From: an uncultured Clostridia bacterium
Lineage (GTDB): Bacteria; Bacillota; Clostridia; Oscillospirales; Ruminococcaceae
DNA: 51,468 nucleotides
Assembly: GCA_947623585.1 (NCBI GenBank)
Contig: CANQHA010000015.1
Location: 1-51,468 of the forward strand
Direction of reading: 5' to 3'
Shown piece by piece: positions 1 through 51,468 of the stretch. Below the pieces are notes generated by a model. That model did not search any database and was not told where the DNA came from. It was given only the letters and a program-made list of their open reading frames with translations. The position numbers were made by a program, and so were the translations under genes. How positions within the stretch are numbered: position 1 is the first letter of the stretch; each line of letters starts with the position of its first letter.

Positions 1-135
1 CCTGAACGCTCCATGCGCACAAAGCCCCGCAGGGGCGTTGTGCCACAGACGCGGGGTTTTGTCCAAGAGGACGAGCCGCCGATTCGGCATGGCGGCGAAG
101 CCCGATTGGCTGCAAAACCCGCTTATGTTATCTCC
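1..135. repeat. Partial copy of the two-hairpin dispersed repeat (HP2 + HP1), truncated by the window edge
   Basis: Bases 51-123 form the long imperfect hairpin HP1 (arms GCGGGGTTTTG and CAAAACCCGC, inner arms CGCC/GGCG). It is the same element as 14322-14396 and, in reverse orientation, 18099-18173 and 29551-29625. Bases 6-45 hold the small hairpin HP2 (GCACAAAGCCCC against GGGGCGTTGTGC). Order and orientation match the copy at 14275-14434. An open reading frame crosses it, but the same peptide phrase recurs in each repeat copy, so it is not treated as a gene. Confidence 0.8.
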
Positions 136-197
136 ACTCCGTAGTGCTTTCCGCTCCCCCGAATCCCCCTCATCTCACTTTCCGTCAATCCGCAGTA

Positions 198-297
198 CCC
201 ATTCCGCACACATTATCCTCAGCATTTAAAAACGTCGCCGACGGCGACACCTTTAAATTCCGACGCTCTGACCTCTGACTTCTGTCTTCTTAACGCG
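198..297. repeat. Dispersed repeat family C copy (GTCGCC-gac-GGCGAC hairpin plus TCTGACTTCT tail)
   Basis: The stretch CCCATTCCGCAC..CATTAT, a GTCGCCGACGGCGAC hairpin, an ACCTTTAAATTC segment and a degenerate pyrimidine-rich tail (CTCTGACCTCTGACTTCTG) recur at 31589-31686 and partly at 34619-34694. No protein is supported here. Confidence 0.7.
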
Positions 298-301
298 CCT
301 C

Positions 302-330
302 TTGACAAATCATCCTGTTCGTATTATAAT
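302..330 (+). promoter_or_regulatory. Promoter of the TetR-CPBP operon
   Basis: TTGACA at 302-307 and TATAAT at 325-330 are separated by 17 bp, a full consensus sigma-A promoter 44 bp upstream of the TetR start codon. Confidence 0.88.
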
Positions 331-333
331 ACC

Positions 334-345
334 TGTTATGTAACA
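334..345. promoter_or_regulatory. Candidate TetR operator
   Basis: The inverted repeat TGTTA-TG-TAACA lies just after the -10 box, over the expected transcription start, and 29 bp before the regulator gene. That placement fits autorepression by the TetR protein encoded next. Binding is inferred only. Confidence 0.4.
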
Positions 346-373
346 CTAATTATAAATCAAAGGAGACCCCGCC

Positions 374-949
374 ATGCCGCCTAAAGCCAAAATCACAAAG
401 GAAATGCTCATCGACGCCGCGTTTTCGATAGCCCGCGAAACCGGCTGGGAGAACATCAACGCGCGCGCCGTCGCCGAAAGGCTTCAATGCTCAACTCAGC
501 CGGTCATGTACCACTTCGCGACGGTCGGGGAGCTGAAAAAAGCCGCCTATTCAAAGGCGGACAGCTATCACACAGCGTATCTGATGAACGTCAAAGGCCC
601 GCAGATCATGCTCGAGATAGGGCTGAATTACATCCGCTTCGCGCTCGAAGAACCGCGGCTTTTCCGCTTTCTGTTCCAGTCGGGCTTCTTCGACGGAGCG
701 ACCCTGCTCGAAATGATAGACGCCGAGCAGCTTGCGCCCGTTCTTTCGGCGATGCAATCGTCTGTCGGTGGGAGCACGGCGCGGGTCAAAGAGATATTTA
801 CTACGGTTTTTCTGTTCGCCCACGGATATGCGAGCATTATTGCAAACAACTCGCTCAGCTTTGACGAGGAGCAAATAAGATCTCAGCTTGAGCGGGCCTA
901 CAAAGGCGCGGTTTTGGCGGCGCAGGAAGCGCGGGAGGATAAAAAATGA
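374..949 (+). CDS. TetR/AcrR-family transcriptional regulator
   Basis: A 191-residue protein with the normal TetR size. The N-terminal helix-turn-helix spans roughly residues 8-55, with the recognition region around CSTQPVMYHFATVGEL. The C-terminal part is the family's variable ligand-binding/dimer domain, which gives no clue to the ligand. The start ATG follows AAAGGAG by 9 nt. The stop overlaps the start of the CPBP protease gene (ATGA), so the two are co-transcribed. A consensus promoter at 302-330 and an inverted repeat at 334-345 suggest autoregulation. Known of the family: usually repressors that respond to small molecules or envelope stress. Target beyond its own operon is unknown. Confidence 0.9.
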   Translation: MPPKAKITKEMLIDAAFSIARETGWENINARAVAERLQCSTQPVMYHFATVGELKKAAYSKADSYHTAYLMNVKGPQIMLEIGLNYIRFALEEPRLFRFLFQSGFFDGATLLEMIDAEQLAPVLSAMQSSVGGSTARVKEIFTTVFLFAHGYASIIANNSLSFDEEQIRSQLERAYKGAVLAAQEAREDKK

Positions 950-1623
950 AAAATAAAAAAGCCGATGAAAACGGCAAAAAGAGCGCCGTGCTCACTTTGA
1001 CAGGCGCGGCGATAATGATACTTCTGACGGCGACAAAGGTCCTGCCGTCCTCGAAATTGGCGGGATATTCCGTCTTTGTCGGAATAGCGTTTTTCTTCGC
1101 CGTTGAAGCCGTTGCAAAAACTCCGCGCTCCGAATCGGGGCTTAGGTTCAGCACGGTTTTTGCCGACCTTAAAAAGCCGGGCGTAACGGCGTGGTTTTTG
1201 CTGCCGATTTTAAGCGGCGCCGCGGCGAGCGCCGTGGGATATCTTATATTCGGGGGAGAATTTGAGGCTCATGTAATCGGCCGCGCGGGCGAGATGCTTT
1301 CTTTTGGCAAAACCGCGCTTTTGATCGTTCAGCTGATAGTCGCGGCGTTCGGCGAGGAGATAGCCTATCGCGGATTTTTCCTCGGAAAAGGCATGAAGCT
1401 GCTTCCGTTTTGGGTCTGCGCGGCGGCTTCGTCGGCGGTTTTTGCGGCGGGGCACATCGCCGAGGGCAGCATAGGCGTCGTGCTTTTTGACGTCGCCTGC
1501 GTGTTTATCGACAGCATGATTTTCTCGGAGGTCTATCGCAGATCCGGCAACTGCGTTGTCAGCACCCTCTCGCACATTGTCGCAAACGCCTTTTCGCTCG
1601 CCGTGGCGGCCGTCTTCTTTTAA
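946..1623 (+). CDS. CPBP-family intramembrane glutamic endopeptidase (CAAX-like protease)
   Basis: 225 residues, multi-pass membrane protein. The three diagnostic motifs of the CPBP/Abi family are present: EExxxR as GEEIAYRGFF (E137, E138, R142), a membrane-embedded histidine in FAAGH (H170) and HxxxN as SHIVAN (H210, N214). All predicted catalytic residues are kept, so it should be an active membrane protease. Bacterial members act in bacteriocin immunity, protein processing or abortive infection; the substrate here is unknown. The start codon overlaps the TetR stop by 4 nt, which indicates translational coupling and control by that regulator. Confidence 0.9.
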   Translation: MKNKKADENGKKSAVLTLTGAAIMILLTATKVLPSSKLAGYSVFVGIAFFFAVEAVAKTPRSESGLRFSTVFADLKKPGVTAWFLLPILSGAAASAVGYLIFGGEFEAHVIGRAGEMLSFGKTALLIVQLIVAAFGEEIAYRGFFLGKGMKLLPFWVCAAASSAVFAAGHIAEGSIGVVLFDVACVFIDSMIFSEVYRRSGNCVVSTLSHIVANAFSLAVAAVFF

Positions 1624-1651
1624 TTTTTTCGGAGCGGCGCGCTTTTCGCTC

Positions 1652-2032
1652 CTACCCGATCTCCACCCTCTGCCCGTCGCAAAGAGCGTCCTCGCAAAAA
1701 AGCACCACCCTGTCTCCCTGTTTAAGCCCGCTTTCTATAAGATAAAGCTCGGGGTAAAATTCGCTTTCGGAGAGGGAAACGTCTATGCTTCTGACCGCAA
1801 ACACCTCCCGCTCGAAAGCCGGCTTTGATTCAAGGAGCATGACCTTTCCGTCCCTCACGCACTCCTTCGGCAGGGTCAGCTTCATCGCGCCGCCGTCAAG
1901 CGCCACCGCCGCCGAGACGGTATATGCTGTGACGTCGGGGGTGACAAGGTGATATATTGCGTCTCCGAAAAAAGAGAAAAATAGCAGCACGGCGCAAAAA
2001 GCAAGCATTATTATCGTTGTCGGTCTTTTCAT
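1652..2032 (-). CDS. Small membrane-anchored protein of unknown function, last gene of the ABC operon
   Basis: 126 residues from the ATG at 2032, which is preceded by GAGG just inside the stop region of the upstream permease gene. A further upstream in-frame Met would overlap that permease by 32 nt and has no ribosome binding site. The protein has one N-terminal membrane helix (about residues 5-25, TIIMLAFCAVLLFFSFF) followed by an extracytoplasmic beta-rich region. The end (ESGLKQGDRVVLF) resembles the barrel repeats of efflux adaptor proteins, but this is too short to assign. Its position at the end of the sigma/anti-sigma/ABC operon suggests an accessory role. I do not recognise a family. 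Confidence 0.65.
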   Translation of the reverse strand: MKRPTTIIMLAFCAVLLFFSFFGDAIYHLVTPDVTAYTVSAAVALDGGAMKLTLPKECVRDGKVMLLESKPAFEREVFAVRSIDVSLSESEFYPELYLIESGLKQGDRVVLFCEDALCDGQRVEIG

Positions 2033-2039
2033 AAGCGCC

Positions 2040-2795
2040 TCACAGCTTATAGCTTTCCATCGACGTTTCAAGCGGCTTTCTGAAAATCAGAAACAGCATG
2101 AGCGCCGGGAACATATAAACCGCGCCGCCCGCGCTTGCGACGTCTTCGGGCAGCTCCGCGAGCTTCACCGAAAGGGGATAAATCTCGGGGTTGTCCATCG
2201 AGAATATAAGAGCCTGCTCGACGATGTTCCAGCTTTCGCAGAAGATAAGCACCGCAAGAGCCGATATCGCCGGCTTTATCTGCGGCAAAACCGCACAGCG
2301 CATGATTTTAAGCGCCGACGACGTTTCAAGCTGAGCGTAATCTATAAGCTCGTCGGGCACCGAAGTCATAAACTGCCTCGTCAGAAACACCGCAAAGGGC
2401 GAGAATATCATCGGCAGGGTCAGCGCGAGCGGGGTGTTCAAAAAGCCGAGATCGCGAAGCCGGATATAATTCGGCAGAAGCGTAGCCTGAAAGGGCAGCA
2501 GCATCACGGCTATGTAAATGAAGAACAGCGCCTTTGCGCCCCTGAATTTTATTTTTGCAAACAAAAAGCCGAGCGGCAGCGAAATTATGATGCTCGCCGA
2601 GGTAATGACAAAAGCGTAGAGCGCCGAGTTCCAAAAATATTTGAAATAGGCGTGGTCCACCGTGAAAAGCTCCCAATACTGCACCAAAGAGAGGCTTTTG
2701 CCAAACGTCAGAGATTTTATCGCAAGCGACGCGACCGGCAGGAAGAAAAACACGCCGAGAGATGTCATCAGCGCGGTCAGAAGCCGTTTTTTCAC
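2040..2795 (-). CDS. Carbohydrate-type ABC transporter permease (MalG/AraQ type)
   Basis: 251 residues with six predicted membrane segments. The cytoplasmic EAA-type loop that docks on the ATPase is recognisable around YAQLETSSALKIMRCAVLP, although its Glu-Ala-Ala core is degenerate. This is the second permease of the pair: its ATG overlaps the stop of the upstream permease by 4 nt. Typical MalG-type proteins are 270-300 residues, so it is on the short side. No ATPase gene lies in the cluster; sugar importers of Clostridia often share one MsmK-like ATPase encoded elsewhere (established for the family, inferred here). Substrate unknown. Confidence 0.88.
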   Translation of the reverse strand: MKKRLLTALMTSLGVFFFLPVASLAIKSLTFGKSLSLVQYWELFTVDHAYFKYFWNSALYAFVITSASIIISLPLGFLFAKIKFRGAKALFFIYIAVMLLPFQATLLPNYIRLRDLGFLNTPLALTLPMIFSPFAVFLTRQFMTSVPDELIDYAQLETSSALKIMRCAVLPQIKPAISALAVLIFCESWNIVEQALIFSMDNPEIYPLSVKLAELPEDVASAGGAVYMFPALMLFLIFRKPLETSMESYKL

Positions 2796-3625
2796 CGTTC
2801 GCCGCTCCTTTCCGAGAAGATATATGCAAAAAAGATCGCAAGCCCCACAAAAGCCGTGAACATCACCGCCGCCGCCGAGAGATTCTGATAATTCAGCTTA
2901 TAGAAGTGGTTGTTCATATAGTTCTGAAGCATATAAGCCGAGTCGGGCGGATAGTTTGAGCCGAAGAAAAGATAGCTTTCCTTGAATATTTTCAGCGAGT
3001 TCAAAAAGCTGAGCACCCCGACGAACAAAAGCGTCGGCGAAATGAGCGGGAGGGTTATTTTCAGCCCGACGGTTTTGGGGCTCGCCCCGTCGATAGCAGC
3101 CGCTTCATAGACCTCTTTCGGCACCTTTGACATCGCCGCCGTCAGAAGAATTATGTCTATGCCGACGTTTTTCCAGATAAAGAGAAGATAGAGCGGCAAA
3201 ACGTCGAAGAAGCCGCCCCACGCTTCAAGGCGGGTCAGATAAAAATATCCGTCCGAGTCAAAGACCGCCCGCCAGATTAGGATAACGCTCGCCGTCGGCA
3301 GAACATAGGGCATTATGAACGCGCTTTTTATCCACAAAAGCCGCTCCGAGAGCTTCATAAGCCCGAAAGAAAGGAGAAGCGCAAGGCTCATCACCGCCGC
3401 GACGCCTATTAGCGAGAACAGCGCGGTGTTTTTTAGAGCAAGCCGAAAATATTCGTTTTCGGCGACGGCTTTGAAGTTTTCAAGCCCCGCAAAGCGCTTT
3501 TTGAGGCCGCCGCTCAAAAACGCATAGCCGACGCTTCTTATAAACGGCAGGATATAAAACGCCGCGAAGCCCGCCGCCGCGGGAAGCCCGAGCGCCAAAA
3601 ATTTAAGTCTGAGTTTTTTGTTCAT
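2792..3625 (-). CDS. Carbohydrate-type ABC transporter permease (MalF/UgpA type)
   Basis: 277 residues, six membrane segments, starting with a clear first helix (residues 8-28). The EAA loop is well kept: EAAAIDGASPKTVGLKITLP, the contact for the ATPase. It pairs with the following MalG-type permease to form the membrane channel. It starts 4 nt after the upstream solute-binding protein gene and overlaps the next permease by 4 nt, so the set is translated together. Substrate cannot be read from the sequence; a sugar or glycan-derived compound is the family norm. Confidence 0.9.
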   Translation of the reverse strand: MNKKLRLKFLALGLPAAAGFAAFYILPFIRSVGYAFLSGGLKKRFAGLENFKAVAENEYFRLALKNTALFSLIGVAAVMSLALLLSFGLMKLSERLLWIKSAFIMPYVLPTASVILIWRAVFDSDGYFYLTRLEAWGGFFDVLPLYLLFIWKNVGIDIILLTAAMSKVPKEVYEAAAIDGASPKTVGLKITLPLISPTLLFVGVLSFLNSLKIFKESYLFFGSNYPPDSAYMLQNYMNNHFYKLNYQNLSAAAVMFTAFVGLAIFFAYIFSERSGER

Positions 3626-3629
3626 ATCG

Positions 3630-4817
3630 TCACTCGTTAAGCCATGCGCCGACCTCGCGGGCGTACATTTCTATCGCTTCATCAAGAGAAATTTTCCCCG
3701 ACTGATAGAGGTCGATGTCGTTTCTTGCGCTCAAAAGCTGATAATCATGCACAAAGCCGTTTTTGGCGATGGCGTAAAAATCCCCGAAAAGTCTGCTTTC
3801 GGGGCTGTATTTTTCCCCGTAATCTTCTCTGCCCTTTTTTATAAACGGATAGTTGAAAATTTCGTATATCCCGCCGTCGGTCAGGTCGGAATAGTTTTCG
3901 GCTATCGTTTCAAGCACCTTTACCGCGGCTTCCTTATTTTTGCCGTAAGGATTTATATAGGCGAAAATAGCGTTGACAAAATTTCCGCCGACCTTTTCGG
4001 AAATTTTCGGGATAGGGAATGCCCGAAAGCCCTCGGCGCAGTCGGCAAACTCCCAAAAGCCGCCCTCGGCCGCCAAAAGGTCCTTTTGCTCGGCGAGGTT
4101 TTTGGCGCCCGCGCTTTCAAAGCCCACAACCGTTTCGGGCGGGTTTGAATATCTCTCAAAGCCGCTCAAAAGCTCGGAGTAGATATGTCGGTAAATCTCG
4201 GTGTCATAGTCGAACGTGCGGCTTTTGAAATCGCAGTAATACTTCTCGTACTGATAATTCAAAAAGGTATAGAGATCGTCGCCTCGGGTATAGGCTTTTC
4301 TTTCGCCCGAGCAGCTTCTCACCCAGTTAAGATAGCCGTCGATACAGCTTATGTCGGGCATATCATCGGCCGCTTCGTTCGGAACGAGTATCGCCGTGAC
4401 CGACGACATTATCGGCGTCAAAACCGTTTTTCCGTCAACGGTGCAAAAATCTTTTAAATAGTCGAAGCAGCTTTCGTTGTGGCGCTCGATAGTCTCCGAG
4501 ATTATCGGCTCGTAAATTCCGCTTTCGATGAGCTTTCGCGCGTCGCTCGAGTTGAGAAAATAAATGTCGATATCGCTGTCCTCGGTGAGGATCTTTAAAA
4601 CCGTTTCGGAGTAGTCGCAGCAGACGACCGAGACCGGAATATCGGAATACTCAGAAAATCTGTCGAACCGAATAATGCTCCCCAAGGCGCCGCTCATGCC
4701 GCTGTAAGGGTCGTTTACCACGACCTCGGCGGGGTTTTCGGCGCCCGCATTTTGCGGCTTTTGCCCGCACGAGCATAAAATCAGCGCCGAGGCCAAAAAA
4801 GCAAATAATTTTTTCAT
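3630..4817 (-). CDS. Extracellular solute-binding lipoprotein, second paralogue
   Basis: 395 residues. The N-terminus is a lipoprotein signal (MKKLFAFLASALILCSC) with lipobox L-C-S-C, so the mature protein is anchored outside the membrane at Cys17. The rest follows the family-1 sugar-binding protein plan. Its C-terminus (YQSGKISLDEAIEMYAREV) and an inner AYINPYGKNKEAAVKVLE segment match the preceding gene product (YQSGRVSLDEAIEIYSRQI and AVVNPYSEHFDEAVKALE), showing that the two arose by tandem duplication. It lies 7 nt after the first paralogue and 4 nt before the first permease. It is clearly diverged and 75 residues shorter, so the two probably bind different ligands or one senses rather than transports. 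Confidence 0.88.
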   Translation of the reverse strand: MKKLFAFLASALILCSCGQKPQNAGAENPAEVVVNDPYSGMSGALGSIIRFDRFSEYSDIPVSVVCCDYSETVLKILTEDSDIDIYFLNSSDARKLIESGIYEPIISETIERHNESCFDYLKDFCTVDGKTVLTPIMSSVTAILVPNEAADDMPDISCIDGYLNWVRSCSGERKAYTRGDDLYTFLNYQYEKYYCDFKSRTFDYDTEIYRHIYSELLSGFERYSNPPETVVGFESAGAKNLAEQKDLLAAEGGFWEFADCAEGFRAFPIPKISEKVGGNFVNAIFAYINPYGKNKEAAVKVLETIAENYSDLTDGGIYEIFNYPFIKKGREDYGEKYSPESRLFGDFYAIAKNGFVHDYQLLSARNDIDLYQSGKISLDEAIEMYAREVGAWLNE

Positions 4818-4824
4818 ACGCGCC

Positions 4825-6237
4825 TCACTCGTTTAAATATGCGTCGATCTGACGGCTGTAAATTTCTATCGCCTCATCAAGGCTGACCCGCCCCGACTGA
4901 TAGTTTATAAAATCGTCGGTCGAGCCGAGGGCCGAGGGAGCGAGCGCCACGCAGCCGTTTTCGGCTATCTCAAACGCGTCTTTAAATATCTGCGTATCGG
5001 TCATATAGCTTTCGGGGTAGTCCGAGATATCCTTTTTGAGAAACGGGCTGCCGTTGAGATAGGGATCGACCGAGGAATAGAAGTTCTCGGCGATGTATTC
5101 AAGCGCTTTCACCGCCTCGTCAAAGTGCTCGGAATAGGGGTTCACGACGGCATAGATCGGCGAGCTGAGGTTTTTGCCGACATCTTTTGATATCCACGGA
5201 ATGTGCGCCGCCCGCCAGTCGTTGATGTCAAACTTCGGAGCGCCCTCGGCAAACGGGTCGGGCGTCGATATCCACTTCAGAGTGTAATACTCGGTCGTAT
5301 CGGCCAAAAACAGGGTGCTTTGACTGTCAAGTATGGTTCTGCTGACGTTCGGATTATCCACCGAGTTCGGGTTTACAAAACCTTTCGGCGCGGGCAAAGT
5401 GCCGTCAAGGGCATAGCTGTTGAGGTTCCAGCCGCCGAACATACCGTAGATCTCTCTGAAAAGCTCGGTGTCATAGTCGGCTTTTTTGTTTTTAAAATCG
5501 CAGACAAAGCAGTTATACTGCGTAAGATAGTTATATATCGGCCCCGCCCATGAAGCATATGAGACCCTTTCGCCGCCGTAGCTTTCGACAAGTCGGTGAA
5601 AATCCTCCATATATGCGATATCCTCTCGCGAAAAGCCTACCTCTTCGGCGGCCTGAACGGGATAGAGTATCATTGAGGGCTCGTTTCCGATAGGCATGGC
5701 GACGGTGTTTCCGCTCTCGTCGCGGCAAAGCTCTGAGATGTAGTCGAAGCACTCGGCGTTGAAGCCGTCGATGATATCCGATTTCATCGGCAGGCAAAGC
5801 CCGCGCCCGATAAGATCGTTAAGATACATCGCCGTGACGACGTATATATCAACGTCCTTGTCGCCCGCCATTATCTTCACCGAGACATCGGCGGGGCCGT
5901 ACTGCGCAAACCTTGCGCCAAGCCCCGAAAGCGCGGCGGCCCTTGAAAAAGCCTCGTCGTCAAGCTCGCTTTTATAGTTCCAGCCGCTAATCGTCAAAGC
6001 GGTCGGGTCGGGCTCGGGCGGCGAGCCGTTTTCCTCCGAGGGCAGGGTCTCAAGCGTTATCTCGGGCGAGGTCGTTTCGGGTGCGTTCCACCAAATTATG
6101 CCGTCCATGGCGGATCCCTCCGAGGCTTCGCTCGGCGGTGAGCTTTCGCTTTTTTGGGGGATATCCTCTCTTTGCTGACAGCCGAGCAGCAGCGCCGAGG
6201 AGAGTATCAAAGCTGCGGTGATTTTTAAAAATTTCAT
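4825..6237 (-). CDS. Extracellular solute-binding lipoprotein, first paralogue
   Basis: 470 residues from the ATG at 6237, chosen because GAAAGGGT lies 7 nt upstream; the in-frame Met 11 codons earlier has no such site. Signal peptide MKFLKITAALILSSALLLGC ends in the lipobox LLGC. A Ser/Glu/Pro-rich linker (residues about 21-70) spaces the binding domain from the membrane. The C-terminal half is paralogous to the next gene product. It is followed directly by that paralogue and two permeases, and preceded by the anti-sigma factor gene, from which it is 70 nt away. Likely an importer's or sensor's ligand receptor; ligand unknown. Confidence 0.87.
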   Translation of the reverse strand: MKFLKITAALILSSALLLGCQQREDIPQKSESSPPSEASEGSAMDGIIWWNAPETTSPEITLETLPSEENGSPPEPDPTALTISGWNYKSELDDEAFSRAAALSGLGARFAQYGPADVSVKIMAGDKDVDIYVVTAMYLNDLIGRGLCLPMKSDIIDGFNAECFDYISELCRDESGNTVAMPIGNEPSMILYPVQAAEEVGFSREDIAYMEDFHRLVESYGGERVSYASWAGPIYNYLTQYNCFVCDFKNKKADYDTELFREIYGMFGGWNLNSYALDGTLPAPKGFVNPNSVDNPNVSRTILDSQSTLFLADTTEYYTLKWISTPDPFAEGAPKFDINDWRAAHIPWISKDVGKNLSSPIYAVVNPYSEHFDEAVKALEYIAENFYSSVDPYLNGSPFLKKDISDYPESYMTDTQIFKDAFEIAENGCVALAPSALGSTDDFINYQSGRVSLDEAIEIYSRQIDAYLNE

Positions 6238-6307
6238 ATCAATGACCCTTTCGTGATAAGGTTTCACCATAAAAACGAAATTTTTCGCAAAATCACTACA
6301 AAAATTT

Positions 6308-7003
6308 TTATTCGGTCACATTTTCGGCGATTTTAACAATTTCATCCTCGTCAAGCTGTCCGCTGAGGCTGAAAACATAGCTGCCGTCATACCAGACCGC
6401 ATAGCTCCACCTGTCGTATTCGTCTCCGGAAATATAGAGGTAATAGGTCCTTTTGCCGACGGTTTTTTCAATGTATTCCCTGTCGTTGGGATAAACCGAA
6501 AGCTCGCACTTCGCCGCGATTCCGTACTGAAATTCGATGAGGTCGCCGGCGTAGTTTTTATAGCTCAGAAGCATAAGAAAGTCGTCGTAATCTATTCTGC
6601 GCAGCTTATAGCCCTCGGGGAGATAGCCGAGGCGCTTCTGGTCGTCGATCTCGCCGTCAAAGCCGCCCTGATAGGAATATTCGTCATGATCCGAAAGCAC
6701 CTCTCTGATGACGACCCCGACCGCGGCATGGATCTTAGGTTGAGAAAGAAGTAGCGCAAAGCACACCCCGAGCACCGAGGCCGCCGTGACCGCTCCCGTT
6801 GCGACGACCTTTGCGGCGCTTTTTAAAGCCTCTTTTCTTCCGACCGAGCGCTTTATTCTTTTCAGCCTTTTCTCAAAGCCCTCCGAGAAGCTGTGGGCCT
6901 CGCCGCCCTCGAAGGAGGAAAGCTCGTTTTCGCAGTCCTCGATGAGCGCTTCTCTCAAAAAATCATCCCAGAGGCGTTCGTTCGCCCTCTCACTGAATCT
7001 CAT
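6308..7003 (-). CDS. Membrane-anchored anti-sigma factor with DUF4367-like outer domain
   Basis: 231 residues from the ATG at 7003, placed 6 nt after GAGGAGG; a TTG five codons earlier is inside the Shine-Dalgarno and is rejected. Residues 1-70 are cytoplasmic and helical, the expected sigma-binding part. One membrane helix follows (about residues 75-97, VVATGAVTAASVLGVCFALL). The outer C-terminal domain (GYLPEGYKLRRIDYDDF..., a two-strand YxxxG-type repeat) is typical of DUF4367/RsgI-like sensors. The gene overlaps the sigma factor stop by 14 nt, the usual sigma/anti-sigma arrangement. It probably holds the sigma factor inactive until an envelope or substrate signal arrives. Confidence 0.85.
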   Translation of the reverse strand: MRFSERANERLWDDFLREALIEDCENELSSFEGGEAHSFSEGFEKRLKRIKRSVGRKEALKSAAKVVATGAVTAASVLGVCFALLLSQPKIHAAVGVVIREVLSDHDEYSYQGGFDGEIDDQKRLGYLPEGYKLRRIDYDDFLMLLSYKNYAGDLIEFQYGIAAKCELSVYPNDREYIEKTVGKRTYYLYISGDEYDRWSYAVWYDGSYVFSLSGQLDEDEIVKIAENVTE

Positions 7004-7541
7004 AGCCCGCCTCCTCAAGTTTTTTGCGAAGAAAAGCCTTTGCGCGATATATCCTCATCTGTGCGTTTTTCTCGCTTATGCCCAAAAGCTCCGCTATCTC
7101 GGCGCTGCTGAAGCCGTAGATATATCTCAGCTTGAGCGCGTCGCCGTATATTTTGTCGAGCGAGGATATCATCTCGGCGACCTGCCCCGCGCCGTTATAT
7201 ATCACCTCGCCGATATCCGGCATTTTAAGGCTTTGCGGGGCCGCGATGTTTTCGTCAAAGGGCGTTGCCGAGGGGTTCTCCTTGCGGAGAATGTCTATCG
7301 CGGTATTTCTCACTATAATAACGATAAAAGAGGCGGATTTACTACAAACAGGTTCGGAAAACCGTGAAATATTTTTTGCAATCTTCAAAAAGCTCTCCTG
7401 AACCGCCTCCTCGGCAAGAGAAGCGCTGTGAAGCACCGACATCGCGACCCGAAACATCAGCTCTTTATAAGCGCCGTATATTTCGGCGAATTTTTCCTTG
7501 TCGCTCGGCGAATCTATCATCGCAAGATACAGTGCGAGCAT
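6990..7541 (-). CDS. ECF-type RNA polymerase sigma factor
   Basis: 183 residues from the ATG at 7541; AAGGAG lies 8 nt upstream, whereas the GTG three codons earlier overlaps that site. Region 2 (about residues 15-85) includes AEEAVQESFLKIAKNISRF and TAIDILRK, the -10 recognition helices. Region 4 (about residues 118-175) has the helix-turn-helix YIYGFSSAEIAELLGISEKN followed by a basic recognition helix. The gene is the second of an eight-gene operon and precedes its anti-sigma factor. It most likely drives this operon and perhaps others; no duplicated non-sigma-A promoter was recognised here. Confidence 0.9.
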   Translation of the reverse strand: MLALYLAMIDSPSDKEKFAEIYGAYKELMFRVAMSVLHSASLAEEAVQESFLKIAKNISRFSEPVCSKSASFIVIIVRNTAIDILRKENPSATPFDENIAAPQSLKMPDIGEVIYNGAGQVAEMISSLDKIYGDALKLRYIYGFSSAEIAELLGISEKNAQMRIYRAKAFLRKKLEEAGYEIQ

Positions 7542-7571
7542 TTTTACCACTCCTTTTGAAAGATATATCGT

Positions 7572-8480
7572 TTAATCGGCGTTTTTATCGGCATGAGATA
7601 TTTTTGCGGACCGCATTATCATATAGACTGCCATGACGATGACGGCGGTGCAGACCCCTCCGCCGACCGAGGCGACCATTGCCGCTTTAAACTCGGGGGC
7701 GTCGTCACCGCCGAAGCGCAAAAGCATAGCGGTCGTAAGCGAAAGCAGCGAAACCATTGCCGCGACGAGGTTTATGATTTTTGCGGCGGAAAGAACGGGG
7801 CTTTGGTGCCGTCGGGCTTTAACGACGCTCACGGCGGCAGAGATGACTGCATAAAACGAATAAAACGCCATCGCGTATATCAGATAGCCCGGATAGTCGA
7901 AGCCGCGATTTTTTTGAACCATGAAAACGACGATGCAGGCGAGCGCCTGATTCATTAAAAGAAGAATTATTCCGCAGCGGCGATAAAGCCGATATTCCTC
8001 TTTAAGGTCTGCCTGCCCGCCCGAGTGCCTCACAAGGACAAATCTCATCGCGGCGAGCAAAATATAGTATACCGCGAGCGCCAAAAACCACGCCGAGCGA
8101 TATCTTATCCCCGCAAAGATCTTCACGGCGATATAGCAGAGGTTTATGAAAAGCCCGATATAAAGCGAGATTTTTGTGCGAAAATGAATGTCGGAAAGAT
8201 ATCTGTCGGCAAAGCGGGACGAGCGCAGCTTTTTTGCGGCGCGGCTTTCTGCCGCCGCTTTTTTGATTCGGACGGCAAAGGGCTTGAGATATTTAAGACC
8301 CGTTATCGTTATGACGAGGGCGTATGCCGAAAGAAGATAGGAAGCATATTTCCACACCGGATCTTCGATATTAAAAACCGGCACCGCAAGCACCGAGGCA
8401 TAGCCGACGGCCGCCAGAATGAGGGTTAATGCCGGCGGCGGATTAAATATGATCTTCAGCGCCGATTTTATTCGAGCCAT
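7572..8480 (-). CDS. Polytopic membrane protein of unknown function, first gene of the sigma/ABC operon
   Basis: 302 residues with about eight hydrophobic segments grouped in pairs (first pair about residues 15-65, then from about 105 onward). A basic, Ala/Lys/Arg-rich loop (KIKKAAAESRAAKKLRSSRF) lies between the second and third segments. No catalytic motif or transporter signature is evident. The start has GGAGG 5 nt upstream, and a consensus promoter (8545-8573) lies just ahead. It is 30 nt from the sigma factor start, so it belongs to the same transcript. I do not recognise the family; a sensor or accessory of the envelope-stress set is a guess from context. Confidence 0.72.
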   Translation of the reverse strand: MARIKSALKIIFNPPPALTLILAAVGYASVLAVPVFNIEDPVWKYASYLLSAYALVITITGLKYLKPFAVRIKKAAAESRAAKKLRSSRFADRYLSDIHFRTKISLYIGLFINLCYIAVKIFAGIRYRSAWFLALAVYYILLAAMRFVLVRHSGGQADLKEEYRLYRRCGIILLLMNQALACIVVFMVQKNRGFDYPGYLIYAMAFYSFYAVISAAVSVVKARRHQSPVLSAAKIINLVAAMVSLLSLTTAMLLRFGGDDAPEFKAAMVASVGGGVCTAVIVMAVYMIMRSAKISHADKNAD

Positions 8481-8544
8481 GTTTACCTCCGAAAATTATG
8501 ACGCATTGATAAAATGCAGCCTAACGTTTTTGCAAGACAGCTAA

Positions 8545-8573
8545 ATTATATTACGGCGGGCCGAAAATGTCAA
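8545..8573 (-). promoter_or_regulatory. Promoter of the eight-gene sigma/ABC operon
   Basis: Reading leftward, TTGACA (8568-8573) and TATAAT (8545-8550) have 17-bp spacing. It is divergent from the GH31 promoter 41 bp away, so the two operons share a short regulatory region. Confidence 0.88.
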
Positions 8574-8614
8574 CGAAGCGAAAAAGCAGGTCAATAAAAT
8601 CAAACCGATACAGA

Positions 8615-8643
8615 TTGACATTCGCGGGGTTTTATTGTATAAT
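8615..8643 (+). promoter_or_regulatory. Promoter of the GH31 gene
   Basis: TTGACA 8615-8620, 17-bp spacer, TATAAT 8638-8643. The message would have a leader of about 45 nt before the ATG at 8695. Confidence 0.88.
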
Positions 8644-8694
8644 TTTTCTGTCAAAAGCCGGAAGTCCACATCTGTTTTTCAGGAGGTCATATAT

Positions 8695-10677
8695 ATGAGA
8701 TTTGAAATACGCGACGGAGCGCTTCTTTGCTATAATAACGGCGAAACGCTCAGAATTGAAGCGTGGGGAAAGGATTCTTTGCGCGTCAGGGCGACGATGC
8801 TTTCGCAGTTCACCCAAAACGATTGGGCGCTCACCGAAAAGCCCGCCCCCACAAAAGCCGAGGTCAACGCCGAAAACGGCGTCGGCTCGATCTCAAACGG
8901 CAGAATAAAGGCGACCGTAAACTTTGCGGGCGTGATTTCTTTCTATAAAGACGGCGGCCTCATTCTAAGAGAATACTTTCGCTCATACGGCGGAACGCTT
9001 TCAAAGAGCAGCCGTTGCTTAAAGATCGTCAACCGCGAATGGAAGGGCGTTTTCGGCGGAACCGAATATTCCCTCAACGTCAAATTCGACCCCAACCCCG
9101 GCGAAAAGATATTCGGAATGGGTCAGTATCAGGACGGCTGCCTTGACCTTAAAGGCTGCGGGCTCGAGCTTGCTCAGCGAAACTCTCAGATATCGGTGCC
9201 GTTTGCCGTCTCGTCTTTGGGCTACGGCTTTCTGTGGAACAACCCCGCCGTCGGAAAAGTCACCTTCGGCAACAACTATACCGAATGGATCGCCCGCTCG
9301 ACCCGCGAAATGGATTATTACATAACCGTTGCCGACACGCCGAAGCAGATAATCGAAAATTACACCTCGGCGACCGGCCGCGCCGATATGTTCCCCGAGG
9401 ATCTCATGGGTCTTTGGCAGTGCAAGTTAAGATACAGAACTCAGGAGGAGGTCCTTGAAGTCGCCCGCCGCTATAAAAAAGAGGGCATAAAGATCGATCA
9501 GATAGTCATCGACTTCTTCCACTGGACTGTTCAGGGCGACTGGAAATTCGACAAAAAATATTGGCCCGACCCGAAAGCCATGGTCGACGAGCTTCACAGC
9601 ATGGGAATAAAGGTCATCGTCTCGGTCTGGCCGTCGGTAGACAGAAAAAGCGAGAATTTCTATCCCATGACCGAAAAGGGGCTTCTGATAAAAACCGAGC
9701 GCGGCGCCGCTCAGACCTATGACTATCAGGGCGACTGCGTTGAGATCGACCCGTTCAATCCCGAGACGAGAAAATACGTCTGGGAGGTCTGCAAGAGAAA
9801 TTACTACGACTACGGCATCGACGCTTTTTGGCTCGACAATTCCGAGCCCGACTACGGCGTCTATGACTTCGAGAACTATCGCTACTTCGCGGGTCCCGCG
9901 CTTGAGGTCAGCAATATGTATCCTCAGATGTACAGCCGCGTTTTCTATGACGAGATGAAAAAAGCCGGAAAGCCGGTCGTCAATCTTTTGAGATGCGCTT
10001 GGGCGGGCTCTCAGAAATTCGGAAACGTCGTCTGGTCGGGAGACGTGCCCTCGACCTTCGAGGCTTTCCGCGACCAGCTCAAATGCGGTCTGAATATGGG
10101 CCTTGCGGGAATTCCTTGGTGGACGACAGACATCGGCGGCTTTATGACCGACGACGTGAACGACCCCGACTTCAGGCAGCTTCTGATTCGGTGGTATCAG
10201 TTCGCGGTCTATTCCGCGGTGCTTCGTATGCACGGCGACAGGGGACCTTACGACATTCCGCCGCTTGACGACCGCGATTGGGGCGGAGGATATCTGCACA
10301 CCGGCCAGCCCAACGAGCTTTGGAGCTATGGCGATGAAAACTATAAGATAATGCGGCATTATTACGATATCCGCGTTTCGATGCACGATTACATCAAGGG
10401 GCTTTATGAGCAGGCTCACGAAAACGGCTCGCCGCTTATCCGCACGATGTTCTATGAATTCCCAAGCGATGAAAAGTGCTGGCAGCTCGACGATCAGTAT
10501 ATGTTCGGCGAAAAATATCTCGTCGCGCCGATATTCGAGCTCAATAAGACCGAGCGCGAGGTATATCTTCCCGAGGGAAGCTGGACGCTGACCTCTACCG
10601 GCGAAAAATTCGAGGGCGGAAAAACCGTTTCCGTCGCCGCGCCGATAGAATATATGCCCGTTTTTGAAAGAAATTGA
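8695..10677 (+). CDS. Glycoside hydrolase family 31 (alpha-xylosidase/alpha-glucosidase)
   Basis: 660 residues from the ATG at 8695, which follows AGGAGG by 8 nt; an earlier in-frame Met overlaps the promoter -10 and is rejected. An N-terminal beta-sandwich (about 1-230) precedes a TIM barrel (about 235-570) and a beta-sheet tail. The GH31 nucleophile is D381 in FWLDNSEPDYG and the acid/base is D450 in WSGDVPSTFEAF. The arrangement DFFHWTVQGDWKFD (about 273-286) is typical of the YicI/alpha-xylosidase branch. No signal peptide, so cytoplasmic. It would hydrolyse alpha-linked oligosaccharides, possibly those brought in by the divergent ABC transporter. A terminator follows at 10682. Confidence 0.92.
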   Translation: MRFEIRDGALLCYNNGETLRIEAWGKDSLRVRATMLSQFTQNDWALTEKPAPTKAEVNAENGVGSISNGRIKATVNFAGVISFYKDGGLILREYFRSYGGTLSKSSRCLKIVNREWKGVFGGTEYSLNVKFDPNPGEKIFGMGQYQDGCLDLKGCGLELAQRNSQISVPFAVSSLGYGFLWNNPAVGKVTFGNNYTEWIARSTREMDYYITVADTPKQIIENYTSATGRADMFPEDLMGLWQCKLRYRTQEEVLEVARRYKKEGIKIDQIVIDFFHWTVQGDWKFDKKYWPDPKAMVDELHSMGIKVIVSVWPSVDRKSENFYPMTEKGLLIKTERGAAQTYDYQGDCVEIDPFNPETRKYVWEVCKRNYYDYGIDAFWLDNSEPDYGVYDFENYRYFAGPALEVSNMYPQMYSRVFYDEMKKAGKPVVNLLRCAWAGSQKFGNVVWSGDVPSTFEAFRDQLKCGLNMGLAGIPWWTTDIGGFMTDDVNDPDFRQLLIRWYQFAVYSAVLRMHGDRGPYDIPPLDDRDWGGGYLHTGQPNELWSYGDENYKIMRHYYDIRVSMHDYIKGLYEQAHENGSPLIRTMFYEFPSDEKCWQLDDQYMFGEKYLVAPIFELNKTEREVYLPEGSWTLTSTGEKFEGGKTVSVAAPIEYMPVFERN

Positions 10678-10681
10678 GCTT

Positions 10682-10722
10682 AAAAAATCCCCCCTCGGGC
10701 TTTTTCGAGGGGGATTTATTTT
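10682..10722 (+). terminator. Terminator after the GH31 gene
   Basis: AAAATCCCCCCTCG pairs with CGAGGGGGATTT around a GGGCTTTTT loop, followed by ATTTTA. Confidence 0.85.
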
Positions 10723-10735
10723 ACTCAAAAAACAG

Positions 10736-10764
10736 TTGCATTCGCCCCAAAAAGGGTGTATAAT
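10736..10764 (+). promoter_or_regulatory. Promoter of the DUF3737 gene
   Basis: TTGCAT 10736-10741, 17-bp spacer, TATAAT 10759-10764, 26 bp before the start codon. Confidence 0.8.
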
Positions 10765-10789
10765 TGCTTTGGATTAAGGGGGCAAAAGA

Positions 10790-11635
10790 ATGCGAGAGAA
10801 GATTATCGGCAGGCAGTTTGACGAGGAGCGGGCTTTATATCACTCGGTCGGAGCGGACATTATAAATTGCGTATTCGCGGGGCCCGCCGACGGAGAATCG
10901 GTGTTAAAGGAATCGAGGGACATAAACGTTTCGGATTCGACTTTTTCGCTGAGATATCCGCTTTGGCACGTTGACGGCTTCACCCTTGAGCACTCGAAGA
11001 TGGACGAGCTGACCCGCGCCGCGATATGGTACAGCGGGCGGGGGAGAATCACAAACAGCGCACTTCACGGAATAAAGGCGGTCAGAGAATGCTTTGATAT
11101 CGACATTTCGGGGTGCGACGTCGTTTCGGAGGAGTTCGGCTGGAAATCCGACGGAATAACCCTTAAAGACACAAGGATAACAAGCGAATATATTTTTCTT
11201 GACAGCAAAAACATCCGCCTTGAAAACGTTTTGATGAAAGGAAAGTATTCTTTTCAGTATGTTGAGAATCTGAGCGTCGAAAGCTCGGAGCTTGACACCA
11301 AGGACGCCTTTTGGCACTCGAAAAACGTGACGGTGAGAGATTCTGTCGTCAAGGGCGAATATCTCGGCTGGTTCTCCGACGGGCTGACGCTTATAAACTG
11401 CACGATATCCGGCACTCAGCCGCTGTGCTACTGCAAAAATCTTAGGCTGATAAACTGCAAAATGATCGGCTGCGACCTTTCGTTTGAATATTCCGACGTC
11501 GAGGCCGACATCGTCGGAAGCGTCGATTCGGTGAAAAACCCGAGGTCGGGCGTCATCGTCGCCGACTCGGTCGGAGAGATAATCACCGAAGCGCCGGTAA
11601 TGGAGTGCTCGGGAAAGGTAATAATAAGAGGATAG
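10790..11635 (+). CDS. DUF3737-family protein (right-handed beta-helix)
   Basis: 281 residues. The sequence is a chain of short beta-strand repeats in which Asn/Asp ladders recur (NCVFAG, DSTFSL, NSALHG, GCDVVS, NCTISG), as in right-handed parallel beta-helix proteins. Opening residues (EKIIGRQFDEERALYHS) and the phrases FDIDISGCDVVSEEFGW and SKNIRLENVLMKGKYSF match the DUF3737 family as I know it. No signal peptide, so probably cytoplasmic. No function is established for the family; a carbohydrate-related role is often supposed from the fold. It is a single-gene unit with its own promoter and terminator. Confidence 0.88.
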   Translation: MREKIIGRQFDEERALYHSVGADIINCVFAGPADGESVLKESRDINVSDSTFSLRYPLWHVDGFTLEHSKMDELTRAAIWYSGRGRITNSALHGIKAVRECFDIDISGCDVVSEEFGWKSDGITLKDTRITSEYIFLDSKNIRLENVLMKGKYSFQYVENLSVESSELDTKDAFWHSKNVTVRDSVVKGEYLGWFSDGLTLINCTISGTQPLCYCKNLRLINCKMIGCDLSFEYSDVEADIVGSVDSVKNPRSGVIVADSVGEIITEAPVMECSGKVIIRG

Positions 11636-11636
11636 A

Positions 11637-11676
11637 AAAACGCCCGCAAAGCTCTGCTTTACGGGCGGGGTTTTAT
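11637..11676 (+). terminator. Terminator after the DUF3737 gene
   Basis: CGCCCGCAAAG pairs with CTTTACGGGCG, followed by GGGGTTTTAT. Confidence 0.8.
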
Positions 11677-12175
11677 GTTAGGAGTATTTCTCAGAACAAA
11701 TAAAATTAAAAGTTTTCGCTCAAGCCTTTTTCAAAAGGCTTGTCATGGGTCAAATGAAAGCTGGTTTTGTAGCTGCTCCACTGCCCTCGGCGGCAACGAT
11801 TGCCTCGGTTGTTTCGCAGACAAAACCCCGCGTTCATGGGGGCGGAGCCCCTCACCGCTTTCACAGTAGGGGGACAGTTTGCCGCCGCCATTTCGGGCGA
11901 AGGCGAAAGCCTTCGCAAAACGATGCCGGCAAAATCAATCTGCCCGCAGAAAGTACGCGCATCGTTGCACCCTCGCCGGGGGTCCCCTTTTGCCGAGCGA
12001 CGAGCGAGGCAAACAAAAAGCACTCCGTCCGGCGGACAATCTGTCGCCGCCATTTCGGGCGAAGGCGAAAGCCTTCGCAAAACGATGCCGGCAAAATCAA
12101 TCTGCCCGCAGAGTGGCGAACATCGTTGCACCCTCGCCGGGGGTTCCCTAAAACATTCTCGGCTTGGGCGCTTTT
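11677..12175. repeat. Intergenic block with two direct copies of a 105-bp repeat
   Basis: The unit at 11882-11987 recurs almost exactly at 12045-12148 (period about 162 bp). Each copy contains the hairpin GCGAAGGC-GAAA-GCCTTCGC, then a conserved stretch ending CGCCGGGGGTCCC. Between the DUF3737 terminator and the first unit there is also an arm pair GGTTTTGTAGC/GACAAAACC (about 11763-11827) reminiscent of the HP1 repeats. Reading frames run through both strands in all copies without ribosome binding sites, so no gene is called. Confidence 0.8.
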
Positions 12176-13048
12176 TTATTTCACCTCAACAAGCTCGTAT
12201 TCTCTCGAACCGAAGCCGAGCGCCGCGGCGGCTTCAACGGTGTGAACGCCGTTTCGCGACTCGACCCTTTCAAGAAAATGCTTCTGCCCGGGATCGTCTT
12301 TTGCGGAATATACAAGGTCGAGGCAGGCCTGATCGATCGCTATCGGGTCGAGCGAGGCCAAAACCCCGATGTCGCGCATACAGGGGTCTTCGGCAACGTC
12401 GCAGCAGTCGCAATCGACCGACATATTAGCCATGACGTTTATATAGGCGATCCTGCCGCCGAAGAAGTTTACGACCGAGGAAGCGGCGTCCGCCATCGAC
12501 TCCAAAAAAGCGTCGTGAGGCGCCGCCCAGATGTTGTGCTCGGTGTCTCCCGAGCCGTGGATATAGGCTTTGCCGTAAGATGAGGCCACGCCTATCGAAA
12601 GCTGCTTCAACGCCCCTCCGAAGCCGCCCATCGGGTGACCCTTGAAGTGCGACAGCACAAGCATTGAGTCGTAGTTTTTAAGATTTTTTCCGACGAAATT
12701 TTTCTTGATGACTTTGCCGTTCGGAATGTCAAGAATAAGGTCGGGGCCATCGGCGTCCATAAGGTCAAAGTCGAAATAATCGTTCCAGCCGTGCTTTTTG
12801 ATGGCTTTAAGATGCTTTTCGGTGGTGTTGCGCTCGCCGTCATATGCGGTGTTGCACTCGACTACCGTTCCGCCGACGTGATCCACTACCGGCTTCCAGA
12901 ACGGAGGGTGCAAAAAGTTCTGGTTTCCGACCTCTCCCGAATGTACCTTTATCGCGACCTTTCCCGTAAGGTTCGCGCCGAGCTGCTTATACATTTTCAG
13001 CACGGCTTCGGGGCTGATCTCTTTTGTGAAATATACTTTTGATCTCAT
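12176..13048 (-). CDS. DUF362 domain-containing protein
   Basis: 290 residues from the ATG at 13048, 6 nt after AAAGGAGG; the longer frame upstream lacks a site. The DUF362 core is visible: KVAIKVHSGEVGNQNFLHP near the start, then CNTAYDGERN (about residues 85-95), and a segment LDPIAIDQACLDLVY near the C-terminus. A cysteine cluster CDCCDVAEDPC (about residues 208-218) could ligate an iron-sulfur cluster, although the separate ferredoxin domain seen in many relatives is absent. Function of the family is unproven; members are often annotated as Fe-S flavoprotein-like. It is transcribed alone from the promoter at 13144-13172. Confidence 0.87.
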   Translation of the reverse strand: MRSKVYFTKEISPEAVLKMYKQLGANLTGKVAIKVHSGEVGNQNFLHPPFWKPVVDHVGGTVVECNTAYDGERNTTEKHLKAIKKHGWNDYFDFDLMDADGPDLILDIPNGKVIKKNFVGKNLKNYDSMLVLSHFKGHPMGGFGGALKQLSIGVASSYGKAYIHGSGDTEHNIWAAPHDAFLESMADAASSVVNFFGGRIAYINVMANMSVDCDCCDVAEDPCMRDIGVLASLDPIAIDQACLDLVYSAKDDPGQKHFLERVESRNGVHTVEAAAALGFGSREYELVEVK

Positions 13049-13143
13049 GACGGACCTCCTTTTAAGATTCAAGCGGGCGCGGGGTCGAGCGCTTTCGCGC
13101 CGGTTCAAAGGAGCTTTCCGCCGCCTTGGTCTGCTCCGAGAGC

Positions 13144-13172
13144 ATTATACACCATTTTTTGGGACAAATCAA
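13144..13172 (-). promoter_or_regulatory. Promoter of the DUF362 gene
   Basis: Leftward TTGATT (13167-13172), 17-bp spacer, TATAAT (13144-13149). The leader of about 90 nt contains a GCGC-GAAA-GCGC type hairpin near 13090-13105. Confidence 0.75.
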
Positions 13173-13205
13173 GATTTTCGCGAAGATTTGTTTTTGAAAA
13201 AACCT

Positions 13206-13943
13206 CTAAGATCTTCTGCTTTTCGACGCGAAAGCCGCTAAAAGAGAGAAAATCGCCGCCGCCGAAAAAGTTATTCCCGTTTCGGGAGCAGGGTCGCCGT
13301 CCGGTTCGGCGCTGCCCGAAGAAAGCTGCTCGGATTTTTCATACTGCTCGGAATAAATTTCAAGCCCTGCGGCGCTGACGTCTCGGACGTTTTGAAGCGC
13401 CGCCTCAATGTCGGGGCTGCTTATCCAATAATCAACGTCCCTGGGAACATAGCTTTCACCGCGAATGCCGTCCCAGTCTGTATGAGGGTTGTTGTAATCG
13501 CGGATCTCGAGGCCGTTTTCGCCCTCGGCGACAAGAACGTAAACGCTGTTTTCGCTTATGCCCGGCTCGTCCGAATCGGCATAGCGATAGGTCTTTTTGG
13601 TATGCATAGTTACGAGCAGACCGCCCTCGACATCTTCAAAATCGGTGGCCGAGGCTTCAAAATCGACCGTGCGGTCGCTTTTGCCCTCGCCCTGAATTTT
13701 TGCAAGATCGCTCACCCATTTCATGCGCAGGTCCATGTATTCTATGAGCTTCTCCACCGATGTAAATGCGGAAAAGTCGAATTTATAGGTCTCGGGCGAC
13801 TCTTCGGCGCGGCAGATCTCCTCTAAAAAGCCCGCGGCGAGCTTTTCGGCCTCCGCCCTGTCGATATCGTCCGAGGCCGCCGCCGGCATCACCGCGAGCA
13901 GCGCCAGCGCAAGGGCCGCAAAAACGGACAGAAGTTTTTTCAT
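13206..13943 (-). CDS. Secreted, probably wall-anchored protein with sortase-like tail
   Basis: 245 residues from the ATG at 13943. An N-terminal signal peptide (MKKLLSVFAALALALLAVMP, cut near AAA/SDD) precedes a domain of about 190 residues with no recognised motif. The C-terminus has the three parts of a sortase sorting signal: a PETG motif (APETGI), a hydrophobic stretch (TFSAAAIFSLLAAFA) and a basic end (SKSRRS). This places it on the cell wall. The Shine-Dalgarno is weak (GGTG), and a hairpin at 13968-13986 lies in the leader, so translation may be controlled. No sortase gene is in the window. Confidence 0.75.
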   Translation of the reverse strand: MKKLLSVFAALALALLAVMPAAASDDIDRAEAEKLAAGFLEEICRAEESPETYKFDFSAFTSVEKLIEYMDLRMKWVSDLAKIQGEGKSDRTVDFEASATDFEDVEGGLLVTMHTKKTYRYADSDEPGISENSVYVLVAEGENGLEIRDYNNPHTDWDGIRGESYVPRDVDYWISSPDIEAALQNVRDVSAAGLEIYSEQYEKSEQLSSGSAEPDGDPAPETGITFSAAAIFSLLAAFASKSRRS

Positions 13944-13967
13944 ATTTTCACCGACTTTCTTGATTTC

Positions 13968-13986
13968 TCGCCCGCTCATCGGGCGA
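13968..13986 (-). promoter_or_regulatory. Leader hairpin before the secreted-protein gene
   Basis: TCGCCCG-CTCAT-CGGGCGA is a 7-bp perfect stem in the leader between the promoter and the start codon. It is not followed by a T-run, so it is more likely an RNA-stabilising or translational element than a terminator. Confidence 0.4.
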
Positions 13987-13994
13987 TTTACTTA

Positions 13995-14023
13995 ATTATA
14001 TCACAAAATTGAAGGGGAGTCAA
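13995..14023 (-). promoter_or_regulatory. Promoter of the secreted-protein gene
   Basis: Leftward TTGACT (14018-14023), 17-bp spacer, TATAAT (13995-14000). It ends 9 bp before the palindromic element that starts at 14032. Confidence 0.85.
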
Positions 14024-14031
14024 GGGGAGTA

Positions 14032-14255
14032 AAAAGGTATTCATCTTCCCCATGCGCGAGGGGAAGATGAATGCTATCGTTTATCACCCCACCCCCGCTA
14101 TACTGCCTGCGGAGAGGAAAGATATCGAAGCCCCCGCCCCTCAAGGGGCGGGGGCTTTGCTTTGTTACCTTTTAGACAAACGTACTGCGGGGGTGGGGTG
14201 ACTTAAAATAGCATGAAATCTTGCCCTCGTGAGAGGGAAAGATTGAATACCTTTT
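14032..14255. repeat. Nested-palindrome element with AAAAGGTATTC ends, copy 1
   Basis: Terminal inverted repeats AAAAGGTATTC (14032) and GAATACCTTTT (to 14255). Left end hairpin TCATCTTCCCC/GGGGAAGATGA (14041-14070). Middle arms CACCCCACCCCCGC (14085-14098) and GCGGGGGTGGGGTG (14187-14200). Centre GCCCCCGCCCC-TCAA-GGGGCGGGGGC (14130-14155). Right end hairpin around CCCTC-GTGA-GAGGG (14224-14237). No transposase gene; the form is that of a miniature inverted-repeat element. Confidence 0.85.
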
Positions 14256-14434
14256 CTTCCTCTGCGCTATGTCACTGAACGCTCCATGCGCACAAAAGCC
14301 CCGCAGGGGCGCCTCGCACAGAAGCGGGTTTTGTCCAAGAGAACGAGCCGCCGATTCGGCATGGCGGCGAAGTTCGATTGGTTACAAAACCCGCTTATGT
14401 TGTCCTCGGCAGAGGGAATGATTGAATACCTTTT
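14256..14434. repeat. HP2 + HP1 module of the composite element, copy 1
   Basis: Directly joined to the nested palindrome. It contains HP2 (near 14291-14322) and the 75-bp hairpin HP1 (14322-14396; arms AAGCGGGTTTTGT and ACAAAACCCGCTT), and ends in GATTGAATACCTTTT like the neighbouring element. With 14032-14255 it makes a 403-bp composite that is the mirror image of 29514-29914. Confidence 0.85.
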
Positions 14435-14533
14435 ATTCGCTCATGTGCCGCCGGAGCAAAAGCAAAACTTTCATGCCTTGCACAACTTTTCGGGCGCTTT
14501 GAGTGCAGGTTTTTCATACTATCGCGCCTACGC

Positions 14534-14570
14534 AAATCAAGACCACCCATTTCATGGGTGGTCTTGATTT
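14534..14570 (-). terminator. Perfect 17-bp hairpin at the tRNA-Pro 3' end
   Basis: AAATCAAGACCACCCAT pairs perfectly with ATGGGTGGTCTTGATTT around loop TTC. Its outermost base pair includes the A of the CCA end. It probably acts as the terminator or processing signal of the tRNA transcript; the T-tail (TTTGCG) is weak. Confidence 0.65.
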
Positions 14571-14646
14571 GGTCGAGGTGACAGGATTCGAACCTGCGGC
14601 CTCCACGTCCCGAACGTGGCGCTCTACCAAACTGAGCCACACCTCG
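14570..14646 (-). tRNA. tRNA-Pro (anticodon CGG)
   Basis: Cloverleaf on the minus strand: acceptor CGAGGTG/CACCTCG, D arm GCTC..GAGC, anticodon stem CCACG/CGTGG with loop TTCGGGA, T arm GCAGG-TTCGAAT-CCTGT, discriminator A and encoded CCA. Anticodon CGG reads CCG. Confidence 0.95.
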
Positions 14647-14656
14647 CCGCTCGAAT

Positions 14657-14685
14657 ATAATAGCACAATCGCGGGGAAATGTCAA
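14657..14685 (-). promoter_or_regulatory. Promoter of tRNA-Pro
   Basis: Leftward TTGACA (14680-14685), 17-bp spacer, TATTAT (14657-14662). Confidence 0.82.
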
Positions 14686-14764
14686 CGCTTTTGAAAAATT
14701 TTTTGAGCAGCGGGCGCGCCCAAAGCCTGACGATAAAAAATCGCGGGGGGGCGGCAAATTTGAG

Positions 14765-14793
14765 TTGCAGTCGCGGCGCTGATGTGCTATAAT
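14765..14793 (+). promoter_or_regulatory. Promoter of the beta-CASP hydrolase gene
   Basis: TTGCAG 14765-14770, 17-bp spacer, TATAAT 14788-14793, 21 bp before the GTG start. Confidence 0.8.
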
Positions 14794-14814
14794 AAGTCAG
14801 CGGAGGTGTTTTAT

Positions 14815-16413
14815 GTGAAAATTCAGTTTATAGGCGCGACTCATGAGGTCACCGGAAGCTGCACGCTTTTGGAGCTTGACCGAAAATACTATCTTATTGA
14901 CTGCGGAATGGAGCAAGGCAGGGACGTTTTTCAGAATATAGACCTGCCGGTACCGGCTTCCGAGATCGAGGCGGTGTTTCTGACCCACGCGCATATCGAT
15001 CACTCGGGAATGCTGCCGAAGCTGTATAAAGACGGCTTTTGCGGAAAAATTTATGCGACCGACGTGACCTGCGATCTTTGTCAGATAATGCTTCGCGACT
15101 CGGCCGGGATTCAGGAATCTGAGGCGAAATGGCGCACCCGCAAGGCCGAACGCGCAGGGCTTCCGCCGGTCGAACCGATATATGACACAAGCGACGCCGA
15201 GGGGGCTTTGTCGCTTTTCCGCAGATGCGTTTACGGAGAGATCGTCCGCCCCGCCGAGGGGATCGAGCTTCGCTTCACCGACATAGGGCATCTTTTGGGC
15301 TCGGCCTGCATTGAGCTTTGGCTGAGCGAGAACGGAGCTCGCAAAAAAATCGTCTTCAGCGGAGACGTCGGCAACAAGGATCAGCGTATAATCCGCGACC
15401 CTCAGAACGTCGCCGAGACCGATTATTTGGTCATAGAATCCACATACGGCAACCGTCTGCACGAAAAGGCGCGGACGGACGTTGTCTCGGAGCTTGCGGA
15501 AATAATCCAGCGCGCGCTCGATCGCGGCGGAAACGTCGTTATTCCGTCGTTTGCGGTCGGAAGAACTCAGGAGATGCTTTACGCTGTTCGAGAGATCAAG
15601 CAAAAGGGTCTTGTAAAGGGCCACGACGGTTTTTCCGTCTATGTTGACAGCCCTCTTGCCGCCGAGGCGACCTCGATTTTCATGCAGTGCAACCCCGTCT
15701 GCTTTGACGACGAGACCCTTGCGATAATAAAACAGGGCGTGAACCCGATCTGGTTCGACGGCATACGCATGACGCTCACCTCGGAGGAATCGAAGCAGAT
15801 AAACTTCGACCCAACGCCGAAGGTAATAATCTCGGCGAGCGGAATGTGCGAGGCGGGAAGGATCCGCCACCATTTAAAGCACAACCTCTGGCGCGAAAAC
15901 AGCGTGATACTCTTTGTCGGCTATCAGGCCGAAGGCTCGCTTGGACGTAGGCTTTTGAACGGCGAGAAAAACGTTTCGATCTTCGGCGAGGATATAACCG
16001 TTCGGGCCGAGATATGCTCGCTGCACGGCACAAGCGGTCATGCCGACCGCGACGGGCTTTTGTCATGGCTCGAGGGATTTTCGGACAAGCCCGAGCTGAT
16101 TTTTGTCAATCACGGCGACGACGTTTCCTGCGAGGCTTTCAAAGAGTTTCTTTGCAAAAAGGGCTACCGCGCCGAGGCGCCTTACAGCGGAGCGGAATTT
16201 GACCTTGCCTCGGGCAGAATGACAGCCTATGCCGAGGGTCGCGCCGTCGGCCGCTCAAAGGGCGGCGCCCGTGCCGATTCGATTTACAGCGAGCTGGTCT
16301 CGGCTGCAGAAAAGCTGCTCGCCCTCGCAAAAACCCGCAAGGGCAGAGCAAACAAGGACAACGCCAAGCTGACCTCGCAGATAAAAGAGCTTTGCAATAA
16401 GTGGAGGGAGTGA
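14815..16413 (+). CDS. MBL-fold / beta-CASP RNA metallo-hydrolase
   Basis: 532 residues. The start is the GTG at 14815, 6 nt after GGAGGTG; the ATG two bases earlier runs straight into TGA. The metallo-beta-lactamase motif HxHxDH is THAHIDHSG (H58, H60, D62, H63). Further metal ligands sit in DIGHLLGSA and in FSGDVGNKD. Beta-CASP motifs follow: ESTYGNRLHE (motif A region), SASGMCEAGRIRHH, and a final GTSGHADRDG histidine. This layout is that of COG1236 (YSH1-like) exonucleases/endonucleases acting on RNA. The RNase J C-terminal domain is absent. Substrate here is unknown. Confidence 0.9.
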   Translation: MKIQFIGATHEVTGSCTLLELDRKYYLIDCGMEQGRDVFQNIDLPVPASEIEAVFLTHAHIDHSGMLPKLYKDGFCGKIYATDVTCDLCQIMLRDSAGIQESEAKWRTRKAERAGLPPVEPIYDTSDAEGALSLFRRCVYGEIVRPAEGIELRFTDIGHLLGSACIELWLSENGARKKIVFSGDVGNKDQRIIRDPQNVAETDYLVIESTYGNRLHEKARTDVVSELAEIIQRALDRGGNVVIPSFAVGRTQEMLYAVREIKQKGLVKGHDGFSVYVDSPLAAEATSIFMQCNPVCFDDETLAIIKQGVNPIWFDGIRMTLTSEESKQINFDPTPKVIISASGMCEAGRIRHHLKHNLWRENSVILFVGYQAEGSLGRRLLNGEKNVSIFGEDITVRAEICSLHGTSGHADRDGLLSWLEGFSDKPELIFVNHGDDVSCEAFKEFLCKKGYRAEAPYSGAEFDLASGRMTAYAEGRAVGRSKGGARADSIYSELVSAAEKLLALAKTRKGRANKDNAKLTSQIKELCNKWRE

Positions 16414-16469
16414 AGCCCTGCGCAAAAATAATTTCCAAATAGAACAACCATTTATAGGAGGTAAAAACA

Positions 16470-16730
16470 ATGGCACGGCTAACAAAAGAAGTGCGAAAAA
16501 GGCTTCTTGAGCAAAACGATGGGTTTACAAGAAGCACGCACTATAAAGATCGCAATTTTCAAGAGCAACGAATTTACAAAATCTCCGGCGGACAGTTGCA
16601 TATAAAATCCACCGGCAAAACTTCGTGGGCTGACAGCAGATTTGACGATGAGTATACTGCAAGAGACGAAGAGGTACACAGGTTCCTTTATAAATATTTA
16701 GACGAGCTGAATAAGGACGGCATTGACTAA
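16470..16730 (+). CDS. Small conserved-looking protein of unknown function
   Basis: 86 residues, ATG 7 nt after AGGAGGT, a very good ribosome binding site. It is basic at the N-terminus (MARLTKEVRKRLLEQND) and acidic at the C-terminus (FLYKYLDELNKDGID), with a central GKTSWADSRFDDEY phrase. No membrane segment. Base composition is more AT-rich than the neighbours (acaaga-type codons, AAA/GAA preference), which may point to transfer. An intrinsic terminator follows at 16743-16770. I recall similar short proteins in other gut Clostridia but know no function. Confidence 0.75.
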   Translation: MARLTKEVRKRLLEQNDGFTRSTHYKDRNFQEQRIYKISGGQLHIKSTGKTSWADSRFDDEYTARDEEVHRFLYKYLDELNKDGID

Positions 16731-16742
16731 ATATATAATTTT

Positions 16743-16770
16743 AACCGCCGGGGACTCCGGCGGTTTTTCT
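16743..16770 (+). terminator. Terminator after the 86-residue protein gene
   Basis: AACCGCCGG pairs with CCGGCGGTT, followed by TTTCTT. Confidence 0.85.
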
Positions 16771-16861
16771 TATAATTGCGCAACTTATACCAAGGCGTCG
16801 CCGATACAGAGCAAAAAAGATAACTGCCTCGGCGACTTAGCCAAACTTTTCATTGCAAAAA

Positions 16862-16984
16862 CAGGGGCCCCGAAAATGCGAAGCATTTTTGGGGAAAAGG
16901 CGGAGCAGCGGAATGAGTGAAGCGGCGATTTCAAATGCGGAGCATGAAGAAAGCGCCGCAAGCGATATGCAGCTTGCGACGCCG
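16862..16984 (-). repeat. tRNA-trailer repeat, tRNA-Ser copy
   Basis: Starting at the base after the encoded CCA and reading leftward, the sequence CGGCGTCGCAAGCT... matches 34440-34561, which follows tRNA-Leu, over about 122 bp. It holds a GCG-CGCAAGC/GCTTGCG-CGC hairpin followed by TTTCTT, likely the terminator, and a second hairpin CCCC-AAAATGC/GCATTTT-GGGG (16868-16894) whose stem covaries with the Leu copy. Confidence 0.85.
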
Positions 16985-17072
16985 TGGCGGAGAGGAAGGG
17001 ATTCGAACCCTTGTGCCTTTTGGGCAAACGGTTTTCAAGACCGCCTCGTTATGACCGCTTCGATACCTCTCC
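16985..17072 (-). tRNA. tRNA-Ser (anticodon TGA)
   Basis: Minus strand, class II tRNA with a long variable arm: acceptor GGAGAGG/CCTCTCC, anticodon arm GGCGGTCTTGAAAACCG with anticodon TGA, T arm AAGGG-TTCGAAT-CCCTT, discriminator G and encoded CCA (16985-16987). Confidence 0.94.
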
Positions 17073-17099
17073 GTAGCCCGAAAAGGGCTTGCAAAGGTT

Positions 17100-17128
17100 A
17101 TAATATCACATCGCCGCAGGGTTGTCAA
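17100..17128 (-). promoter_or_regulatory. Promoter of tRNA-Ser
   Basis: Leftward TTGACA (17123-17128), 17-bp spacer, TATTAT (17100-17105). The -35 box sits immediately outside the stop of the DUF2508 gene. Confidence 0.82.
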
Positions 17129-17135
17129 GCGAAAT

Positions 17136-17339
17136 TTACTTTGTCGAGCGGAGCTGCTTCATCAAAAAGCTGTATTTTGCACGAAGCGAGCAGCGCAGAT
17201 ATATCAGCGACTCGATGAGGTCGGGATCGACGGCTTCGTTGAAATCGGAATCGGCGGCGATAAGCTCGTCGGATACCTCTTTCAGCTCCTCGGAGATGCG
17301 CCTTGTGCGTTCAAGGTCTGCGCGGCGGGTCATGCTCAT
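17136..17339 (-). CDS. DUF2508 (YaaL-like) small protein
   Basis: 67 residues from the ATG at 17339, 7 nt after AAGGAG. It is a helical, charged protein whose core (DFNEAVDPDLIESLIYLRC followed by AKYSFLMKQL) matches the DUF2508 pattern of 'NF..vtDPeLid..Iy.i.a...rY..Ll'. In other Firmicutes the family lies near recR or dnaX; here the neighbour is tRNA-Ser, in the same direction. Function unknown. A Met two codons further in is an alternative start but is spaced too far from the ribosome site. Confidence 0.75.
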   Translation of the reverse strand: MSMTRRADLERTRRISEELKEVSDELIAADSDFNEAVDPDLIESLIYLRCSLRAKYSFLMKQLRSTK

Positions 17340-17445
17340 AAAAACACTCCTTAAAAATGGGCTTGCTAAAAATATGCGGGACAACGCTTAGAAATTCCGA
17401 AAGCGCATATAATCTTTATATAAACATAAGAAGGGAGAAGCGGTC

Positions 17446-17658
17446 ATGACTGAGCCGAAACACACAAGCGTGCGCTATTGCCCTCACCTCGGGCACAACG
17501 TTGTTTTAAGAGGAAGGTTTTCCGAAAGCGGTGATTTTTCGTTTGAATGTCTCAATAAGGAGGACTGCGGGTTCAGCGAATCGGGCTGCCGAAACCTGCT
17601 TCTGAGCCCCTGCGCCGGCATAAGCAAAGCCGCCAAAACCGACGCGCGGTGTATGTAG
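17446..17658 (+). CDS. Small cysteine-rich protein, possible metal binder
   Basis: 70 residues; ATG 8-10 nt after AAGGGAG. Six cysteines (C12, C35, C41, C48, C56, C69) and an early CPHLG motif suggest a small zinc- or iron-binding fold. The phrase VRYCPHLGHNVVLRG looks like a treble-clef-type knuckle, but this is only a resemblance. No membrane segment. It is followed by the palindromic repeat region and has no obvious operon partner. Unknown function. Confidence 0.6.
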   Translation: MTEPKHTSVRYCPHLGHNVVLRGRFSESGDFSFECLNKEDCGFSESGCRNLLLSPCAGISKAAKTDARCM

Positions 17659-17757
17659 AGCGCTGTTTTGCGGGTTGGATAAGAGGGGGCGGCGCGCATG
17701 ACAAGCCGTCGGCTTGCGGAGCTTAACGCAACGTTCTGCGGAATTGGGCAGCCGCTT

Positions 17758-17986
17758 AAAAGGTATTCAATCTTTCCATCTCACGATGTAAAGATTTCAT
17801 ACTATTTTGAGCCACCCCACCCCCGCAGGACGTTTGTCGTATAGGAACAAATGAAGAGGCCCCCGCCCCTCGAGGGGCGGGGGCTATCAAAACTTTCCTT
17901 TCGTAGGCAGTAAGGCGGGGGTGGGGTGATGAGCGATAGCATTCGCTAAAATTCCGCCCCGGGGCGGAATTTTGCGAATACCTTTT
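17758..17986. repeat. Nested-palindrome element with AAAAGGTATTC ends, copy 2
   Basis: Ends AAAAGGTATTC (17758) and GAATACCTTTT (to 17986). Middle arms 17813-17826 and 17915-17928 (CACCCCACCCCCGC and its complement). Centre 17859-17884 is a 26-bp palindrome around CTCGAG. The right end hairpin has its own stem, ATTCCGCCCC/GGGGCGGAAT (17951-17970), different from copies 1 and 3 yet self-complementary. Confidence 0.85.
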
Positions 17987-18063
17987 AAACGGTCGGTTCG
18001 GGCTGCGGCAAAGGTAGAGATAAAGCTACAAACGTTTAGGCTGCGTTTGCGGCGGCTGAGCAA

Positions 18064-18296
18064 AAGTAATTCAATCTCTCCTCTTACGCTGGCAACATAA
18101 GCGGGTTTTGCAGCCAATCGAACTTCGCCGCCATGCCGAACCGGCGGCTCGTTCTCTTGGACAAAACCCGCTTCTGTGGAACAACGCCCCGTAGGAGCGT
18201 TGTTCGCATGGAGCGTTAAGTAACATAGCGAACGGGGGTGGGGTGATGAGCGATAGCATCCATATTTTCCGGCGAAGGAAAATATGGATACCTTTT
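18064..18296. repeat. Composite element, internally deleted copy (HP1 + HP2 joined to half a nested palindrome)
   Basis: Starts AAAAGTAATTCAATC, holds HP1 (18099-18173, arms AAGCGGGTTTTG/CAAAACCCGCTT) and HP2 (18178-18210), then jumps to CGGGGGTGGGGTGATGAG (18230-18247) and the end hairpin CCATATTTTCC/GGAAAATATGG, finishing GGATACCTTTT. The central palindrome and left arm are missing. Further HP2 fragments follow to about 18355. Confidence 0.82.
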
Positions 18297-18400
18297 CATC
18301 AGCGCTGTGTCCCCTAACGCTCCATGTGCAGAAAGCCCCGCTCATGCTGCCCTGGGCAGAGGGGCGGCGATGTTTTTCCTCACTATTATGCCACCAGCAC

Positions 18401-18429
18401 TTGACACCCGCGAAAAACGCGGGTATAAT
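18401..18429 (+). promoter_or_regulatory. Promoter of greA-lysS, with palindromic spacer
   Basis: TTGACA 18401-18406 and TATAAT 18424-18429. The 17-bp spacer CCCGCGAAAAACGCGGG is itself a perfect 6-bp inverted repeat around AAAAA. Confidence 0.9.
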
Positions 18430-18466
18430 TAGATATTAACGAAAAACTTATGCGGAGGTAATTTTT

Positions 18467-18943
18467 ATGGCAATAAAGCAGACTACAATGTCAAGAGAAG
18501 GCTTCACCAGACTTCAGGAGGAGCTTGAAAACCTTGTTACGGTGAGAAGAAAAGAAGTAGCAGAAAAGCTCAAAGAAGCGCGTTCTTACGGCGACCTTTC
18601 GGAAAACGCCGAATACGACGAGGCCAAAAACGAGCAGGGAATGCTTGAGGCGCAGATCGCCGACCTCGAGATGATAATTGCAAACGCCATAATCGTCGAT
18701 GACGACAGCCTAAGCCTTGACGAGGTCGGAATCGGCTCGCTCGTTAAGCTGAAGGACTTCGACCTTGACGAGATCATCGAATATCAAATCGTCGGCTCGA
18801 CCGAATCTGACCCCGACAACGGCAAGATCTCGGACGAATCCCCGATCGGCAAGGAATGTCTCAAAAAGCGCGTCGGCGACGTTTTTGAGGTCGAAACTCC
18901 CTCCGGAACGCTCAAATTCGAGGTTTTGGATATAAGCAGATGA
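18467..18943 (+). CDS. greA: Transcription elongation factor GreA
   Basis: 158 residues, the usual GreA length. The N-terminal coiled coil (about residues 1-75) carries the conserved tip SYGDLSENAEYDEAKNEQG with the acidic residues that enter the RNA polymerase secondary channel and trigger transcript cleavage. The C-terminal FKBP-like domain (about 80-158) ends with the expected SPIGKECLKKRVGDVFEVETP. It acts in the cytoplasm to rescue backtracked RNA polymerase. ATG follows GGAGGT by 7 nt; lysS starts 29 nt after the greA stop, and both share the promoter at 18401. Confidence 0.97.
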   Translation: MAIKQTTMSREGFTRLQEELENLVTVRRKEVAEKLKEARSYGDLSENAEYDEAKNEQGMLEAQIADLEMIIANAIIVDDDSLSLDEVGIGSLVKLKDFDLDEIIEYQIVGSTESDPDNGKISDESPIGKECLKKRVGDVFEVETPSGTLKFEVLDISR

Positions 18944-18972
18944 TTTCGCCGCTTAAGGCACAGGAGGAAAAT

Positions 18973-20553
18973 ATGACAGAGGAAATTTTGAACTCTCAGC
19001 CCGAGCAGGAGCTTTCGGGTGAGGAGATCAACGCGCTCAAAAAAATCAGAATGGACAAGCTCGAAGCCCTCAAACAGGAGGGCAAGAACCCCTTTCTGAT
19101 AACAAAATACGATTGGAATATCTTAAACTCCGACCTCAAGGCCTATTATGCCGAGGAGGAGAAAAAGGTCATAGATTCGGCGGGCGGCGACGAAGAAGCG
19201 ATCGCCTCGGGAATTGAGAAGATAAAAGAGAAAAAATGGCGCGTCGCCGGAAGAATACTCTCTCGCAGAGACATGGGAAAGGCCAACTTCATCGACGTGC
19301 AGGATTCCACCGAGAGAATGCAGGTATATGTCCGCTCAAACGACGTGGGCGACGAGACCTTTGCCGACTTCAAAAAGTGGGATATCGGCGATATCGTCGG
19401 CATTGAGGGCTTTGTTTTCAGAACCCGTAGGGGTGAAATTTCCCTCCACGCAACCGATATCACTCTGCTTTCAAAGTCGCTGCTGCCGCTGCCCGAGAAG
19501 TGGCACGGCCTTAAAGACCGCGACCAGCGCTACCGTCAGCGCTATGTCGATCTCATCGTCAACCCCGACGTCAGAAAGACTTTCATCACCCGCTCAAAGA
19601 TAATAAGCTCGATTCGCCGCTATCTCGATTCTCAGGGCTTTATCGAGGTCGAGACGCCGATGCTCGTTTCAAACGCAGGCGGCGCCGCGGCAAGGCCCTT
19701 TGTCACCCACTTTAACGCGCTGAGCGAAGATTTTAAGATGAGAATTTCCCTCGAGCTTTATTTAAAGAGGCTTATCGTCGGCGGAATAGACAGGGTGTAT
19801 GAAATCGGCAGAGTTTTCCGCAACGAGGGACTCGACACCCGCCATAACCCCGAATTTACGCTTATGGAGCTTTATCAGGCTTATACCGACTACCACGGAA
19901 TGATGGATCTGACCGAAAACCTCTATCGCCATGTCGCAAACGAGGTCCTCGGAACGACGCAGGTGCCTTGCGGAGACGTTATCATCGACCTCGGCAAGCC
20001 TTTTGAAAGAATTTCTATGGTCGACGCGGTCAAAAAATATGCCGGGATCGACTGGAACGAGGTCAAGACCGACGCGGAAGCATATAAAATCGCCGACGAG
20101 CGCCATATCGAATACGACCGGGCGCGGCACAAGAAGGGCGACATTCTCAACCTTTTGTTTGAGGAATATGTTGAGGAGCACCTTGTTCAGCCGACGTTTA
20201 TAACCGATCATCCGGTAGAGATAAGCCCGCTGACAAAGCGCAAGCCCGATAACCCCGACTATGTTGAGCGGTTCGAGATGTATATAAACTGCGGCGAGAT
20301 GTGCAACGCTTACAGCGAGCTTAACGACCCTATCGATCAGCGCGAGCGCTTTATGCGGCAGGAGGAGCTTTTGAAGCTCGGCGACGAGGAGGCAAACTCT
20401 ATCGACGAGGACTTTATGCGCGCCCTCGAGATCGGAATGCCCCCGACGGGCGGCATCGGTTTCGGAATAGACCGAATGATAATGCTGATGACGAATTCAA
20501 GCGCTATAAGAGACGTGCTGCTGTTCCCGACGATGAAATCTCTTGAAAAGTGA
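18973..20553 (+). CDS. lysS: Lysyl-tRNA synthetase, class II
   Basis: 526 residues from the ATG at 18973, 5 nt after AGGAGG; the frame is open further back into the greA end but has no site there. An N-terminal OB-fold anticodon-binding domain (about 75-190, including RVAGRILSRRDMGKANFIDV) precedes the class II catalytic core. Motif 2 is RVFRNEGLDTRHNPEFT and motif 3 is GIGFGIDRMIMLM. It charges tRNA-Lys with lysine using ATP. The N-terminus has about 60 extra residues compared with the shortest bacterial LysS. The greA-lysS order is common in Firmicutes. A tRNA-Lys gene lies 2.4 kb downstream in the same direction. Confidence 0.97.
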   Translation: MTEEILNSQPEQELSGEEINALKKIRMDKLEALKQEGKNPFLITKYDWNILNSDLKAYYAEEEKKVIDSAGGDEEAIASGIEKIKEKKWRVAGRILSRRDMGKANFIDVQDSTERMQVYVRSNDVGDETFADFKKWDIGDIVGIEGFVFRTRRGEISLHATDITLLSKSLLPLPEKWHGLKDRDQRYRQRYVDLIVNPDVRKTFITRSKIISSIRRYLDSQGFIEVETPMLVSNAGGAAARPFVTHFNALSEDFKMRISLELYLKRLIVGGIDRVYEIGRVFRNEGLDTRHNPEFTLMELYQAYTDYHGMMDLTENLYRHVANEVLGTTQVPCGDVIIDLGKPFERISMVDAVKKYAGIDWNEVKTDAEAYKIADERHIEYDRARHKKGDILNLLFEEYVEEHLVQPTFITDHPVEISPLTKRKPDNPDYVERFEMYINCGEMCNAYSELNDPIDQRERFMRQEELLKLGDEEANSIDEDFMRALEIGMPPTGGIGFGIDRMIMLMTNSSAIRDVLLFPTMKSLEK

Positions 20554-20559
20554 ACCGAA

Positions 20560-20597
20560 AAATTCCCCTCACCGAAAGCGGGCGAGGGGATTTTTTT
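20560..20597 (+). terminator. Terminator after lysS
   Basis: AATTCCCCTC pairs with GAGGGGATTT around an inner CCG/CGG stem, followed by TTTTTTT. Confidence 0.88.
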
Positions 20598-21057
20598 GCG
20601 TCGGGATTTTGGGCGCGGTCATCTTTTTCTTCTGCCCGAGGCTATCTCGGGGCATGAGCAGCCGAAGCCGGAGCGGTACCATATCCTTTATCTCACAACC
20701 GACGGAGCCGACACTCTCACCGTTGACAACGTTGCTGGCAGAATCGCCGTCGCAAATGACAAGTCGCCCGAGACTTACGACGTTGTTATACCGATAAAGA
20801 CCTCGGACGGAAGCGAGTTTGACTTTGCAGGCAAAGAGTTTGAGATCTCGGTAGATAACCAAGCGCCCGAAAAGGTGACCTGCGAGGCCGACGGTATCCA
20901 CATGAGCGTTTCAAAGGGCGCTCACACCTTCTATCTCACCGAATCGGTCGACGCTGTGCCGGTTTACACCAACAACTACTCCGGCTCGGGAACCGTCACC
21001 ACTGCGGACGGTTATTACCACCTCTACTTCACGGTTGACCCCGCCGAGATAGGATAA
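20596..21057 (+). pseudogene. Remnant of a secreted beta-rich protein, probably frameshifted or 5'-truncated
   Basis: 153 codons are open, and codon use and composition (YHILYLTTDGADTLTVDNV..., SKGAHTFYLTESVDAVPVYTNNY) look truly coding from about 20660 to the stop. No ribosome binding site precedes any Met near the start. In another frame, 20599-20650 would encode a hydrophobic stretch GFFCVGILGAVIFFFC like a signal peptide, which suggests that a single frameshift separates signal and mature part. The gene begins on top of the lysS terminator with no promoter. It could instead be an intact gene with a start I cannot see. Family not recognised. Confidence 0.5.
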
Positions 21058-21100
21058 TTCGCGCAAAATCCCCCCTCACGCAAATTTTGTAAAAAAATAC

Positions 21101-21129
21101 TTGACAAAACTGCGGGGGGGGGGTATAAT
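21101..21129 (+). promoter_or_regulatory. Consensus promoter with a G10 tract in the spacer
   Basis: TTGACA 21101-21106, TATAAT 21124-21129, spacer exactly 17 bp, of which 21114-21123 is an unbroken run of ten G. Slippage of one or two G would move the spacer away from 17 bp and change promoter strength, the mechanism known for Neisseria porA. Confidence 0.75.
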
Positions 21130-21135
21130 ATTAGC

Positions 21136-21212
21136 GTGAAAGAAAAAATCTTCACTCTCATTTCCTAAAAAAGGCGGAGCTTCGGGGGTTGACCCAAGGC
21201 TCCGTCTTTGTT
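21136..21212 (+). ncRNA. Candidate short RNA (about 75 nt) from the G10 promoter
   Basis: The promoter reads into a stretch with a GTGAA/TTCAC hairpin (about 21136-21155) and then a strong terminator hairpin at 21173-21206. No credible reading frame is present: GTG at 21136 gives ten codons and no ribosome binding site. The transcript would thus be a small RNA. It does not resemble 6S, SRP RNA or tmRNA. Existence is inferred from promoter and terminator only. Confidence 0.45.
21173..21206. terminator. Bidirectional terminator
   Basis: GGCGGAGC pairs with GCTCCGTC with an inner GGG/CCC stem. The plus strand has TTTGTTATTT after it; the minus strand has TTTTTT after it, ending the ECF S component transcript. 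Confidence 0.8.
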
Positions 21213-21221
21213 ATTTAAGGC

Positions 21222-21812
21222 TCACGCCTTGCTTGCGCGGATATTTCTTGCGATGTCCACGATCCTGACGATAGCGGTGCTCAGAAGAATGTTTATCGGG
21301 GTCTCGACGAGGAAGTTAAGCCCGGTCAGACCGAAGAACAGATAGAGCACGATGCTTTCATAGCCGGCGCCGGCCGCCCATTCGCGGATCGTGCCGAAGA
21401 AGAAGACCGCGCAGCCCAAAAGGAAGATAGCTTTGTTGACGAGCTGCGCCGCAAGCGCTGCGGCTATCGCGGCGAGCCATGCGTTTTTCTTTTCGAGCAG
21501 GCGATATACGACTGCGGCCGCAACGCCCGCCAAAGTGCCCTTCAAAATTACGGTGACCACCGTTCCGAAAGCGTTTATCGTCATGAACGCCGCCGAGTCG
21601 GTGAACAGGACCACGACGCTGAACACAAATCCGAGCCACGCGCCGGCTTTCCAGCCGTAGAGCGCCGCGCCGACGACTATCGGAACGATCACGAGGGCTA
21701 CGCTGAACTGACCGAGCCTGATGCCGATAGCCATCGCCTGCATAACGACGACTATCGCCGTTAAAATTCCCATGACCGTTAAAAATCTTGTTTTTTCGCT
21801 TGTTTTTGACAT
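21222..21812 (-). CDS. ECF transporter S component (substrate-specific membrane subunit)
   Basis: 196 residues from the ATG at 21812, 7 nt after GGGAGGAG; the longer upstream frame is basic and has no site. It has about six membrane helices and the alternating pattern of energy-coupling-factor S components, with the N-terminal AxxxA-like helix (TRFLTVMGILTAIVVVMQA) that docks on EcfT, and LGQFSVALVIVPIVVGAALYG. It binds a vitamin or metal and works with shared EcfA/A'/T subunits, which are not in this window. The substrate cannot be told from sequence; no known riboswitch motif was recognised in its 120-nt leader. Confidence 0.85.
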   Translation of the reverse strand: MSKTSEKTRFLTVMGILTAIVVVMQAMAIGIRLGQFSVALVIVPIVVGAALYGWKAGAWLGFVFSVVVLFTDSAAFMTINAFGTVVTVILKGTLAGVAAAVVYRLLEKKNAWLAAIAAALAAQLVNKAIFLLGCAVFFFGTIREWAAGAGYESIVLYLFFGLTGLNFLVETPINILLSTAIVRIVDIARNIRASKA

Positions 21813-21937
21813 GAATATTCTCCTCCCGTTATATCGGCGCCGCGAGGCGCCTTTTGCGAATCGCTTCCGCCCTTTTCGGTAAAAAAACCGCCGGGCGAAA
21901 TTATTTTGCAAAGCCTCCTCTTGATTTGCTATTCGCT

Positions 21938-21966
21938 ATTATAATACCCTCTTAGCGGGGAATCAA
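21938..21966 (-). promoter_or_regulatory. Promoter of the ECF S component gene
   Basis: Leftward TTGATT (21961-21966), 17-bp spacer, TATAAT (21938-21943). The leader between promoter and start codon is about 120 nt and contains a CGCCC..GGGCG hairpin (21864-21899), large enough for a regulatory RNA that I cannot name. Confidence 0.8.
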
Positions 21967-22002
21967 GAGGGGAAAGGCAAATTCGTAGCCATACACAATT
22001 TT

Positions 22003-22029
22003 TGCACAAAACGGGGTATGTTTTGTGTA
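22003..22029. repeat. Inverted repeat TGCACAAAAC/GTTTTGTGTA
   Basis: Arms of 10 bp (9 matching) around GGGGTAT, in the AT-rich spacer between two minus-strand genes. No T-run beside it, so it may be a protein-binding site. No other feature is seen in 21970-22080. Confidence 0.4.
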
Positions 22030-22086
22030 CTTTTCAGTAATGATTATACATTATTTTTTATTTTTATGCATTCTTGAGAATAAAAA

Positions 22087-22113
22087 TGCGCCCGAGAGGG
22101 TCGCCCTCGGGTG
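22087..22113 (-). terminator. Terminator of the acidic lipoprotein gene
   Basis: On the minus strand GCACCCGAGGG pairs with CCCTCTCGGGCGC, followed by ATTTTTATT. Confidence 0.85.
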
Positions 22114-22169
22114 CAAAACACTTTCAGATACGCCGTTTATGAGGCTTTTTGTCAATATACGGCGATTTT

Positions 22170-22754
22170 TCAGTGAGAGTTTCCGTTCGTCGCGGTGTTT
22201 CCGACTCCCTGTCCGGCGCCGTTGACCTCGCTGCCGTTCTGCGCGGGTGCGTTTTCGCCGCTCATGCCGCCCATGCCGGCGTCGGAGGCGTTGTTATCGC
22301 CGTTCATTTCCTCGGCGTTATCGGACCCTGCGGGCGTGCCGTAAGCGGGATTTGACTTTGTAACGTCGCCGGTCTCGCCGTCGGTGCTGCCGCCGACTTC
22401 ATTTCTGTTCTCGGTGCTGCCGTCGGGATTTTCGTGGTCGCCGTCCATCATGTCCTTAACGTCCTCGCCAAGGTCCTCCGCGCCTTTTTCGATATCCTCG
22501 GCGCCCTTTTCGAGGCCGTTCTCAAGGTCGTCCATGCCGTCCTCAAGAATGCTTCCGTCGGTGGTTTTTGAAACGTCGCCGTTTTCGTCGGCGCTGTAAG
22601 TTCCGCTGCCGTCGTCGTCGGGAACGGGCGTTGTAACGGGCGAGCCGAGGGTGGTTCCGGTGCCGGGGCGGTCATAAATTTCATCGTCTCCGCAAGAGCA
22701 GAGCATAAGCGCTGCAAGAGCAAGGCAGACTGTTAAAGCAAATATTCTTTTCAT
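22170..22754 (-). CDS. Acidic, low-complexity lipoprotein of unknown function
   Basis: 194 residues. Signal peptide MKRIFALTVCLALAALMLCSC ends in lipobox LCSC, so it is membrane anchored at Cys21. The mature part is strongly acidic and Gly/Asn/Asp-rich (DDLENGLEKGAEDIEKGAED, then GNEVGG/NDNNASDAG-like segments) with a short amphipathic repeat of about 8 residues (EKGAEDIE). It looks like an extended spacer or surface tether and not an enzyme. ATG 8 nt after AAAGGAAAA. Upstream there is a hairpin CCCGAGC/GCTCGGG (22789-22808) inside the likely leader, with a terminator-like TTTATTATTT tail, so attenuation is possible. Confidence 0.75.
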   Translation of the reverse strand: MKRIFALTVCLALAALMLCSCGDDEIYDRPGTGTTLGSPVTTPVPDDDGSGTYSADENGDVSKTTDGSILEDGMDDLENGLEKGAEDIEKGAEDLGEDVKDMMDGDHENPDGSTENRNEVGGSTDGETGDVTKSNPAYGTPAGSDNAEEMNGDNNASDAGMGGMSGENAPAQNGSEVNGAGQGVGNTATNGNSH

Positions 22755-22783
22755 CTTAAAATTTTCCTTTCAACATCAAATAA

Positions 22784-22812
22784 TAAAGCCCGAGCTTTGT
22801 TGCTCGGGATTA
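22784..22812 (-). promoter_or_regulatory. Hairpin with AT-rich tail in the lipoprotein leader, possible attenuator
   Basis: CCCGAGC-AACAAA-GCTCGGG on the minus strand, then CTTTATTATTTG, 30 bp before the lipoprotein start codon. Confidence 0.45.
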
Positions 22813-22890
22813 TTATTCGGAGAAAGCGTGCGGTTATGCATGATTTTTTGCAAAATATTTGAAATCGAAAAACAAATATCGGATTTTTAC

Positions 22891-22919
22891 TTGACAAACC
22901 CGCGCGCTTCTGCTATAAT
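22891..22919 (+). promoter_or_regulatory. Promoter of tRNA-Lys
   Basis: TTGACA 22891-22896, 17-bp spacer, TATAAT 22914-22919. Confidence 0.9.
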
Positions 22920-22936
22920 GTTGAGGCTGTTTCAGC

Positions 22937-23012
22937 GAGCCATTAGCTCAGTTGGCAGAGCATTTGACTTTTAATCAAAGGGTCTGGAGTTCGAATCTCC
23001 AATGGCTCACCA
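22937..23012 (+). tRNA. tRNA-Lys (anticodon TTT)
   Basis: Acceptor GAGCCAT/ATGGCTC, D arm GCTC..GAGC, anticodon loop CTTTTAA (anticodon TTT), T arm TGGAG-TTCGAAT-CTCCA, discriminator A and encoded CCA. Confidence 0.96.
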
Positions 23013-23020
23013 AAACGCAA

Positions 23021-23061
23021 AAGATCCGAACCTTCTTTTTTGAAGGCTCGGATCTTTTTTA
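23021..23061. terminator. Bidirectional terminator of tRNA-Lys and the bsh operon
   Basis: AAGATCCGA-CCTTC pairs with GAAGG-TCGGATCTT around TTTTTT; TTTTTT follows on the plus strand and TTTTGCGTTTT on the minus strand. Confidence 0.88.
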
Positions 23062-23065
23062 AAAT

Positions 23066-24037
23066 TCAGTTTTGCATTTTTATCTGCTGGCCGGTTATGA
23101 GCGGATAGCTTATCAGCCTTTCGCCGTCAAGGTCTTCGCGATGCATATCTACGCCGCTTATCCGGCTGTTTTCATAGGTGGTATAGTAATATATCCCCTT
23201 GTCGGTGTTGCAGCAGGAAGAATAGATGGTATATTCAAAGCCGTGCTCGACCTGACAGCAGCCCTTTTGCTGGGCGACGGAGCCGAGAATGTGGAAGAAC
23301 TGACTTACGCTTTCCGACTCCGATTCTCCCGAAAGAGAATTGAGCCTTGTGAAAGCCGCCTTGACGAATCTTGAAGCCGAAGAAAGGTCGCCCGGAAGCC
23401 CGAGACCGCCCATTCCGCGACTGTAAGTTTTGAGCTCGACGTCTTTTGAGAATCGGTTTTCGGGGTCGCTGCGGCTGAGGCTCATATAGTTTGAAAGGTT
23501 TGTGAGATGATAGTCAAAGGTCGGGTTGTTGGTCATAACGCCGACGGGGTTTTCGTATATTTTAAGCCCGTCCCTGACGGATTCGACGACTATGCTTTCG
23601 TCGCGGTCCGAGATCATCCAGTGAAGCGGAGAGAGCGGAAGCTGCTCGGAGAAATTCTCGTTCAAAAGGTTCAGCGAGGCGAGCTTCTTCCTCGCCTCCG
23701 AGACGTTTTCGCACCGCCCGAGTATCCACGGAATGAATTCAAACGGCGTGATATTGTCCTTTCCAGGGGCCTCGGGCTTATAGTCGGCGTTTCCGGGGAA
23801 ATTCAGCCCCGCCATGCTCAGCCCTTTTTCGTTGGTGGCGTCATAGTAAAGCGGATAGCCGTTTTGAACGAAAGCCATGCCTATCATTGCATAGTGCGAC
23901 GGCATTTCGCCCGCCCGGCGGAACTTAAAGGGATAGTTTCGCGGGGTGACGGTCACCGTTTCGTTGTAGGAATATTCATAGTCGAGATTTCGGCCGAAAT
24001 AGTGGTCTTTTGTTTTATAGGTCGCTGCCGTGCACAT
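23066..24037 (-). CDS. bsh: Choloylglycine hydrolase family (bile salt hydrolase-like)
   Basis: 323 residues from the ATG at 24037, 7 nt after AAGGAG, so that after Met removal Cys2 becomes the N-terminal nucleophile; the Met two codons earlier is too close to the ribosome site. Expected active-site residues are present: C2, R16 and D19 in YFGRNLDYEY, an Asn in MAGLNFPGNADY, an Asn in TNNPTFDYH and an Arg in SASRFVKAAF. GIYYYTTYENSRISGVDM matches known Clostridium bile salt hydrolases closely. It cleaves the amide bond of glycine- or taurine-conjugated bile acids; penicillin V acylase is the alternative. No signal peptide. Last gene of the secA operon, 18 nt after the HAD gene. Confidence 0.9.
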   Translation of the reverse strand: MCTAATYKTKDHYFGRNLDYEYSYNETVTVTPRNYPFKFRRAGEMPSHYAMIGMAFVQNGYPLYYDATNEKGLSMAGLNFPGNADYKPEAPGKDNITPFEFIPWILGRCENVSEARKKLASLNLLNENFSEQLPLSPLHWMISDRDESIVVESVRDGLKIYENPVGVMTNNPTFDYHLTNLSNYMSLSRSDPENRFSKDVELKTYSRGMGGLGLPGDLSSASRFVKAAFTRLNSLSGESESESVSQFFHILGSVAQQKGCCQVEHGFEYTIYSSCCNTDKGIYYYTTYENSRISGVDMHREDLDGERLISYPLITGQQIKMQN

Positions 24038-24055
24038 AAACATTCTCCTTTAAAA

Positions 24056-24703
24056 TTATTTTAGCAGAAAGCTGCAAAGCTGCCCGACGTTTTCGCATAT
24101 CGCCGCCGCCCCTGCGCGTTCAAGCTCGTCGCGGGCGCCGTAGCCGTAAAGAACGCCGACGCAGGGTATGCCGTTTTTCGCTGCCCCCAAAACATCGTAT
24201 TCCCTATCGCCGACCATCACCGCCGAGGAGGGTTTTTCTTTGCAAAGGGCTTTCAGCGCAAGACCTATCACCTCGGCCTTGCTCATCTTCTCGTTGTCGA
24301 GGGGTATGCCGACAACGGCGTCGAAATATTTTTCAAGGTCGAAGTGCTCAAGAATCCTGTCGCAAAAGGGCTGAGGCTTCGAGGTCGCGACTGCAAGGCG
24401 TTTTCCGGCCGTGCGAAGCGCTTCGAGGCATTTCGGGATTCCGGGGTAAACCGCGTTTTCAAAAAGCCCCTTCTCGGCGAAATATTCGCGGTAAACGCCG
24501 ACCGCTTCTTTTGCCTTTTCCTCGGAAAAACCGCAGTATCTTCCGAAGGATTCGATGAGCGGCGGTCCGATAAAGCGCCGAAGCTCGCCGTCCGTCGCCT
24601 CGGGTAGGCCGTAGTGCCGATATACCCGCCGCACCGAGTTGATTATCCCCGGCGCGGATTCTGTCAGGGTGCCGTCAAGATCAAAAAGAATAACGTCGAA
24701 CAT
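24056..24703 (-). CDS. HAD-superfamily hydrolase (phosphoglycolate phosphatase-like)
   Basis: 215 residues. HAD motif I is DLDGTLTES (D8, D10), motif II is in VATSKPQ, motif III the Lys in MSKAEVIG and motif IV GDREYDVLGA. A helical cap domain (about residues 15-80) places it in subfamily I with Gph/PgmB. It would remove phosphate from a small molecule such as phosphoglycolate; pyrophosphatase PpaX is another possibility. It starts 8 nt after the papain-like gene and is followed by bsh. Confidence 0.88.
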   Translation of the reverse strand: MFDVILFDLDGTLTESAPGIINSVRRVYRHYGLPEATDGELRRFIGPPLIESFGRYCGFSEEKAKEAVGVYREYFAEKGLFENAVYPGIPKCLEALRTAGKRLAVATSKPQPFCDRILEHFDLEKYFDAVVGIPLDNEKMSKAEVIGLALKALCKEKPSSAVMVGDREYDVLGAAKNGIPCVGVLYGYGARDELERAGAAAICENVGQLCSFLLK

Positions 24704-24711
24704 TTTTCACC

Positions 24712-25323
24712 TCATGCGTGACCGACGAGCATCTTTTTAAAGCGCAGGGCGATCTGCACCGCCGAGCGGCGTTTTCCTATGCGGTCAAGATATCTGTCGT
24801 CTCCCCAAGTCTCCTCGGCAAAGCCGTCCACGGCTCTGCCCTCCCATGTCGGATATTCCGAGAGCGCGGTCTCCATCTGCCGAATATTTGCGCGGTTAGG
24901 CATTGAGATGCCGGCGGTCTTCATCAGGTCGTTGGTGAACTCGGCGCAGGTGAACGCGTTCGAGCGGTCGAAGCGTCTCCCGAAAAGATAGACGGCCGCC
25001 GAGATGAAATTATAGACATAGTTTTCGGGGCTGCGGCTCATCATCTCGATAACGCCGATGACCGCGCCGTAGCTTTTTTCGCTGACCGGCACCGAGATGA
25101 CCTTGACCCTCGTCCGCGAGCTGAGAGTATAGCGAAACGGCGATTCGACGGTGAATCCGGCGATAAGCGGGTTCGAGCGGTAAAGTCGCGAGAAGGAGTA
25201 GAATTTTGACATATCCTCATCGACGCAGACCGAGCAGTGGTTATATTCGTTTTTGGTGACGAATCTTATCATGCGTCCTATTCTCAGGTCGGTCGAGGAA
25301 AATATCACATATATATTTTTCAT
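24712..25323 (-). CDS. Permuted papain-like (YiiX/NlpC-P60 type) cysteine hydrolase
   Basis: 203 residues. The histidine-bearing motif NEYNHCSVCVD comes first (His about residue 28) and the cysteine motif NAFTCAEFTND later (Cys about residue 130), the reversed order that marks circularly permuted NlpC/P60 proteins such as YiiX. No signal peptide or membrane helix, so it acts inside the cell or is released otherwise. Substrate may be a peptide or lipid amide. It sits between DUF1015 and HAD genes in the secA operon. The functional assignment is by motif only. Confidence 0.8.
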   Translation of the reverse strand: MKNIYVIFSSTDLRIGRMIRFVTKNEYNHCSVCVDEDMSKFYSFSRLYRSNPLIAGFTVESPFRYTLSSRTRVKVISVPVSEKSYGAVIGVIEMMSRSPENYVYNFISAAVYLFGRRFDRSNAFTCAEFTNDLMKTAGISMPNRANIRQMETALSEYPTWEGRAVDGFAEETWGDDRYLDRIGKRRSAVQIALRFKKMLVGHA

Positions 25324-25342
25324 GCGGCTCCTTTTTATGTAA

Positions 25343-26563
25343 TCAGACTATTCTTCTGGCTTCAAGATAATATCTCTTGTCGGCGGCTTCTCCCATCGAG
25401 AAGGTTTTGCGGGGAAGAGCTCCGTCGGCGACGACTGCGGGGAAGAGCTGATCTTTTCCGATCGGCGCAAATTCAAATCCGATGACGCCCGGCTCGGCGG
25501 CAAGGCGCTTTAGGGTGGTGTCTCCGTGGATATAGTCTATCTCGCCGCCGTGGGTCGAGATGTATTTATCCAAAAACGCCTGAACGCTTCCGACCGACAG
25601 CTTTGAGAGCGGCTCGCGGATATAAAGCTCGCGGACGGTGAAGTTGCGGTGAATCCTCACCCTCTGCTCCGAGCTTATTCCGCTGAGTCCGAGGGCGAGC
25701 GACATCTCCATTATAAGATTATACTGGTCGGGCACGCGAACGATTCGGTGTATGGCTTCAAATTCGAGCGCTTCGCTGTGAAGATTGACTATTTCGCAGA
25801 GAGCGTATCTCGCCGGGTGGTTTGAAAGGTCACGCCCCGGGTTTTCGCGCTTTAAGCGTTCATAGTGTTCCTTCGCGGCGGCAAGCGAGTGGTTTCCGTC
25901 TCCGACGGCAAAGAGCATCTCCGACTTTTCTCTGAGCTTTGCAAGCGCCGCATCCACCGCCGAGATTTCCTTTTCGCTCAAAAGGCTGCCCTTAACGCTT
26001 CCTCCGCCGCCCATAAGGTCAAAGGAATATACGACGCCCTTTTCGCCGAAAACGCCGCCGATGACCGAATCCTCGGGGTCGTCGATGAGTATCATCGTGT
26101 GCGGAAGCTCGATTTTTGCGTTCTTTCTTATTTCAAGCCTTGCGGGTATCCTTTCGGCGACGGTTGCCTCGGTCGCCCTTATCTGAGAGCGGCTGCCGGG
26201 GCGATAGTCGTATTCCTCAAGGTCAATGGCGCCGACGATGCCCCTGCGCACCTTGCCGTTCGACTGTCTGCGCTCAAGGCAGATCATCGAGTCCTTGTAT
26301 TCCTTGAAGATACCCGAGTTAAGATAGCTGTCGATAGTGCGGTTTATTTTTTCGATGCGCGCGGCGGCGTCGGGCTTGCCGATATAGACCTCGGGCAAAA
26401 CCAGCCTCAAAGACGACGGAGCGTCGCCGACATATCTGTCCGCCTCCTGCCAGTATTCCGGCTCGGAGGTGTATTGGTCGCAGGCGACGACCGACCATTT
26501 TTTCATGTCGCTGCAATTCGGAATAAGGATATCTGCCGATCTGAAAGCGGTGGAGAACTTCAT
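25343..26563 (-). CDS. DUF1015 family protein
   Basis: 406 residues, the normal size for DUF1015. The start ADILIPNCSDMKKWSVVACDQYTSEPEYW and the motif FAVGDGNHSLAAAKEHYE are characteristic, and VVYSFDLMGGG is in the middle. Cytoplasmic. The family is widely spread and found next to serine-metabolism genes in some bacteria, but no biochemical role is established. Clear GGGAGG ribosome site 6 nt upstream; starts 45 nt after secA, ends 19 nt before the papain-like gene. Confidence 0.9.
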   Translation of the reverse strand: MKFSTAFRSADILIPNCSDMKKWSVVACDQYTSEPEYWQEADRYVGDAPSSLRLVLPEVYIGKPDAAARIEKINRTIDSYLNSGIFKEYKDSMICLERRQSNGKVRRGIVGAIDLEEYDYRPGSRSQIRATEATVAERIPARLEIRKNAKIELPHTMILIDDPEDSVIGGVFGEKGVVYSFDLMGGGGSVKGSLLSEKEISAVDAALAKLREKSEMLFAVGDGNHSLAAAKEHYERLKRENPGRDLSNHPARYALCEIVNLHSEALEFEAIHRIVRVPDQYNLIMEMSLALGLSGISSEQRVRIHRNFTVRELYIREPLSKLSVGSVQAFLDKYISTHGGEIDYIHGDTTLKRLAAEPGVIGFEFAPIGKDQLFPAVVADGALPRKTFSMGEAADKRYYLEARRIV

Positions 26564-26608
26564 TTTTATACCTCCCGAAAAATATTTTTTATAAGTTAAA
26601 AGATAGTA

Positions 26609-29341
<2,733 letters not shown>

Positions 29342-29378
29342 TGTAACATTCCTTTCATCGGCGGCTATATTCCTTTAT

Positions 29379-29407
29379 AGTATAACCCAAAAACGTTTCT
29401 TTGTCAA
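29379..29407 (-). promoter_or_regulatory. Promoter of the secA operon
   Basis: Leftward TTGACA (29402-29407), 17-bp spacer, TATACT (29379-29384); leader of about 30 nt. Confidence 0.85.
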
Positions 29408-29513
29408 ATTAAGGTTTGGTAACAAAAAAGAAGCACCCGCCCCTTCCATGAAACGCCGGCGGCGGGTGCGCTTTCGCCGAAAGGCTTGAAGCCGTGTTTT
29501 TGGGGAGGGGGAT

Positions 29514-29691
29514 AAAGGTATTCAATCTTTCCATCTCACGAGTTCAACAGAAGCGGGTTTTGTAGCCAATCGAACTTCGTCGCCATGCCGAATCGGCGGC
29601 TCGTTCTCTTGGACAAAACCCGCTTCTGTGGCACAAATCCCCTGCGGGGCTTTGTGCGCATGGAGCGTTTAGGGACATAGTGCAGAAGAAG
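29514..29691. repeat. HP1 + HP2 module of the composite element, copy 3
   Basis: Begins AAAGGTATTCAATC. HP1 is 29551-29625 (75 bp, arms AAGCGGGTTTTGT/ACAAAACCCGCTT, inner pairs CCAA/TTGG, GAAC/GTTC, CGCC/GGCG). HP2 is 29630-29660 (GCACAAA..TTTGTGC). Orientation is the reverse of the 14 kb copy. Confidence 0.85.
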
Positions 29692-29914
29692 AAAAGGAAT
29701 TCAATCGCTCCCTCTGCCGAGGGAGTGATTTCATACTATTTTGAGACACCCCACCCCCGCAGGACGTTTGTCTAAAAGGTAGCAAAGCGAACGCCCCCGC
29801 CCCTCGAGGGGCGGGGACTTCGATATATTTCCTGCCCGCAGGCAGTATGGCGGGGGTGGGGTGACTCCCAATAGCATCCATATTTTCCGGCGGAGGAAAA
29901 TATGGATACCTTTT
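29692..29914. repeat. Nested-palindrome element with AAAAGG ends, copy 3
   Basis: Begins AAAAGGAATTC, ends GGATACCTTTT. Middle arms 29747-29760 and 29850-29863. Centre 29795-29816 is a 22-bp perfect palindrome around CTCGAG. End hairpins CTCCCTC/GAGGGAG-like on the left (29707-29726) and CCATATTTTCC/GGAAAATATGG on the right. The segment 29915-30040 holds only a short family-C remnant (about 29962-30002). Confidence 0.85.
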
Positions 29915-30040
29915 TACCCCACCGCAGGCAGCAAAACGCCCGCTCAAACGGCGGGCGCACACATTTAAATTCCGATTTCCGACTTCTGCCGTCTGTCTTG
30001 ACTGACGCCTTAAAATGTGGTAAAATAACAGCGTTCGCGT

Positions 30041-30748
30041 TTATTTTGCCTCGCTGTCAAGGGCCTTGATGCGAGCCTCGCTGTTTTTGATGAGGTTCAC
30101 CATCGAGGAATAATATCTCGGATATTCCTCGGCAAGGCTTCGGGTGTCGGCCGCAAGCTCCCCGGGGTTAGAGATGGCGTCCTCGCCGTCAAGAGCTTTT
30201 CCGGCGGCCGCGGCGGAAATTTTCGATTCGCAGAGATTCATCGCCGCGTTCGAGCCCAAAGAGGCGACCGTCTTGTCTATCATAAAGAAATTCTGGTCGT
30301 TTTCGGGGTTCGCGGAGTAAAGATACCGAAACACCTTATATACCGCGAGCATGAGATAGCCCGATATCTCCTTTATGACCGTTGCCGAGCGGCATTTTGA
30401 GAGGAGCGAGAAGCAAACGCTCAGCGAGTTGTTTATCAGCTTTTTGTTGAAGGCTATCATCACCGAGCCGGGCGTGACCTTGTCGCGCTGGTTCGGGTCG
30501 TCCTCGGGAAGCTCGTCGATAGAGATGGTTTTTCCCTGAGGCTCGGGCGAACGGCCGAGCAGATAGTCGCAGCTTACGTTGTAATAATCGGCGGCGCGCA
30601 CCAAAAAATCGAGCCCGCATTCGCGCTTGCCCTTTTCATAGTGAGAAAGAAGCCCCTGCGAAACGCCGAGGTCTTCAGCCGCTTTTTTCTGAGACAGCCT
30701 GCGTTCTTTGCGCAGAAGCGTCATTATTCTTGAAAAATCTGTACTCAA
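30041..30748 (-). CDS. XRE-family (helix-turn-helix) transcriptional regulator
   Basis: 235 residues starting at TTG (30748), 6 nt after GGGGAG; no ATG is suitably placed. The Cro/CI-type helix-turn-helix occupies about residues 8-63 (LRKERRLSQKKAAEDLGVSQ, LLSHYEKGKRECGLDFLVRA), ending with YNVSCDYLLGRS, typical of SinR-like regulators. Residues 75-235 form a helical domain with no known motif, probably for oligomerisation or sensing. Divergent from the histidine phosphatase gene. The promoter (30787-30815) overlaps the inverted repeat at 30800-30824, so autorepression is likely. Confidence 0.88.
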   Translation of the reverse strand: MSTDFSRIMTLLRKERRLSQKKAAEDLGVSQGLLSHYEKGKRECGLDFLVRAADYYNVSCDYLLGRSPEPQGKTISIDELPEDDPNQRDKVTPGSVMIAFNKKLINNSLSVCFSLLSKCRSATVIKEISGYLMLAVYKVFRYLYSANPENDQNFFMIDKTVASLGSNAAMNLCESKISAAAAGKALDGEDAISNPGELAADTRSLAEEYPRYYSSMVNLIKNSEARIKALDSEAK

Positions 30749-30786
30749 TCAAATCTCCCCCGAGGTAAAACAATAACATACTGAAC

Positions 30787-30815
30787 ATTATACACCCGTT
30801 TTTACTCTTTGTAAA
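30787..30815 (-). promoter_or_regulatory. Promoter of the XRE regulator
   Basis: Leftward TTTACA (30810-30815), 17-bp spacer, TATAAT (30787-30792). Confidence 0.75.
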
Positions 30816-30824
30816 ACAGTAAAA
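30800..30824. promoter_or_regulatory. Candidate operator of the XRE regulator
   Basis: TTTTACT and AGTAAAA form an inverted repeat over the -35 box of the regulator's own promoter; GTAAAACA occurs twice in the same intergenic region. Binding is inferred. Confidence 0.45.
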
Positions 30825-30893
30825 TAGATGAAATTTCACCGCGATTTTTGTAGAAATATGCTAATAAAGCGATAACGCGACAGGAGGGCCGCC

Positions 30894-31511
30894 ATGAAAG
30901 GTTACAGGATACATTTTATACGCCATGCAATCTGCGAGGCGAACGAGGAGGGCAGATATGTCGGCATAACCGAGTCCCCGGTCTCGGCGAGGGGCAGGCG
31001 CGAGCTTATCGCCAAGGCTTCGGAGTTTGTCTATCCGCCGGCCGACAAGGTCTATGTAAGCCCTCTGCGCAGATGCATCGACACCGCGGCGTTTTTATAT
31101 CCCGAGGGTTATGCGCGGGTGGTGCCCGAGCTTCGCGAGATGAATTTCGGAGATTTTGAGGGCAAGCTGCTTTCCGAGATTAAGGACCTGCCCGAGTATA
31201 AAAAATTCTTAAAGGGCGGGGCGAACAACCCTCCGCCCAACGGCGAAAGCCTTGAAAGCGTCGTCAGGCGGTGCTATGAGGGTCTCGACTTCATCATTAT
31301 GGACATGATGAAAAACGGCTATGAAAACGCGGTCGCCGTGACCCACGGCGGGATAATAATGAACATGATGTCCTGCTTTGGGCTGCCGAAATATTCACCG
31401 AACGATTTTGCCTGCGATTTCGGCGAGGGCTTCTCGGTGCTGGTGACGGCTCAGCTTTGGCAGCAGTCCGGCGCGTTCGAGATACTCGGCGCGCTGCCCT
31501 ACCGGAAGTAG
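30894..31511 (+). CDS. Histidine phosphatase (phosphoglycerate mutase-like)
   Basis: 205 residues, ATG 6 nt after GGAGGG. The phosphatase signature is IRHAICEAN (phospho-accepting His about residue 10) with Ala-Ile in place of the more common Gly-Glu. The second catalytic His is in VTHGGIIMNMM (about 151), with an Arg in SPLRRCIDTA and acid residue in ELREMNFGDFEG. It belongs to the broad CobC/GpmB group, acting on small phosphorylated molecules; exact substrate unknown. Divergent from the XRE regulator and alone in its transcription unit. Confidence 0.88.
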   Translation: MKGYRIHFIRHAICEANEEGRYVGITESPVSARGRRELIAKASEFVYPPADKVYVSPLRRCIDTAAFLYPEGYARVVPELREMNFGDFEGKLLSEIKDLPEYKKFLKGGANNPPPNGESLESVVRRCYEGLDFIIMDMMKNGYENAVAVTHGGIIMNMMSCFGLPKYSPNDFACDFGEGFSVLVTAQLWQQSGAFEILGALPYRK

Positions 31512-31686
31512 AAGTTAGAAGTTAGAAGTCAGAGGTCAGATTGGCAGAAGTCAGAGGGCAGAGGGCGGAGAGAGCGAAATCGCCAAAATGGGAGTGCCCA
31601 TTCCGCACGCATTATACAAAATTAAATATGTCGCCGAAGGCGACTCCTTGAGATTCTAACATCTAATATCTAATTTCTATCTTCTT
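31508..31686. repeat. Dispersed repeat family C, full copy with inverted low-complexity ends
   Basis: Left part consists of degenerate repeats of AGAAGTTAG/AGAGGTCAG (31511-31570), the right part of their complement TCTAACATCTAATATCTAAT (31655-31686). Between them lie CCCATTCCGCACGCATTAT and the hairpin GTCGCC-GAA-GGCGAC (31632-31646). No gene; occupies most of the gap before the M23 peptidase promoter. Confidence 0.72.
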
Positions 31687-31726
31687 GATGTGGCCGTTTA
31701 GGACACATCACCCCAAAAACTGTCGC

Positions 31727-31755
31727 TTGATTTTTAGCTTGAGTTGTGATATAAT
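31727..31755 (+). promoter_or_regulatory. Promoter of the M23 peptidase gene
   Basis: TTGATT 31727-31732, 17-bp spacer, TATAAT 31750-31755, 50 bp before the start codon. Confidence 0.78.
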
Positions 31756-31804
31756 TTATTTGATTGTTACCGTTTTGTAATTTTTCCCGAAAGGAGGGGA
31801 GGAC

Positions 31805-34153
31805 ATGGACGAAAACGCGGAGCTTTCCGACAAGGTTATGAGCGAGGCCGACAGCGCTGATATTTCCACCGAAGAAGCCGTTTCGGAGCAGCAGCCCGAA
31901 GCAGAGCCTCAGCCCGAAGCCGAAAATCTCGAGGCCGAAAATCCCGAGCTCGAGACTGCGTCCGAGAACTGCTCGGAGCAAGCAAACGAAGAACCCGAAA
32001 GCGCCGAGCCGGACGCTTCGGAAAACGGTATCGGCGACAAAGGCGAAAAGCCCGAGGAAGCCGCAAGCCCCGAGAACGCTTCGTCCGAGGAGCCCTCGCC
32101 CTCTTTGAAAGAGAAAAAAGTCAAAGAGAAAAAGCCGAAAGAGAAAAAGCCTCCCCGCAAAAAGCCCGATTTCAGCGCCGCGGCACGGGCGGTTTTGAGC
32201 TCGATAAAGAGTTTTGCGGCATTCGCAAAGCGCTCCTTAAAATCGGCTGCTCGCCGCACAAGAAGCGACATGAAAAAGATCCTCGCGACGCTTTCGGATA
32301 TGCTTTTCTTTGTCGGCGGGTCGGTGCTGAGGCTTTTGGACCGCTTCCTTGTGGTCACGGTGCTCGGCGGATTTTTCGCTTGCAAGGCGGTCTGCGGCTC
32401 GCTGAAAAGGCAGCTTTCGATGATCCTGCCCGAGCTTTTCGACCTGCTTTATTACATAGGAAATTCGGCGTGGCGGGTGCTCGCTTTCGGCACGAAAACT
32501 GCGGCTCGCGCCGTTGCTCACCTCTTCTCGGCGGTGTTCGGGGCGATATTCGGCTGGATAGCCAAAAAATTCAGGCAGCCGCTTTACGATATCTGGTGCG
32601 CTTTTTTAACGCCGTTTGCTAAAATCTACGGCGGCGTCGCCGATACCGGCGTGCGCTTTAAAAAAGCCGCCAAAAAGGGCTTTTTGCAGGTCGTCGGCGC
32701 GGTCTTTGTCACCTTGTGGAGATTTCTCTGCGGCCTCTGCGAATTTCTGCGAGCGATATTCAACTATGCGGCGCCGGTGGTCGCGGTCGTCTTTCTCGTC
32801 ATGCTGGTGAGGTATTATTCGACGCTGCAATACGCCATCTCGGTGGAATATAACGGAAGCTCGCTCGGAAATATTGAGAGCGAGGCGGCGTATAACGAGG
32901 CGCAGAGCCTTATTCAGGACAAAGTCACATTCACCCAAAACGACGAGCCGATACTTTCAACGCCGCGCTTTACCGTCGCGGTGGTCGGGCTTGACCGCGA
33001 AGAGGATCAGACCGTCGACGACATCAATATGCTTTCCGAGCTTATGATCGAGGCGGGGGACATACCGGTCGTTTACGCTTACGGGCTTTATATCAACGAC
33101 GAGCTTTTCGGGGTATATACCGCCGACGACAAGGACGCGATAGTCACCGCGCTCAACAACAAGCTCAACGCATACAACACTCCCGACGTCGTTGACGTTC
33201 ATTTCGAGGACGACATCATGATATACGAGCAGCGGTTCTTGCAGACCGTTCTCACCCCGCCCGACGCGGCGCTTGAGCTTATAAACGGCGGAACGAGCGT
33301 CGAGGCTTACTATTCGGTGCAAAAGGGCGACACCATAAGCTCGATATGCAGCCGCCTCGGAATTTCGAGAGAAGATTTTGACTCCGACAACCCCGAGCTT
33401 GCCGACGGCGTTTCGCGGGGGGATATCGTGACGTATCACTATATCGAGCCGCACCTCAACGTTATTTCGACGAGGTATGAGAGCTACGGTCAGGTGATCG
33501 AGAGGACCACCGAATATGTCGAGTCTTCAAGATACGAGGAGTATTGCGAGATACTCTTGCAGCACGGCTCGGACGGCTATGAAAATGTAACCGCGCAGAT
33601 CACCGAGGTGAACGGAAGCGAGGTCGGTCGCGAGATAATTTCGCGCACGGTCGTCGAGCAGATGGTGCCGAGAAAATTCCGTATCGGCACCAAGGCGAAC
33701 ACCTATCTTGACGGTGACACCAAGATAATCGACCGCCTCGGCACGTTCTGCTGGCCGGTCGGCGACGAGGACTGCTATGTCAGCTCGGACTTCGGATACC
33801 GAAGCTGGGACCACTCGAACCACAAGGCGATAGATATTGCTGGAATTCCGAGAGGCACGCCGATATATGCCGCCTGCGACGGAAAGGTTACCTTCTCGGG
33901 GACCTACGGGGCCTACGGCAAGCTGGTGATAGTTGACTGCGGCGGGGGCTATGAGTGCTATTACGGTCACTGCTCCGAGCTTTTGGTCGAGGTCGGCGAC
34001 AGGGTCGAGAAGGGCGACACCATTGCCGAGGTCGGAATGACCGGAAGCGCCTCGGGCAACCATCTGCACTTTGAGATGAGATATCACGACGACAGGATAA
34101 ACCCGTTCATGGCGCTGGGCGGCCCCGGCGGGCACAGATTCAATTTCGGATAA
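31805..34153 (+). CDS. Membrane-anchored M23 peptidase with LysM and G5 domains
   Basis: 782 residues. Order: an acidic Glu/Pro-rich cytoplasmic tail (1-100), a Lys-rich segment (about 101-125), several amphipathic and hydrophobic stretches, a clear membrane helix (about 318-338), an outer region, LysM (about 501-546, YYSVQKGDTISSICSRLGIS), G5 domain (about 552-632) and M23 domain (about 650-775). Zinc ligands of M23 are present: HKAIDIAG (H and D) and HLHFE. It should cut peptidoglycan peptide bridges in the wall. The long acidic cytoplasmic tail is unusual and may bind another protein. AGGAGG ribosome site. Confidence 0.93.
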   Translation: MDENAELSDKVMSEADSADISTEEAVSEQQPEAEPQPEAENLEAENPELETASENCSEQANEEPESAEPDASENGIGDKGEKPEEAASPENASSEEPSPSLKEKKVKEKKPKEKKPPRKKPDFSAAARAVLSSIKSFAAFAKRSLKSAARRTRSDMKKILATLSDMLFFVGGSVLRLLDRFLVVTVLGGFFACKAVCGSLKRQLSMILPELFDLLYYIGNSAWRVLAFGTKTAARAVAHLFSAVFGAIFGWIAKKFRQPLYDIWCAFLTPFAKIYGGVADTGVRFKKAAKKGFLQVVGAVFVTLWRFLCGLCEFLRAIFNYAAPVVAVVFLVMLVRYYSTLQYAISVEYNGSSLGNIESEAAYNEAQSLIQDKVTFTQNDEPILSTPRFTVAVVGLDREEDQTVDDINMLSELMIEAGDIPVVYAYGLYINDELFGVYTADDKDAIVTALNNKLNAYNTPDVVDVHFEDDIMIYEQRFLQTVLTPPDAALELINGGTSVEAYYSVQKGDTISSICSRLGISREDFDSDNPELADGVSRGDIVTYHYIEPHLNVISTRYESYGQVIERTTEYVESSRYEEYCEILLQHGSDGYENVTAQITEVNGSEVGREIISRTVVEQMVPRKFRIGTKANTYLDGDTKIIDRLGTFCWPVGDEDCYVSSDFGYRSWDHSNHKAIDIAGIPRGTPIYAACDGKVTFSGTYGAYGKLVIVDCGGGYECYYGHCSELLVEVGDRVEKGDTIAEVGMTGSASGNHLHFEMRYHDDRINPFMALGGPGGHRFNFG

Positions 34154-34157
34154 ACGG

Positions 34158-34191
34158 CGGCGGGAGGACAGCGCTTTAAGTTCTCCCGCCG
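34158..34191 (+). terminator. Hairpin after the M23 gene, possible terminator
   Basis: CGGCGGGAG pairs with CTCCCGCCG; it is followed by AAAAAATC and not by T, so termination would be inefficient or Rho-dependent. Confidence 0.4.
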
Positions 34192-34237
34192 AAAAAATCG
34201 GGGCGAATTTTTGCGCAAAAAAATAATTGAAAAACAC

Positions 34238-34266
34238 TTGACAAGTCCCGAAATGGGTGATATAAT
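34238..34266 (+). promoter_or_regulatory. Promoter of tRNA-Leu
   Basis: TTGACA 34238-34243, 17-bp spacer, TATAAT 34261-34266. A 10-bp hairpin GGAGCTTTCC/GGAAAGCTCC follows at 34271-34293, at the very start of the transcript. Confidence 0.9.
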
Positions 34267-34354
34267 AGTGGAGCTTTCCCAATGGAAAGCTCCCTCGCCG
34301 CGCTTGCGCGGGTTGACATAAACGCAGAGATCGCATGATTTTTGCGGAAAATAG

Positions 34355-34439
34355 GCGGCAGTGCTGGAATAGGCAGACAGGCACGTTTGAGGGGCGTGTG
34401 TCGAACGACGTATGGGTTCAAGTCCCATTTGCCGCACCA
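34355..34439 (+). tRNA. tRNA-Leu (anticodon GAG)
   Basis: Class II tRNA: acceptor GCGGCAG/TTGCCGC, anticodon stem CACGT/GCGTG with loop TTGAGGG (anticodon GAG), long variable arm, T arm ATGGG-TTCAAGT-CCCAT, discriminator A and encoded CCA. Confidence 0.94.
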
Positions 34440-34561
34440 CGGCGTCGCAAGCTACGTATCGCTTGCGGCGCTTTCTTCATGCCTTGCATTTGAAATCGCC
34501 GCTTCACTCGCTCCGCTGCTCCGCCTTTTCCCCACAAAGCTGCGCTTTGCGGGGACCCCTT
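34440..34561 (+). repeat. tRNA-trailer repeat, tRNA-Leu copy
   Basis: Begins at the base after CCA and matches the trailer of tRNA-Ser (16862-16984, opposite strand). Hairpin 1 GCG-CGCAAGC/GCTTGCG-CGC is followed by TTTCTT. Hairpin 2 is CCCC-CAAAGC/GCTTTG-GGGG (34530-34554). The remainder, 34562-34618, shows no feature. Confidence 0.85.
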
Positions 34562-34618
34562 TTGGTGCTCGCCCATTGGGGCTCCCGATTTTTTGGTGCT
34601 ACTTCTCTCGCCCTGCTC

Positions 34619-34694
34619 TCCTCGCCATTTAAATATGTCACCGAAGGTGACACCTTGAAATTCTAACATCTAACATCTAATTTCTATCTTCTTG
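34619..34694. repeat. Dispersed repeat family C, partial copy
   Basis: TTTAAATATGTCACC-GAA-GGTGAC hairpin, then ATTCTAACATCTAACATCTAATTTCTATCTTCTTGA. The hairpin has A-T where the 31.6 kb copy has G-C, a compensated change. Confidence 0.7.
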
Positions 34695-34713
34695 ACGCTG
34701 CCGCGTCCCCCGA

Positions 34714-34742
34714 TTGACTTTCCCCTCGAAATATGCTATACT
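34714..34742 (+). promoter_or_regulatory. Promoter of nth
   Basis: TTGACT 34714-34719, 17-bp spacer, TATACT 34737-34742. Confidence 0.8.
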
Positions 34743-34795
34743 TACCTCGGCGCGTGGCAGGTGCCGGCGTATAAATTTTCGGACGGAGAAAAGCT

Positions 34796-35452
34796 ATGAC
34801 AAAAAAAGATTTGCGGGCGCGGGCTGAGAAGATCGTCGGGCGGCTCGAGGAGGTCTATCCCGAGGCGCAGTGCTCGCTTGAATATGAAAAGCCGTATGAG
34901 CTGCTGATATCGGTGAGGCTGTCGGCTCAGTGCACCGACGCGCGCGTAAACATCGTCACAAAGGAGCTTTTCAGCGAGTTTCCGACGCTTGACAGCTTTG
35001 CCGGAGCGGACGTTTCAAAGGTCGAGGAGATAGTGAAGCCCTGCGGACTTTTTCGCACAAAGGCAAAAAGCATCGTCGAGCTTTCAAAGAAGCTGCTCGA
35101 GGATTTCGGCGGCCGGGTGCCGGACAATATGGAGGATCTTCTTTCGCTGCCGGGCGTCGGAAGAAAGACCGCGAATCTCATTCTCGGGGACGTTTATAAA
35201 CAGCCCGCCGTCGTAACCGACACGCACTGCATAAGAATTTGCGGCAGGCTCGGGCTTTCCGAGGGAAACGACCCCGCAAAGGTCGAGAAGCAGCTCCGCG
35301 AGATCCTTCCGGCCGAGAGATCGAGCGATTTCTGCCACCGGCTCGTGGTTTTCGGGCGGGAGACCTGCTCGGCGCGAAGCCCGAAATGCGAGGGCTGCCC
35401 CCTGAGCGATCTTTGCCCGCAAAACGGCGTCGGGAAGAAAAAGGCGAAATAA
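34796..35452 (+). CDS. nth: Endonuclease III (DNA glycosylase/AP lyase)
   Basis: 218 residues, standard length. The helix-hairpin-helix LPGVGRKTANLILGD (about 119-133) carries the catalytic Lys, and the catalytic Asp is in VVTDTHCIRICG (about 140-150). The [4Fe-4S] cluster motif is complete at the C-terminus: C-x6-C-x2-C-x5-C in TCSARSPKCEGCPLSDLC. It removes oxidised pyrimidines and cuts the abasic site in base excision repair. It has its own promoter (34714-34742) and terminator (35467-35506). Confidence 0.96.
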   Translation: MTKKDLRARAEKIVGRLEEVYPEAQCSLEYEKPYELLISVRLSAQCTDARVNIVTKELFSEFPTLDSFAGADVSKVEEIVKPCGLFRTKAKSIVELSKKLLEDFGGRVPDNMEDLLSLPGVGRKTANLILGDVYKQPAVVTDTHCIRICGRLGLSEGNDPAKVEKQLREILPAERSSDFCHRLVVFGRETCSARSPKCEGCPLSDLCPQNGVGKKKAK

Positions 35453-35466
35453 AACGGTTATCCGAA

Positions 35467-35506
35467 GATAGAAAAAGCAGACTTTTTAAGGTCTGCTTTT
35501 TGCGTA
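35467..35506 (+). terminator. Terminator after nth
   Basis: AAAAAGCAGAC pairs with GTCTGCTTTTT around TTTTTAAG; the T-run is part of the stem, so it may act on both strands. Confidence 0.85.
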
Positions 35507-35548
35507 GAATGGAGCTTATAAAAAGCCGCCCGACGGATAAATCGGGAT

Positions 35549-35983
35549 TTACAGCCATTGTATAAAAGCCGTCTTATCATTCCTGTTATATCCCGCCTGT
35601 TCATAGAAGCGGAGGGTATCTTCGCTTTTTGAACCGGTCAGCAGCATCATTTTATAGCAGTTTTCGCGCCGTGCAATTTCCTCCGCAAAATTCAAACAAG
35701 CCGTCGCATAACCCTTTTTTCTGTATTTTATGTCGGTAATAACGTTTTCAATTAAAGCGTATGGACGTTGCTCATGCGTCAGATTAGGAATAATAACGCA
35801 AACGCAGGAGGATACCAAAGCGCCGTTTTCATCTGCGACTATTATATGATGATTCTTGTCGTTAAGAATATTATTCCATATTGCAATAACTCTTTCATCT
35901 TTATCGGGAAACGGATTATCATGCAACTGCATATAAAGCGACAAAAGGCTGTCAAAATCCTTTTCGGTAATTTCTCTTATCAT
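35549..35983 (-). CDS. GNAT-family N-acetyltransferase
   Basis: 144 residues. The acetyl-CoA binding motif is in VITDIKYRKKGYATACLNFAE (Q/RxxGxG/A form as RKKGYA), with the following helix and the C-terminal strand typical of GNAT proteins (RFYEQAGYNRND). The substrate is unknown. It is distinctly more AT-rich than its neighbours and uses codons such as ATA/TTA-rich triplets, so recent acquisition is plausible. No operon partner is certain: the Nudix gene ends 93 bp upstream on the same strand. Confidence 0.87.
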   Translation of the reverse strand: MIREITEKDFDSLLSLYMQLHDNPFPDKDERVIAIWNNILNDKNHHIIVADENGALVSSCVCVIIPNLTHEQRPYALIENVITDIKYRKKGYATACLNFAEEIARRENCYKMMLLTGSKSEDTLRFYEQAGYNRNDKTAFIQWL

Positions 35984-36076
35984 AAAATCTTGCCTCGCTG
36001 AATTTTTGTTTTTCCTATTTTCACGCCCATTTGGTCTGCTTTTTTGTTAGCGCACATCTCTCGGGCGGAAAGCCTA

Positions 36077-36550
36077 TCAATCCTTTGATATAAAATGCTT
36101 TATCGGCCCGTCGAGACGGTGTATTTCCTCTTTCAGAAAGGCGGGGTATATGTTTACTTTTTGCAGCTCGTCGATAGGCAGCCAGCCGACGACCACGCCG
36201 CCGTTATCCTTTTGCGGAACAAACCCGCCCTTTGGGATATCCGCCCCGCCGCAGAGCTCGGCGCGATAATAGAAGGTGACGGTGTGCGCTTGCTTTTCGT
36301 TCCACTTCCAAAAACATTCTTCACTCCACAAAAGGCGAACGCATTTTACCGCGAGCCCCATTTCCTCCGCCATTTCGCGAACCAAAGCGGCCTCCGAGGT
36401 CTCGCCTATTTTAATATGACCGCCCGGCAAAGCATAATCGTTTCCGTCTTTATCTCTTTGCACTAAAATCATATTGTCCTTAATCACAACGCCGGCAGCC
36501 CTGAGACCGCAGATATATTTATCGTCGGCGAATAACCAATCCTTGTTCAT
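36077..36550 (-). CDS. Nudix hydrolase
   Basis: 157 residues. The Nudix box GHIKIGETSEAALVREMAEEMG fits GX5EX7REUXEEXGU with every key Glu kept (about residues 42-64). It hydrolyses a nucleoside diphosphate linked to another group, or a similar pyrophosphate. It starts 15 nt after the polA stop with a GGAGG site, so it is co-transcribed with polA, which suggests nucleotide-pool cleaning (MutT-like) as a role; this is inference. Confidence 0.9.
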   Translation of the reverse strand: MNKDWLFADDKYICGLRAAGVVIKDNMILVQRDKDGNDYALPGGHIKIGETSEAALVREMAEEMGLAVKCVRLLWSEECFWKWNEKQAHTVTFYYRAELCGGADIPKGGFVPQKDNGGVVVGWLPIDELQKVNIYPAFLKEEIHRLDGPIKHFISKD

Positions 36551-36565
36551 AAAAAACCTCCGCGC

Positions 36566-39091
36566 TCACCCTTTCGCCTCATACCAGCTTTGGCCGGCGT
36601 TTACCTCGGCGGTGAGCGGCACCGCGAGGCTGACGGCTTTTTGCATCTCCTCCGAGAGGACCTTTGCAGCCTGCTCGCGGCAGTCGGCCGAGGCCTCGAC
36701 GATAAGCTCGTCGTGCACCTGCAAAATCAGCTTTGCGTCGAGCTTTTCCTCTTTGAGCCGCTTATAGACCTTGACCATTGCTATCTTGATTATGTCGGCG
36801 GCGGTGCCTTGTATCGGCGCGTTCATGGCGGCGCGTCTGCCGAAAGCCTGAAGATTTTTGTTCGAGGCTTTCAGCTCGGGGATATATCTTCTTCGGCCGA
36901 AAAGGGTGGTGACATATCCGTTCTTTTGGGCGAATTCGACCGTCTCGCTCATAAACTTGTCTATCTTCGGATAAGTGCCGAGATAGTTTTTGATATATCT
37001 GTCTGCTTCGGCGACGGTGCAGTTGATGTCCTTCGAGAGGCTGAACGCCCCGATGCCGTATATTATCCCGAAGTTGACCGCCTTTGCGGCGCGGCGCATA
37101 TCGCCGTCAACGAAATCCTCGGGCAGGCCGAAGACCTGCGAGGCGGTGCGGGTGTGAATGTCGGTGCCCGACAAAAACGCCTCGCGCATATTTTCGTCGC
37201 CGCTCATCGAGGCGAGCACCCGAAGCTCGATCTGGCTGTAATCGGCGTCAAGAAGCACCTTGCCCTCGTCTGCTACGAAGAATTTTCGCATATTTCTTCC
37301 AAGCTCCTTGCGAACCGGAATGTTTTGCATATTCGGGTTCGAGGAGGAAATTCTGCCGGTCCTCGTTTCGGTCTGTTTGAACTCGGAGCGCACCCGGCCG
37401 TCGGGGCAAACTTCGTCAAGAAGCCCGTAAACATAGGTCGAGAGCAGCTTCGTCAGCGTGCGATAGTCGAGAACGTCCTGAGCGATGGGGTGCTTCGGCA
37501 CGAGGCTTTCAAGGACGTCGGCGCTTGTCGAAAGCCCGCGGTGATTTTTTTTGCCGCTCGGAAGCCCCAGCTTGTCAAACAGTATCTCTCCGAGCTGCTT
37601 CGAGGAATTGATGTTGAATTCCTGCCCGGCAAGATAGTAAATTCGCTGTTCAAGCTCGGCGATGTCGGCTTTAAGCCCCTCGCCGAACGAGCGTATGCCG
37701 TCGGAATCGACCTTTACGCCGAGCGTCTCCATCGAGGCGAGCACCTCGCAGAGCGGCTGCTCGATATCATATAAAAGGCGGGACATTCCGCCGTTTTCGA
37801 CCTCGGCTTTCAGCTTTTTTGAGAGCGGCGGCAGCGAAATAATGTCGCCGTTATCGGGGTCGTTTATATACGCAACGTCATTTGACGAGCAAAGATTACT
37901 TACTGTATAATCCGTGGCCTGAGAATTCAGAAGATAACCGGCGAGGTCGCATATGAAGCCGAGGCCCGAAAGCTCGGCGCCGTTTTCAAAGCAGAGCTTG
38001 TGAGCGGCCTTGCCCGAAAAGGCGGTCTTTTCCCCGGCCGAGGTGAAATATTTGAGAATAACGTCTTTTTCCGCCGATATCAGAACGCGCTCGCCGTCGG
38101 TGACCTTGAGCTTTTCGCCGTCGAAAATGAACCAGCTCGGCTTCCCCGAGAGGTCGGAAAGGGCGGTTTTGAGGTCCTCGGCGACATAGGTTTTTGCGGG
38201 GGCGGTTTCGGCACGAGGGGCGGAAACGGGCACTTTGTCGAATCCGAGCTTATCGAGCATTTTGAACATTTCAAGCTCGGAAAGAAGCACGGCCGCGGCG
38301 GCGGTGTTCGGCTCGCGGAGAAGATAATCGTTTTTGTCTTTTGGGACCGGCGCGGTGCGGACAATAGTTGCGAGCCATTTGCTGTCGGCGGCGGACTGTT
38401 TTCCGTCGGCGAGCTTTTGACGAACGCCCTCCGAGACCTTGACGGAATCCAAATCTTCATAGAGCTTCTCGACGGTGCCGTATTCGCGTATCAGCGAAAA
38501 AGCGGTCTTTTCTCCGACACCTCTCACCCCGGGAATGTTGTCGGAGCTGTCTCCCATGAGGGCTTTGGCGTCGATGAGATTTATCGGCTCGAAGCCGTAT
38601 TCCTCAAAAAATCTGTCGCGGTCATATGAGACGGTCTCGCGGTTCGTCGCCAAAAGCACCGTCGCATTGTCGCCGATGAGCTGGAGGTTGTCGCGGTCTC
38701 CCGAGAGAATGAACACCTCGTCGGAGCCGCCCTTGAAAAGCTCGGCGACCGAGCCGAGGATATCGTCGGCCTCAAAGCCCTCGCACTCGATGATGTTTAT
38801 TCCGAGGCAGCCGAGGAGCTCCTTTGTCACCGGGAGCTGCTTTGCGAGATCGTCGGGCATACCCTTGCGGTTAGCCTTGTAATAATCAAAGGCTTTGTGC
38901 CGAAACGTCGGCGCTTTGAGGTCGAAAGCGACCGCGACGCCGTCGGGCTTTAAGCGGTCAAGCTCGCGGAGATATACGTTCAAAAAGCCGGTAACGGCGT
39001 TAGTCGGGAAACCTTTTGAGCTGGTCAGCACCTTGATGCCGTAAAAAGCGCGGTTTAAAATTGAATTGCCGTCAATAACAAGTATTCGCAT
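36566..39091 (-). CDS. polA: DNA polymerase I, proofreading domain degenerate
   Basis: 841 residues from the ATG at 39091; a GTG two codons earlier is also possible. The N-terminal 5'-3' exonuclease (about 1-290) has the FEN-like Asp residues (VIDGNSILNRAF, ALMGDSSDNIPGVRGVG). The middle 3'-5' exonuclease fold is present, but the metal-binding DxE motif is replaced (WFIFDGEKLKV), as in Bacillus, so proofreading is probably lost. The polymerase domain is intact: motif A DADYSQIELRVLA, motif B RRAAKAVNFGIIYG, motif C QVHDELIVE. Okazaki-fragment processing and repair. Upstream is a TATACT -10 (about 39123) with a poor -35. Confidence 0.96.
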   Translation of the reverse strand: MRILVIDGNSILNRAFYGIKVLTSSKGFPTNAVTGFLNVYLRELDRLKPDGVAVAFDLKAPTFRHKAFDYYKANRKGMPDDLAKQLPVTKELLGCLGINIIECEGFEADDILGSVAELFKGGSDEVFILSGDRDNLQLIGDNATVLLATNRETVSYDRDRFFEEYGFEPINLIDAKALMGDSSDNIPGVRGVGEKTAFSLIREYGTVEKLYEDLDSVKVSEGVRQKLADGKQSAADSKWLATIVRTAPVPKDKNDYLLREPNTAAAAVLLSELEMFKMLDKLGFDKVPVSAPRAETAPAKTYVAEDLKTALSDLSGKPSWFIFDGEKLKVTDGERVLISAEKDVILKYFTSAGEKTAFSGKAAHKLCFENGAELSGLGFICDLAGYLLNSQATDYTVSNLCSSNDVAYINDPDNGDIISLPPLSKKLKAEVENGGMSRLLYDIEQPLCEVLASMETLGVKVDSDGIRSFGEGLKADIAELEQRIYYLAGQEFNINSSKQLGEILFDKLGLPSGKKNHRGLSTSADVLESLVPKHPIAQDVLDYRTLTKLLSTYVYGLLDEVCPDGRVRSEFKQTETRTGRISSSNPNMQNIPVRKELGRNMRKFFVADEGKVLLDADYSQIELRVLASMSGDENMREAFLSGTDIHTRTASQVFGLPEDFVDGDMRRAAKAVNFGIIYGIGAFSLSKDINCTVAEADRYIKNYLGTYPKIDKFMSETVEFAQKNGYVTTLFGRRRYIPELKASNKNLQAFGRRAAMNAPIQGTAADIIKIAMVKVYKRLKEEKLDAKLILQVHDELIVEASADCREQAAKVLSEEMQKAVSLAVPLTAEVNAGQSWYEAKG

Positions 39092-39212
39092 AGTCACATA
39101 GCCTTTCAGATTATTTTATTACAGTATAGCACATTTTTGCCGCTTTGGGAAGTGGGAAAACGAAATTCATTAAATTTTGACAAAGGGACTACACAAACGC
39201 GATTTTTTGTGC

Positions 39213-39218
39213 TATAAT
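39213..39218 (+). promoter_or_regulatory. -10 box upstream of dus
   Basis: TATAAT at 39213-39218; the nearest TTGACA (39177-39182) is 30 bp away, too far for a normal promoter, and the position 17 bp upstream (39190-39195) is weak. If used, the leader before dus would be about 330 nt and contain the cloverleaf element. Confidence 0.45.
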
Positions 39219-39380
39219 AGTACGCGGTATGTTTTTGACCGAAACTTTTGCGCAATTAAAGGCGTTCTGCGGGTCTTCGGTCTGAGACCCCGAGCGGGCG
39301 GGAAGTCTTCGCTCCCCGAGGCGCGGCGGCTTAAAAAAGCGGCGCGAGGAAACTTTTGCCTGTCGCCCGACAGAGCCGGG

Positions 39381-39472
39381 GGGCGCCGCCCCCGGGGCGC
39401 GAAGCGCCCCGCGCCCCGCAAGGCTTCGCCTTGCGGGAGCCCCCCCCGCTGCGCGGGGGGCGGGCGGCGCCC
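39381..39472. repeat. GC-rich cloverleaf (four-way junction) element, copy in the dus leader
   Basis: An outer 11-bp stem GGGCGCCGCCC (39381-39391) / GGGCGGCGCCC (39462-39472) encloses three hairpins: GGGGCGC-GAA-GCGCCCC (39394-39410), CCCGCAAGGC-TTC-GCCTTGCGGG (39415-39437) and CCCCCCGC-TGC-GCGGGGGG (39442-39460). The same plan with different stems is at 43042-43125. Flanks 39240-39380 and 39473-39551 show no further gene. Confidence 0.8.
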
Positions 39473-39551
39473 GCACTTTTTGCCCGCCGCGCCGAAAGCT
39501 ACGAACGCCGGCCTGCTTCGGGCGGGCGGCAGGCGCCATGCAGAGGAGAAA

Positions 39552-40529
39552 ATGAAAAGTACAGCTATCGGAAATGTCAAAATAGAAAAGACCTGCGCGC
39601 TCAGCCCGATGGCTTCCGTCGCAGACAGGGCTTATCGCGAGATCTGCCGCGAATTCGGCGCGTCATATCTTTGCAGCGAAATGGTCTCGGCGAAGGGCCT
39701 TTGTTACGGCGGAGCAGGTTCACTCGAGCTTTGCGAGGTCTTAGATTCCGAGCGCCCCTATGCGATCCAGCTTTTCGGCGAAGAGCCGGAATTCATGGCA
39801 AAGGCGGTAAATATAGTTAATCGCTTTAAGCCCGATATCATAGACATAAACATGGGCTGCCCGGTCGCAAAGGTCGTAAACCCCGGGGGCGGCAGCGCTT
39901 TGATGAAAACGCCCGAGCTTGCCTGCCGGCTTATCCGTGCGGCGGTCTCGGTCGCTGAATGTCCGGTGACGGTGAAGATACGCTCGGGGTGGGACGACGC
40001 TCACATCAACGCGGTCGAATTCTCTTTGGCGGCAGAGTCTGCGGGAGCGGCGGCTATTGCCGTTCACCCGAGGACCCGCGCCCAGATGTACGGCGGAAAA
40101 GCCGACCGCAGGGTTATTGCGGCGGTGAAAAAGGCGGTGTCGGTGCCGGTCATCGGAAACGGAGACATCGCCTGCGGAGCCGACGCCGAAAGAATGTATA
40201 ACGAGACCGGCTGCGACCTTGTTTCGCTCGCAAGGGCTTCAAACGGCAGACCTTGGGTCTTTCATGAGATAAAGCATTTTTTGGAGACCGGCGAGAGCCT
40301 GCCCGAGCCGCCGCTTGAAAAACGGCTCGAAATAATGCTGCGCCACGTCGATCTTCTGATCGAATACAAGGGCGAGGCTCAGGGCGTTCGCGAGGCCCGA
40401 AAAAACGTCGCTTGGTATTTAAAGGGCGTTCGCGGAGCCGCAAAATACAGAAATCTTTCCGGAAGCCTAAATACCCGGGACGATGTTTTAAGGCTTTCCG
40501 AGGAGGTGTTAAAAAATGCCTCTTTATGA
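39552..40529 (+). CDS. dus: tRNA-dihydrouridine synthase
   Basis: 325 residues from the ATG at 39552, 5 nt after GAGGAG; the frame stays open further upstream but runs through the cloverleaf element. FMN-binding TIM barrel with the catalytic Cys in INMGCPVAKVVNPGGGSALM (about residue 105) and the FMN phosphate site in VIGNGDI and SLARASNGRPW. It reduces a uridine in tRNA to dihydrouridine. C-terminal helical domain binds tRNA. First gene of an operon with trmN6-like, PNPOx-like, rsmI, rimI and tsaD genes; the next gene starts inside its 3' end (14-nt overlap). Confidence 0.94.
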   Translation: MKSTAIGNVKIEKTCALSPMASVADRAYREICREFGASYLCSEMVSAKGLCYGGAGSLELCEVLDSERPYAIQLFGEEPEFMAKAVNIVNRFKPDIIDINMGCPVAKVVNPGGGSALMKTPELACRLIRAAVSVAECPVTVKIRSGWDDAHINAVEFSLAAESAGAAAIAVHPRTRAQMYGGKADRRVIAAVKKAVSVPVIGNGDIACGADAERMYNETGCDLVSLARASNGRPWVFHEIKHFLETGESLPEPPLEKRLEIMLRHVDLLIEYKGEAQGVREARKNVAWYLKGVRGAAKYRNLSGSLNTRDDVLRLSEEVLKNASL

Positions 40530-41244
40530 CGGCGTTACGGTCGAAGACCTCGGCAAAGGCTTTAAATGCGCAGTCTCAAAAGAGCACCGCTTCGGCACCG
40601 ACGCGTTTTTGCTCGCAGATTTCGCCTCTCCGCGCCGAAAGGACAGCTGCCTCGACCTCTGCGGCGGAAACGGCATAGTCGGGCTGCTTCTGCTTCGCAA
40701 TTTCGGGGCTTCTCGGGTCGTTTCGGTCGAGCTTCAGAAAAAGGCTCACGACCTTGCGCTTCTTTCAAAGCAGCTTTCAAACGCCGAGGATTTTTTGCCC
40801 TTAAACGAAGACCTGCGGGCTTTTCGGACCGAGCGGCAGTTCGACGTTATCACCTGCAACCCGCCCTATAAGCGCGAGGGAACGGGCGCCGCTCCGAGCG
40901 AAAGCGCCGAGGCGATAGCCCGTCAGGAGCTTAGCTGCTCGATATTCGACGTCTGCGAGGCCGCAAAGAGAAATCTTCGCTTCGGCGGAAGGCTTTGTAT
41001 CTGCAACCGCCCCGAGCGCCTTGCCGACTGCGTTTTTGCGATGCGCCGCTTCGGGATCGAGCCGAAACGCCTCAGAACCGTTCACAAAAACACTTCTTCG
41101 CCGGCGTGGCTGATACTTCTTGAAGGCAGGCTCGGCGGCTCGGGCTTTATGAAGATCGAGCCCCCGCTTGCGGTCTATGACGGGGGCGGCGAGCTTTCCT
41201 CCGAGATGAAAAGGATATACAGGTTTGACCAAGGGGCTGATTGA
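40516..41244 (+). CDS. tRNA1(Val) adenine-37 N6-methyltransferase-like protein (TrmN6)
   Basis: 242 residues. SAM-binding motif I is DLCGGNGIVGLLLL (about 51-64) and the amino-methyltransferase motif IV is NPPYKREG (about 115-122), the combination used for adenine N6 methylation. The family (YfiC/TrmN6) modifies A37 of tRNA-Val; that exact substrate is assumed from family. It overlaps the end of dus by 14 nt and is followed at once by the PNPOx-like gene. Cytoplasmic. Confidence 0.88.
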   Translation: MPLYDGVTVEDLGKGFKCAVSKEHRFGTDAFLLADFASPRRKDSCLDLCGGNGIVGLLLLRNFGASRVVSVELQKKAHDLALLSKQLSNAEDFLPLNEDLRAFRTERQFDVITCNPPYKREGTGAAPSESAEAIARQELSCSIFDVCEAAKRNLRFGGRLCICNRPERLADCVFAMRRFGIEPKRLRTVHKNTSSPAWLILLEGRLGGSGFMKIEPPLAVYDGGGELSSEMKRIYRFDQGAD

Positions 41245-41245
41245 C

Positions 41246-41743
41246 ATGGAATTTCGCAGAATGAGGCGCTCGGCGCAGGAGCTTTCTTTAAAAGAGGCCG
41301 AGACGATACTTGAGAACGGCTCGCACGGCGTTCTTGCCGTTTCGGGCGACGGCGGATATCCTTACGCCGTGCCGATGAGCTATGTTTATTCCGACGGAAA
41401 GATCTATCTTCATTCGGCGGCGGAGGGCCACAGGATCGACGCCGTCAAGCGCTCGGACAAGGTGTCGTTTTGCGTTGTCGCCGAGGATTCGGTGCTCCCC
41501 GAAAAATTTACTACATTATATAAAAGCGCCGTGGCTTTCGGCAGGGCGAGGATTCTTTGCGGGGAAGAGGCGCTTTCGGCGATGAGGCTTCTTGCCGAGA
41601 AGTATTGCCCGAACGAGAGCGAAAAAAGCCTTGAAAACGAGATAAATTCGTCGCTCGGAAGATTTTCGGCGATAGAGATAGTCGTTGAGCACCTGAGCGC
41701 CAAGGCGGCGAGAGAACTTATTTTGAAAGAGGGGAAAGGCTGA
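41246..41743 (+). CDS. Pyridoxamine 5'-phosphate oxidase-like flavin-binding protein (NimA-like)
   Basis: 166 residues from the ATG at 41246, 9 nt after AAGGGG; a TTG seven codons earlier is unlikely. It starts MEFRRMRRSAQELSLKEAE and continues HGVLAVSGDGGYPYAVPMSY, the split beta-barrel FMN-binding fold of the NimA group (5-nitroimidazole reductase-like). In these proteins FMN binds around YVYSDGKIYLHSAAEGHRID. Enzymatic role in Clostridia is unsettled. Shares its last base with the rsmI start (TGATG). Confidence 0.86.
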   Translation: MEFRRMRRSAQELSLKEAETILENGSHGVLAVSGDGGYPYAVPMSYVYSDGKIYLHSAAEGHRIDAVKRSDKVSFCVVAEDSVLPEKFTTLYKSAVAFGRARILCGEEALSAMRLLAEKYCPNESEKSLENEINSSLGRFSAIEIVVEHLSAKAARELILKEGKG

Positions 41744-42579
41744 TGGCGGGCAAGCTGTATGTCGTCGGAACGCCGATAGGGAACCTCGGCGACATGACGT
41801 ATCGGGCGGTCGAAACGCTTTCAAAGGTCGATTTTATCGCCGCCGAGGACACCCGCGTGACCCAGAAGCTGCTTTCGCACTTTGACATCAAAAAGCCGCT
41901 TTTAAGCTATCACGAGCACAACCGCAAGCAGGTCGGCGGAGGGATAGTTTCGCGCCTGCTCGGGGGAGAGAGCTGTGCCGTCGTCACCGACGCTGGTATG
42001 CCCTGCATATCCGACCCGGGCGAAGACCTCGTAAGGCTTTGCGCCGAAAACGGCATACCCACCGAGGTGGTCCCGGGGCCGAGCGCCGCAATTGCGGCCT
42101 TGGCGGTCAGCGGGCTCGACACGTCGAAATTTGTCTTCGAGGGCTTTTTATCTACATCTCCGAGCTCGCGGAAGGACGCGCTCGAGGCGGTTCGGAACGA
42201 GGAACGCACGCTGATTTTTTACGAGGCTCCGCACAAGCTGGAGCAGACGCTTTCGGACCTTTTGAAGTATCTCGGAGACCGAAAAATATCCATCTGCCGC
42301 GAGTTGACGAAAATTCACGAGGAGATAATCAGAACGACGCTTTCGGAAGCGGTCGGAATTTACGGCGACGAAAATAAGCCCCGAGGGGAGTATGTTTTGA
42401 TAGTAGAGGGACAAAAGGGCGAAAGACCCGCCGCAGAGGACATCGGCGAGGCGCTTGAAAAGGTCGAGGCGCTGATATCAAAGGGTATGCGGGGTGCCGA
42501 CGCCTGCCGCGAGATAGCAAAGTTGAGCGGCTTTACAAAAAGCGAGCTTTATTCCGCCCTGCTCGGAAGAAAGGGCTGA
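41743..42579 (+). CDS. rsmI: 16S rRNA (cytidine(1402)-2'-O)-methyltransferase
   Basis: 278 residues, usual RsmI length. It has the tetrapyrrole-methylase fold with signature GTPIGNLGDMTYRAVETL near the start, DAGMPCISDPGEDLV in the middle, and SPSSRKDALEAVRNEERTL. The C-terminal RsmI helix-turn-helix-like tail is present. It methylates the ribose of C1402 in the ribosomal decoding centre. Start overlaps the previous stop by one base and rimI follows after 2 nt. Confidence 0.95.
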   Translation: MAGKLYVVGTPIGNLGDMTYRAVETLSKVDFIAAEDTRVTQKLLSHFDIKKPLLSYHEHNRKQVGGGIVSRLLGGESCAVVTDAGMPCISDPGEDLVRLCAENGIPTEVVPGPSAAIAALAVSGLDTSKFVFEGFLSTSPSSRKDALEAVRNEERTLIFYEAPHKLEQTLSDLLKYLGDRKISICRELTKIHEEIIRTTLSEAVGIYGDENKPRGEYVLIVEGQKGERPAAEDIGEALEKVEALISKGMRGADACREIAKLSGFTKSELYSALLGRKG

Positions 42580-42581
42580 AA

Positions 42582-43025
42582 ATGGGCATAATAAGAAAAA
42601 TGACCGCGGAGGACATCGACGGCGTGTTAAAAATCGAGCGCGCCTGCTTCACCGCCGAGGCGTGGCCCCGAGGGGATTTTGAGGCGCTTGCCGGTGAGGA
42701 AAGCGGCGTAATCGCCTCGCTTGTGTATATCGTTGACGGAAAGGTCGGCGGGTATATCTCGGGCAGCTGCATTTGCGGCGAGCTTGAGATCTATTCCGTC
42801 GCGGTGGACCCGTCTTTAAGGCGAAAGGGCGTCGCAAGGGCGCTTATCGGCGAGCTTGAAAGGCTTGAAAAGCCGGCGACCGCCTTTTTGGAGGTCAGAG
42901 AGTCGAATTCTGCGGCGAGAAGCCTTTATACCTCGCTCGGGTTTTGGGAATTCGGCAGGAGAGCGGGATATTACAGCCGCCCCGACGAGGACGCGATCAC
43001 GATGAAAAAGGAATACAAAGACTAA
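42582..43025 (+). CDS. rimI: Ribosomal-protein-alanine N-acetyltransferase RimI
   Basis: 147 residues, GNAT fold. The acetyl-CoA loop is VDPSLRRKGVARALIGELE (about 70-88) and the substrate-side motif LEVRESNSAARSLYTSLGF is the classic RimI C-terminal signature. It acetylates the N-terminal Ala of ribosomal protein bS18 and often lies next to tsaD, as here. It starts 2 nt after rsmI. A cloverleaf GC element lies in the 129-bp gap before tsaD. Confidence 0.93.
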   Translation: MGIIRKMTAEDIDGVLKIERACFTAEAWPRGDFEALAGEESGVIASLVYIVDGKVGGYISGSCICGELEIYSVAVDPSLRRKGVARALIGELERLEKPATAFLEVRESNSAARSLYTSLGFWEFGRRAGYYSRPDEDAITMKKEYKD

Positions 43026-43041
43026 AACCTGCGCAGCCGCA

Positions 43042-43125
43042 GGCGAAGCCCCGGACCGCGAAGCGGTCCGCCGCGCCGCTTCGCGGCGCGGCCGGCGGGG
43101 CCTTGCCCCGCCGGGGGGCTTCGCC
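43042..43125. repeat. GC-rich cloverleaf element, copy between rimI and tsaD
   Basis: Outer 11-bp stem GGCGAAGCCCC (43042-43052) / GGGGCTTCGCC (43115-43125) enclosing GGACCGC-GAA-GCGGTCC (43053-43069), GCCGCGCCGC-TTC-GCGGCGCGGC (43070-43092) and CGGCGGGGC-CTT-GCCCCGCCG (43093-43113). A separate CCTGCG-CAGC-CGCAGG hairpin (43028-43043) sits just before. It lies inside the operon, so it is transcribed. Confidence 0.82.
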
Positions 43126-43154
43126 CCGCCAAGGCGCATTGAGGAAGTGACAGC

Positions 43155-44189
43155 ATGAAAATTTTAGCGATCGAATCATCCTGCGACGAGACGGCGGCGG
43201 CTGTCGTCGAAAACGGCAGAACGGTGCTTTCAAACATCGTCGCCTCGCAGATCGACGAGCACCGGCTTTACGGCGGGGTCGTTCCCGAGATAGCCTCTCG
43301 CCGCCACGTTGAGAGCATAAGCGGCGTCGTCGGCGAAGCGCTTTCGGCGGCGGGCTGCACGCTTTACGGCATAGACGCCGTCGCGGTGACCTATGCCCCC
43401 GGGCTGATAGGCGCGCTTCTTGTCGGGGTCAGCTATGCCAAGGGGCTTTCGATGTATACCGGAAAGCCGCTCGTGCCGGTGCATCACATCGCGGGGCACA
43501 TCGCCGCGAACTATATAACCCACCCCGAGCTTGAACCGCCGTTTTTGTGCCTCGTCGTCAGCGGCGGGCACAGCCACATCGTTTGGGTCGAAAGCTATAC
43601 CGAATATAAGGTGATAGGCAGGACCCGCGACGACGCCGCCGGAGAGTGCTTCGACAAGGTGGCGAGGGTTTTGGGCTATCCTTATCCCGGGGGAAAATAT
43701 ATCGACGAGGCCGCGAAAAAATGCTCGAAAACGGCTTTTAAATTCCCTCACCCAAAGGTCTCGGGCGGAGAATTCGACCTCAGCTTTTCGGGGCTTAAAA
43801 CCGCTGTGATAAACCTTGTTCACAATTCCCGGCAGCGGGGAGAGGAGCTTTCGCGCGAGGATGTTGCGGCGTCTTTTCAGAAGACCGTTTCCGACATTTT
43901 GGGAGAAAAGACCGAGGCCGCCGCAAAAAGCCTCGGCTGCAAAAAAATAGTCGTCGCCGGAGGGGTCTCGGCAAATTCGGGAGTTCGGGCGAAGATGAAA
44001 AAGGTAAGCGATTCTCTCGGCGCGGAGCTTTTTATGCCCGAGCTGCGCTATTGCGGAGACAACGCCGCTATGATAGGCGCTCAGGGATATTACGACTTTT
44101 TGGCGGGAAGAAGGGCGGACGAAAGCCTCAACGCCGTCGCGACCCTTTCTCTTGAAGACATAAGCATGAAAACGGAGGACCGAAAATGA
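43155..44189 (+). CDS. tsaD: tRNA N6-adenosine threonylcarbamoyltransferase TsaD
   Basis: 344 residues, ASKHA ATPase fold. The start ESSCDETAAAVVENG is diagnostic. Metal-binding histidines are in HHIAGHIAANY (H-x3-H); SGGHSHI and VVAGGVSANSGVR follow. With TsaB, TsaC and TsaE it forms t6A at position 37 of ANN-decoding tRNAs; TsaB and TsaE are not in this window, which is unusual because they often sit beside rimI-tsaD. The ATG lies 4-10 nt after GAGGAAG, right after the cloverleaf element. Its stop overlaps the next start (ATGA). Confidence 0.97.
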   Translation: MKILAIESSCDETAAAVVENGRTVLSNIVASQIDEHRLYGGVVPEIASRRHVESISGVVGEALSAAGCTLYGIDAVAVTYAPGLIGALLVGVSYAKGLSMYTGKPLVPVHHIAGHIAANYITHPELEPPFLCLVVSGGHSHIVWVESYTEYKVIGRTRDDAAGECFDKVARVLGYPYPGGKYIDEAAKKCSKTAFKFPHPKVSGGEFDLSFSGLKTAVINLVHNSRQRGEELSREDVAASFQKTVSDILGEKTEAAAKSLGCKKIVVAGGVSANSGVRAKMKKVSDSLGAELFMPELRYCGDNAAMIGAQGYYDFLAGRRADESLNAVATLSLEDISMKTEDRK

Positions 44190-45073
44190 TTAAAAAAATC
44201 ATCGCCGCGCTGATAATTTCCGCGGTATTGCTGCTTTGCGGCTGCGCAAGGGAGATCTTAGAGCCCCCCGAGGTCACAAACGACGTTTTGCCCGATCTTC
44301 CGCCCGAGCTTCCCGAATATCCCGTCAGCTTTGACGACGAGACCTTTGAAGCCCGCCCCGCAAGCGTCGCTTCGCTGTCTCCCTCGCTGACCGAGATTTT
44401 GTGCGATATCGGCGCGGGCGACGTTCTTGTCGGGGTCAGCGATTACTGCGACCGCCCCGAGGCTCAAAGCCTTGAAAGAATAGGCAGCCCCGCCAAGCCC
44501 GACGTTGACGCGCTTTGCGAGCTTTCGCCCGAGCTGCTTGTGACATCTTCTCCGATAGCCGCGACCGACAGGCTCAGGCTTCGCGAGGCGGGAATAAGAA
44601 TAGTCGGCTTCGATCCGCCCGAAAGCTATGCCCAGCTCGTGGACGTTTACCTCAAGCTGTCGATGATCTTTAACGGTGCGGCGGATTATTCCTCGGCGGC
44701 TCAGCTTGCGCTTTCACAGCTTGACGCTTCATTGAGCGCGGCCTATTCGCTCGGGCTTTCATATACCCTTGTCATCGTCGAGGACGAAGCGCCCGAGGGC
44801 CTTATGCTTTCGCCGGCGAACACTTTGAGCTCGGATATCCTTTCGGTCTTCGGGCGAAACCTTTGGGCCGAGAGCCAAAAATTCACCGCGACCGAGGAAG
44901 AGCTTCTTGAGCTTGAGCCCGACCTTGTTTTTTACGCTTCTGGGCTTGATAAGGACAAAATCGAGGAGGAATTTCCGCACTCAAAGCTAATAAGCGTTGA
45001 TTTTTCGCTTTTTGAGCGCCCCTCGGCGCGATTGGCGGGGCTCGTCGGAGAGGTGATTTCTCGCCTTGAATGA
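44186..45073 (+). CDS. Helical-backbone metal receptor lipoprotein (BtuF/FepB-like ABC binding protein)
   Basis: 295 residues. Signal MIKKIIAALIISAVLLLCGC with lipobox LCGC; mature protein anchored at Cys20. The first lobe has the class III binding-protein start VASLSPSLTEILCDIGAGDVLVGVSDYCDRP, the second lobe VIVEDEAPEGLMLSPANTLSSDI. The long connecting helix between lobes is typical. Such proteins bind cobalamin, haem or siderophores. No permease or ATPase is beside it; it is coupled to tsaD by a 4-nt overlap, an odd partner, so the rest of the transporter must be elsewhere. Confidence 0.85.
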   Translation: MIKKIIAALIISAVLLLCGCAREILEPPEVTNDVLPDLPPELPEYPVSFDDETFEARPASVASLSPSLTEILCDIGAGDVLVGVSDYCDRPEAQSLERIGSPAKPDVDALCELSPELLVTSSPIAATDRLRLREAGIRIVGFDPPESYAQLVDVYLKLSMIFNGAADYSSAAQLALSQLDASLSAAYSLGLSYTLVIVEDEAPEGLMLSPANTLSSDILSVFGRNLWAESQKFTATEEELLELEPDLVFYASGLDKDKIEEEFPHSKLISVDFSLFERPSARLAGLVGEVISRLE

Positions 45074-45091
45074 AAAATTTTCGACTTCTTA

Positions 45092-45120
45092 TTGACATCT
45101 AAGCAATTTAAGGGTATATT
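45092..45120 (+). promoter_or_regulatory. Promoter of the transglutaminase-like lipoprotein genes
   Basis: TTGACA 45092-45097, 17-bp spacer, TATATT 45115-45120. Leader of about 125 nt with a GTTTTG/CAAAAC hairpin near 45219-45233; no known riboswitch. Confidence 0.8.
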
Positions 45121-45250
45121 TATAATGTGTTGTTTTACACGGATTCGGCGGAGCGCAATTTTTTGCCCCGAAAAAGAGTATTGTTAATATAAAAGGTCTG
45201 CCGGAAAGAAGTACGGTTTTGACGCAAAACTTGAAAGGAAAGAAATTAAA

Positions 45251-46549
45251 ATGAAAAGATTTACAGCATTTGTCCTTCTTCTCTGCATGGCGCTGACTTT
45301 GTTTGCCGCCTGCGGAAACACGATCGACGACACGCCGACCACGCAGCCCGCTCCCGAAACCGAGGTCTCGGAGCCTGCCGATCAGCAGCAAAGCGACGTT
45401 TCTGTGCCCGAAAACGCCGTCCCTCAGGGAGAGACGTGGAACGGCATCGACATCGGCTTTGTAAGCGATAACGGTCTGAAATATATATGGGATCAGCTTG
45501 ACGACAACATGAAGGAAGACTATGCCGCCGCGATGAACGCCATCAAAAACGAGGAGCTTTCGGTGGTGCTGCCTCACGGAATCCCCAAAGAGCAGATGAT
45601 GGACTTCATTCAGTTTATCTATCACGGCTCGATAGATTACCCCTATATCGGCAAGCAGTTCTATCTTTCGGATATCGACGGCGACGATCTTCTGGAATCT
45701 TACGTCATAAGCTATGATTTCACCGTCGCGCCCGACGTTGAAGGCGCAAAAGCCCTTGTCTCCGAGCTCAACCAGAAGCTCGACGAGATCGTTGCGGGAA
45801 TGCCCGACGGCACTGAATACGAGAAGATAAAATATCTCCACGACTATCTCATCTTCAACTGCGATTACAGCGAGAACGCGAGCCTGCCCTTCACGGCTTA
45901 CGGTGCTATCGTTGAGAAAAACGCCACCTGCCAGGGCTATGCCGACGCCATGCATCTTCTTCTCACCCGCGCCGGCTTCGAGGCGATGTATACGATAGGC
46001 AGAGGAGACAGAGCCGACGTCACCCACAAGTGGAATTACGTCCGCCTTTCGGACGGTCAGTGGTATATCATCGACCCGACTTGGGCCGACCCGACCGGCA
46101 AGGGCGACCCCAACTATATCAACTACGACTACTTCCTGATCTCAGATGAGGAGATACTTCTCGACCACCTTGAAAAGCACGACTGCATTTACTATACCAA
46201 CCCCGTCGCGACCTCGATGGAGATGTGCTATCACAAATCCGAGGGCTGCTTTGTCACCAACTTCGACGAGGCTTACGCTTCGGCGATGGAGCAGGCGCTT
46301 GCCTGCGCTAACGAGGGCAGAAGATATATCTATCTGAGGACCACCGACGAGGAGACCTATAACGATATCCGCGCGAAGCTGCTTGTTGACAGTAAGGACG
46401 ATCCCGACGATGGCAAGCTCGGCGAAATCCTCGCCGCGGTGAAAGAGCAGACCGGCGTCGAATACGTCACATGGAGCGTATATCGCGCTCATAAGGACGG
46501 CAAGGGGCCTCTTTGCTTCACCGTTACCATCAAAAAAGACGGCGAATAA
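45251..46549 (+). CDS. Transglutaminase-like lipoprotein
   Basis: 432 residues. Signal MKRFTAFVLLLCMALTLFAAC with lipobox FAAC; an acidic linker follows (residues about 22-60). Middle region (about 70-200) has no recognised motif. The transglutaminase core follows: Cys about 227 in NATCQGYADAMHLLLTRAG, His about 259 in VTHKWNYVRL and Asp about 275 in IIDPTWADP, so the catalytic triad is complete. Outside the cell it may cross-link or cleave peptide bonds in the wall or on surface proteins. A second transglutaminase-like lipoprotein follows 39 nt later. Confidence 0.88.
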   Translation: MKRFTAFVLLLCMALTLFAACGNTIDDTPTTQPAPETEVSEPADQQQSDVSVPENAVPQGETWNGIDIGFVSDNGLKYIWDQLDDNMKEDYAAAMNAIKNEELSVVLPHGIPKEQMMDFIQFIYHGSIDYPYIGKQFYLSDIDGDDLLESYVISYDFTVAPDVEGAKALVSELNQKLDEIVAGMPDGTEYEKIKYLHDYLIFNCDYSENASLPFTAYGAIVEKNATCQGYADAMHLLLTRAGFEAMYTIGRGDRADVTHKWNYVRLSDGQWYIIDPTWADPTGKGDPNYINYDYFLISDEEILLDHLEKHDCIYYTNPVATSMEMCYHKSEGCFVTNFDEAYASAMEQALACANEGRRYIYLRTTDEETYNDIRAKLLVDSKDDPDDGKLGEILAAVKEQTGVEYVTWSVYRAHKDGKGPLCFTVTIKKDGE

Positions 46550-46588
46550 CTATCGCCGAGACTGACATAAAGATTTGGAGGAATTGAA

Positions 46589-48268
46589 ATGAACTTTAAG
46601 CGCCTGGCGGCATTTCTTCTTGCCGCGCTGATCCTTGTCTCGACTCTTGCGGCGTGCGGGCAGGTATCGGACGAGCCCCTTAACCCGCCCGAAAACTCTT
46701 CCGAACCCGTGGTGACGCTTCCGCCCGAGACGACCCCCGAGCCGGTCACCACTCCCGAGCCGACGACAACGCCCGAGCCGGTCACCACCCCCGAGCCGAC
46801 GACTACGCCCGAGCCGGTCACTACCACCGAGCCGACGACTTCGGAATCAAACCCCGATGATTTCACCGTTGAGGAAATGAGCGCAACGATGTATGCGACT
46901 ATATCCCTTAACGTCAGAAGCGGCCCCTCGACCGATTTCGACAGAGTTGGCGCGCTTGCCGAGGGCGAAGCGGTAACCGTTACCGGACGCGCCTCTACCG
47001 GCTGGTACAGAATAGAATTCAACGGCAAAGAGGGCTATGTCAGCAACGTCTATATGACCTCGGACCGCCCCGCGCAGACCCCCGCCACCACCGCTTCCAA
47101 GCCGAAGACCGATGACGACGAGGAAAACGTTGACGACGATAATCACGGCGCGGCACCGACCGTTCCCTCGACCGTTCCCTCCACCACACCGACGAGCGGC
47201 ACCGTTTCGGCGGGCGACTGGGTAGCCGAGAACGGCGTAGCCTATATGTACGGTCTCTTCACGCAGGACAGATATAAAAACGCCCTCAACGCGCTCGGCA
47301 AGGCCGTTCAGAACCTTGAACCCCGAGTAGACCTCGGCGATTATCTCTCGGCGCAGGAGTGCATGGACTTCGCTTCTTACATCGCCGAGATGGCCGGCAC
47401 CGGCTATTGCTACTTCGACCAGATCTCCTCGCTTTCCGGCACCGTCGCCACGCTCAGATATTATGCTTCGAGCGCCGACGAGGCGAAAAAGATGGTTTCA
47501 AGTCTCAACAGCGTTGCTGACAAGGTCGTGAACACCGTCAGCGGATACTCGGACTATAACAAGATAAAATACATCTATGAATATGTTGCTAAAAACTGCC
47601 GCTATGACGACGCGGGCCCGCACTACGCTTCGGGCTACGGCGCCCTTGTTGACGGCAGAGCCACCTGCATGGGATATGCAAAGGCCGCGTTCTATCTGCT
47701 TTCAAAGGCGGGCCTCGACGTTGTTTACGAGGTCGGCTTCGGCACCGAGGCCGAGCATATCTGGGTAAAGGTCAAGCTCGGCGGAAGCTGGTATTGCGTC
47801 GATCCCGGATGGGCGGACCCGCAGCCCTCGAACAACCTCGACCCGAGCTATGTAAGCTATGACTTCCTGCTCGTAAGCGACGATTTCATGAAAAACACCC
47901 GCGCGGCGGTTTATGACCTCTCGAAATACTATACCACCCCGAGAGCGAACTCCGACAGTTACAGCTGGTATAACGTCAACAACTGCTATGCCACGAGCAT
48001 GGCCGAGGCGAAGCAGATACTCAAGGCCGCAACTCAGGACGCCGTCAACAACGCCGGCGGCAAGGAATACATCTACGTCAGAATCCAGTTCAGCACGCTC
48101 AGCCTGTTAAGAGAAGCGTATGAGCACTACTCTCACAGCACCTATACGAGCGAGATACTCTCGCAGGTCACATCTAAGTACAAGAGCAACTCAAGGCTCA
48201 CCGACCAGATGAACGAGACCGACCTTAAAAAGACGAGAAGCCTCGTATTCAGGCTCAAGAAGAACTGA
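46589..48268 (+). CDS. SH3b plus transglutaminase-like lipoprotein with Thr-Pro-Glu repeats
   Basis: 559 residues. Signal MNFKRLAAFLLAALILVSTLAAC, lipobox LAAC. Residues about 45-85 are repeats TTPEPVTTPEPT (36-bp DNA repeat, about three copies), a wall-spanning spacer. A bacterial SH3 domain spans about 97-155 (SLNVRSGPSTDFDRVGALA, GYVSNVYM). The transglutaminase core has Cys360 (RATCMGYAKAAFYLL), His390 (AEHIWVKV) and Asp405 (CVDPGWADP). Related to the preceding gene; both end in terminator 48274. SH3b domains usually bind peptidoglycan, so its place is the wall. Confidence 0.9.
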   Translation: MNFKRLAAFLLAALILVSTLAACGQVSDEPLNPPENSSEPVVTLPPETTPEPVTTPEPTTTPEPVTTPEPTTTPEPVTTTEPTTSESNPDDFTVEEMSATMYATISLNVRSGPSTDFDRVGALAEGEAVTVTGRASTGWYRIEFNGKEGYVSNVYMTSDRPAQTPATTASKPKTDDDEENVDDDNHGAAPTVPSTVPSTTPTSGTVSAGDWVAENGVAYMYGLFTQDRYKNALNALGKAVQNLEPRVDLGDYLSAQECMDFASYIAEMAGTGYCYFDQISSLSGTVATLRYYASSADEAKKMVSSLNSVADKVVNTVSGYSDYNKIKYIYEYVAKNCRYDDAGPHYASGYGALVDGRATCMGYAKAAFYLLSKAGLDVVYEVGFGTEAEHIWVKVKLGGSWYCVDPGWADPQPSNNLDPSYVSYDFLLVSDDFMKNTRAAVYDLSKYYTTPRANSDSYSWYNVNNCYATSMAEAKQILKAATQDAVNNAGGKEYIYVRIQFSTLSLLREAYEHYSHSTYTSEILSQVTSKYKSNSRLTDQMNETDLKKTRSLVFRLKKN

Positions 48269-48273
48269 TAAGA

Positions 48274-48312
48274 AAAAAGCCTCCGCTCAATTCGGGCGGA
48301 GGTTTTTATTAT
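48274..48312 (+). terminator. Terminator after the transglutaminase-like genes
   Basis: AAAAGCCTCCGC pairs with GGCGGAGG(TTTT) around TCAATTCG, followed by TTTTTATT; the A-run on the left serves the opposite strand, where the YdbC gene ends. Confidence 0.85.
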
Positions 48313-48316
48313 GCGC

Positions 48317-48580
48317 TCAGATTATCTGCGATTCATCGACGTCGTCGCCGCCTAAATCGACGGGTTCTTCGCCGAGGACGACCCTGCGGAGGTTTTCAAA
48401 CTCCTCGTCCGAAAGGGTCACGCCTTTTCCCATTCTCGTGTGGTCGGGCGACCATTCGCGGATGTCGTATTTCGGCGGATAGTCGTTCCAGCTCACCTTG
48501 TTGAGCTCCTTTGTCCACCCGCGTGAGCTTTCTCCGAGCACCGCGATGTGCTCCTTGATCTCATACTTTAGTTCTGCCAT
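48317..48580 (-). CDS. YdbC/PC4-like single-stranded nucleic acid binding protein
   Basis: 87 residues from the ATG at 48580, 9 nt after AAGGAG; an ATG three codons earlier lies inside that site. The sequence LKYEIKEHIAVLGESSRGWTKELNKVSWNDYPPKYDIREWSPD and KGVTLSDEEFENLRRVV follows the YdbC family (PC4-like fold), dimeric ssDNA-binding proteins. The C-terminus is an acidic tail (VDLGGDDVDESQII). It may act in transcription or DNA maintenance. It follows the flippase gene with 12 nt between, in the same direction. Confidence 0.88.
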   Translation of the reverse strand: MAELKYEIKEHIAVLGESSRGWTKELNKVSWNDYPPKYDIREWSPDHTRMGKGVTLSDEEFENLRRVVLGEEPVDLGGDDVDESQII

Positions 48581-48601
48581 TGCAAACATCTCCTTATATA
48601 T

Positions 48602-50065
48602 TTATTTTTGAGAATTTACGCCGAAAATTTTCGCCGCGGCGGGAAATCTTTCAAAGACCCTCGTGGGGATAAGCAGCGAGCCTATCTTTAAAAGCTCGCC
48701 GAGATTAAGCGCGAAAACGATTATGAATATCGCGGCAAGAGCGGGATATATCCATATCCGAGAGAACTGATTGAGCGCCGTCATAAAAATCAGCAGCGCG
48801 GTGTTGATTAGTATTTTTGGCATTGAAAATTCAAAGCGGATTATTTTTTTAGTATCAAAGAGCCGGAAGAAGAACACCGAGAAGTATGCGGCAAAGGTTG
48901 CGCCGGCCGCGCCGTATATGCCGAATTTTGGTATCAGAATAAAATTCAGAACGATGTTTATCACGCCCGCCGCAAGCGAGGTCGCAAACGAGCGCTTTGT
49001 GCGCTTCTCGGCGATATATACCGAGCCGAGAAAAACGTTGAAGCAGGTAAAAACCGTCGCGAGGGTGAGTATCGGAGAATAGAGCATAGCCTCGTGATAA
49101 GCCGAATTTACCCAAACATAGGTCAGCGGGCGGTTGATAAGAAGTATCCCCGCCGCAAGAACGTACATAAACGACTGATTGAACGAAAACACCCGGGTAT
49201 AAAAACTTTCGCGGCCCTCCTCGCGGTTCTCTTGAATGGCCGACATATTCCACGCCTGCGAAAACATCGTGAAAACGGTGGTGACGATGGTAGGGATTTT
49301 ATACGCGACCGTGTTTATGCCGTTCATGCCCTGCCCATGGAAATATGTGATGATGAAGCGGTCCGAAATGCTCGTTACAAGCCACAAAAGCGTCGTCGGA
49401 ACGAGCGGGGCGCAGTAGCGGAGCATATCTTTTAAAGCCGAAAGCGAGAAGCTGCGCGGCCTGACGTATTTATAAAGCCCCGCTGCCAAAAACAGAAATA
49501 CGCTCGACGAAAGATCCGAAAGGATTATCGCAAGAAGATAACCGGTCATTCCCCACTTGAATTTCAAAAGGAAAAGTATGTTAAAGAGTATCATCAAAAA
49601 GGTGGTGAGAACGCCGTCGAAGGCAAAGAGCTTCACCTTTTCAAGCGAGCGCACAAAGGTCGCGTTAAGCTGCTTCAGCGCCGCCGTCCAGACATATATA
49701 TAAAGTATCAGCGTAAAGCCGTCAAGATATCCGAGCCTTGATATCAGCGGAAATATCAGCGCCATGACCGCAAGCCCCGCCGCAACAAGCCCGAGCAGAG
49801 TGGTATAGACTCCGCTGCGCTGCTCATCGGTTTTGGCGTCAAGCCCGAAGCGCAGGGCGGCGTCGGCAGCCGAGAGGGTGAATATCGGAAGCAGAATGTT
49901 TGCAGTCTGAGCGACGAGATCGACGGTGCCGTATTGGTCGGGAGAGAGCGCCGCGGTATAAAGCGGGACGAGAATGAGCACCAGCAGCTTTGAGCCGAAG
50001 GAGCCTATTGCAAAAATGAGCGTGTTTGAAAACAGCTTTTTATAGCTTTGCCCCGATATTGCCAT
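48602..50065 (-). CDS. Polysaccharide flippase (Wzx/MATE superfamily)
   Basis: 487 residues with about 14 membrane helices. The N-terminus (SYKKLFSNTLIFAIGSFGSKLLVLILVPLYT) is the typical first helix pair of oligosaccharide flippases, and PDQYGTVDLVAQTANILLP follows. It should move lipid-linked glycan across the membrane for surface polysaccharide building. No glycosyltransferase genes are beside it; the following gene is ydbC-like. Promoter at 50092-50120, GGAGGG ribosome site. Confidence 0.9.
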   Translation of the reverse strand: MAISGQSYKKLFSNTLIFAIGSFGSKLLVLILVPLYTAALSPDQYGTVDLVAQTANILLPIFTLSAADAALRFGLDAKTDEQRSGVYTTLLGLVAAGLAVMALIFPLISRLGYLDGFTLILYIYVWTAALKQLNATFVRSLEKVKLFAFDGVLTTFLMILFNILFLLKFKWGMTGYLLAIILSDLSSSVFLFLAAGLYKYVRPRSFSLSALKDMLRYCAPLVPTTLLWLVTSISDRFIITYFHGQGMNGINTVAYKIPTIVTTVFTMFSQAWNMSAIQENREEGRESFYTRVFSFNQSFMYVLAAGILLINRPLTYVWVNSAYHEAMLYSPILTLATVFTCFNVFLGSVYIAEKRTKRSFATSLAAGVINIVLNFILIPKFGIYGAAGATFAAYFSVFFFRLFDTKKIIRFEFSMPKILINTALLIFMTALNQFSRIWIYPALAAIFIIVFALNLGELLKIGSLLIPTRVFERFPAAAKIFGVNSQK

Positions 50066-50091
50066 TTGCGTCCCTCCTTCCGGTACAATAC

Positions 50092-50120
50092 ATTATAACT
50101 GTATCCGCCCGAAAAATCAA
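50092..50120 (-). promoter_or_regulatory. Promoter of the flippase-ydbC operon
   Basis: Leftward TTGATT (50115-50120), 17-bp spacer, TATAAT (50092-50097). Confidence 0.82.
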
Positions 50121-50147
50121 GAATTTTCACAAAATCTTCCTTGGGGC

Positions 50148-50177
50148 TTGAAACCCGTGGTTTGTTTGTGGTATACT
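50148..50177 (+). promoter_or_regulatory. Promoter of the 41-residue peptide gene
   Basis: TTGAAA 50148-50153, 18-bp spacer, TATACT 50172-50177. Confidence 0.65.
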
Positions 50178-50227
50178 GTATTAAGAAGAAAACGGCTCAC
50201 CGATATTCAGGAAAGGATTTGATCGGA

Positions 50228-50353
50228 ATGAAGAAGCTGATGAAGATCATTGCGGCGGCTGCCGCAGCTTTCGGCGCGGCGGTGCTTTTGAAACTTGCCG
50301 CCGAGGTCCTCGGCACCTGTTCTCACCGCTATATCGACGTTGAAACCGAATAA
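50228..50353 (+). CDS. Small membrane peptide (41 residues), unknown function
   Basis: The ATG at 50228 follows AAAGGA by about 10 nt. The peptide MKKLMKIIAAAAAAFGAAVLLKL is a single basic-then-hydrophobic helix, followed by a short tail AAEVLGTCSHRYIDVETE that would lie outside or inside depending on orientation. It has its own promoter and a strong bidirectional terminator, which supports a real gene. The Ala run (AAAAAAA) makes a type of membrane anchor or small toxin/holin-like peptide possible, but there is no antitoxin evidence. Upstream in-frame codons back to 50141 lie over the promoter. Confidence 0.6.
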   Translation: MKKLMKIIAAAAAAFGAAVLLKLAAEVLGTCSHRYIDVETE

Positions 50354-50400
50354 AAAACACCCCGGAGGTCAAAAGCCCCCGGGGCGCTTTCTTTTTTTAT
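50353..50400. terminator. Bidirectional terminator between the small peptide and SleB-type genes
   Basis: CCCCGG..CCGGGG stem (50361-50387) with TTTCTTTTTTT on the plus strand and TGTTTTTTATT on the minus strand. Confidence 0.85.
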
Positions 50401-51086
50401 GAGCAGAAAACGTGATCTCCGATAGTCGTTATGACCGGCCGCGAGCGGATCCATTTGTTGCTTGTTTTCTGAGGATTATAATAATAGATCGCGCCGCCCG
50501 AGGGGTCCCAGCCGTTAAGGGCGTCACGCGCCGCGTTATAAGACGACGACGAGACCGGCTGCCAGAACTGTCCGTCGTTCACGGCCGTGAACGCTCCGTT
50601 CTGATAGATCACCCCGGCGATGGTATCGGGAAACGACGGATGCTCGACCCGGTTCAAAACCACCGCGCCGACAGCCACCTGCCCGGTATAAGGCTCGCCG
50701 CGCGCCTCGGCAGAGATTATTCTCGCAAGAAGATTGATGTTTGATTCCGTTGCTTTCGGCACCGTCCCGACGCTCACTCCGAGAGCGCTAAGGGTCTGAG
50801 GCCCCGCGATGCCGTCAACCGTCAGCCCCTTTTGCTTCTGAAATTTGCGGACAGCCGCCTGCGTCTGAGTGCCGTAATATCCGGTAACATCGGCGGTGAA
50901 CAGACCTCTTTCCTTCAAAGCCTGTTGGATCGCCGTTACCTCCTTGCCCGATGAGCCGAGCTTGGAAAGCGTTTCCTGCCGGTCAATGTTTTGACAGATC
51001 AAATGAACTAAAGACATACATATAATAAACGCCGCCAGTATATAATAAAAAGACCGGCGCTTTGATCTTGTCGAAGTTTTCGTCAT
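50397..51086 (-). CDS. SleB-type cell wall hydrolase with peptidoglycan-binding domain
   Basis: 229 residues from the ATG at 51086, 8 nt after AAAGGAG. One N-terminal membrane or signal helix (about residues 14-34, FYYILAAFIICMSLVHLIC). A peptidoglycan-binding domain of the PG_binding_1 type spans about 40-100 (GSSGKEVTAIQQALKERGLF, VRKFQKQKGLTVDGIAGPQT). The Hydrolase_2/SleB catalytic domain covers about 115-229, with the catalytic Glu in LARIISAEARGEPYTGQVAV. Lytic transglycosylase acting on cortex or wall peptidoglycan; presence suggests spore formation, although SleB relatives also occur in non-sporers. No ypeB neighbour. Confidence 0.9.
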   Translation of the reverse strand: MTKTSTRSKRRSFYYILAAFIICMSLVHLICQNIDRQETLSKLGSSGKEVTAIQQALKERGLFTADVTGYYGTQTQAAVRKFQKQKGLTVDGIAGPQTLSALGVSVGTVPKATESNINLLARIISAEARGEPYTGQVAVGAVVLNRVEHPSFPDTIAGVIYQNGAFTAVNDGQFWQPVSSSSYNAARDALNGWDPSGGAIYYYNPQKTSNKWIRSRPVITTIGDHVFCS

Positions 51087-51301
51087 TATAAATCTCTCCT
51101 TTTTGAGGTGTTTGCTCATATTGTTTCCGGTTTTTGTCCCGAAAATCCCCGCAAGGCGCCGGAAATTATTTCAAATTCCTTTTTAAAAGCGCTTATTTCC
51201 GCTGCCGGACGCCCGAAAGGTCGCTGCGGATATTGATTCTGCACAATCTGAAAGGCGTTCGGCAAAGGTTTTTGTGCAGATAAACAAATCTCAAAAAAGG
51301 C

Positions 51302-51330
51302 TTGACAAACGGCTTCAAAAGTGTTAAACT
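51302..51330 (+). promoter_or_regulatory. Strong promoter, first of a tandem pair
   Basis: TTGACA 51302-51307, 17-bp spacer, TAAACT 51325-51330. It is preceded by AAATCTCAAAAAAG, a sequence repeated in front of the second promoter. Confidence 0.75.
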
Positions 51331-51403
51331 ACAAAAGCTGCCCGTCAAGGACAAGCGCCCGAGCTTTACACCAAAAAAATCTCAAAAAAGATTAAAAAAG
51401 TTC

Positions 51404-51432
51404 TTGACAAGAGGTTAAAGGTGTGGTAAAAT
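51404..51432 (+). promoter_or_regulatory. Strong promoter, second of a tandem pair, possible rRNA operon start
   Basis: TTGACA 51404-51409, 17-bp spacer, TAAAAT 51427-51432, preceded by an A-rich AAATCTCAAAAAAGATTAAAAAAG block like an UP element. The downstream gene lies beyond the window. The gap 51087-51300 otherwise shows nothing. Confidence 0.7.
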
Positions 51433-51468
51433 AGTCGGGCACCCTTGGAAGAGGGGAGCGAAGAAGCA

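Follow-up and report, generated by a model that had tools for sequence, protein, structure and literature searches.

A GC-rich cloverleaf lies in the leader of dusB on a contig of an uncultured Clostridia bacterium, and a second one, built on the same plan of an outer stem around three hairpins, lies downstream between rimI and tsaD. The stem sequences of the two are unrelated, as a preliminary description of this DNA had noted. What kind of element keeps its shape and not its sequence? The preliminary description saw in the pair either strong selection on a four-way junction or a replication mechanism that rewrites stems. The DNA analyzed is a 51-kb stretch of 51,468 nucleotides (the window), which belongs to a genome of 2.07 Mb in 43 contigs (G000). 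We consider it likely that the pair are members of a lineage-restricted, shape-defined, non-coding interspersed repeat, probably mobile, that acts at the DNA level.

Folding reproduced the coordinates of both elements, which are foldable on either strand. The features concerned are the following.

39190–39218, plus strand: promoter-like site with extended −10, 10 of 12 matches, upstream of the dus leader
39320–39329: left arm, GGCGCGGCGG, of the outermost inverted repeat around the dus-leader element; 10 bp, partner 39484–39493
39381–39472: dus-leader cloverleaf, outer stem 39381–39391/39462–39472; RNA and DNA folds, covariance-model match
39393–39411: arm 1 of the dus-leader cloverleaf, loop GAA at 39401–39403
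39413–39440: arm 2, loop TTC at 39425–39427
39442–39460: arm 3, loop TGC at 39450–39452
39484–39493: right arm, CCGCCGCGCC, of the outermost inverted repeat
39552–40529, plus strand: dusB, tRNA dihydrouridine synthase; NCBIfam TIGR00737, 358.5 bits against a cut-off of 293.3
42582–43025, plus strand: rimI, S18-alanine N-acetyltransferase, 5′ neighbor of the second element; TIGR01575, 96.9 bits against a cut-off of 86.4
43042–43125: second cloverleaf, at the rimI-tsaD junction, outer stem 43042–43052/43115–43125, GGCGAAGCCCC...GGGGCTTCGCC; RNA and DNA folds
43053–43069, 43070–43092 and 43093–43113: arms 1, 2 and 3 of the second cloverleaf
43155–44189, plus strand: tsaD, 3′ neighbor of the second element; TIGR03723, 430.3 bits against a cut-off of 296.1

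In the minimum-energy fold of the dus-leader element, an 11 bp outer stem encloses hairpins of 8, 10 (with 2 more beyond a bulge) and 8 bp, whose loops are GAA, TTC and TGC. The outer stem and the loops are those first described, but the first hairpin has one base pair more than the 7 given there. The second element folds just as described, with an 11 bp outer stem, hairpins of 7, 10 and 9 bp, and loops GAA, TTC and CTT. On the plus strand, the RNA fold of the dus-leader element reaches −84.1 kcal/mol (z −5.59) and that of the second −80.8 kcal/mol (z −7.67), and none of 200 dinucleotide shuffles attains these energies. DNA parameters give z scores of −5.65 and −7.96, respectively, with similar values for the opposite strand. 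Both elements thus fold far better than shuffled sequence, and the proposed structures stand in this respect. A cloverleaf scanner, which looks for an outer stem and three consecutive hairpins, finds these two elements and no third in the window, and none in five window shuffles; its false-positive rate is 1 in 1430 shuffled elements.

The outer stem of the dus-leader copy is GGGCGCCGCCC, which departs from the usual family ends. An 8 bp version of its outermost inverted repeat is found at similar distances around the dus-leader copies of two relatives, L032 and L033. As the promoter-like site lies upstream, the element is probably transcribed within the dus 5′ UTR, in a leader of about 330 nt; three promoter-like sites were found in this region, against 1.3 expected.

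Three further features of the window may be recorded here. A second, longer interspersed repeat occurs in both orientations (1–132, 14064–14438, 17732–18339 and 29514–29914) and has palindromes of its own: GCCCCCGCCCCTCGAGGGGCGGGGGC; CGGGGGTGGGGTGA...ATAGCAT; and ATCCATATTTTCC...GGAAAATATGGAT. Five repeat copies with 18 bp spacing (46729–46839) lie in the 5′ part of a predicted gene (46589–48268), where they encode a Thr/Pro/Glu-rich linker. Inside the dus operon, the gene at 41225–41743 matches the NimABCDEF 5-nitroimidazole reductase family at 172.5 bits, below the curated cut-off of 260, and has no match at that position in L032, L033, L035 or L036.

The dus region in relatives

The gene order dusB-trmN-(nim)-rsmI-rimI-tsaD-btuF is conserved in those of the loci L029–L036 that are long enough to show it. 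The sites of the elements within it are as follows.

dus leader: own genome, L032, L033
trmN-nim: L029, L030
trmN-rsmI: L032, L033, L036
after rsmI, at the contig end: L031
rimI-tsaD: own genome, L029, L035
after btuF: L035

All 13 elements of the region lie outside mapped genes, that of L031 being at the contig end. The gene map was used for this purpose after an ORF-overlap test had been abandoned, since long stop-free frames occur in GC-rich DNA; that test placed 41 of 97 elements inside ORFs of at least 150 aa, including the dus copy, the overlapping ORF of which is the upstream-extended dus frame.

Does the dus-leader cloverleaf sense tRNA or modification state and control the operon as a cis-regulatory RNA? 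The element follows a promoter-like site and lies in the leader of about 330 nt, L032 and L033 carry elements in their own dus leaders, and the stems covary (see below). We nevertheless regard this reading as highly improbable. In L029, a nearly identical promoter precedes dusB, followed by a short leader, some tens of bases long, that contains no element; therefore, the element has no obligatory role for dusB. L034 has no element from polA to the start of rimI, and other copies are found at many unrelated junctions. The coding-strand loops of the 13 elements comprise 13 GNA, 14 TNC and 12 others, i.e., no strand preference, an outcome not expected of loops that function in RNA. The trmN-rsmI element of L032 is inverted relative to those of L033 and L036, between the same genes. 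The family differs in these varying positions, and in the inversion, from known Rfam RNAs, riboswitches and T-boxes, and a search of window segment 38900–43400 with the Rfam covariance models, at a limit of E 1, gave no match. Nor do the elements behave as tRNAs: ARAGORN calls four tRNAs in the window, all located elsewhere than the cloverleaves, and none in L001, L134 or L227. A riboswitch or tRNA-sensing leader was accordingly rejected. A role as a regulator of dus or of tRNA modification is unlikely because the sites differ between species and a relative's dus leader is without the element. The link first drawn to an operon of tRNA/ribosome modification genes is not supported either, given the varied junctions in relatives, a further element between phoU and a phoB-like gene, and dozens of additional sites in the own genome.

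What happens at a fixed site? Among 66 element pairs of the dus region, the five most similar in their arms are all same-junction pairs from different species. It follows that elements can persist long at one site, changing slowly, and the complete sequence turnover read from the window pair fails there. The L029 counterpart of the rimI-tsaD copy at 43042–43125, for example, shows one compensated pair in arm 1 and an identical arm 2 core. Some same-junction pairs are unlike, namely own/L032 in the dus leader and own/L035 at rimI-tsaD. The dissimilarity of the two copies in the window reflects their origin in different sub-lineages and not a rewriting of one sequence.

Two side observations concern these loci. 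In L032 and L033, at about 7001–7215, a partial dusB start (start codon and first codons) follows the leader cloverleaf; the full gene lies about 195 bases further downstream. In the rimI-tsaD gap of L030 (about 10616–10700), a family-type outer stem, GGGCGAAGCCC...GGGGCTTCGCCCC, encloses an interior that is not three hairpins and is scanner-negative; it is a rearranged or decayed copy.

Members and range of the family

To speak of a distant twin is misleading, for the two are members of a set of at least 34 three-hairpin elements in the own genome. With the dus element and its near flanks as query, partial matches are found at several places in G000, and these places hold complete cloverleaves with different stem sequences. 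The family plan is one of about 75–100 bp, with an outer stem that is usually GGCGNAGCC...GGCTNCGCC enclosing three hairpins. This outer-stem pattern has 29 matches in G000, and a reversed-pattern control has one. In the G000 stretches examined, the scanner finds 34 distinct elements, i.e., all 29 pattern places and five more that are without the pattern (the dus-leader copy and four others). Eleven copies form a subfamily with arms 1 and 3 in common and a variable middle arm, and most of them are embedded in a longer mosaic repeat. Pieces of the longer window repeat flank most of the own-genome cloverleaf subfamily.

Many further members were found in relatives, so that the second refuting test named in the preliminary description, like that of folding energy, does not refute it. 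In a genus scan with a stricter pattern, 17 of 31 genomes match; the maximum is 204 (G027), followed by 125 (G020), and controls are 0 each. On visual inspection, the matches listed for G006 (4) and G016 (2) do not resemble cloverleaves, and those of G021–G029 enter as counts. In a set of 12 genomes of named relatives, which overlaps the genus set in part (e.g., G039 is G017), 10 match at 4–77 places, with controls of 0–2; the two most distant have none. The nearest named relatives are rabbit-gut assemblies labeled ‘uncultured Clostridia bacterium’.

An order-wide sample places limits on the family. Of 394 genomes, 10 match. The scanner was applied to one locus from each of the nine besides the own genome, and it finds cloverleaves in G022 and G025, of the same genus, and in G109, G178 and G314, of a sister genus in the same family; it finds none at the matching loci of G048, G060, G089 and G397. 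Further stretches of G314 hold five elements across four loci. At the loci scanned, cloverleaves are thus restricted to this genus and one sister genus. A covariance-model scan of 197 genomes matched at least two and was not used for counts. Carriage by phages or plasmids was considered and rejected: 12 viral contigs match the pattern, with no cloverleaf found by the scanner at those 12 loci, and plasmids show no match to the second window copy, the only query used.

Pairing, loops and inversions

Covariance model R1, built from three elements of another species (G020), matches 43042–43125 on both strands (E 7.7e-7 and 4.1e-5) and 39381–39472 on one (E 0.0025), with nothing else in the window at E 0.01. 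It finds 22 further elements in the other 38 sources and, at E 0.01, misses 4 of the 11 elements of L029–L036 (that of L030, the dus-leader copies of L032 and L033, and the second of L035). In the R1-based alignment, in which many elements are represented by both strands and which was fitted to the structure, 98.4% of cells are paired versus 64.4% in shuffles, and two-sided changes occur at 37 of 42 pairs versus 29.4. Its covariation score of 0.657 compares with 0.128 for shuffled alignments and no more than 0.085 for slid ones.

A copy between phoU and phoB allows the constraint to be examined at a single site, with better control than the alignment offers. It is common to G000, G020, G022, G025 and G037, and the surrounding DNA is 91.5–93.7% identical; PstB and PhoU of the locus score above curated cut-offs, and the best match of the regulator is PhoB, below its cut-off. 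In the five species, 0 of 56 arm-stem sites vary, versus 30 of 180 sites in the flanks (90 bases each side; Fisher p 3e-4), the flank rate predicting about nine. The outer stem varies at 2 of 25 sites and the loops at 5 of 9, and the sole junction base is also variable. Together with the covariation, this argues for selection on the structure, the first of the two explanations originally offered.

As a separate matter, this pstB-phoU-phoB region is 91.5–93.7% identical among the genomes of L134, L144, L226, L227 and L228, despite the DusB of one sharer of the region (the genome of L035) being only 74% identical to the own DusB, which hints at interspecies exchange of the region.

Could the elements be host architectural sites, i.e., supercoil-absorbing cruciforms, terminators or insulators that are selected in place and spread by recombination? 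The constraint on the phoU-phoB arms, the junction-specific similarity and the placement of the 13 dus-region elements outside mapped genes would all suit such sites. We think it unlikely, as copy number runs from 0 to 204 within one genus and positions differ between species. Terminators in particular are not enriched, with six terminator-like sites in window segment 39000–43300 versus 7.5 by chance, two of which overlap the right outer arm of the dus copy.

The loops favor a function at the DNA level. The set of 143 elements was limited to those accepted by the scanner, with three hairpins and no more than one mismatch in each, which biases its pairing statistics upward. In it, 358 of 429 loops are triloops, of which 311 are GNA or TNC (7.9% expected from composition) and 348 are closed by C-G. 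The preference is not unique to the family, since at least 34 of 61 non-element hairpins in the own-genome DNA examined also have GNA or TNC loops. As DNA, d(GCGNAGC) mini-hairpins are extraordinarily stable, with a Tm of 78 °C for GCGAAGC (PMC4686876, in excerpt), and they share with the cloverleaf arms GNA loops on G-C stems. The excerpt treats oligonucleotide chemistry; the cloverleaves, in contrast, are a repeat family in which a GNA loop on one strand faces TNC on the opposite one, and both orientations occur.

Loops also flip. Two G037 copies differ solely in the middle loop (TTC versus GAA), the phoU-phoB copy of G022 has its first loop flipped from TTC to GAA, and the trmN-nim elements of L029 and L030 have their arms in common but the first loop flipped, with two compensated pairs in arm 2. 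Within genomes, 27 spanning-forest comparisons of close pairs yield 6 exact loop flips, and loop bases change at roughly seven times the rate of stem bases (39 of 250). In these young pairs, one-sided stem changes number 28 versus 6 compensated pairs; therefore, intermediates exist and are presumably weeded out. The stem-rewriting mechanism suggested at the outset thus finds partial support: flips occur in loops and in one entire element, but one-sided changes prevail in the stems of young pairs.

Template switching characteristically inverts loops and perfects stems (PMC8794818, in excerpt), and both would be predicted if the elements were mere mutational by-products, GC-rich inverted repeats perfected by template switching with neither mobility nor selection. 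We give this explanation hardly any credence. The three-arm plan and conserved outer ends recur, near-identical units stand at unrelated sites, the phoU-phoB arm stems are invariant where about nine changes are predicted, and one-sided changes exceed compensated ones in young pairs.

Dispersal and proposed mode of action

The preferred reading, that of a probably mobile repeat, draws on junctions that hold an element in some relatives and none in others, and on the copies of G017. Nine of the G017 copies, 73–75 bp long, are 91–100% identical in same-length pairs, and their flanks are unrelated (mean identity 0.33 left and 0.28 right); therefore, the spreading unit in that genome is the cloverleaf itself. 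They differ at the hairpin tips, by loop changes and a one-base-pair change of stem length, and by one compensated pair. Tandem and clustered copies are seen in G027 and G020. Many copies of the own genome and of G037 lie within longer repeats, in some cases with additional inverted repeats, so units other than the bare cloverleaf also exist. Terminal inverted repeats are present in the form of the outer stem, GGCGNAGCC...GGCTNCGCC. Direct repeats at the flanks are not clear: the mean score is 1.92 versus 1.67 (sd 0.15) when flanks are re-paired, and 13 of 140 elements score 5 or more.

Two candidate boundary features were discarded. A general outer inverted repeat is weak in the own genome (7.18 versus 6.42, sd 0.32) and absent in G017, G020 and G027. 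The tag CC[AG]AGGCGC lies beside 5 of 34 own elements and 3 of 13 in relatives (background 0.5%); it is merely local, as it accompanies 0 of 96 elements in G017, G020 and G027.

Duplications that carry cloverleaves are found in L158 (5806–6548) and L168 (6942–7599). In L168, the flanks look duplicated and the second element of each unit has, by eye, unrelated arms, as if the element had been replaced. A T-box leader (RF00230, 99.3 bits) at 6696–6925 of L158 is unconnected with the elements.

Which enzyme might move such a unit? Two transposase families were sought, Y1 (PF01797) and IS110 (PF01548). IS110 is above cut-off in 5 of 31 genomes, without relation to copy number and with no match in G027, the richest, and it was dismissed as a partner. 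Y1 matches, some of them fragments, occur in 8 of the 31 genus genomes. They occur more often where copies number five or more (6 of 12 genomes versus 2 of 19; one-sided hypergeometric p about 0.02, calculated by hand), which keeps the Y1 idea alive. The elements could then be REP/REPIN- or IS200/IS605-type non-autonomous elements moved by a hairpin-recognizing Y1 (TnpA_REP) transposase. As short, palindromic, high-copy intergenic repeats they suit this type, and so does the lack of a clear target-site duplication, which single-strand transposition is not known to leave. We hold this origin to be unlikely. PF01797 has no match in the own genome, G026 or G028 (25, 18 and 73 copies) and, of the 12 genomes that have at least five copies, 6 (the own included) are without it; six Y1 loci examined contain no cloverleaf; and GTAG/CGTC lies within 12 nt of the stem in 4 and 10 of 140 elements, versus 7 and 8 in control zones.

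The elements resemble REP, MITE and mitochondrial hairpin elements; the defining REP features tested are lacking, and of those of MITEs only the terminal inverted repeats are present. REP, BIME and REPIN sequences are short palindromic intergenic repeats with many copies, complementary stem changes and short loops (PMC3733652, in excerpt), and the cloverleaves are like them in each of these points, the stem changes being between members. A REP is one stem-loop of 20–50 nt that comes with a GTAG/CGTC tag and with a Y1 transposase (PMC8266576, in excerpt). Membership would also call for a family-conserved stem and a TnpA_REP gene flanked by the repeats. The cloverleaf family, in contrast, encloses three arms within its outer stem, and most of its copies have unrelated stem sequences; it shows no tag, no consistent transposase and no copies at the six Y1 loci. 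Bacterial MITEs have direct repeats, are typically AT-rich and derive mostly from insertion sequences (PMC10969869, in excerpt). The cloverleaves are likewise short and non-coding with terminal inverted repeats, but they are GC-rich, with direct repeats not clear and no parent among the two transposase families sought.

The intergenic hairpins of mitochondria (those of Allomyces, the sponge RHE and LIMP) are alike in kind. They differ in being organellar and consisting of single or double hairpins or a pentanucleotide-repeat palindrome, whereas the cloverleaves are bacterial chromosomal elements with a closed three-arm form. The Allomyces elements are said to be without flanking duplications (PMC2800124, in excerpt), and the loops of LIMP, from the algal mitochondrion of Lobosphaera, occur in both orientations about equally (PMC4524435, in excerpt), as do those of the cloverleaves. 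In the open-access literature, to which the search was confined, no description of a bacterial cloverleaf repeat family was found.

We infer that the element functions at the level of DNA, although transcribed copies could act as RNA. The existence of the family, its copy number, the dispersal of the bare unit in one genome, the covarying pairing constraint, and the flips of loops and of a whole element are demonstrated by the comparisons above. The following scheme is suggested. When the DNA is single-stranded or supercoiled, one strand may fold back, or both may extrude a cruciform. A putative trans-acting enzyme would recognize the folded form together with its ends, irrespective of the sequence of the stems, and would copy or move the element into intergenic sites. 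During replication across the fold, a polymerase template switch at the hairpin tips could flip or alter loops and invert arms or the whole element, and stems that lose pairing would be removed by selection or repair. The dus-leader copy would then be an insertion in a probably transcribed leader, with no dus-specific role indicated.

Most known mobile DNA is recognized through a conserved end sequence. A bolder version of the proposal, which we offer tentatively and as a possibility, is that of mobile DNA recognized by shape only: the enzyme would act on the four-way junction with GNA-capped arms, stems would be free to turn over as long as they stay paired, and copying would rewrite the tips. 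If this is so, the tip-limited variation of the nine G017 copies would be the footprint of tip rewriting.

In these genomes, single cloverleaf leaders should not be taken for riboswitches. A family that keeps its folded plan while varying its stems between copies, maintaining their pairing within each copy and flipping its loops, is a natural experiment on the copying, cutting and repair of folded DNA. In this one system it could be tested whether bacteria keep palindromes perfect by template switching or by hairpin processing, and whether transposition machinery can select its substrate by shape.
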